In this document: piece after piece, positions 1 through 32,500 of the stretch
How positions within the stretch are numbered: the first letter of the stretch is position 1
How the letters are laid out: each line of letters begins with the position of its first letter
Assembly: GCA_024742935.1 (NCBI GenBank)
Contig: JANSXN010000022.1
Span: forward strand, 1-32,500
Length of the DNA stretch: 32,500 nt
Origin: Flavobacteriaceae bacterium
Lineage (GTDB): Bacteria > Bacteroidota > Bacteroidia > Flavobacteriales > Flavobacteriaceae
Direction of reading: 5' to 3'
The notes under the pieces: model-generated
Told to the model about the DNA's origin: nothing
What the model saw: only the letters and a program-made list of their open reading frames with translations
Database searches by the model: none
Made by a program: the position numbers and the translations under genes

Positions 1-265
1 TAAAATCCTTGGATGAAAATTTGTTTTGCTCAAAGGTGGGCACGTTTCTTTTTTCCTCACGATAAACTATCAGTTTTAAATCTTTGTTAAGAATTTTTAA
101 GGCTTCAATAAGTCCTGTAAATGATTCAGTATTTTCATATTCTTCAGCATTTACAAGCACTCCAACTGTTTTAAAACCTATGATTTCATTCTTTGAAAAT
201 GGTTCTTTTACATGTTTTTCAATCTGCTTTTTGAGGAAATATTTTTTAAGGGCTTTGAAATTCAT
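1..265 (-). CDS. DUF6913-like protein, 5' part only
   Basis: Reading the minus strand from the ATG at 265 gives an open frame of 88 codons that runs off the left edge, starting MNFKALKKYFLKKQIEKHV. The protein is Lys/Glu-rich, has no signal peptide, and contains IIGFKTVGVLVNAEEYENTE followed by a predicted alpha/beta stretch. It resembles, from memory, the DUF6913 family of Flavobacteriia, small cytoplasmic proteins of unknown function often found near ligA and 5'-nucleotidase genes, which fits this neighbourhood. A TAnnTTTG promoter box lies 22 bases upstream. The open plus-strand frame over the same bases is a shadow. The family call rests on a partial sequence, so it is moderate; that the gene is real is likely. 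Confidence 0.6.
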   Translation of the reverse strand, partial: MNFKALKKYFLKKQIEKHVKEPFSKNEIIGFKTVGVLVNAEEYENTESFTGLIEALKILNKDLKLIVYREEKRNVPTFEQNKFSSKDF

Positions 266-287
266 TTATCTTTACATTCTTTGCTTA

Positions 288-295
288 CAAAAGTA
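288..295 (-). promoter_or_regulatory. -7 box of the DUF6913-like gene
   Basis: The minus strand reads TACTTTTG, a perfect match to the Bacteroidota -7 element TAnnTTTG, 22 bases before the ATG at 265. No clear -33 TTG is seen at the usual distance. Confidence 0.5.
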
Positions 296-335
296 AGTAA
301 AATATCCCCATTTTAGTTTTTAAACCCTTTGCTTC

Positions 336-1091
336 ATGAAAAATGTTTGTCTATATATTTTCATCATCTTCATTCTTGGAAGTTGCAAAAAAACAGAATA
401 CACTGTTACTCAAATTGAAGGAAAACAAATTGAAATTTCTGACTCCATCAAAACAAATGAAACTTTTGAAAACCTCTTAAAACCTTATCGGGAACACATT
501 GAAGGGCAATTATCTGAGGTTCTTGCTCACAACGTAAGAGATATGAAAAGAACAGACGGCGCATTAAATTCTTCCATAGGAAATATGATGGCAGACGCCA
601 CAATGGAACTTGCAAATCCCATTTTTAAGCAACGCTCACAAAAAAATATCAATATTGTTTTACTTAATTTTGGAGGCATCAGATCCACAATGGGTGCCGG
701 TGATGTGAACCGAAAAACCGCCTTTGAAATCATGCCTTTTGAAAATGAAGTAACAGTACTTGAGCTTACACCGAAAGGAATTCAAGAAATGCTTGACTAT
801 CTGGTATCAGAAAATGTAGCACATCCTGTCTCGGGAATTGATGTCCAACTGCATTCCAATAACAAAATAAAATCAGTCACCATTCAAGGTGCTCCACTAG
901 ACACCACTATAAATTATTTTGTCGCTACCAGTGATTATTTAAGAAATGGCGGTGATCGCATGTATTTTTTTGAAGAAGCTGTGAGCGAAACCCCTTTGGA
1001 TTACAAATTGAGGAACCTGTTTATTGATTATTTTATAAAAAAAGACACCATTGACTTTATGCCCGATGAGCGGTTTGTTAAAATAAATTAG
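336..1091 (+). CDS. 5'-nucleotidase C-terminal domain lipoprotein
   Basis: A 251-residue protein with a lipoprotein signal (hydrophobic residues 5-14, lipobox LGSC, Cys17). It matches the substrate-binding C-terminal domain of UshA-type 5'-nucleotidases: NFGGIR at 111-116, the PFENEV segment near 134, and a late SDYLRNGGDRM segment that in the family contributes to the base-stacking pocket. The metallophosphatase half is absent here but is encoded by the next gene, one base downstream, so the two should act together at the envelope to dephosphorylate extracytoplasmic nucleotides. Lipidation would anchor this half. The order (C-terminal half first) is reversed relative to fused UshA. The first ATG is the natural start because it creates the signal peptide. 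Confidence 0.85.
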   Translation: MKNVCLYIFIIFILGSCKKTEYTVTQIEGKQIEISDSIKTNETFENLLKPYREHIEGQLSEVLAHNVRDMKRTDGALNSSIGNMMADATMELANPIFKQRSQKNINIVLLNFGGIRSTMGAGDVNRKTAFEIMPFENEVTVLELTPKGIQEMLDYLVSENVAHPVSGIDVQLHSNNKIKSVTIQGAPLDTTINYFVATSDYLRNGGDRMYFFEEAVSETPLDYKLRNLFIDYFIKKDTIDFMPDERFVKIN

Positions 1092-1092
1092 G

Positions 1093-2004
1093 ATGAAAAG
1101 AAGACACTTTATAAAACAATCTGCTGCAGCCTCTGCATTTCTGGCTGCGGGAAGTTTTGGGCTTTCGGCATTTAGCGCCAATCCAAAAAGGAAACACATC
1201 ACTATACTTCACACAAACGACACTCACAGTCGCTTGGACCCTTTTCCGGCAAACGATGCTCGTTTTGCCAATAAAGGCGGTGTAGCTCGGCGGGCAATTC
1301 TTATTGAAAACATTAGAAAAGAAAACCCAAGTACCCTGCTCTTGGATGCCGGCGACTTTTTTCAGGGAACACCTTATTTTAATTTTTATGGTGGCGAACT
1401 CGAGCTTAAATTCATGTCCATGTTGGGTTATGATGCTGCTACAATTGGTAATCACGAATTTGACAACGGCCTTGAGGGGCTTCTGGCGCATCTCCCTAAA
1501 GCAAACTTTCCTTTAGTATCTTCCAATTATGATTTTACAAATACCATTTTAGACGGTTATATAAAAAAATACATCACTTTAGAAAAAGACGGCATTAAAA
1601 TCGGTATTTTTGGATTGGGTGTGAAATTGGAGGGTCTAGTGACTAAAAAATTATTTCAGGAAACCAAATATTATAACCCCATTGAAATTTCTCAGGATAT
1701 GACCAAAATTCTTAAAGAACAAGAACAATGTGACCTGATTATTTGCCTTTCACATATTGGATATAGTTATGAAAACGATACAGTTTCTGACATAAGAGTA
1801 GCAGAAGCCACCCGAAATATTGACTTGATTATTGGCGGTCATACACACACTTTCCTGCCAAAACCGGTCGTGGTCAAAAACAAAGAAAATAAAGAAGTTT
1901 TAATCAACCAGGTAGGTTTCGCCGGAATAAATCTGGGACGGATTGATTTTTATTTTGAGGAAAAAGGAATCGAATCAAGAGATTCAAAGACGATATTAGT
2001 ATAG
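1093..2004 (+). CDS. Metallophosphatase half of 5'-nucleotidase (Tat-type signal)
   Basis: A 303-residue calcineurin-like phosphoesterase. It begins MKRRHFIKQSAAASAFLAAG, a twin-arginine-type export signal. The dimetal motifs are complete: HTNDTHS 40-46, DAGDFFQGTP from 85, GNHEFD 119-124, His221 in LSHIGY, and GGHTHTF from 248. The family hydrolyses 5'-nucleotides and UDP-sugars in the periplasm. The protein ends just after the metallophosphatase domain, about half the length of UshA; the missing C-terminal domain is the gene immediately upstream (one base between stop and ATG), implying one transcript and coupled translation. A Tat signal would allow the metal site to fold before export. 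The exact substrate cannot be told from sequence. Confidence 0.88.
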   Translation: MKRRHFIKQSAAASAFLAAGSFGLSAFSANPKRKHITILHTNDTHSRLDPFPANDARFANKGGVARRAILIENIRKENPSTLLLDAGDFFQGTPYFNFYGGELELKFMSMLGYDAATIGNHEFDNGLEGLLAHLPKANFPLVSSNYDFTNTILDGYIKKYITLEKDGIKIGIFGLGVKLEGLVTKKLFQETKYYNPIEISQDMTKILKEQEQCDLIICLSHIGYSYENDTVSDIRVAEATRNIDLIIGGHTHTFLPKPVVVKNKENKEVLINQVGFAGINLGRIDFYFEEKGIESRDSKTILV

Positions 2005-2053
2005 AATCAAAATTGTTTTATATTTAAAAAAAATCTAACATTAAAAAACCCAG

Positions 2054-2458
2054 ATGAAGCCTATTCACCTTTTCATAGTATTTTTTCTTTTAACTTTTAC
2101 CTCAGAGGTTGCCGCTCAAAATAATTTTGTTTCCTCTCAAATTGGAAAGCAATTGGCAGAATATGAATTGAATCAAACATTGCTAAAAGAAAGAGTTGGA
2201 AATGTAGTCAACACAAAATTTAATTTATTAAAAAACAGTAAAACAGCCATAGCAGTTGCAGAACCCTTATTATTTGCAACTTATGGTGAAAAAACGATTG
2301 TTGACCAGCGTCCTTATGAGGTGCATCAAGTTGAGGATTATTGGGTAATTCTTGGTAAAAGCGCAAGAGAAGCTGCCGGTTCAGAAAAAGGGTATTTTCT
2401 AATTATCCTTAACAAATTTGACAGTAGAGTTTTCAGAATGGATTATTTGAGAAGGTAA
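2054..2458 (+). CDS. Exported NTF2-fold immunity-like protein
   Basis: A 134-residue protein with an N-terminal Sec signal (hydrophobic MKPIHLFIVFFLLTFTSEVAA, cleavage expected after AxA, before QNN). The mature C-terminal half has the pattern of the NTF2-fold immunity proteins of polymorphic toxin systems (Imm-NTF2 type): AIAVAEPLLFATYGE, then QRPYEV, then DYWVILGKS, then GYFLIILNKFDSRV. No toxin gene is adjacent, so a housekeeping or orphan role is equally possible. It lies 49 bases after the 5'-nucleotidase pair and converges on ligA, with only 23 bases between the stops and no visible terminator. The domain call comes from pattern memory, without any alignment. Confidence 0.6.
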   Translation: MKPIHLFIVFFLLTFTSEVAAQNNFVSSQIGKQLAEYELNQTLLKERVGNVVNTKFNLLKNSKTAIAVAEPLLFATYGEKTIVDQRPYEVHQVEDYWVILGKSAREAAGSEKGYFLIILNKFDSRVFRMDYLRR

Positions 2459-2481
2459 TTACTAAATCCAAATCATTCAAT

Positions 2482-4506
<2,025 letters not shown>

Positions 4507-4514
4507 TCAATTGT

Positions 4515-5294
4515 TTAATCTCGCAATCTTTTGGCTTCATCCCAAAACACGTCCATTTCTGCCAGTGACATATCTTTTAGGGGTTTGTTGATGGCTTTTG
4601 CCTTTTCTTCAAGAAACTGAAAACGTTTGATGAATTTTTTATTTGTGCGTTCCAAAGCGCTTTCGGGATCCACTTTCAAAAAACGGGCATAGTTTATCAT
4701 TGAAAACAAAACATCACCAAACTCGGCTTCAATTTTTTCCTTATTATTTTCATTGATTTCGTGTTGCAATTCGTCAAGTTCTTCCTTGAGTTTTTCAAAG
4801 ACCTGCTCAGGATGTTCCCAGTCAAACCCCACGCCTGCCACTTTATCCTGAATGCGGTTTGCTTTTACCATCGCCGGGAGCGATTTTGGCACGCCTTCCA
4901 GCACACTGGTTTTTCCTTCTTTGAGTTTCAGGTTTTCCCAATTTTTCTTGACCTCTTCTTCGTCGGCTACTTTTACATCGCCATAAATATGCGGATGTCG
5001 CTCGATGAGTTTATCACAAATGCTGTTGGCCACATCGGCGATGTCAAAGGCTTTTTCTTCGCTTCCTATTTTCGCATAAAAAACAATGTGAAGTAATAAA
5101 TCGCCGAGTTCCTTTTTGACTTCGTTTAAATCATTTTCAAGGATGGCATCGCCCAGCTCATAGGTTTCTTCAATGGTAAGGTGTCTTAACGTTTGAATGG
5201 TTTGTTTGCGGTCCCAAGGGCATTGTTCCCTTAGCTCATTCATAATGGTGAGCAGTCTGTCAAAGGCATTTAATTGTTCTTTTCTGTTGTTCAT
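4515..5294 (-). CDS. mazG: Nucleoside triphosphate pyrophosphohydrolase MazG
   Basis: A 259-residue two-domain MazG, a cytoplasmic all-alpha NTP pyrophosphatase that hydrolyses (d)NTPs to monophosphates and PPi and is thought to clean aberrant nucleotides. The hallmark CPWDRKQT is at 25-32. The metal-binding pattern E42 E43 xx E46 ... E62 xx D65 lies in the first MazG domain, and a second related set (EELDELQHEI, AEFGDVLFSMINYAR) lies in the C-terminal domain. Length is typical of the Escherichia coli type. It heads the pair with ligA; a near-consensus TAATTTTA lies upstream, but I see no perfect -7 box. Confidence 0.95.
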   Translation of the reverse strand: MNNRKEQLNAFDRLLTIMNELREQCPWDRKQTIQTLRHLTIEETYELGDAILENDLNEVKKELGDLLLHIVFYAKIGSEEKAFDIADVANSICDKLIERHPHIYGDVKVADEEEVKKNWENLKLKEGKTSVLEGVPKSLPAMVKANRIQDKVAGVGFDWEHPEQVFEKLKEELDELQHEINENNKEKIEAEFGDVLFSMINYARFLKVDPESALERTNKKFIKRFQFLEEKAKAINKPLKDMSLAEMDVFWDEAKRLRD

Positions 5295-5383
5295 TATGGG
5301 CTGATTTATTTTATAAAATTACTCAATTGGACACAACAAAAGTTCTTTTCTTTGAAGAAGTAATCCACAAGCAACTGTTTATA

Positions 5384-5417
5384 ATAAAAAAATCCCGTCG
5401 TTGATTGACGGGATTTT
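5384..5417 (-). terminator. Rho-independent terminator after the DUF5606 gene
   Basis: A perfect 9-bp stem AATCCCGTC (5391-5399) and GACGGGATT (5407-5415) with a 7-base loop. On the minus strand it is followed by a run of T with one A. It sits 23 bases past the DUF5606 stop. The plus-strand side has only four T, so any bidirectional action would be weaker. Confidence 0.8.
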
Positions 5418-5439
5418 ACTATTTAAAAGTTGGTTTAGC

Positions 5440-5976
5440 TTAAGATTTTCTTGCCGCCGGACTTTTTCCCGGGCCTCCCTTTTTGGTGTTTGACACTTTA
5501 GGAGTTGATTTTTCAACAGGTACCGCTTTATTTGCAGTTCCTTTGGCTTCGGTTTGTTTCACTATTTCCTGTGCTTCTTCTTCTGTGGGTTCTGAGAAAT
5601 CCATCATGTCCTTTTGTTGTAAAAGGTTGTACCATTGAATAATTTTCTTGATGTCACTGGCATACACACGATCTTCATCATAATCTGGCAGAATCTCAAA
5701 GAAGTATTCTTCCAGTTTTAATTTGTCTTCTTTATGACTAATGGCTTGACCACCGTTTTCTTTGTCTTTAATTTTTTGCATTATCTGACGCAAAGGCACT
5801 TCTTCGGTCAAGGTGTAAATAGCAATTTCTGAAAGCAAGCTCACATTGTGGTGGGCACTTACTGATATTTTCTTCCCATCAAGTAAAGACTCGGCCAGAA
5901 ATCCTGAGCGTGTTTGTGTTTTTAGTTCGTATAATCCCGGTTTACCGGAGATGGATAAAATCTTTTCTAAGCCCAT
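5440..5976 (-). CDS. DUF5606 family protein
   Basis: A 178-residue cytoplasmic protein of the Bacteroidota-specific DUF5606 family, function unknown. The conserved N-terminal part reads MGLEKILSISGKPGLYEL, then a small beta-rich module (RSGFLAESLLDGKKISVS) and a helical region with YASDIKKIIQWYNLL near 107-121. The last 45 residues are Glu-, Lys-, Pro- and Gly-rich low-complexity tail. It lies between mazG and def, a linkage I recall in other flavobacteria. Its leader of about 66 bases contains a perfect hairpin (6004-6025), and a TATCTTTG box starts the transcript. A terminator follows the gene, so it is probably a single-gene unit. Confidence 0.85.
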   Translation of the reverse strand: MGLEKILSISGKPGLYELKTQTRSGFLAESLLDGKKISVSAHHNVSLLSEIAIYTLTEEVPLRQIMQKIKDKENGGQAISHKEDKLKLEEYFFEILPDYDEDRVYASDIKKIIQWYNLLQQKDMMDFSEPTEEEAQEIVKQTEAKGTANKAVPVEKSTPKVSNTKKGGPGKSPAARKS

Positions 5977-6003
5977 ATAATATTTTAATATTTAATTGCG
6001 ATT

Positions 6004-6025
6004 TTTAAGCTTCATTAAGCTTAAA
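6004..6025. repeat. Perfect 9-bp inverted repeat in the DUF5606 leader
   Basis: TTTAAGCTT (6004-6012), loop CATT, AAGCTTAAA (6017-6025). It lies between the minus-strand -7 box at 6043-6050 and the ATG at 5976, so it would be transcribed as a tetraloop hairpin about 30 bases before the start codon. It has no T-run, so it is not a terminator. It could be an RNA stability or regulatory element, or a protein-binding palindrome. Confidence 0.5.
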
Positions 6026-6042
6026 CCTACTGCATTTGGCAG

Positions 6043-6050
6043 CAAAGATA
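6043..6050 (-). promoter_or_regulatory. -7 box of the DUF5606 gene
   Basis: The minus strand reads TATCTTTG, a perfect TAnnTTTG, 66 bases before the ATG at 5976. No -33 TTG at the usual spacing was found. Confidence 0.5.
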
Positions 6051-6076
6051 AATATTGAAATTGAAAATAAAATTTT

Positions 6077-6667
6077 TTATCTCTTTTTATTGAGATTTGG
6101 GAATTTCATTCTATAATCAACATCTATTTTCCCTTTTGAAATATTGGTGAGTTTACTTTTTATCAATCGTCTTTTAAGTGGTGATAATTTGTCTGTAAAC
6201 AAAACCCCTTCAATGTGATCATATTCATGCTGGATGACGCGCGCAGCAAGACCCTCATAAGTTTTTGTTTGCTGCGTAAAGTTCTCATCATAGAAAGAAA
6301 TAGTAATTTTTTCTTTTCTAAAAACATCTTCCCTCACATCTGGAATACTAAGACAACCTTCATTGAAAGCCCATTCATCGCCAGTTTCTTCCAAGATTTT
6401 TGCATTGATAAACGTTTGTTTTAACTCAGAAAGGCTTTGCTGTTCTTCTTCTGTGAGTTCTTCATCGTTTGAAAAAGGCTCGCAATCAATAATAAAAAGA
6501 CGTATAGGGAGACCAATTTGTGGTGCTGCCAGTCCTACTCCGTGAGCTTGATACATGGTTTCATACATATTTTCAATCAATGCATCAAGGTCTTTGTACT
6601 GCTGACTAATATCAATTGCTTTTTTTCGTAAAACGGGATCACCGTAAGCTACAATAGGTAAAATCAT
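6077..6667 (-). CDS. def: Peptide deformylase
   Basis: A 196-residue peptide deformylase, the metal enzyme that removes the formyl group from the initiator methionine of new proteins. All three motifs are present: GVGLAAPQIG from 43, EGCLS 103-107 with metal ligand C105, and HEYDH 147-151 with ligands H147 and H151 and catalytic E148. The frame is open 17 codons further upstream, but I place the start at the ATG at 6667. This gives the usual MILPIVAYGDPVLRK N-terminus and leaves 7 bases after the ruvX stop, instead of a 44-base overlap. The two genes should be one transcript. Confidence 0.95.
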   Translation of the reverse strand: MILPIVAYGDPVLRKKAIDISQQYKDLDALIENMYETMYQAHGVGLAAPQIGLPIRLFIIDCEPFSNDEELTEEEQQSLSELKQTFINAKILEETGDEWAFNEGCLSIPDVREDVFRKEKITISFYDENFTQQTKTYEGLAARVIQHEYDHIEGVLFTDKLSPLKRRLIKSKLTNISKGKIDVDYRMKFPNLNKKR

Positions 6668-6674
6668 ATTTTGA

Positions 6675-7088
6675 TTACACTTTGTTATATAAATATTCTT
6701 GTAAAATAATTGTGGCACTTATTTCATCAATGAGTGCTTTATTGCGTCGTTGTTTTTTTGTCAACCCACTATCAATCATGGTTTGAAATGCCATTTTTGA
6801 AGTGAACCGCTCATCGACTCTTTTAACAGGGATTTTGGGTATTTCTAGATTCAGTTTTTTGATAAATGCGGCAATATGAACTTCTACATCTGAGGGAGTA
6901 TCGTCCATTTTTTTGGGTTCGCCAACCAGAAATAATTCTACCTTTTCTTTAGACACATACTCTTTTAAAAAAATTAAAAGATTTTTGGTTTCCACAGTGA
7001 TCAATCCTGAGGCTATAAGCTGTAGCTCGTCTGTTACAGCGATACCGGTGCGTTTGGTTCCAAAATCAATTGCTAATATGCGTGCCAT
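6675..7088 (-). CDS. ruvX: YqgF/RuvX family resolvase-like nuclease
   Basis: A 137-residue RNase H-fold protein of the YqgF/RuvX family, associated with 16S rRNA 5'-end maturation and proposed as a Holliday junction resolvase. Key parts: MARILAIDFGTKRTGIAV with the first catalytic Asp (D7), the middle LFLVGEPKKMDD segment, VDERFTSKMA near 90-99, and a C-terminal DEISATIILQEYL with the last acidic residue. The frame extends nine codons upstream, but the ATG at 7088 gives the family's standard N-terminus. It is followed 7 bases later by def. Confidence 0.93.
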   Translation of the reverse strand: MARILAIDFGTKRTGIAVTDELQLIASGLITVETKNLLIFLKEYVSKEKVELFLVGEPKKMDDTPSDVEVHIAAFIKKLNLEIPKIPVKRVDERFTSKMAFQTMIDSGLTKKQRRNKALIDEISATIILQEYLYNKV

Positions 7089-7258
7089 AATAAATAGAAG
7101 ATAGAATAAAGACAATAGATAATAGACTAAAATGATTTACCATAAAATATTTATGTAAAACTTTTTTCTAATCTAATACATTACCATCCATCTAATAACT
7201 AAAATCTGTGCAAAGGTAATACTTCTTTGGTTTCTGCTACACTTTTGACGAAAGCAAT

Positions 7259-7266
7259 TATCTTTG
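7259..7266 (+). promoter_or_regulatory. -7 box of dapD
   Basis: TATCTTTG, a perfect TAnnTTTG, ends 16 bases before the dapD ATG at 7283, predicting a leader of only about 10-12 bases. A TTTTG at 7243-7247 is too close to be a normal -33 element. Confidence 0.5.
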
Positions 7267-7282
7267 TGAAAAATATTTTCTA

Positions 7283-8098
7283 ATGAATCAATTAAGAACA
7301 CAAATCGAAAAAGCCTGGGACGACAGGTCAATACTTACCTCAACTGAAACCATTGCTGCCATACGCGAAGTCATATCGTTACTAGACGAAGGGAAATTAA
7401 GAGTTGCCGAACCCACTTCCAACGGCTGGCAAGTAAATGAATGGGTTAAAAAAGCGGTAGTGCTTTATTTTCCAATTCAGAAAATGGAAACTTTTGAAGT
7501 GGGTATTTTTGAATATCACGATAAAATTCCTTTGAAAACGGGATATAAAGAGAAAAACATACGTGTTGTTCCTCACGCTGTAGCACGGTATGGAGCTTAT
7601 ATTTCCGGCGGAGTCATTATGATGCCCAGCTATGTAAATATTGGCGCTTATGTAGATGAAGGTACTATGGTAGATACCTGGGCGACCGTTGGAAGTTGTG
7701 CGCAAATAGGAAAAAACGTGCATTTAAGTGGTGGTGTGGGCATTGGTGGTGTTTTAGAACCCTTGCAGGCAGCCCCTGTCATCATAGAAGACAATGCCTT
7801 TATAGGTTCTCGTTGTATTGTTGTTGAAGGAATCAGAGTAGAAAAAGAAGCGGTTTTAGGGGCAAATGTGGTGCTTACTGCTTCTACAAAAATTATTGAT
7901 GTTACCGGCACCGAGCCTCTGGAAATCAAAGGGTATGTTCCTGAGCGATCTGTAGTGATTCCAGGAAGTTATACCAAAAAATTCCCAGCAGGGGAATTTC
8001 AAGTGCCTTGCGCTTTGATCATTGGAAAAAGAAAGGAAAGTACAGATAAAAAAACCTCGTTAAACGATGCATTGCGCACCTATGATGTGGCTGTTTAA
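7283..8098 (+). CDS. dapD: Tetrahydrodipicolinate N-succinyltransferase DapD
   Basis: A 271-residue DapD, which transfers succinyl from succinyl-CoA to tetrahydrodipicolinate in the succinylase branch of lysine and diaminopimelate synthesis, in the cytoplasm. An N-terminal helical domain (MNQLRTQIEKAWDDRSIL) is followed by left-handed beta-helix hexapeptide repeats from about 100. These include RYGAYISGGVIMMPSYVNIG, the VDTWATVGSCAQIG segment and GGVGIGGVLEP, typical of DapD trimers. Length is as in Escherichia coli. It starts at the first ATG, 17 bases after its -7 box. The glycan gene at 8108 follows by 9 bases and could be read through. Confidence 0.96.
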   Translation: MNQLRTQIEKAWDDRSILTSTETIAAIREVISLLDEGKLRVAEPTSNGWQVNEWVKKAVVLYFPIQKMETFEVGIFEYHDKIPLKTGYKEKNIRVVPHAVARYGAYISGGVIMMPSYVNIGAYVDEGTMVDTWATVGSCAQIGKNVHLSGGVGIGGVLEPLQAAPVIIEDNAFIGSRCIVVEGIRVEKEAVLGANVVLTASTKIIDVTGTEPLEIKGYVPERSVVIPGSYTKKFPAGEFQVPCALIIGKRKESTDKKTSLNDALRTYDVAV

Positions 8099-8107
8099 AA
8101 AAAAGTT

Positions 8108-9010
8108 GTGAAAAAACTTACATTAAGAAGACTGTATTTATCAGTGGTTAAAAAAATGATTTTTTTACCACAGGATGTTTATGTAAAAATTAACTATGAG
8201 TACTATTCCGGTAGGAAACTGGATTATAACAATCCTGTAACTTTTAACGATAAAATTCAGTGGCTTAAAGTTTACTATCATAAAGATATTCTCCATCAAT
8301 TGGTGGATAAATATGCGGTTAGGTCATTTGTTGAAGAAAAGGTGGGTTCACACTATTTGAATGAATTGTATGCCGTTTATAACAAACCTGCAGATGTCGA
8401 TTTTGATAAATTACCCAATCAATTTGTATTAAAAGGCGTTCATGGATTTCACTTGAATATAATTGTTAAGGATAAGGCTACTTTAAACCTGAAAAAAACA
8501 AAATATCTCCTCAATAAATGGATGTATAAAGACCATTACAGAAACGGAAAGGAATGGGCTTATAAAAATGTAAAACCGCGAATAATTGCCGAGAAATACC
8601 TTGAAGAATTTGGAAAAAAAGTAGTAAATGACTATAAGTTTTTTTGTTTTAATGGCAAGCCAAAATACATATTGGTATATATGGAAAGAGACCTTCAAGA
8701 CCTGAGATGCTACTATGACTTAAACTGGAAAAAACTTCCTTTCACAATTGAAAAAAACAATTTGTTTGAAGGTGAAGTTGAAAAACCTGTAAACTTGAAT
8801 GAAATGATTGTAGTGGCTCAAAAACTGGCACAGGATTTTCCTTTTGTAAGGGTTGATTTATACAATATTAATAGTAAAGTATTGTTTGGAGAAATGACTT
8901 TCTACCCCAATGACGGAAGAAAAAAATACATTCCAAACGAGTATAACAAAATTATTGGCGATTATCTTGAACTTCCTAAAATTCCGGAAGGACAAAAAGT
9001 GATTACCTAA
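8108..9010 (+). CDS. TupA-like ATP-grasp glycan-modifying enzyme
   Basis: A 300-residue protein resembling the ATP-grasp TupA family found in polysaccharide and teichuronopeptide synthesis loci, thought to attach amino acids or other groups to glycans. Visible features: NPVTFNDKIQWLKVYYH near 38-54, DKYAVRSFVEEKVG, QFVLKGVHGFH (nucleotide-binding lysine region), RIIAEKYLEEFG, NDYKFFCFNGKPKYILV, and VRVDLYNINSKVLFGEMTFYP near the C-terminus (metal-binding D/E). The start is a GTG at 8108. The next in-frame ATG (8156) would remove the conserved-looking basic N-terminus. It converges on the next gene, with two bases between the stops. Confidence 0.82.
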   Translation: MKKLTLRRLYLSVVKKMIFLPQDVYVKINYEYYSGRKLDYNNPVTFNDKIQWLKVYYHKDILHQLVDKYAVRSFVEEKVGSHYLNELYAVYNKPADVDFDKLPNQFVLKGVHGFHLNIIVKDKATLNLKKTKYLLNKWMYKDHYRNGKEWAYKNVKPRIIAEKYLEEFGKKVVNDYKFFCFNGKPKYILVYMERDLQDLRCYYDLNWKKLPFTIEKNNLFEGEVEKPVNLNEMIVVAQKLAQDFPFVRVDLYNINSKVLFGEMTFYPNDGRKKYIPNEYNKIIGDYLELPKIPEGQKVIT

Positions 9011-9012
9011 AA

Positions 9013-9864
9013 TCAATTTTTTACAATTCCAAAAGCTGTTTTTGTAATTTTATTCTCCACGGTATTTTTTCTTATGGCTTTGTTTTTTGCTATGGTCTCC
9101 GGTGTTTTGTATCCCCGTTTATGATCCAAATGAATACAAACTGCAGAGTAGCGAATTTGTTTTGACTTAATTCCAAGGTTGAACAAACGCTCACCAAGCT
9201 CCCTGTCTTGACCGCCATATTGCATACGTTCATCAAAACCATTCACAGCCAAAATATCTTCTTTCCAACCGGAAGCGTTGTGTCCATTCCAAGTAGCTTT
9301 TGTTGGTGTTATAAGATTTAGCAAATCCTGAAAAAAACCTCTGGCTCTTAACTTATTGTTTTTAAATGAAGATTTTAAACCATTTGATTTCAACCAATTT
9401 ACATTAAAACAACGCCCGCTTAAAATATCATCCCTTTGAATGAGCTTTGATATTTTCATAGGCAACATAAAATAGCCTCCTGATAGAAAAAATCCTTCTT
9501 CCCGCTTCCTTAGATGTACTTCAAGAAAATCATTTCTGGGGATACAATCACCGTCAGACATAAGGATGTAATCTGACTCACAGGCAACAATGGCTTTATT
9601 TAAAATACGTGATTTTTGAAAACCCTCGTCTTCCTGCCAGATGTGTTTTATTGGATAATTTACTTTTTTTTGAATGCTTTCGATCAAATCGAAAGTGGGT
9701 TGTTTTGAACCATCATCAGCAATAATAACTTCAAAATCCCTGAAAGTTTGGGTCTCATAACCCCAAAGCACTTTCTCTAGCCAAGCCTCTGCATTGTATG
9801 TGCTTACTATAACAGAAATTGTATACGTATTGATAAAGGGGGTTTTTACCTGATGTTGTGCCAT
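9013..9864 (-). CDS. GT2 family glycosyltransferase with galactosyltransferase-type C-terminus
   Basis: A 283-residue GT-A glycosyltransferase. The nucleotide-sugar site is visible as SVIVSTYNAE (17-26), IIADDGS (D50, D51) and the metal-binding DGD at 104-106. The C-terminal part (NGHNASGWKEDILAVNGFDE, then YGGQDRELGERLFNLG) is the acceptor-site module shared with beta-1,4-galactosyltransferases. No membrane segments are seen. It likely adds a sugar to lipopolysaccharide or another surface glycan, given its neighbours. The -7 box TAATTTTG lies only 4 bases before the ATG, which predicts a leaderless message separate from the GT90 gene upstream. Confidence 0.88.
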   Translation of the reverse strand: MAQHQVKTPFINTYTISVIVSTYNAEAWLEKVLWGYETQTFRDFEVIIADDGSKQPTFDLIESIQKKVNYPIKHIWQEDEGFQKSRILNKAIVACESDYILMSDGDCIPRNDFLEVHLRKREEGFFLSGGYFMLPMKISKLIQRDDILSGRCFNVNWLKSNGLKSSFKNNKLRARGFFQDLLNLITPTKATWNGHNASGWKEDILAVNGFDERMQYGGQDRELGERLFNLGIKSKQIRYSAVCIHLDHKRGYKTPETIAKNKAIRKNTVENKITKTAFGIVKN

Positions 9865-9868
9865 TTCA

Positions 9869-9876
9869 CAAAATTA
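9869..9876 (-). promoter_or_regulatory. -7 box directly before the GT2 start codon
   Basis: The minus strand reads TAATTTTG, then TGAA, then the ATG at 9864. Only four bases separate box and start codon, so transcription would begin at or next to the ATG. Confidence 0.5.
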
Positions 9877-9999
9877 GTTTTTTTTTCTGACCCACTTTTC
9901 TTTTTCACAGAAATGAAGTATTATTTATAATTAAAATATTGTTGTGATAATTTAATTCAGAAAATTTGGACTCAAAAAAAGTACTTGAGAAATTTCAGT

Positions 10000-10971
10000 T
10001 TACTTTTGAAACGTTTTCTCTAAATAAGTATTCATTACCGCAAGACCAATCAAATGCTCTCTTTTTTTATCAAAAAACTGAGAAACATATTTATTTGCAT
10101 TTTTAATAATTTGGTTGGCTTCTTCCTGCTTTTCAATAAAATAATTGAGTCGTTCTTCCAAATCTGAATAATCGTCCATTATTTCGATATAATGAACATT
10201 TGCTTCTAGTTTTCCTTCCATAAACCAGGTTTCAAACTTTGGTTTTGGCATAACCGCAATGGAGTTTGAAGACATAATCCATTTTAAGTTACTGGCTACA
10301 TCATTTCCTTCAAGTGCTAAAATAAATTTATATTTAAGATGGTCGTATATCGTGCTTTTGGCGACAGTCCATTCCGGTGGATAATTATTATTTTTTGTAA
10401 TATTTCCTAAATCACACATAGGGTGGTTAAAATATTTTTCCATAAAAGCAATGCGATGTGGTTTTCCATCCACTTTTCCTCTAAATATTAATTTGTTTGA
10501 CTTTTCACTAAACTTTAATTTATCTTTTATAAATATAAAATGTCTCACTTTTACTAATTTCAAAAGAACAGAATTCTCATTGTTTCCGGCTATGGGTCTG
10601 CTCTTCACAATTGATGGGACATCAGGAATATGAGTGACATCTCCTGGCACAAAACGCCATTTATAACTTCCTTTAAACCAGGAAATAATATCATAAGCAT
10701 CCAAAAAAAACACTGAAGAAACACCCTCCCCTTTTTTAAAATCTGAGAATCGCATTGAATATTCAGGTAGCTCTTTTTTTGTTTGAAGTTTGTTATAATA
10801 GTTTACTCTTGAATTTATGTATTTTGCATCCTCACGACTGGAAATTGAATTTAATTTTTGTTTTAACCTATTTTGAAATATAAATTTAGGCAGTATTACT
10901 TTAGTATAGTTCCTGATATAATAGGGCAATTTCCATTTTTTGCCGGAAGCAAATAAAAAATTTAAATTCAT
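10000..10971 (-). CDS. GT90 / LpsA-like glycosyltransferase
   Basis: A 323-residue protein of the CAP10/LpsA glycosyltransferase 90 family. Typical segments are LIFRGKVDGKPHRIAFMEKY in the middle and, further on, YKFILALEGNDVASNLKWIMSSNS followed by KPKFETWFMEGKL and HYIEI. The family includes fungal capsule xylosyltransferases, animal POGLUT enzymes and bacterial lipopolysaccharide enzymes; the sugar and acceptor cannot be read from sequence. It is probably cytoplasmic and acts on lipid-linked core. It is transcribed toward the GT2 gene, with 135 bases between, and is divergent from the WaaE-like gene. No perfect -7 box was found upstream. Confidence 0.88.
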   Translation of the reverse strand: MNLNFLFASGKKWKLPYYIRNYTKVILPKFIFQNRLKQKLNSISSREDAKYINSRVNYYNKLQTKKELPEYSMRFSDFKKGEGVSSVFFLDAYDIISWFKGSYKWRFVPGDVTHIPDVPSIVKSRPIAGNNENSVLLKLVKVRHFIFIKDKLKFSEKSNKLIFRGKVDGKPHRIAFMEKYFNHPMCDLGNITKNNNYPPEWTVAKSTIYDHLKYKFILALEGNDVASNLKWIMSSNSIAVMPKPKFETWFMEGKLEANVHYIEIMDDYSDLEERLNYFIEKQEEANQIIKNANKYVSQFFDKKREHLIGLAVMNTYLEKTFQK

Positions 10972-11263
10972 ATAATATTCTTCAATTCTTGGAGTAAAAG
11001 TTTTAATTCTAGTTTATCTGGGATAGTTTGCATTTTTTTAGCACTGAAAAAAATTACAGACTATTTAAAAATCTAAAATTCTGAACTTAAAATTTGATTT
11101 TGAACAAAAATAACCATTTTTTATTGAAGCATTTTCTAAATCCAATATTAAGAATAAATTACAAGAAAAAATTACGGGGATCTGTGATTTATATAAAAAA
11201 GATTTTAAATTTGGCTTCTAAATATCAATCAAGGATTAAATTCCAATTCACCCGCTTCATTCT
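10972..11263. other. AT-rich divergent intergenic region
   Basis: These 292 bases separate the divergent GT90 and WaaE-like genes. I see no coding frame with recognisable content, RNA gene or strong hairpin. The only signal is the -7 box at 11206-11213 for the plus-strand gene. Confidence 0.6.
11206..11213 (+). promoter_or_regulatory. -7 box of the WaaE-like gene
   Basis: TAAATTTG matches TAnnTTTG and lies 50 bases before the ATG at 11264. The -33 region is unclear. Confidence 0.35.
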
Positions 11264-12028
11264 ATGATTAAACTCTCTGCTGTAATTATTACTTTTAATG
11301 AGGAGGAACATCTTGAGAAATGTTTAGCCTCACTGAAGGGAGTGGTTGATGAAATTGTTGTGATTGATTCTTTTTCTAAAGACAATACTAAAATCATTTG
11401 TGAAAAATTTGATGTAAAATTTATAGAACAAAAATTCTTAGGATATAAAGAACAAAAAAACTTTGCCATTTCGCAAGCAAGTTATGAACACATCCTTTCG
11501 CTTGACGGCGATGAAGCTCTTTCTGAAGAACTAAAAAATTCTATACTCGAGTTAAAAAAGAACTGGAAACTTGATGGATATTATGCCAATCGAAGAAACA
11601 ATTATTGCGGACAGTGGATTAAGCACTCAGACTGGTATCCAGATAGGAAACTAAGACTTTTTATCAAAGGCAGGGGTGAATGGCGAGGAATAAATCCTCA
11701 TGACTCTTACAAGCTTTTTAACCCAAAAAAATCTGGAAGGCTTAAAGGCGACATTCTGCATTGGATTTACAGAGACTACATTGAACACAATCAAAAAGTT
11801 GAACGATTTTCAACGATTGCTGCACAAGCTTATTTTGATTTGGGAAAAAAGTCCTCTGTATGGAAAATAATTTATCGCCCTGCATGGGCATTCTTTAAGA
11901 GTTATTTTTTAAGAATGGGGTTTTTAGACGGACTTAACGGTTGGGTTATTTGTGTGCAAGCATACAATGTAACATTTCTGAAATATTCAAAGTTGTATCA
12001 ACTTCATAAAAAAGCAAAAAAGAATTAA
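11264..12028 (+). CDS. WaaE/KdtX-like GT2 glycosyltransferase
   Basis: A 254-residue GT2 protein of the WaaE/KdtX type, which in other bacteria adds a beta-1,4-glucose to the inner core of lipopolysaccharide. Visible motifs: LSAVIITFNEEEHL (4-17), VDEIVVIDSFSKDNT (28-42), the QKNFAISQA segment, the metal-binding DGDEALS from 81, and WYPDRKLRLF with GRGEW. The C-terminal third (KIIYRPAWAFFKSYFLRMGFLDG) is the conserved membrane-associating amphipathic part. It converges on the Kdo-kinase-like gene with 9 bases between stops, and both fit inner-core assembly. Confidence 0.9.
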   Translation: MIKLSAVIITFNEEEHLEKCLASLKGVVDEIVVIDSFSKDNTKIICEKFDVKFIEQKFLGYKEQKNFAISQASYEHILSLDGDEALSEELKNSILELKKNWKLDGYYANRRNNYCGQWIKHSDWYPDRKLRLFIKGRGEWRGINPHDSYKLFNPKKSGRLKGDILHWIYRDYIEHNQKVERFSTIAAQAYFDLGKKSSVWKIIYRPAWAFFKSYFLRMGFLDGLNGWVICVQAYNVTFLKYSKLYQLHKKAKKN

Positions 12029-12037
12029 AGCAGGACA

Positions 12038-12799
12038 TTATTTTTTAAGTCCCAATTTCTTTTTCAATTTTCTTTTTCTATGGTATTTCATTTGAAATTT
12101 TTTAGTGTATTTCCACATTAACTCAAAAACCTCTTTTGGGTCTCTTTTAATCAACTCAGCGTAGCGCTTGCTCATTATTTCAACCATATTCTTTTTTGGA
12201 GTCAAGCGGGAAAAATTTTTAATGCGTTCTTCAAATGATAATGATTTGAAGCTCATTCGGTTTAAATCAACAAGGTAGAATTGATAGTTACTTCCCTGCT
12301 TTTTAATTAAAGTATTTCCCGGTGAGTGGTCTTTAAATAGAATTTTGTTTTCGTGTAATTTAAAAGTAAAGTCCGTTGCCTCTATTAGAATTTTTTCCCA
12401 ATCAGGATATTCGGGGTTAGTGATTAATTCTCTAAAAGTTAAATCACAATCCAGATGCTCACTCACGTAAAAACTTTTTTTCAATCCAAAACTTGAAAAA
12501 TATTCAAAATAAGCTAAAGGCCTAGGGGTCCCAATTCCCATTTTAAGTAAATAACAAGCATTTTCAAAAGAGCGTCTTGCTTTTGACTTTCTAAAATATT
12601 TATAAGCAAACTGATTAAGTAAATGAGGAACTTTAAACGACTTAACATTAACAGTTAAATCCAGAATTTCATTTGATTTAATTGTGTTTCTCCCGGGCTT
12701 AATAAAATGAGACCCTTCGGTATTAAAGTTATGAATAAAATGAGTGATTGACTCTTTTAAGTCGAGAGAAAGTTCTGAAAATTCCTTATGTTCCTTCAC
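12038..12799 (-). CDS. Kdo/WaaP-type lipopolysaccharide kinase-like protein
   Basis: A protein-kinase-fold protein resembling KdkA/WaaP sugar kinases that phosphorylate Kdo or heptose of the lipopolysaccharide inner core. In the numbering used here, candidate ATP-binding lysines lie in VNVKSFKVP (about K53 or K56), the catalytic loop is KDHSPGN (156-162), and the metal-binding Asp is in VDLNRM (177-182). The C-terminus is very Lys/Arg-rich, suggesting membrane contact. The frame is open to an ATG at 12853, but a perfect -7 box lies inside that extension at 12814-12821. I therefore place the start at the GTG at 12799, giving 253 residues. The exact substrate is inferred from the family and the WaaE-like neighbour. 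Confidence 0.82.
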   Translation of the reverse strand: MKEHKEFSELSLDLKESITHFIHNFNTEGSHFIKPGRNTIKSNEILDLTVNVKSFKVPHLLNQFAYKYFRKSKARRSFENACYLLKMGIGTPRPLAYFEYFSSFGLKKSFYVSEHLDCDLTFRELITNPEYPDWEKILIEATDFTFKLHENKILFKDHSPGNTLIKKQGSNYQFYLVDLNRMSFKSLSFEERIKNFSRLTPKKNMVEIMSKRYAELIKRDPKEVFELMWKYTKKFQMKYHRKRKLKKKLGLKK

Positions 12800-12813
12800 A
12801 AAATAAATTTTGT

Positions 12814-12821
12814 CAAAGATA
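12814..12821 (-). promoter_or_regulatory. -7 box of the Kdo-kinase-like gene
   Basis: The minus strand reads TATCTTTG, 14 bases before the GTG at 12799. It falls inside the longer open frame and so argues for the shorter start. It is divergent from the tsaC-like promoter 50 bases away. Confidence 0.5.
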
Positions 12822-12870
12822 CAATTTGTATTTATTATGAATTTGCACAACACACTCTATTTTTCTGATG

Positions 12871-12878
12871 TATTTTTG
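12871..12878 (+). promoter_or_regulatory. -7 box of the tsaC-like gene
   Basis: TATTTTTG matches TAnnTTTG and ends 14 bases before the ATG at 12893, giving a very short leader. Confidence 0.45.
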
Positions 12879-12892
12879 CATAAACATTCGTT

Positions 12893-13456
12893 ATGATTTC
12901 CATCGAAATTGAAAACGCTTTAGAGCACCTCAATAAAGGGAACATTATTCTCTACCCCACAGACACCACTTTTGGTTTGGGTTGTGATGCTACAAACAGT
13001 GATGCCGTAAAAAAAATTTACCAAATAAAAAATCGTTCAGATTCAAAAGCGTTAATCATTCTCGTAGAAAGTGAACGCAGGTTGCAGCAACTGGTAAAAG
13101 TACCCGAAGTTGCCTGGGATTTGATTGACTTTTCTGAAAAGCCTATTACAATTATATATGACAATCCAAAAAATCTCCCAAACGAACTAATTGCCTCAGA
13201 CAATACAATCGCGATTAGACTTACCAAAGATGATTTTTGTAAAAAATTGATATCAAAATTAAATGCACCATTGGTCTCTACTTCTGCAAATATTTCAGGT
13301 GAAGTAAGCCCAAAAACATTTAATGACATTTCGCAAAAAATTAAAACTCAAGTTGATTATATAGTACCAGAATGCGAGACTTTTGTTCCCAAATATGAAG
13401 CCTCAACCATCATAAAACTTTCAGCAAACGGCCTTGTAAAAATTATAAGAGAATAA
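12893..13456 (+). CDS. tsaC: Threonylcarbamoyl-AMP synthase (Sua5/YrdC/YwlC family)
   Basis: A 187-residue YrdC-domain protein. The family makes threonylcarbamoyl-AMP from threonine, bicarbonate and ATP for the universal t6A37 modification of ANN-reading tRNAs. Seen: NIILYPTDTTFGLGCDA (16-32), KKIYQIKNRSDSKALIILV (the K-R-S/K nucleotide site), ITIIYDNP, AIRLTKDDFCKKLI and PLVSTSANISGE (125-136). The length is that of the short TsaC type without the C-terminal Sua5 domain. It is a single gene between its own promoter and the structured element at 13459. The t6A enzyme and the tRNA genes and CCA enzyme further on are functionally related, but not in one operon. Confidence 0.93.
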   Translation: MISIEIENALEHLNKGNIILYPTDTTFGLGCDATNSDAVKKIYQIKNRSDSKALIILVESERRLQQLVKVPEVAWDLIDFSEKPITIIYDNPKNLPNELIASDNTIAIRLTKDDFCKKLISKLNAPLVSTSANISGEVSPKTFNDISQKIKTQVDYIVPECETFVPKYEASTIIKLSANGLVKIIRE

Positions 13457-13458
13457 AA

Positions 13459-13542
13459 CCTCCCTTCTCCGCCGCAGGCGGATAGGGAAGGTAAGCCTTA
13501 CACACGAGCGCATCGAGCTGTGCGCTTTGCCCGCCGAAGGCT
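13459..13542. repeat. GC-rich nested palindromic element
   Basis: An intergenic patch much richer in GC than its surroundings. First hairpin: 13459-13473 with 13477-13491, 15 pairs with two mismatches and one G-T, around the loop GCA; its core is TCCGCC/GGCGGA. Second hairpin: AGCGCA (13507-13512) with TGCGCT (13521-13526), 8-base loop, enclosed by AGCCTT (13494-13499) pairing with AAGGCT (13537-13542). It starts 3 bases after the tsaC-like stop and ends 40 bases before the carbonic anhydrase gene. It looks like an interspersed REP-like repeat or a structured RNA; one window cannot show copy number. There is no T-run, so it is not a simple terminator. Confidence 0.6.
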
Positions 13543-13581
13543 GGAAGCAAAAATTAAAACAAGAAACTTGAAACTTAAATA

Positions 13582-14094
13582 ATGGCATTAATAAAAGAAC
13601 TTTTAGGAAAAAACCCTTCATTTGGCAGCAACTGCTTTTTAGCTGAAACAGCTGTTATTATTGGCGATGTAGCAATGGGGAATGATTGTAGTATTTGGTA
13701 TAATGCGGTGTTGCGAGGCGATGTTCACTTTATTAAATTAGGTAACAAAGTAAATATTCAAGACAATGCTATGATACATTGTACCTATCAAAAATTTCCC
13801 ACAACCATAGGCAACAATGTTTCTATTGGTCATAATGCAATAGTACACGGTTGTACAATACACGACAGTGTATTAGTGGGTATGGGTTCTATAATAATGG
13901 ACAATTGTGTTGTAGAGTCTCATGCTATTATTGCGGCAGGAGCTGTTATCACTCAAAATACTCACATAAAGGAAGGCGAACTATGGGCGGGAGTTCCCGC
14001 AAAAAAAATTGGGATGGTTTCCCAAGATTTACGTAAAGGTGAAATTGAGCGAATCGCAAATAACTATGTGAAATATAGTGGATGGTATAAATAA
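13582..14094 (+). CDS. Gamma-class carbonic anhydrase family protein
   Basis: A 170-residue left-handed beta-helix (hexapeptide repeat) protein of the gamma carbonic anhydrase/PaaY/YrdA family, cytoplasmic trimers with zinc at subunit interfaces. The three zinc His are present: H66 in NAMIH, then H84 and H89 in IGHNAIVHG. The structural R45 and D47 (LRGDV) and Q60 D61 (NIQDN) are also there. The C-terminal helix (DLRKGEIERIANNYVKYS) is typical. Some members have little anhydrase activity, so the reaction is inferred from the metal site only. It is flanked upstream by the palindromic element and has no obvious -7 box. Confidence 0.92.
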   Translation: MALIKELLGKNPSFGSNCFLAETAVIIGDVAMGNDCSIWYNAVLRGDVHFIKLGNKVNIQDNAMIHCTYQKFPTTIGNNVSIGHNAIVHGCTIHDSVLVGMGSIIMDNCVVESHAIIAAGAVITQNTHIKEGELWAGVPAKKIGMVSQDLRKGEIERIANNYVKYSGWYK

Positions 14095-14167
14095 GATTCA
14101 GAAATCTTATCGTGTTAAAATAGCACACAATTCTTACAAATACATCTAAAATTAAAAGGGTAAAATG

Positions 14168-14175
14168 TACCTTTG
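14168..14175 (+). promoter_or_regulatory. -7 box directly before the cca start codon
   Basis: TACCTTTG, then CAGT, then the ATG at 14180. As at the GT2 gene, four bases separate box and ATG, which predicts a leaderless transcript. The box overlaps the longer open frame that begins at 14165. Confidence 0.55.
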
Positions 14176-14179
14176 CAGT

Positions 14180-15592
14180 ATGGATTTAAGCAATGCTTTA
14201 ACGCACAAAATTTTTAAAGTAGTAAGTGATTCCAGCACTTCACTTGAGCTAGAAACGTATGTGATTGGCGGCTATGTGAGAGATTTTTTACTGGAACGAG
14301 GTTTTAAGAAAGACATTGATTTTGTAACTATTGGTAATGGTATTGCCCTCGCAAAGGAAGTGTCTAAAAATTTACCTGAAAATCCAAAAGTTTCCATTTT
14401 TAAAAATTTTGGCACAGCAATGCTGAAAGCAGAAGGCATCGATATAGAGTTTGTGGGCGCCAGAAAAGAGTCTTATGACCACAATAGCAGAAAACCTTCA
14501 GTAGAAAATGGCACACTTGAAGACGATCAAAACCGAAGAGATTTTACCATCAATGCCCTAGCCATTAGTCTAAACAAGGAAAGTTATGGTAAACTTCTAG
14601 ATCCCTTTAATGGAATAGAGGACTTAGAGAATAAAATCATACGCACACCCCTTGACCCTGATATTACATATTCTGATGATCCATTGAGGATGCTACGGGC
14701 TATCCGATTTGCCTGCCAATTAGACTTTAATATTGAGCAAAACTCACTGGATGCCATTACCCAAAATAAGGAACGCATCAAAATCATCTCAAATGAGCGA
14801 GTTACCGAAGAATTACATAAAATACTTCTTTGCAAAAAACCTTCTATAGGTTTTGGATTGTTACACAAAACAGGACTTTTACCACTCATTCTGCCGGAAT
14901 TGACTGCGCTTGAAGGTATTGACGAGATTGAAGGACAGCGACACAAAGACAATTTCTGGCACACACTGGAAGTTGTTGATAATATTGCTACAGCAACAGA
15001 CGATCTTTGGCTGCGCTGGGCGGCTTTGTTGCACGATATTGGTAAAGCCCCCACTAAAAAATTTGATAAAAAAATAGGCTGGACCTTTCACGGTCACGAG
15101 TTTGTAGGCTCAAAAATGGTTTATAAATTGTTTAAACGCCTCAGATTACCCCTCAATGATAAAATGAAATTTGTGCAGAAAATGGTATTTATGAGTTCGC
15201 GGCCCATTGCCATTTCAGAGGATGTTACAGACAGCGCTGTGAGACGTTTGGTTTTTGATGCCGGTGAGTCTATTGAGGATTTGATGACGCTTTGTGAGGC
15301 AGATATCACCACCAAAAATCCGAAGAAATTCAAGCAATACCTCAACAATTTTAAAAAAGTAAGACAACGCATTGTTGAAGTGGAGGAGCGTGATCAAATA
15401 CGCAATTTTCAACCACCGGTGAGTGGTGAGGAAATTATGGAAACGTTTAATTTAAAGCCTTCTCGAGAAATCGGTATTCTTAAAGATGCCATTAAGGAAG
15501 CGATTCTTGAAGGGGAAATCCCCAATGAATATGAAGCCGCAAAAACCTTTATGTTTGAAAAAGCAAAAACGATGGGGTTGAAAAAAATATAA
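14180..15592 (+). CDS. cca: CCA-adding tRNA nucleotidyltransferase with HD domain
   Basis: A 470-residue class II nucleotidyltransferase of the poly(A) polymerase/CCA-adding family. N-terminal catalytic part: [15 protein letters not shown] (GGxVRD motif), the KDIDFV carboxylates, then [27 protein letters not shown] and [11 protein letters not shown]. The C-terminal HD domain has [14 protein letters not shown] and LLHDIGK. This enzyme would build the CCA ends of the two tRNA genes at 18914 and 19075, which do not encode them. An ATG 15 bases upstream (14165) is in frame, but it lies before the -7 box and adds five atypical residues, so the ATG at 14180 is chosen. ctaA follows after 12 bases. 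Confidence 0.95.
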
Positions 15593-15604
15593 TTATTACT
15601 AGCT

Positions 15605-16624
15605 ATGAAAAACAAGAGACCCGTCATTATTTGGCTTTTTACCGGATGTTTTTTAATATTTATTATGGTACTTGTGGGCGGAATCACCAGGCTCACAGAT
15701 TCCGGTTTATCAATGACCGACTGGCACATTATTACCGAAGTCATCCCCCCACTCAATCAAGAACAATGGGAAGCCGCTTTTGAAGAATACAAGCAGTTTC
15801 CTGAATATCAAAAAATCAATAGTAACTATGATTTTCAATTGGAAGATTACAAGTTTATTTACTTCTGGGAGTGGTTTCACAGGCTTTTAGGGCGTTTGCT
15901 GGGAGTGGTATTCATTATCCCGTTTGTTTATTTTTGGGCAAAGAAAATGCTTGATAAAGAAACACTCAAAAACTGTTTTTTCCTTTTATTTTTAGGAGGA
16001 TTTCAAGGGTTTTTGGGTTGGTATATGGTAAAAAGCGGTCTGGTGGACATGCCTTATGTGAGTCATTACCGCCTTGCGATGCATTTGATTACTGCCTTTA
16101 TTACGTTTTCATTTACACTTTGGGTAGCTTTAAATTTGATATATCCCAAAGAAAAACCCCAGTTTATATCTTTCAGGAATCTAATCAGGTTCAGTTTTGC
16201 GTTGCTGATAATCCAGATCATCTGGGGAGCATTTGTAGCGGGATTAAATGCCGGCTTAATTCACAATACGTGGCCTTTAATGAATGATGGGAAATTGATG
16301 CACGAGACTGTAACCATAGAGCAAAACCCTGTTTGGAAAAATTTTGTAGAAGGAAAAAGTGGGGTTCAGTTTGTACACCGTTATCTGGCTTATATTGTTG
16401 TTGGTTTGATTTTAGTTATTTGGTTGAAAGCTAAAAAATTAACCCTTACCTTTGCGCAGCAAAAAAGCATCGACTGGTTGCTCATATTAGTGGGTGTTCA
16501 ATTTGTACTTGGTGTATTTACACTAATATATGCAGTACCACTTTGGCTTGGGGTTGCTCACCAAATTGGCGCCTTTTTCCTTTTGGGAGCGATGACTTTT
16601 TCACTGCATCGGTTTAGCAGGTAG
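15605..16624 (+). CDS. ctaA: Heme A synthase CtaA/Cox15
   Basis: A 339-residue integral membrane protein with about eight hydrophobic segments, matching the Cox15/CtaA family. The family oxidises heme O to heme A for aa3-type cytochrome oxidases. The conserved His ligands are visible: H92 in EWFHRLLGR, H154 and H160 in VSHYRLAMH, H258 in FVHRYLAY and H319 in GVAHQIGAF. The N-terminal GGITRLTDSGLSMTDW (25-40) is a family signature. The 339-residue length and the ExxQWEAAFEEYKQFPEY loop fit the proteobacterial/mitochondrial-like subgroup. It sits 12 bases after cca and 27 before the next gene, so it is probably operonic with unrelated housekeeping genes. Confidence 0.96.
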   Translation: MKNKRPVIIWLFTGCFLIFIMVLVGGITRLTDSGLSMTDWHIITEVIPPLNQEQWEAAFEEYKQFPEYQKINSNYDFQLEDYKFIYFWEWFHRLLGRLLGVVFIIPFVYFWAKKMLDKETLKNCFFLLFLGGFQGFLGWYMVKSGLVDMPYVSHYRLAMHLITAFITFSFTLWVALNLIYPKEKPQFISFRNLIRFSFALLIIQIIWGAFVAGLNAGLIHNTWPLMNDGKLMHETVTIEQNPVWKNFVEGKSGVQFVHRYLAYIVVGLILVIWLKAKKLTLTFAQQKSIDWLLILVGVQFVLGVFTLIYAVPLWLGVAHQIGAFFLLGAMTFSLHRFSR

Positions 16625-16651
16625 TGCTATTAATAATAAAAATTAAAAGAT

Positions 16652-17152
16652 ATGATTTATCGTTTTAGAGTCATTCTTGACGCTCACGATGATGTGTTCA
16701 GAGATATTGAAATTTCGCAAGACGCTACATTAGAAGATTTTCATAATGCAATTACCCAGTCCTTTGGATTTGGTGGTCAGGAAATGGCTTCCTTTTTCAC
16801 TAGTGACAATGAATGGAATCAGGATGAAGAAATTTCGTTGTTCAGTATGGAAGATTCCGGCAGGGATATGCAGAATACCCTTCTTGAAGATGTGGTTTCT
16901 AAGGACCAAACAAAACTCATTTATATTTATGACTTTTTGAGCATGTGGACGTTTTTAATTGAACTGGCAGACATAGGTGCCCCCACGCCCGGTACTTTAT
17001 ACCCTAATTTGATGTTTGCTCACGGCGAAATACCCGATGAAGCACCCGAGAAAGAATTTGAAACCGAAACCCTTCTTGATGACGAAGAGCTTGATGACGA
17101 TTTTGACCCGGATGAGTATGATGATTTAAATTTTGATGAAAATTGGAATTAG
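16652..17152 (+). CDS. Plasmid pRiA4b ORF-3-like protein
   Basis: A 166-residue protein of the pRiA4b ORF-3 (IS1096 TnpR-like) family, function unknown. It has the typical N-terminal beta-strand-helix pattern (YRFRVILDAHDDVFRDIEI, then TLEDFHNAITQSFGF) and LIYIYDFLSMWTFLIEL. The last 40 residues are a strongly acidic tail (DDEELDDDFDPDEYDD). Despite the family name there is no transposon here; this is a chromosomal version common in Bacteroidota. Its last codons overlap the start of the methyltransferase gene by 10 bases, so translation of the two is probably coupled. Confidence 0.85.
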   Translation: MIYRFRVILDAHDDVFRDIEISQDATLEDFHNAITQSFGFGGQEMASFFTSDNEWNQDEEISLFSMEDSGRDMQNTLLEDVVSKDQTKLIYIYDFLSMWTFLIELADIGAPTPGTLYPNLMFAHGEIPDEAPEKEFETETLLDDEELDDDFDPDEYDDLNFDENWN

Positions 17153-17724
17153 ATAAAACTTTCTGGGAAGAACGTTATAAATCACAAAGCACAGGCTGGG
17201 ATGTAGGAACCATTTCTGAACCCCTCAAAGTTTATATTGACTCGCTTCCTGACAGGTCTATCTCCATTTTAATCCCCGGTGCCGGTAATGGCTATGAGGC
17301 AGAATACCTTCATAATAAAGGCTTTAAAAATGTAGATGTGATTGATATTGCTGCACCGCCTCTAAAAAATCTCAAATCACGCGTCCCTGATTTTCCAGAA
17401 GAAAACCTCTTTCAAACAGATTTTTTTGAATGGTCAAAAACCTATGACCTCATACTTGAACAAACTTTTTTTTGTGCTTTGAACCCGGCTTTACGTCCAG
17501 CTTACGCGAAAAAAATGAGCCAATTATTAAATTCTAAAGGCAAATTATCGGGAGTTTTATTTGACTTTCCATTAACTGAAACAGGGCCACCTTTCGGCGG
17601 AAGCAAAGAGGAATACTTGACTTACTTTCAACCTTACTTTGAAATCAAAAAGTTGGAAAAATGTTATAATTCCATTTTGCCGCGAGTGGGTAACGAACTC
17701 TTTATTATCTTTGAAAAACCTTAG
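17143..17724 (+). CDS. TPMT-like SAM-dependent methyltransferase
   Basis: A 193-residue class I methyltransferase of the thiopurine S-methyltransferase/thiocyanate-halide methyltransferase type. Motifs: FWEERYKSQSTGWDVG at the N-terminus, the SAM-binding ILIPGAGNGYEAEYL (near 42-56), the acidic VDVIDIA strand, EQTFFCALNP and the C-terminal YFEI...ELFIIFEKP. The start must be the TTG at 17143: the same frame has a TGA two codons earlier (17137-17139), and there is no ATG before the fold begins. The TTG overlaps the acidic-tail gene's stop by 10 bases. It methylates sulfur or halide in relatives; the substrate here is unknown. Confidence 0.88.
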   Translation: MELDKTFWEERYKSQSTGWDVGTISEPLKVYIDSLPDRSISILIPGAGNGYEAEYLHNKGFKNVDVIDIAAPPLKNLKSRVPDFPEENLFQTDFFEWSKTYDLILEQTFFCALNPALRPAYAKKMSQLLNSKGKLSGVLFDFPLTETGPPFGGSKEEYLTYFQPYFEIKKLEKCYNSILPRVGNELFIIFEKP

Positions 17725-17749
17725 GGCAATTTTAATAAATTAGTAGCTT

Positions 17750-18253
17750 ATGCAACTCGAGAAAGACAAGATTTTAGACCACACCAAAATTCAGCATATA
17801 TTGAAAAGAATGGCCTATCAAATTTATGAGTCTAACGTAAATGAAACCCAAATCATCCTCGCCGGAATTAAAGAAAATGGTTTTTTGCTGGCAAAAAAAC
17901 TAAAAAAAGAAGTAGAAAAGATTTCGCCTTTAAAAGTGGTGCTTTGTGAAATTGTTATCAATAAGAAGAACCCTTTGGGACCAATAACTTCTTCGCTTTC
18001 ACTTGATGAGATTGAAAATAAATCCATTGTGGTGATTGATGATGTGCTTCATTCAGGAGGTACATTAATTCACGCAGTTAAGTATGTTCTTGAGGTTCCT
18101 ATTAAACAAATTAAAACTGCCGTGCTCATTGATAGAAATCATAAAAAATTTCCTGTGAAAGCAGATTTTAAGGGCATTTCCCTATCAACCTCTATGAATG
18201 AAAATGTAGCGGTTATATTTGAATCTAATAACGACCGAGCGATTCTAGAGTAA
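17750..18253 (+). CDS. PyrR-like phosphoribosyltransferase family protein
   Basis: A 167-residue type I phosphoribosyltransferase fold. The PRPP-binding signature VVIDDVLHSGGTL is at 94-106, preceded by the flexible-loop region and an N-terminal helix (KIQHILKRMAYQIYE) as in PyrR. The early AGIKENGFLLAKKL segment matches PyrR's AGIxxxGxxLA pattern. In Gram-positive bacteria PyrR controls pyrimidine operons and has uracil phosphoribosyltransferase activity; in Bacteroidota the role is less clear, and no pyr gene is nearby. It is the last gene of the cca-led run and overlaps the convergent aroK by 9 bases. Confidence 0.85.
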   Translation: MQLEKDKILDHTKIQHILKRMAYQIYESNVNETQIILAGIKENGFLLAKKLKKEVEKISPLKVVLCEIVINKKNPLGPITSSLSLDEIENKSIVVIDDVLHSGGTLIHAVKYVLEVPIKQIKTAVLIDRNHKKFPVKADFKGISLSTSMNENVAVIFESNNDRAILE

Positions 18254-18772
18254 ACAATTTCTTATTTCCTCCACGATTTCTTTAGTTGTTTTATCATCTG
18301 TTTCTATGGCGATATCTGCTTGGTGGTAATAAAAACTTCTTTCAAAAAGATGCTTTCTTATAAAATCTTCAAGATCCTTTTTTGATTTTAAATGACTTAT
18401 AAGTGGTCTGCTTTCCTTTTCAATAAAAAGGCGTTCAGTAAGGGTTTTAATTGATGTAGAAAGGTAAATTGAAGTGGTATTTGATGCGCTTTTTATACGT
18501 TCCATATTGTTGCCAAAACACGGTGTTCCACCCCCAAGGCTCAGTATCTTTATTGTAGGGTCAAACAAAAGCTCTGAAAGATAGCTTGCTTCCATTTTTC
18601 GGAAATAGATTTCACCTTTAGATTTAAATATTTCAGGGATAGAGCATTTTTCTTTTCCCTCTATATATTGGTCCAAATCGATAGCTTGAAGATTCATTTT
18701 TTTTGCCAAAAGCGATGCAACTGAGGACTTTCCACTGCCCATATAGCCCAATAGTACAACACTTTTCTTCAT
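18245..18772 (-). CDS. aroK: Shikimate kinase
   Basis: A 175-residue P-loop kinase that phosphorylates shikimate at the 3-OH in aromatic amino acid synthesis. Walker A is GYMGSGKSS (9-17). Shikimate-binding residues are D32/D34 in IDLDQYIE, R58 in YFRKME, GGGTPC from 80, and the lid SRPLI with R122. Length is usual for the family. It runs opposite to the phosphoribosyltransferase gene and shares 9 bases with its end, an arrangement that rules out a terminator between them. A near-consensus TATTTTTA lies upstream on the minus strand. Confidence 0.95.
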   Translation of the reverse strand: MKKSVVLLGYMGSGKSSVASLLAKKMNLQAIDLDQYIEGKEKCSIPEIFKSKGEIYFRKMEASYLSELLFDPTIKILSLGGGTPCFGNNMERIKSASNTTSIYLSTSIKTLTERLFIEKESRPLISHLKSKKDLEDFIRKHLFERSFYYHQADIAIETDDKTTKEIVEEIRNCLL

Positions 18773-18842
18773 GATAAATAACTATAAATTAAGAAGGTAA
18801 AAATAGGGATTTAATTTTTCTTAAATTAATTTAAGGATTGCT

Positions 18843-18873
18843 TTGATAAATAGATATAATGATACTATATTTG
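18843..18873 (+). promoter_or_regulatory. Canonical Bacteroidota promoter of the tRNA pair
   Basis: TTG (18843-18845), a 20-base spacer, then TATATTTG (18866-18873): the best -33/-7 match in the window. Transcription would start near 18878, about 35 bases before tRNA-Lys. Confidence 0.75.
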
Positions 18874-18913
18874 CACCCGCATTAAAGAAATGTAATGTGA
18901 TATTGAAAATTCA

Positions 18914-18986
18914 GATCTGGTAGCTCAGTTGGTAGAGCATCTCCCTTTTAAGGAGAGGGTCCTGGGTTCGAGCCCCAGCCAGATCA
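18914..18986 (+). tRNA. tRNA-Lys (anticodon TTT)
   Basis: A complete 73-base cloverleaf. The acceptor stem is GATCTGG with CCAGATC, and the D stem is GCTC/GAGC. The anticodon stem TCTCC/GGAGA holds the loop CTTTTAA with TTT at 18947-18949. The T stem is CTGGG/CCCAG with a TTCGAGC loop, and the discriminator base is A. CCA is not encoded (CAC follows), so the CCA enzyme at 14180 is needed. It is first of two tRNAs behind one promoter. Confidence 0.97.
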
Positions 18987-19036
18987 CAAAAAAATGTTCT
19001 AAAAGTTAATTCACTCACTTAACTTTATTAAAATAT

Positions 19037-19067
19037 CTTAAAGGATTTTCTTACTTGAACCTTTAAG
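19037..19067. repeat. Inverted repeat in the tRNA-Lys/tRNA-Leu spacer
   Basis: CTTAAAGG (19037-19044) and CCTTTAAG (19060-19067) form a perfect 8-bp repeat with a 15-base loop. A second, mutually exclusive hairpin TGAAC/GTTCA (19056-19060 with 19067-19071) overlaps it. It ends 8 bases before tRNA-Leu and may mark a processing site. Confidence 0.4.
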
Positions 19068-19074
19068 TTCATCC

Positions 19075-19158
19075 GCCCGGATGCTGGAATTGGTAGACAG
19101 GCATGGTTGAGGGCCATGTGTCCTTTAGGGCGTGTGGGTTCAAGTCCCACTTCGGGCA
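19075..19158 (+). tRNA. tRNA-Leu (anticodon GAG)
   Basis: An 84-base class II tRNA with a long variable arm. The acceptor GCCCGGA pairs with TTCGGGC (one G-T). The anticodon stem CATGG/CCATG has loop TTGAGGG with GAG at 19109-19111. The T stem is GTGGG/CCCAC with loop TTCAAGT, and the discriminator is A at 19158. CCA is not encoded. It is followed by CTTTTT, a weak stop signal. Confidence 0.96.
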
Positions 19159-19211
19159 CTTTTTAATACTCCATTTTTTAATTATCTCTTTTCTTTTCAT
19201 ACATTTACTCA

Positions 19212-19239
19212 GTTTAATAAAACTTCATACACATTAAAC
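19212..19239. promoter_or_regulatory. Candidate operator before the MerR-type gene: GTTTA-N18-TAAAC
   Basis: GTTTA (19212-19216) and TAAAC (19235-19239) form an inverted repeat with an 18-base spacer, ending 8 bases before the regulator's ATG. The same half-sites with the same spacing lie at the crtI promoter, suggesting autoregulation by the MerR-type protein. No perfect -7 box is found here, and the site was found by eye. Confidence 0.4.
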
Positions 19240-19247
19240 ATTTTTAA

Positions 19248-20144
19248 ATGGGCATCAAAACGCAATTCAGTATTAAAGATTTAGAACATTTGAGTGGCAT
19301 CAAAGCACACACTATAAGAATTTGGGAAAAGAGATACAACTTACTCGAGCCTGATAGGACTGATACAAACATCAGAACTTATGATTTGGAAAATCTGATG
19401 AAACTTCTAAATGTAACCTACCTCTACAATCACGGCTATAAAATTTCTAAAATCGCAGGTCTTCAGAATAAAGAAATAAAAAATATCATTCAGGAATCTG
19501 GTTTGCACGATTCTAAAGAGATTTATGCGCTTTCTGAGTTGAAGTCTTCAATGCTTAATTTTGACCCCCAATTGTTTCAATCAACCTTTGAAAAACTAGA
19601 AAAACAATATAATTTCAGAGAAATATTCTTTAACGTTTTCTTGCCCCTACTCAACGATATTGGACTTTTATGGCAAACCGGAACCATTGACCCCTCTCAT
19701 GAGCGTTTTATTTCTGAACTAATCAAACAAAAAATTATTATTCAGATAGAGTCTAAGTTTTCAATTCCACCTACAAAACACGAAAAACTTTTTGTACTTT
19801 TCTTACCTCTTGACGAGATACACGAAATAGGTTTATTATATGTCAATTATGAACTTTTAAATAAAGGCTACAAAACCATTTTTTTAGGAAATAATATTCC
19901 CACAAAAAACCTACAACACCTTCTCAACCACCATGATAATATCGTTTTTGTTTCTTATTTGACTGTGCAGCCAGAAAATGAAAAAATTCCTGAATTTATC
20001 AATGATCTGGATGAAAAAGCCTGTAAGGGTAACTCTAACGAAGTATGGCTTTTTGGAAGTAAATTGTTAAGTGAACCCACTGAAGATTATCCAAAACAAT
20101 TTAGAGTCTTTAAAAGCCTCTCAGATTTTATTGAAACTATCTAG
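19248..20144 (+). CDS. MerR-family regulator with B12-binding-like domain (CarH/LitR type)
   Basis: A 298-residue regulator. The N-terminal MerR winged helix spans about 6-75 (FSIKDLEHLSGIKAHTIRIWEKRYNL). A four-helix cap region with W142 (LLWQTG) follows, then a Rossmann-like cobalamin domain: FLPLDEIHEIGLLYVNYELL with the candidate axial ligand H192, then GYKTIFLGNNIP. In CarH, adenosylcobalamin keeps a repressor tetramer on DNA in the dark, and light breaks it. The CarH W-x9-E-H motif reads W142-x9-E152-R153 here, with a His at 151 instead, so the adenosyl-capping chemistry may differ. It precedes crtI by 77 bases on the same strand, implying control of carotenoid genes. B12 binding is inferred. 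Confidence 0.88.
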   Translation: MGIKTQFSIKDLEHLSGIKAHTIRIWEKRYNLLEPDRTDTNIRTYDLENLMKLLNVTYLYNHGYKISKIAGLQNKEIKNIIQESGLHDSKEIYALSELKSSMLNFDPQLFQSTFEKLEKQYNFREIFFNVFLPLLNDIGLLWQTGTIDPSHERFISELIKQKIIIQIESKFSIPPTKHEKLFVLFLPLDEIHEIGLLYVNYELLNKGYKTIFLGNNIPTKNLQHLLNHHDNIVFVSYLTVQPENEKIPEFINDLDEKACKGNSNEVWLFGSKLLSEPTEDYPKQFRVFKSLSDFIETI

Positions 20145-20185
20145 AAAAATGATAAAATATTCTTAATTTTTTTTATCAAATTAAA

Positions 20186-20221
20186 ATTTGTTTAGAATCT
20201 GATTACTTTTGTTAAACAAAT
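20186..20221. promoter_or_regulatory. Candidate operator over the crtI promoter
   Basis: A perfect 9-bp inverted repeat, ATTTGTTTA (20186-20194) and TAAACAAAT (20213-20221), with an 18-base spacer. It encloses the -7 box and ends at the base before the crtI ATG. It contains the GTTTA-N18-TAAAC core also present before the regulator gene. Position over the promoter suits a repressor site for the MerR/B12 protein. Confidence 0.55.
20204..20211 (+). promoter_or_regulatory. -7 box of the crt operon
   Basis: TACTTTTG matches TAnnTTTG and ends 10 bases before the crtI ATG, giving a leader of only about six bases. It lies within the inverted repeat. Confidence 0.6.
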
Positions 20222-21685
20222 ATGAAAAAAAATATTTCCATCATCGGTTCCGGATTTTCAGCATTGGCAGCTTCTTGTTATTTAGCTAAAGCAGGAAACA
20301 ATGTGACCATCTATGAAAAAAATACCACTGTTGGCGGGAGAGCAAGGCAATTTAAAAAAGATGGGTTTACCTTTGATATTGGTCCCACTTGGTACTGGAT
20401 GCCTGATGTTTTTGAAAAGTTTTTTGCTGATTTTGATAAAACCCCATCTGATTATTATGACCTAATAAAACTCAACCCTGCATATAGTGTTTATTTTGGT
20501 GAAAATGATTTTATATCCATTGAGGACACTCTAGAAAAAATTTGCAAGGCCTTTGAAAAAGAAGAAAAAGGGAGCTCTGTAAAACTCAGAATGTTTATTG
20601 CAGAAGCACAAGATAATTACAATATTGCCATTAAAGATTTGGTCTATCGTCCGGGTGTTTCTCCGCTGGAGTTAGTCACTCCTGTCACGATGAAAAAAAT
20701 TGGGCAATTTTTTAGTACCATTAGTAAAGAAGTGCGCAAGGAATTTAAAAATGAGCGGCTGGTTGCCATTCTTGAATTTCCTGTATTGTTTCTTGGGGCT
20801 AAAGCCTCAAACACCCCTGCATTTTATAGTTTTATGAACTATGCAGATTTTGGTTTGGGCACTTTTCACCCCAAAGATGGCATGTACAGTGTTATTCTGG
20901 CAATGAAATCATTGGCTGAAGAATTGGGTGTTACAATACATACACAACAAAATGTGGAAAAAATAATTGTAGAAAATAAAAAAGCTGTAGGAATCCAAGT
21001 GAACGGAACAAATGTTTCTTCAGACCTCGTTTTAAGTGGCGCAGACTACCATCATACAGAAACACTTTTAGACAATATTCACAGACAATATTCAGAAAAA
21101 TATTGGGATAAGAAAATATTTGCACCATCTTCTCTGCTTTTCTATGTGGGATTTGATAAAAAAATAGAAAATGTGGAACACCACACCTTATTTTTTGATG
21201 TTGATTTTGCCAAGCATGCACAAGCAATTTATGATACCCCGCAATGGCCGGATGATCCCCTCTTTTATGCTAGTTTCCCATCAAAAACAGATGATAATGC
21301 GGCACCTGAAGGAAAAGAAGCCGGTATCTTTTTGATACCTCTTGCGCCGGGTCTAAGTGATACTCCAGAATTGAGAGAAAATTATTTTAATAAAATAATG
21401 ACTCGTTTTGAGAAATTAACCAACCAAGAAGTTAAAAATTTCGTTATATTTAAGGAAAGCTTTTGTGTGAATGATTTTATAGAACAATATAACTCTTATA
21501 AGGGAAATGCATACGGGTTGGCTAACACATTATTTCAAACCGCTTTCCTGAGACCAAAATTAAAAAGTAAAAAAGTGAAAAATCTTTATTTTACAGGTCA
21601 GTTAAGTGTGCCGGGGCCGGGAGTTCCTCCGTCTTTAATTTCTGGAAAGTTAACTGCGCAGCTTATAGAAAAATATAGTAATTAA
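20222..21685 (+). CDS. crtI: Phytoene desaturase CrtI
   Basis: A 487-residue FAD-dependent carotenoid desaturase that converts phytoene to lycopene at the membrane. The dinucleotide-binding fold is at the N-terminus (IIGSGFSALAASCYLAKAG from 7, then the acidic end of strand 2 in IYEK), followed by VGGRARQF and GFTFDIGPTWYWMP. The C-terminal signature is YFTGQLSVPGPGVPPSLISG. Length fits bacterial CrtI. It leads an operon: crtB begins 16 bases after, crtZ 1 base after that, and crtYcd 3 bases later. It starts at the first ATG, directly after the operator-like repeat. CrtD- and CrtI-type enzymes look alike, but first position beside crtB supports CrtI. Confidence 0.94.
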   Translation: MKKNISIIGSGFSALAASCYLAKAGNNVTIYEKNTTVGGRARQFKKDGFTFDIGPTWYWMPDVFEKFFADFDKTPSDYYDLIKLNPAYSVYFGENDFISIEDTLEKICKAFEKEEKGSSVKLRMFIAEAQDNYNIAIKDLVYRPGVSPLELVTPVTMKKIGQFFSTISKEVRKEFKNERLVAILEFPVLFLGAKASNTPAFYSFMNYADFGLGTFHPKDGMYSVILAMKSLAEELGVTIHTQQNVEKIIVENKKAVGIQVNGTNVSSDLVLSGADYHHTETLLDNIHRQYSEKYWDKKIFAPSSLLFYVGFDKKIENVEHHTLFFDVDFAKHAQAIYDTPQWPDDPLFYASFPSKTDDNAAPEGKEAGIFLIPLAPGLSDTPELRENYFNKIMTRFEKLTNQEVKNFVIFKESFCVNDFIEQYNSYKGNAYGLANTLFQTAFLRPKLKSKKVKNLYFTGQLSVPGPGVPPSLISGKLTAQLIEKYSN

Positions 21686-21701
21686 ACGATCAACAAAAAC
21701 T

Positions 21702-22541
21702 ATGAAAGCTTTATTTGACACTGTTTCTGAAAAATGTAGTAAAACTGTAACAAAGTCTTACAGTACTTCTTTTTCAATTGCAACAAAGATGCTAGCTCCC
21801 ACAATTAGACAGGATATCTACAACATTTATGGTTTTGTAAGATTTGCAGACGAGATTGTGGATTCTTTTCACGATTATGACAAAGAAAGTCTCTTCAATC
21901 GTTTTGAAGAGTCTCTTGAAAATGCACTTGTTGATAAAATAAGTCTCAATCCCATTTTAAACTCTTTTCAACATACCTATCACAAATATAACATTGACAA
22001 ACACCTGGTCGATTCTTTCATGAACAGTATGAAACTCGATTTATCCAAAACAAATTACTTGACACATGAGGAATTTAAAGCGTATATTTATGGTTCAGCA
22101 GATGTTGTTGGATTGATGTGTCTCAAAGTATTTGTGAAAGGCAATCAAAACAAATATGAAGAATTAAAAGAATCTGCGATGCACCTGGGTTCTGCGTTTC
22201 AAAAAGTGAATTTTTTAAGAGATTTAAAAGCCGATTATGAAGATTTAAGCAGAAGCTACTTTCCAAATACTGATTTGGAGAAGCTCGACGAAGATTCTAA
22301 AAACAATATCATTGCTGAAATTGAGCACAATTTCAATATGGGATTACAAGGTATACATCAATTGCCGGCAGATGCAAAATTTGGGGTTTATACCGCCTTT
22401 ATTTATTACAAAAAATTACTTAATAAGTTAAAGAAAACCCCCTCAACTGAAATTAAAAATACACGTATAAGAGTCAATAATTATCAAAAAATGGGATTAC
22501 TCGCAAAATGTTATGTTAACTATAGATTAAACTTGCTTTAA
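21702..22541 (+). CDS. crtB: Phytoene synthase CrtB
   Basis: A 279-residue squalene/phytoene synthase family enzyme that condenses two geranylgeranyl diphosphates head-to-head into phytoene. Both aspartate-rich metal sites are present: RFADEIVD with DEIVD at 50-54, and RDLKADYED at 172-180. The conserved SYSTSFSIATKML (19-31) and YGSADVVGLM (129-138) segments are also seen. The position between crtI and crtZ makes phytoene synthase more likely than squalene synthase. The GGPP synthase that feeds it is not in the window. Confidence 0.95.
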   Translation: MKALFDTVSEKCSKTVTKSYSTSFSIATKMLAPTIRQDIYNIYGFVRFADEIVDSFHDYDKESLFNRFEESLENALVDKISLNPILNSFQHTYHKYNIDKHLVDSFMNSMKLDLSKTNYLTHEEFKAYIYGSADVVGLMCLKVFVKGNQNKYEELKESAMHLGSAFQKVNFLRDLKADYEDLSRSYFPNTDLEKLDEDSKNNIIAEIEHNFNMGLQGIHQLPADAKFGVYTAFIYYKKLLNKLKKTPSTEIKNTRIRVNNYQKMGLLAKCYVNYRLNLL

Positions 22542-22542
22542 A

Positions 22543-22992
22543 ATGGAAATTTTACTTTGGATTGTTGTTTTTATCGGGACATTTTTCATAATGGAGTTTA
22601 TGGCCTGGTTCACGCACAAATATGTTATGCACGGTTTTTTATGGAGTTTGCATAAAGATCACCATAAAAAAGACCACGACAGCTGGTGGGAGCGCAATGA
22701 TTTTTTCTTTATTTTTTATGCTGCAGTAAGTATTGGTTTTTTTCTTTTATGGAAAAATTATGACTTTTGGTATGGATTGCCCATTGGATTAGGAATTTTT
22801 GCCTATGGGCTCACCTACTTTTTTGTCCATGACATCTTTATTCACCAGCGTTTTAAACTTTTCAGAAATGCCAACAACTGGTATGCAAAAGCCATTAGAA
22901 GAGCACATAAAATGCACCATAAACATACAGGAAAAGACAAAGGAGAAAGCTTTGGAATGTTAATTCCACCATTAAAATATTTTAAAAAATAA
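22543..22992 (+). CDS. crtZ: Beta-carotene hydroxylase CrtZ
   Basis: A 149-residue membrane di-iron hydroxylase that adds 3-hydroxyls to beta-ionone rings, turning beta-carotene into zeaxanthin. All four His clusters are complete: H25xxxxH30 (HKYVMH), H37xxH40H41 (HKDHH), H96xxxxH101 (HDIFIH) and H122xxH125H126 (HKMHH). Four hydrophobic segments surround them. It begins one base after the crtB stop and lies 3 bases before crtYcd, so it is firmly in the operon. The final pigment may be modified further by genes elsewhere. Confidence 0.95.
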   Translation: MEILLWIVVFIGTFFIMEFMAWFTHKYVMHGFLWSLHKDHHKKDHDSWWERNDFFFIFYAAVSIGFFLLWKNYDFWYGLPIGLGIFAYGLTYFFVHDIFIHQRFKLFRNANNWYAKAIRRAHKMHHKHTGKDKGESFGMLIPPLKYFKK

Positions 22993-22995
22993 ATT

Positions 22996-23688
22996 ATGGA
23001 TTCGCTTTATCTCTGGTTGAATCTCGGGTCGCTTTCCATTCCTTTTTTATATAGTTTTCACCCAAAGCTAAAACTCTACAGAAAATGGAAATACATGTTT
23101 CCGGCAATTGGGATTATGATGCTCTTTTTCATCCCTTGGGACATTGTTTTTACAGCAAACGGATATTGGGGTTTTAATCCCAAATACCTCATTGGACTCT
23201 ACTTAGTGAATCTTCCCATAGAGGAGTGGTTGTTTTTTATTTGCATTCCTTATGCCTGTATTTTCACTCATTATGCGTTGCTTTACTACTTTCCAGATAT
23301 GAAATTGCCTGAAAAAGCCACAACCCGCATCACATATCTTTTGATTTTGAGCATGACTGTTGTGGTGATTCTTTTTTATGACCGGTGGTATCCTTTAATA
23401 AATTTTGGGTATGCTATTCTACTACTTGTTCTAGTCCTCAAATTTGAAAAAGAATTACTTCAAAAATATTACCTTACATTTTTAGTGATGCTTATACCGT
23501 TTTTTATAGTAAATGGGGTACTCACCGGAAGCTTCATAGAAGAACAAGTAGTCTGGTATGACAATTCTCAAAATTTAAGTATCAGAATGTTTACCATTCC
23601 TGTTGAGGACAGTATCTACGCATTCACAATGATTTTAACACCGCTCGTTATAACTGAGTATTGGGCAAGAAAAAAGAGCATTACATAG
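22996..23688 (+). CDS. crtYcd: Fused lycopene cyclase CrtYcd
   Basis: A 230-residue polytopic membrane protein made of two lycopene cyclase domains in tandem. Each has the family's acidic motif: LPIEEWLFF at 73-81 and IPVEDSIYAF at 201-210. About seven hydrophobic segments are visible. In actinobacteria the halves are separate CrtYc and CrtYd subunits; the fused form is usual in flavobacteria and archaea. It closes lycopene ends into beta rings, giving beta-carotene for CrtZ. It is the last gene of the operon; I see no hairpin terminator in the 93 bases after it. Confidence 0.93.
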   Translation: MDSLYLWLNLGSLSIPFLYSFHPKLKLYRKWKYMFPAIGIMMLFFIPWDIVFTANGYWGFNPKYLIGLYLVNLPIEEWLFFICIPYACIFTHYALLYYFPDMKLPEKATTRITYLLILSMTVVVILFYDRWYPLINFGYAILLLVLVLKFEKELLQKYYLTFLVMLIPFFIVNGVLTGSFIEEQVVWYDNSQNLSIRMFTIPVEDSIYAFTMILTPLVITEYWARKKSIT

Positions 23689-23781
23689 CAAACTGGCATT
23701 AATTTTAGTAAGATTAACAAACTTCTTTGATGGTTTTGATATCGATTTTGTAAATTGCACAAAATTTAAAAATAAAGTAAT

Positions 23782-24195
23782 ATGTATTCTAGTTTTATCA
23801 ATAAATCAACATTTTTCGTTTGTGCTTTTGCTATGATATTTTTTATTTCCTGTGAGGATAAGAAGTCAAAAGAAAATGTTGAGCAAAGCCCACAATCAAC
23901 AGAAGAAACAGTTAATGACGCTACAAAGAATAGCTCAGAAAACAACTCAGATGTGACTTTAAATCCGCCACATGGACAGCCCGGTCACAGATGTGACATT
24001 CAAGTTGGACAACCTTTGCCATCAGGAAGTGCTGCAAAATCATCACCGGTTATAAACACTTCGCAAAAGTCTCCAGTGATTAATAATACCGGCAGCGTAC
24101 CTGTTAACAACAGTAACTCAACAGCAAAAGTAAATCCTCCACACGGTCAACCGGGTCACAAATGTGAAATACCTGTGGGAGCCCCTTTGGAATAA
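23782..24195 (+). CDS. Lipoprotein with two PHGQPGHxC repeats
   Basis: A 137-residue protein of unknown function. A lipoprotein signal ends in FISC (Cys24), followed by a low-complexity Ser/Asn/Glu linker. Two near-identical modules are seen: residues 61-79 (NPPHGQPGHRCDIQVGQPL) and 118-136 (NPPHGQPGHKCEIPVGAPL), separated by a spacer with short SPVIN repeats. Each module has H-x4-H-x-C, a plausible metal or heme ligand set, otherwise in a disordered chain. I recall similar motifs in other flavobacterial exported proteins but cannot name a family. A strong terminator follows, so it is a single-gene unit, 93 bases after the carotenoid operon. Confidence 0.85.
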   Translation: MYSSFINKSTFFVCAFAMIFFISCEDKKSKENVEQSPQSTEETVNDATKNSSENNSDVTLNPPHGQPGHRCDIQVGQPLPSGSAAKSSPVINTSQKSPVINNTGSVPVNNSNSTAKVNPPHGQPGHKCEIPVGAPLE

Positions 24196-24215
24196 TTAAA
24201 AATCCATTTAGTTTT

Positions 24216-24250
24216 AAATGTGAAGCTTTAAAGTTTCACATTTTTTTTTA
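24216..24250 (+). terminator. Rho-independent terminator after the repeat lipoprotein
   Basis: AAATGTGAA (24216-24224) pairs with TTCACATTT (24235-24243), extended inward by a G-T and a few more pairs, then a run of T to 24249. It sits 20 bases past the stop codon. Confidence 0.85.
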
Positions 24251-24300
24251 TTAAATAAATTGCCGCTCATAGTATATTTACAAACAAATCATTCAAGTAT

Positions 24301-25338
24301 ATGAAACATCTTTTTCTATTATCTTTTATTCTTCTTTTTTTAAGTTGTAAAACTTCTACATCAAATCAAGCATCAGATTCAAGTCAACAAAGTGTTCAGA
24401 TAAGTCCCGTAGATTATGAAAATCTCATAACAGCAGCAGAACTTAAAGAACATCTTTTTATTATTGCTTCTGATGAAATGGAAGGAAGAATGACAGGTGA
24501 ACCCGGTCAAAAGAATGCTGCTGAATACATCAGGGATTTTTTCATTGGAAACAATATTCCATCCCCCCCGGGTGTTGATAATTACTTTCAGCAAGTGCCG
24601 GCAAGCTTTTTTAGAGAAGGTAGTGGTATCAAAGTCACAGAAAATGTCATTGCATTTGTGGAAGGATCAGAATATCCCGAAGAAGTCATTGTTATTACAG
24701 CTCATTATGACCACACCGGTATTGACAGAAACGGCAATGTCAACAATGGTGCAGATGATGATGGCAGTGGAACCGTTGCCACTATGATGGTTGCCAAAGC
24801 ATTCCAAAAAGCCAAAGAAGAAGGCAACGGGCCCAAGCGGTCTGTAGCATTCCTTTTAGTTACAGGTGAAGAAGTGGGGCTAGTTGGATCAAAGTACTAT
24901 ACAGATGTTGACCCCATTTTTAAACTTGAAAATACAATCGCCAATTTAAATATGGATATGGTGGGGCGCATTGCTCCTGAAAAGTTAGACAGTCCCGATT
25001 ATATTTACCTTATTGGGACAGACAGGTTGAGCACAGAATTACACAATTTATCTGAACAAGTCAACAAACAATATGTAAACTTGGAACTGGACTATACGTT
25101 CAACGCGCACGACGACCCAAACCGTTTTTACTTCCGTAGTGATCATTACAATTTTGCAAAGCACAACATACCCGTTATATTTTATTTTAATGGTGTTCAC
25201 GAGGACTACCACAAACACACAGACACTCCCGATAAAGTTGAGTATAATCTCCTTGAAAAACGCACAAGATTGGTTTATCATACCGCCTGGGAACTGGCCA
25301 ACAGGAAAGACCGCATTGCTCTCGATGTGAATGAATAA
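24301..25338 (+). CDS. M28-family metallopeptidase lipoprotein
   Basis: A 345-residue lipoprotein (lipobox FLSC, Cys16) with an M28 peptidase domain, a co-catalytic dizinc aminopeptidase fold facing outside the cytoplasm. Zinc ligands in order: H135 in ITAHYDH, D152 in NNGADDDGSG (bridging), E190/E191 in VTGEEVGL (catalytic and ligand), D219 in NLNMDMVGR and H304 in HEDYHKHTDT. SDHYNFA is at 280-286. All key residues are present, so it should be active, probably in peptide or glutaminyl processing at the outer membrane. A near-consensus TATATTTA is upstream. It stands alone between two terminated or promoter-separated units. Confidence 0.93.
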   Translation: MKHLFLLSFILLFLSCKTSTSNQASDSSQQSVQISPVDYENLITAAELKEHLFIIASDEMEGRMTGEPGQKNAAEYIRDFFIGNNIPSPPGVDNYFQQVPASFFREGSGIKVTENVIAFVEGSEYPEEVIVITAHYDHTGIDRNGNVNNGADDDGSGTVATMMVAKAFQKAKEEGNGPKRSVAFLLVTGEEVGLVGSKYYTDVDPIFKLENTIANLNMDMVGRIAPEKLDSPDYIYLIGTDRLSTELHNLSEQVNKQYVNLELDYTFNAHDDPNRFYFRSDHYNFAKHNIPVIFYFNGVHEDYHKHTDTPDKVEYNLLEKRTRLVYHTAWELANRKDRIALDVNE

Positions 25339-25413
25339 ATATTTTGCAGGTTATTTGTTGCTTAGACTTAATATCTAATTGTTAAAAATTCAAATATAAA
25401 CAAGAACATTCCT

Positions 25414-25421
25414 TACTTTTG
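25414..25421 (+). promoter_or_regulatory. -7 box of the anchor-L T9SS protein gene
   Basis: TACTTTTG, a perfect TAnnTTTG, 34 bases before the ATG at 25456. There is no TTG at the normal -33 spacing. Confidence 0.5.
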
Positions 25422-25455
25422 CAAGGCTAAAAAGAAAAATTAAGTTCCTGATTAG

Positions 25456-27780
25456 ATGCGTTTATTTTTACCATTTTTGGTAGCTGTATTATATTCAAAC
25501 CTTGCCTTTTCTCAATACATTGAAGTTCAGGAAAATTTCTCAGCACAGCAACTTGTAGAAGATATTCTCATAAATAGCCCATGTGCCAATGTTTCCAACT
25601 TTTCAGCGAGTGGTTGGGATGAGTTTCCCAGTTTTGGATATTTTTCTGCCGGAAGCAGTGATTTTCCATTTCAGGAGGGCGTTTTACTCACTACTGGAAA
25701 AGCACTTTCTGCTATTGGCCCAAATAACTCCTTATTGAGTGAAGGCAGTACTAGCTGGCAGGGAGATAACGATTTGCAACAAGCAATTGGAGAATCCAAT
25801 ACAATCAACGCAACAGTACTCGAGTTTGACTTTTTACCCATAGCCAATAAAATTATATTTGAGTACATCTTCTCCTCTGAACAGTATTTTGATTACAACA
25901 ACCCCAATCAATGTAACTTTTCTGACGGATTTGCTTTTTTACTTAAAGAAGCCAATTCTCAAAATCAATACCAAAACCTTGCTGTGGTTCCCGGAACCAA
26001 TATCCCTGTTAAAATAACAACCATAAGAGGCGAAGGCACGATCTGCCAACCTGCAAACCCTCAGTTTTTTGATGCTTATAATGGTGTTGAACACCCCACA
26101 AATTACAGTGGTCAAACTAAAATACTGAGAGCTGAAGCTCTTGTCAATCCGGGAACACTTTATCATATCAAACTTGTAGTTGCCGATCAGGAAAATCCAT
26201 TTTATGATTCAGCAATCTTTTTGGGTGGTGGCAGTTTTGCTGTAGAAAATGATTTAGGACCAGACCGTCTTTTTGCTACAGGGAATCCGTTGTGTTTTGG
26301 TGAAAACCTCATCCTCAACGCATCTTTTGCAGGTAACAATCAATATCAATGGTTTCGGAATGGCGTGGCGCTGCCCGGTCAAACAAATCCCACATATACA
26401 GTTACTCAGGAAGGTTTTTATGAAGTGGAGATTCAACTTGAAAACAACAGTTGTGACATCAAAGGCTCTATCACCATTGAATATGATGACGTCATCACTG
26501 TACAAAACACCACCTTAATACAGTGTGAAGAAAACAACAGCGGCATTGGTGTTTTTAATCTCTTTGATGCAACTGAAGCTATTGTCAATGGAAATACGTC
26601 CCTGCAGGTGAGTGCTTTTTTCAACAGTTTGTCCAATGCTCAAAACAATGTGGCTCCTATTCCAAACCCCACATCATTTACAAATTCAGAACCCAATCAA
26701 AGGGTCTATGCCCGTGTGCTAAATCCTTTAGGTTGTTATGCAGTTGCACGTGTCATTTTAAACACGACCACAAATTTTTTACCTCCACTCGAAGTTGCCG
26801 GCTGCTCCTTATCAACAACAACAGATTTTGCTAACTTTGATTTATCTACAACAAGTCTCGATATTCAAAATGCGTATGGTTCAAATCTGGAGGTAAGTTA
26901 CCACCTTACCTTTGAAAATGCTTTGCAAGGTCAAGAACAATTACCACTCAATTTCACCAACACCCTCCCTCAAATGCAAACCATTTTTGCGAGGCTCATA
27001 AATGCAGGCAGTTGTTTTGGTATTTTACCGGTTTATTTAACAGTTATCCCATCACCCCAGTTTTCTGGATCTGCGACGGCTACATATTGTTTCAACACAT
27101 TTCCTGAGCCCATCCTTTTGGACTCCGGAGTGGTGGGTGATGAAGCTGATTATACCTTTCTTTGGAGCACGGGAGCCACCACACCCCAAATTTCAGTAAC
27201 AGCCCCGGGTGAATATACTGTTACTGTTAGTTTTGATCAATCTCTAAATGGCACAAATTACAGCTGTAGCTCTTCCCGAACGATATCTGTTATAGGTTCA
27301 GAGTTACCACAGTTAAGTTATGAACTCACGGGCAGTTTTGGAAACCAAACTGTTATTATAACTGCTAACGGTGCCGGAAACTATTTGTACTCACTCAACA
27401 ATGAAAACGGTCCCTATCAGGAAAGTAATGTGTTTGAAAACCTCGCCGGAGGGATTTACACCGTTTATGTATTGGACACAAATGGGTGTGGTATCACAAG
27501 TATCAAAGTGTTTGTTTTGGGATTCCCTAATTATTTTACCCCCAACAATGACGGGGTGAATGATTACTGGACTCTTAGTGGTGTCAATTTGCGTAACAGT
27601 CTCGTGGAAAGTGTGGTTATTTTTGATCGTTTTGGTAAGATTTTGCACTGGCTGGATTTCAATACGTTTGGTTGGGATGGCACCTATCGAGGTCGCCCTT
27701 TGCCCTCTTCAGATTATTGGTTTAAGGCCACACTAAAAGACGGTAGTATTTACCGCGGGCATTTTACGCTCAAACGATAG
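25456..27780 (+). CDS. Choice-of-anchor L protein with CHU_C T9SS tail
   Basis: A 774-residue secreted protein. The signal peptide covers about 1-19 (MRLFLPFLVAVLYSNLAFS). Residues about 25-270 form a choice-of-anchor L-like domain (SPCANVSNFSASGW, FPFQEGVLLTTGKA, LEFDFLPIANKIIFEYIFSSEQY, SDGFAFLL). Immunoglobulin-like modules follow (NQYQWFRNGVALPGQTNPTY). The last 85 residues are the gliding-motility-associated CHU_C domain (NYFTPNNDGVNDYW, VVIFDRFGK, WDGTYRGRPLPSSDYWF), the type B signal for export by the type IX system. It is probably a surface adhesin or sheath component. The C-terminal arrangement is complete. Ligand unknown. Confidence 0.93.
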   Translation: MRLFLPFLVAVLYSNLAFSQYIEVQENFSAQQLVEDILINSPCANVSNFSASGWDEFPSFGYFSAGSSDFPFQEGVLLTTGKALSAIGPNNSLLSEGSTSWQGDNDLQQAIGESNTINATVLEFDFLPIANKIIFEYIFSSEQYFDYNNPNQCNFSDGFAFLLKEANSQNQYQNLAVVPGTNIPVKITTIRGEGTICQPANPQFFDAYNGVEHPTNYSGQTKILRAEALVNPGTLYHIKLVVADQENPFYDSAIFLGGGSFAVENDLGPDRLFATGNPLCFGENLILNASFAGNNQYQWFRNGVALPGQTNPTYTVTQEGFYEVEIQLENNSCDIKGSITIEYDDVITVQNTTLIQCEENNSGIGVFNLFDATEAIVNGNTSLQVSAFFNSLSNAQNNVAPIPNPTSFTNSEPNQRVYARVLNPLGCYAVARVILNTTTNFLPPLEVAGCSLSTTTDFANFDLSTTSLDIQNAYGSNLEVSYHLTFENALQGQEQLPLNFTNTLPQMQTIFARLINAGSCFGILPVYLTVIPSPQFSGSATATYCFNTFPEPILLDSGVVGDEADYTFLWSTGATTPQISVTAPGEYTVTVSFDQSLNGTNYSCSSSRTISVIGSELPQLSYELTGSFGNQTVIITANGAGNYLYSLNNENGPYQESNVFENLAGGIYTVYVLDTNGCGITSIKVFVLGFPNYFTPNNDGVNDYWTLSGVNLRNSLVESVVIFDRFGKILHWLDFNTFGWDGTYRGRPLPSSDYWFKATLKDGSIYRGHFTLKR

Positions 27781-27788
27781 GTTTTTAC

Positions 27789-27796
27789 TATTTTTG
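27789..27796 (+). promoter_or_regulatory. -7 box of uvrB
   Basis: TATTTTTG lies 36 bases before the uvrB ATG and 9 bases after the stop of the preceding gene. It overlaps the left arm of a hairpin. Confidence 0.4.
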
Positions 27797-27824
27797 GACA
27801 GCCTTTCGGCGAAAGCCAAAAAAT
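27791..27824. repeat. Hairpin between the T9SS gene and uvrB
   Basis: Outer arms TTTTTGG (27791-27797) and CCAAAAA flank a near-perfect palindrome CTTTCGGCGAAAG. On the plus strand the arm is followed by A, not T, so it is not a clean plus-strand terminator. It may be a uvrB leader structure. Confidence 0.4.
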
Positions 27825-27832
27825 AACACTTC

Positions 27833-29836
27833 ATGAAATTTCAACTGGTATCAGAATACAAACCCACAGGTGATCAACCTGCTGCCATCAGAGCACTAGT
27901 GGATGGAATTAATGGTGGCGAGCGTTTCCAAACCTTGCTTGGAGTAACAGGAAGCGGAAAAACATTTACCGTTGCTAATGTAGTTCAAGAAGTTCAAAAA
28001 CCCACGCTGGTACTGGCACACAATAAAACACTGGCAGCGCAATTATACTCTGAGTTTAAGCAGCTTTTTCCTCACAATGCCGTTGAGTATTTTGTGTCTT
28101 ACTATGATTACTACCAACCGGAAGCGTATATACCGTCAAGCGGAACGTATATCGAGAAGGATTTATCTATTAATGAGGAGATTGAAAAGTTGCGGCTAAG
28201 CACCACCTCTTCTCTGCTTTCGGGGCGGCGTGATGTATTGGTTGTTGCATCAGTTTCTTGTTTGTATGGTATTGGAAATCCAGTGGAATTTCAAAAAAAT
28301 GTGATTTCGCTGGAAAAAGACATGGTCATTTCGCGAACTAAATTACTACATCGCCTGGTGCAAAGTTTGTATTCCCGAACAGAAGCCGAATTTTTTCACG
28401 GCAATTTTAGAATTAAAGGAGATACTGTAGATGTTTTTCCAAGTTATGCAGATGATGCGTTTAGGATTCATTTTTTTGGTGACGAAATTGAAGAAATTGA
28501 AGCCTTTGATATCAAGACCAACCAAGTGATTGAAACCTATGAACAGCTCAATATTTATCCTGCCAATATGTTTGTTACTTCGCCGGATGTTTTGCAAGGA
28601 GCTATTCGTGCCATTCAAGATGATTTGGTGAAACAACTTGATTATTTTAAGGAAATTGGCAAGCACCTGGAAGCCAAACGGCTTGAAGAGCGCACTAATT
28701 TTGATTTGGAGATGATTCGCGAGTTGGGTTATTGCAGTGGTATAGAAAACTACTCCCGTTATCTCGACGGACGCCTGCCCGGCACACGTCCGTTCTGTTT
28801 ATTGGATTATTTCCCTAAGGATTACTTAATGCTGGTTGACGAGAGTCATGTTTCTATTCCACAAGTGAGTGCTATGTATGGTGGTGACCGCTCACGCAAG
28901 GAAAATCTGGTTGAATATGGTTTTAGACTTCCGGCGGCGATGGACAATCGGCCGTTAAAGTTTGAGGAATTTGAAGCGCTGCAAAATCAAGTGATTTATG
29001 TTAGTGCGACCCCGGCCGATTATGAACTGGAAAAAAGTGGTGGTGTGATTGTGGAGCAAATCATTCGCCCCACAGGCCTCCTTGACCCGCCCATTGAGGT
29101 GCGCCCCAGTTTAAACCAAATTGATGATTTGATTGAAGAAATCCAGTTGCGTGTTGAAAAGGACGAGCGTGTTTTGGTGACCACATTAACCAAGCGTATG
29201 GCCGAAGAACTTACTAAATATTTAACCCGCATTAATGTGCGTTGCCGCTATATTCACAGTGATGTAGACACGCTGGAACGGGTTGAGATTATGCAGGATT
29301 TGCGTTTGGGCCTATTTGATGTCCTTATTGGCGTTAACTTGTTAAGAGAGGGACTGGATTTACCTGAAGTATCATTGGTTGCAATACTGGATGCAGACAA
29401 GGAAGGTTTTTTGAGAAGTGAGCGGTCACTCACACAAACGGTGGGAAGGGCTGCCCGAAATCTTAATGGTAAAGCCATTATGTATGCAGATAAAATTACA
29501 CGAAGTATGCAGGCGACGATTGACAGTACTAATTACAAAAGGGATAAGCAGATGACATACAATCTTGCTAATAACATCACTCCTACCCAAATAAAGAAAA
29601 GCCTTGAAAATGCACTTTCCAAACCCAAGGAAAAAGCCTATTCAATTGAAGAAATGCTTGTACACGCTGCTGAAGAGGCTAAAAACACCTATTCAACCCG
29701 CCCTGAGTTGGAGAAAAAAATACGCGATACCCGCAAAGCGATGGAAGCCGCTTCTAAGGAATTGGATTTTATAAAAGCCGCCAAGATGCGAGACCAAATC
29801 AAAGTCTTGCAGAAGCAACTGGAAATGATTGAGTAG
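27833..29836 (+). CDS. uvrB: Excinuclease ABC subunit B
   Basis: A 667-residue UvrB, the damage-verifying helicase-like subunit of nucleotide excision repair that works with UvrA and UvrC. Walker A GVTGSGKT is at 37-44. The tyrosine-rich beta-hairpin that probes damage (YFVSYYDYYQPEAYIP) starts near 87, and the Walker B-like DESH is at 336-339. The helicase motif V/VI segment is TQTVGRAARN. The C-terminal UVR domain that binds UvrC is in the last 45 residues (ELDFIKAAKMRDQIKVLQKQ). Length is normal. A repair gene for UV damage near the carotenoid island is suggestive but not evidence of co-regulation. Confidence 0.98.
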   Translation: MKFQLVSEYKPTGDQPAAIRALVDGINGGERFQTLLGVTGSGKTFTVANVVQEVQKPTLVLAHNKTLAAQLYSEFKQLFPHNAVEYFVSYYDYYQPEAYIPSSGTYIEKDLSINEEIEKLRLSTTSSLLSGRRDVLVVASVSCLYGIGNPVEFQKNVISLEKDMVISRTKLLHRLVQSLYSRTEAEFFHGNFRIKGDTVDVFPSYADDAFRIHFFGDEIEEIEAFDIKTNQVIETYEQLNIYPANMFVTSPDVLQGAIRAIQDDLVKQLDYFKEIGKHLEAKRLEERTNFDLEMIRELGYCSGIENYSRYLDGRLPGTRPFCLLDYFPKDYLMLVDESHVSIPQVSAMYGGDRSRKENLVEYGFRLPAAMDNRPLKFEEFEALQNQVIYVSATPADYELEKSGGVIVEQIIRPTGLLDPPIEVRPSLNQIDDLIEEIQLRVEKDERVLVTTLTKRMAEELTKYLTRINVRCRYIHSDVDTLERVEIMQDLRLGLFDVLIGVNLLREGLDLPEVSLVAILDADKEGFLRSERSLTQTVGRAARNLNGKAIMYADKITRSMQATIDSTNYKRDKQMTYNLANNITPTQIKKSLENALSKPKEKAYSIEEMLVHAAEEAKNTYSTRPELEKKIRDTRKAMEAASKELDFIKAAKMRDQIKVLQKQLEMIE

Positions 29837-29930
29837 AGAGTGGTTTAGTTTATTCAGAATCTTGCTACATATTTCTAGTTCTAAAAAAATATCCCATAAT
29901 TCTGAAGAGTAATCAAAATCGATACTAATT

Positions 29931-29957
29931 AAAAAAGCGGGGAACCTTCCCCGCTTT
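29931..29957 (-). terminator. Rho-independent terminator after the GEVED T9SS gene
   Basis: AAAGCGGGGAA (29934-29944) pairs perfectly over 11 bp with TTCCCCGCTTT (29947-29957). On the minus strand the stem is followed by six T. It could also weakly end uvrB transcripts from the other side. Confidence 0.85.
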
Positions 29958-29980
29958 AAGTTTTATAAAAAGTTCTGCTG

Positions 29981-32500
29981 TTATTTAACAATCACTCTTT
30001 TTACCGTGCTATAGTTTCCGTTTGAAACCTTTACAAGATATGTACCTGTTGCATTACCCTCAAAGTCTAATTGTGCTTTATAGGCATTTGCTTGAAACCT
30101 CATTTCTGAATCGATTATTTTTTGACCCAAGGCATTAAATACTGTAACTTTCATATCCCCAAGATCTGATTTAGGTTGAAATAAAACTTCATAAGTTCTA
30201 TTTTCTAAAGGATACACCATAAAAGCTGCATCGTTAAAATCATTTTGAGCATTTGAAAGGGTGCCATCAAGGATTGTGACAGTATAATCTTCTGTTTCGC
30301 CCCAGGTAAAATCAACACAGGGGTCATTAATAGTCCCCTCAGAAGTTATCCATCCCACTCTGGCTCTCAATAAGTGAGTACCCACTAAATCTAAGTCATT
30401 AGGTATGTTAAAAGAAGTCGTGTAATTTGTCCCTGAAGCAGGAAGAGGAAAATCAAAAACCACCAATTCGTCTGGTTCAAAAACAAAATTATCATTGTAA
30501 TCTATCCATACAGAAAGTAATTGATTAGCAAAACCGGAACGTGCTGTGACATCTACACTGGTATTAATGTCGAGTTCGGTATTTAAACCTGTAAAATCAC
30601 CATAACCATTTGATGAACAACCACTGGAATTGTCTATTGTTCCAATAGCAAAACGGGTGAGACCATCTCCTAGAGAACAATTGCCTATGGGCGAACATTG
30701 TTCATTGGTTATGGTAACTTCTATTGAATCGTTTGCAGGAACATCGTCATTTGTCAATAGGGTTGAAGCTTCAACATCATAATCACCCAAAGCTGTGAAA
30801 TCGCCTGTTTGACTGAATGAGAAAACCTCATCTTCAAGAGAGTTTATGGTTGCAGTAAAGGTTTCAACCACAGGTGGAGCTCCATCAATACTGTACGATA
30901 CATCAAAATTAGACTGTGGATTAGCTCCAAAGTTTCTCACTCGAATCGTGATTGTTTCATCACCTAAACCTTCCCCTGAAACAGGGCTAATAATTTCAGT
31001 AACTCCCACATCATTTGGAAATATATGAGTCACCTCTTTTGTAAAGCTGTCATTGCTTGGAAACTCATCACCAGAGAGGTTGGTTCTTGCTTCTATAGTA
31101 TAGCTTTGACCGGGGATTGACAAATCGACTGTTTGAGTGAACGTATATGTTTCGGTTTCATTGGCATTTACAGTTCCTGTAAAAGTTTCTGTAGCTTCAA
31201 TCACCCCATCCACAAGGAGTTCAACGGAAAAATTTGATTGTGCACTGGACCCAAAATTCCTGATCGAAATATCAACAGTTTCTGAAGCAGTAAGAATTCC
31301 ATCATTTGGAGCTGTTATGGCATTTACACCCACATCATCTGAAAATCCACCGGACAAACTAAAAGAGGCGATTCTTGTTGTCCAAAAATTATTGTTAGGA
31401 AAATACTCTCCCGTAAACCAAAACGTGAAATTATCAGGATCCATGGTTAAGTGAGTATAATCCCCAAAACGATTGGAAGTAGTTTGCACACCTGTACCGT
31501 CAATGATTGTAGTTTCTGCTACTGTCATTAAACCTATTGGATCACCATCAAATCTTCCGGTATATCTCATTCCTGCAGGCACAGTACCACTGGCAACCTG
31601 AAAACCAAGCCCCATATTTCCGGCAGCATCCATAGCTAGACTTCCCATAAAACGACTCAACCCATCATTGGGAGCATACGTGCCCTCCTGAAAAATAGTC
31701 CAGGGATCTCCAGCTCCATTATTGCGTAGTTCAATCCATCTTATACCACTAGTATCATTACCATCAACATCAACATTAAAAGTTACTGTCATCACATTGT
31801 GGGTTCCAAATTCGCGATAATTTACCATATAAGAAATCACACCACCTATCATATCAATTTTTTGGCTTGTCCCGGGTTGATTAACATCTCCTGAACCAAA
31901 AGGAGCAAAAACAGAGTCAAATGGTAATGTAGGAATCTCAAGTGCCGAGGAAATAGAAGAATTGGACGTGTTGTTCCAGTCCATCGTTATTTCCCATATT
32001 TTCAGGTGGTCAAAAGTAATCGCACTACTCCAGCCATCATCCTGAAAATAAACAATTTGTCCCGGTAATCCGGGAGTAAAACTCGTTCCCAATAAATGCG
32101 CCGGATTGGGACTTCTCACAGTGTTTGGGTTGTTAACAATGCCCGGTAAATTAAACCCAACAATTTGTGGACTTACTCCACCGGCTAAAATCACATCCCT
32201 TTCCAAAACATAGGTGGTGTTACCGGTAAACTTGTTTGCGGTCATGTAATACCCATCAGGCCAAATGGAGTATTTCGGGTAATCTGGAAAAGAATTTAAT
32301 GGAAACTCATATAAAAAATAAGACCCTGTGGGGTCGGGAGTTTCGGAAACAGCAATCAGTAATGCGTTGTTTGACGTTCTAAATTGACTCACAAAAAAAC
32401 GGTCGGCAAGCTGGTCATACAAAACGATGGGATCTCCTGAATTTACCCCATTTTGAAAGAAATCACCCAAAGAAATGGGGCCAAAAAGCAAAGTGCCTGA
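29981..32500 (-). CDS. Large T9SS protein with CARDB-like repeats and GEVED domain, N-terminus missing
   Basis: The open frame continues past the right edge: codons before the apparent TTG at 32491 read S-G-T with no stop, so the gene is partial at its 5' end. The visible 839 residues (numbered here from 32491) hold several parts. First is a long beta-rich region (GDPIVLYDQLADRFFVSQF near 19-37, propeller-like). Two tandem CARDB-like repeats follow at about 385-491 and 492-598 (DVGVNAITAPNDG, DVGVTEIISPVSGEG, each with an RNFG core). Then come a GEVED domain at about 600-745 (VWIDYNDNFVFEPDE, GETEDYTVTI) and a C-terminal type A T9SS sorting tail (VTVFNALGQKI, GTYLVKVSNGN). It is probably a surface or secreted adhesin; no catalytic motif is seen. 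Confidence 0.92.
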   Translation of the reverse strand, partial: SGTLLFGPISLGDFFQNGVNSGDPIVLYDQLADRFFVSQFRTSNNALLIAVSETPDPTGSYFLYEFPLNSFPDYPKYSIWPDGYYMTANKFTGNTTYVLERDVILAGGVSPQIVGFNLPGIVNNPNTVRSPNPAHLLGTSFTPGLPGQIVYFQDDGWSSAITFDHLKIWEITMDWNNTSNSSISSALEIPTLPFDSVFAPFGSGDVNQPGTSQKIDMIGGVISYMVNYREFGTHNVMTVTFNVDVDGNDTSGIRWIELRNNGAGDPWTIFQEGTYAPNDGLSRFMGSLAMDAAGNMGLGFQVASGTVPAGMRYTGRFDGDPIGLMTVAETTIIDGTGVQTTSNRFGDYTHLTMDPDNFTFWFTGEYFPNNNFWTTRIASFSLSGGFSDDVGVNAITAPNDGILTASETVDISIRNFGSSAQSNFSVELLVDGVIEATETFTGTVNANETETYTFTQTVDLSIPGQSYTIEARTNLSGDEFPSNDSFTKEVTHIFPNDVGVTEIISPVSGEGLGDETITIRVRNFGANPQSNFDVSYSIDGAPPVVETFTATINSLEDEVFSFSQTGDFTALGDYDVEASTLLTNDDVPANDSIEVTITNEQCSPIGNCSLGDGLTRFAIGTIDNSSGCSSNGYGDFTGLNTELDINTSVDVTARSGFANQLLSVWIDYNDNFVFEPDELVVFDFPLPASGTNYTTSFNIPNDLDLVGTHLLRARVGWITSEGTINDPCVDFTWGETEDYTVTILDGTLSNAQNDFNDAAFMVYPLENRTYEVLFQPKSDLGDMKVTVFNALGQKIIDSEMRFQANAYKAQLDFEGNATGTYLVKVSNGNYSTVKRVIVK

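Follow-up and report, generated by a model that had tools for sequence, protein, structure and literature searches.

The regulator gene at the head of the carotenoid cluster in this flavobacterial window (the whole stretch of 32,500 nucleotides that was analysed) codes for a MerR-type protein in which Arg153 stands where the photoreceptor CarH has its capping His. Does such a protein still act as an adenosylcobalamin (AdoCbl) light switch, or has the substitution turned it into a sensor of another kind? We compared the locus with 193 loci of Flavobacteriaceae and 40 loci of other Bacteroidia families, and searched the family genomes for a shared operator. The comparisons favour a LitR/CarH-like repressor that binds AdoCbl and controls photoprotection genes, its change at the rim of the pocket being tolerated and specific to one clade, a reading that we consider likely.

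The regulator and its probable cobalamin site

The regulator gene (P0001; 19248..20144, + strand; 298 aa) was characterized from its open reading frame, translation, Pfam matches, solved relatives and an AlphaFold2 model. It lies just downstream of two tRNA genes (18914-18986 and 19075-19158; Rfam), and its product is the sole match at E 0.001 in its own genome (2.63 Mb, estimated 99% complete). The MerR DNA-binding domain (Pfam MerR_1, E 2.5e-13; residues 7-73; 19266..19466, +) carries the recognition-helix motif RIWEKRY at residues 24-30, which was found in 191 of the 193 flavobacterial loci; its counterpart in CarH is RxWERRY, as given in the cited part of PMC9304148. This domain is followed by a four-helix-bundle B12-binding_2 domain (PF02607, E 2.8e-8; residues 96-163; 19533..19736, +). 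The Rossmann domain of the regulator gave no Pfam match, and its fold was seen through the AlphaFold2 model (mean pLDDT 90; input of 55 native relatives) and a PDB fold match. TtCarH (from Thermus thermophilus), CtMerR and the photocobilins were the best fold matches of the model. The nearest solved relatives by fold were TtCarH, TtLitR and CtMerR, and by sequence too they were TtCarH/LitR. The cobalamin-binding domain (CBD) of TtCarH was aligned to the model with a VIA-align Z of about 17.8 (range 17 to 18) and an rmsd of 2.6 Å over about 196 residues. The architecture of the LitR/CarH superfamily, a MerR HTH and then a four-helix bundle and a Rossmann B12 domain, is therefore present, and the regulator, as judged from its sequence, is a LitR/CarH-like MerR protein.

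Next, we placed the protein among the classes of this superfamily. The axial-ligand motif E190-x-H192-x2-G195 (19815..19832, +) follows the class I pattern E/DxHx2G, reading E190-I-H192-E-I-G195, and both E190 and H192 are present in 233/233 loci. The score against the NCBIfam CarH equivalog model NF052513 was 62.2 bits, under its cut-off of 400. SxL counts as an accepted form of the B12 motif. The second half of this motif, SxT/V...GG in the cited text of PMC9304148, is imperfect and reads S236-Y-L...F269-G270; relatives usually have SYFT and LG or MG there. Of the signature GxxW/EH/GxxH/GxxxP described in the cited part of PMC11796333, the window protein has GxxW and GxxxP and lacks EH and GxxH. 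The complete four-part light signature occurs in 0/193 flavobacterial loci versus 19/40 loci of other Bacteroidia, the flavobacterial shortfall being mainly at GxxH (present in 7/193), where the usual reading is NxxH. Because of these signature failures and a score far under the cut-off of the CarH model, we use the name LitR/CarH-like and not CarH. CarA proteins, which have lost the Trp of Wx9EH and kept the EH (PMC9304148, in the part cited), are set apart by W142, present in 233/233 loci. Class II LitR proteins have no axial-His Rossmann B12 domain; here, the Rossmann domain is modelled and H192 is invariant. A search for B12 photoreceptors by the published signature would overlook all 193 flavobacterial loci, and B12 light sensing may thus be underestimated.

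The capping motif reads W142-x9-E152-R153 (19671..19706, +; R153 codon at 19704-19706) where CarH has W131-x9-E141-H142. In both phmmer and profile alignments, R153 corresponds to H142 of TtCarH, E152 to E141, W142 to W131 and H192 to H177. An earlier note on this DNA had named W142, H151, E152, R153 and H192; all five were found in the translation as it gave them, and the Arg that it placed at the CarH capping-His position is real. It had further allowed that H151, or another residue, might fill the capping column, which the alignment to TtCarH did not bear out. H151 lies one residue early, on Tt E140, and therefore cannot take over that position; as a stand-in it was also rejected for being equally frequent in the relatives with His153. 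The complete Wx9EH motif was found in 157/193 flavobacterial relatives, while the window protein has the W and the E and lacks the H. Q143, directly after the cap Trp, sits where TtCarH has His132, its light-state ligand.

W142, E152, E190 and H192 are invariant in 193/193 flavobacterial and 40/40 other Bacteroidia loci, and both W142 and E152 are accordingly retained in all 33 loci with R153. Trp131 of TtCarH is the stacking partner of the adenosyl group and Glu141 forms a hydrogen bond with it; His132 becomes the ligand in the light state (PMC10442372, in the part cited). The same source describes one study in which most TtCarH tetramers stayed intact after light when His132 was lost; an earlier report differs. 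A His at neither 143 nor 153 was the rule in the R153 loci (31/33), the remaining two having His143. We think that R153 probably gives the adenosyl pocket a different rim and leaves adenosyl binding in place, and that it may tune the photochemistry.

Spread and descent of Arg153

Of the 193 Flavobacteriaceae loci, 157 carry His at position 153, 33 carry Arg, two Ser and one Gln; the residue is His in 40/40 loci from the other Bacteroidia families. The 193 loci are the sum of sets of 113 and 80, with some genomes in both. The set of 113 consists of 33 loci returned directly by the search (three of them via the genus search) and 80 fetched loci, taken from the stronger matches among 205 family genomes with a match; the second set is the best 80 of 566 and overlaps the first. 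The 40 other loci were hand-chosen from 118 matching genomes of the class, none filed under the family of the window, and two of them (L270 and L271) group among Flavobacteriaceae in the tree. Since Arg is found in 33/193 family loci, including all five genomes of the genus, R153 is no sequencing accident.

Trees were built from thinned sets of 172 and 112 rows with the trait column excluded. All 27 Arg rows that survived thinning fell within one 37-row clade (SH-aLRT 99). Inside this clade, His occurs in three separate groups and Ser in two rows, and the minimum number of changes between Arg and non-Arg states was six in one tree and five in the other. With the tree rooted on the other families, Arg153 is placed as the derived state, and the substitution is on this evidence a clade-wide, sub-clade trait and not a private oddity. 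The presence of His and Ser inside the Arg clade suggests that the position is tunable and non-essential.

One residue accompanies the substitution closely. D148 is present in all 33 R153 loci and in ten loci where residue 153 is His or Ser, which makes 43/193 in total. The thinned tree contains 37 rows with D148, and these coincide exactly with the Arg clade; D148 is seen also in L278, a His153 locus outside the family. As a guess, D148 and R153 might form a salt bridge where the second bundle helix begins. A coupling between positions 143 and 153 was considered and is not claimed: two His153 lineages in the Arg clade have His143, but L014 combines His153 with Gln143. The sign test for this pair of positions gave a median p of 1 and was powerless, because only three independent pairs were available.

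The supply of AdoCbl was judged from the cobalamin adenosyltransferase (PF01923), which was found in 5/5 genus genomes and 232/249 family genomes. It was present in 23/23 of the R153 genomes checked, which cover 23 of the 33 R153 loci. For comparisons among genomes, a regulator match was called strong when its E-value was below 1e-50, a line drawn after the list had been seen. The adenosyltransferase occurred in 182/186 genomes with a strong regulator match versus 50/63 others (hand tally; Fisher p 6e-6), a difference that small or incomplete genomes may confound. A PF01923 match was absent from two genomes with the regulator, G012 and G067, both estimated to be 99% complete. The own genome also has a methylmalonyl-CoA mutase. 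A second match to this mutase lies beside the main one (G000, C69:16543-17487) and contains one in-frame TAG stop.

A predicted operator and its candidate regulon

The regulator gene heads a crtI-crtB-crtZ-crtY cluster. This comprises a crtI-type carotenoid desaturase (20222..21685, +; NCBIfam NF058655 CrtID, 727 bits, cut-off 640), a phytoene synthase-like gene, crtB (21702..22541, +; Pfam SQS_PSY, 156 bits, cut-off 26; all NCBIfam phytoene/squalene synthase models under cut-off), a probable carotene hydroxylase (22543..22992, +; Pfam FA_hydroxylase, 48 bits, cut-off 31; no NCBIfam match) and a lycopene cyclase of the crtYcd type (22996..23688, +; NCBIfam TIGR03462, 92 bits, cut-off 39; Pfam Lycopene_cyc, 135 bits). 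The name crtZ for the third gene is our assumption from its position. A MerR-family gene likewise heads a crt cluster with crtI, crtB, crtZ and crtY in Nonlabens spongiae, in the cited part of PMC11855829; that cluster adds crtD, cruF and crtA-OH, and the MerR gene is there only listed, without an analysis of regulon, operator or B12. The crtI product passes the cut-off of NF058655, which is the model of the bifunctional phytoene desaturase/3,4-desaturase.

Comparison of the gaps before crtI in the relatives exposed a predicted operator of 30 bp, TGTTTA-N14-TTGTTAAACA. The window has an exact match, TGTTTAGAATCTGATTACTTTTGTTAAACA (20189..20218, +), and the element is conserved before crtI in relatives. 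Within it, a TAnnTTTG box, TACTTTTG (20204..20211, +), is read directly, and we take this to be the Bacteroidota -7 promoter box. TAnnTTYG was found in 110/147 distinct 30-bp operator sites, the TA being no part of the search pattern. Only 3 bp separate the operator from the crtI start codon, and in several relatives the distance is 0-2 bp; with the start codon so near the -7 box, the crt transcript would be nearly leaderless. The part used for searching was the pair TGTTTA and TTAAACA about 21 bp apart, and this pair contains the TnnACA core of the CarH repeats (PMC9304148, in the part cited).

We observed an exact operator within 200 bp after the regulator gene in 21/30 R153 loci versus 25/81 His153 loci. 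When one mismatch was allowed, the figures were 27/30 and 27/81, against 0/565 for shuffles. The gap between the regulator gene and crtI is too short for the operator in many His153 loci, so that the promoter of their cluster would lie elsewhere. A candidate autoregulatory operator with two mismatches is located upstream of the regulator gene (19211..19240, -), and both of its half-sites are present in 3/5 genus members. This site is weak, because matches with two mismatches are partly due to chance. In one relative (L361), an exact operator stands directly before the regulator gene itself.

The exact operator was found in 157/249 family genomes, and its presence follows that of the regulator: 143/186 genomes with a strong match, 4/19 with a weak match and 10/44 with none (hand tally; strong versus the remaining 14/63, p 1.6e-14). 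The reversed pattern, used as a control, occurred in 46/249 genomes, and genomes without a strong regulator match are therefore near background. The exact operator was lacking in 43/186 strong-regulator genomes. Among 30 unselected sites, 20 were intergenic and had, within 50 bp, the start of a gene that codes for 120 aa or more, versus 1/30 for the reversed pattern (p 2e-7); the sites were one per genome from a draw of 110 genomes, several being the crtI site, and the 30 controls came from a draw of 249 genomes. Among 60 hand-chosen sites, 42 had this same placement, and 42/54 of the downstream proteins had a homologue behind another site, compared to 0/12 for controls. These 60 were picked by hand among the matches listed, with consensus-like sites preferred and most of those beside the regulator gene omitted.

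Pfam families were counted for 84 of the 88 proteins encoded downstream of 57 mostly hand-chosen sites, four long second genes being omitted. The families were fasciclin (14), Porph_ging of the GLPGLI type (10), ABC1 kinase (6), TetR partner (6), GTP cyclohydrolase I (5), phytoene synthase (5), CrtI-type oxidase (5), DUF2805 (4), MsrA (3), photolyase (2), photolyase-related (2), UbiA (2) and GHMP kinase (2). Fasciclin is the commonest gene type behind the operator, and its loci, collected by eye, are L133, L134, L140, L142, L147, L150, L153, L154, L161, L169, L171, L175, L178 and L189; in the own genome, a further one (L127:3837-4415, -) stands behind a site with two mismatches. A pair made of a TetR-type gene and an ABC1/UbiB-like kinase gene stands directly behind the operator in L135, L149, L155, L160, L170 and L181. 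The operator also lies directly before a rhodopsin gene in one genome and before a beta-carotene 15,15'-dioxygenase gene (blh) in another (L182 and L187), which suggests that B12 light sensing and phototrophy by rhodopsin are connected.

The own genome has two exact sites under the stricter pattern and three under the looser one, by which C103:41007 also is exact. With up to two mismatches, 36 matches were found versus 14 for the reversed pattern. The second exact site precedes msrA-folE. A site with two mismatches precedes an operon of an SRPBCC-like gene, a short-chain dehydrogenase gene and a photolyase gene, the SRPBCC label of the first gene being presumptive. In a relative (L350), homologues of the first two genes of this operon (70% and 59% identity) stand behind an exact site. 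Another site with two mismatches is 91 bp upstream of a fasciclin gene. We examined the surroundings of seven own-genome sites besides that in the window, and three of them make sense; the sites on C71, C98, C103 and C109 were set aside, being near unrelated genes, and may be chance matches.

The genes behind the sites appear to form a light-protection set, and we predict a single regulon with one operator and one regulator. Our main reason for taking light to be the signal is that the gene list is common to reports from two other groups of bacteria. LitR proteins of Pseudomonas govern phrB, folE and cryB, which are induced by light, and a short-chain dehydrogenase (SDR) gene belongs to the same light-induced operon (PMC9758184, in the part cited). 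Chryseobacterium lacus makes carotenoids only in light and its crt genes are light-induced, in a paper whose cited part mentions CarA/LitR (PMC7064467).

Proposed mechanism, alternatives and relation to known systems

We infer B12 binding, the light response, repression, the identity of the operator-binding protein and the effect of R153, and combine them as follows. AdoCbl would be held between the four-helix bundle (W142 and E152) and the Rossmann domain (axial H192). As long as it is dark, the holo-protein would be bound to the 30-bp operator, which spans the -7 box of crtI, and keep crtI off; it would also occupy the msrA-folE site, and probably the photolyase-operon and fasciclin sites, keeping those genes off. 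In light, the Co-C bond would break and the protein would leave the DNA, upon which the synthesis of carotenoids and the repair of light damage would begin.

The earlier note had seen in the Arg a possible change of the B12 form, an oxygen sensor or an altered oligomer state. Its LitR/CarH-like assignment and the His-to-Arg change at the capping site stand; the altered form, oxygen sensing or oligomer found no support in these comparisons. That Arg153 switches the protein to methyl- or hydroxo-cobalamin, or makes it an oxygen sensor or an altered oligomer, draws some support from D148, which accompanies all 33 R153 loci, and from the 31/33 of these loci without His at 143 and 153. However, the counterparts of the adenosyl contacts, W142 and E152, are unchanged in 33/33, the adenosyltransferase is there in 23/23 genomes checked, and the pre-crtI operator is kept within one mismatch in 27/30, so a changed preference for the B12 form has no support. 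Several clade members have His or Ser where the others have Arg, a pattern compatible with drift or tuning, and the sequence, conservation and operator comparisons hold no evidence of oxygen sensing or of an altered oligomer state. We consider such a switch decidedly unlikely. For the same reason, namely that the axial His, the Trp, the Glu, the operator and the adenosyltransferase are all kept, the idea that R153 signals decay or an abandoned use of B12 found no support; what the Arg clade retains argues against loss of function as well as against a switch of the B12 form.

A regulator that has become independent of B12, CarA-like or class II LitR-like, answering to another photoreceptor or signal and retaining an old fold, would account for the degenerate GG and GxxH positions and for the two near-complete genomes that have the regulator and no adenosyltransferase match. 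It has a precedent in the Pseudomonas class II LitR, which acts via a LOV protein and is believed to bind no B12 (PMC9758184, in the part cited). Yet H192, W142 and E152 are invariant in 233/233 loci, which would not be expected upon loss of the ligand; Myxococcus CarA is without the Trp (PMC9304148, in the part cited), and the two-domain CBD fold is retained in the model. This explanation seems to us unlikely. It might also be argued that the operator is the site of another regulator or mainly a promoter element, the regulator acting elsewhere, since TAnnTTTG is itself the Bacteroidota -7 box and lies inside 110/147 of the sites, and 43/186 strong-regulator genomes have no exact site. Against this, genomes without a strong match are near background (14/63; reversed pattern 46/249), an exact site stands directly before the L361 regulator gene, and the TGTTTA/TTAAACA pair with its CarH-type TnnACA core (PMC9304148, in the part cited) extends beyond the -7 box. 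We hold it to be very improbable.

The AdoCbl-dependent repressor thus remains our preferred reading, in which R153 looks like a tuned version and not a broken or wholly new sensor. A more specific form of it, put forward only tentatively, is that the R153 branch is an AdoCbl photoreceptor without a His at either of the upper-face positions of TtCarH. As 31/33 Arg loci lack both, the bis-His light state would be unavailable to them unless another His moves in. Dissociation would then be driven otherwise, via Glu152, water or an Arg153-D148 latch, and the switch could be slower, more easily reset or differently sensitive. If so, R153 would represent one of the settings of a B12 light switch common to the family, with carotenoids, photolyase, the supply of pterins and, in certain species, also rhodopsin and the synthesis of retinal under its control.

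Among the papers listed by a full-text literature search, with most subscription journals outside its reach, no operator, regulon or Arg-capped CarH of this kind was named. Nor was a light-sensing regulator with a regulon named there for Flavobacteriaceae, although light-induced carotenoids are described for Chryseobacterium (PMC7064467, in the part cited). Flavobacteriaceae are pigmented, often rhodopsin-bearing aquatic bacteria, and the predicted regulator has a strong match in 186/249 of the family genomes sampled.

Among the known systems, CarH/LitR of Thermus thermophilus, an AdoCbl photoreceptor and repressor, has the same architecture, the W-x9-E and the axial His, and it controls carotenoid genes, as is predicted for the window protein. 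The window protein is about 20% identical to TtCarH over the CBD and differs in having R153 for His142, Q143 for His132, DxxH for GxxH and FG for GG. The TtCarH operator consists of 11-bp tandem direct repeats, whereas the one predicted here pairs TGTTTA with TTAAACA at a distance of about 21 bp. The Pseudomonas class II LitR proteins PplR and PmlR are MerR regulators with a similar gene list (phrB, SDR, folE and cry); unlike the window protein, they are described in the cited part of PMC9758184 as having no axial-His Rossmann B12 domain and as being controlled by a short LOV protein. CtMerR of Chloracidobacterium, an AdoCbl photoreceptor of MerR-CBD build (Z about 17), has a natural replacement of His132, which is Arg there and Gln here; it retains EH and GxxH, both of which the window protein lacks (PMC11796333, in the part cited). 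The photocobilin SasPcob (CBD fold match Z 16.8) is not a MerR regulator and has the EH signature. It has a Gln at the His132 position, and yet shows by spectroscopy an AdoCbl response to green light, as the cited text of PMC11796333 describes. The natural series of His, Arg and Ser at position 153 offers a ready set for probing the role of the capping His.
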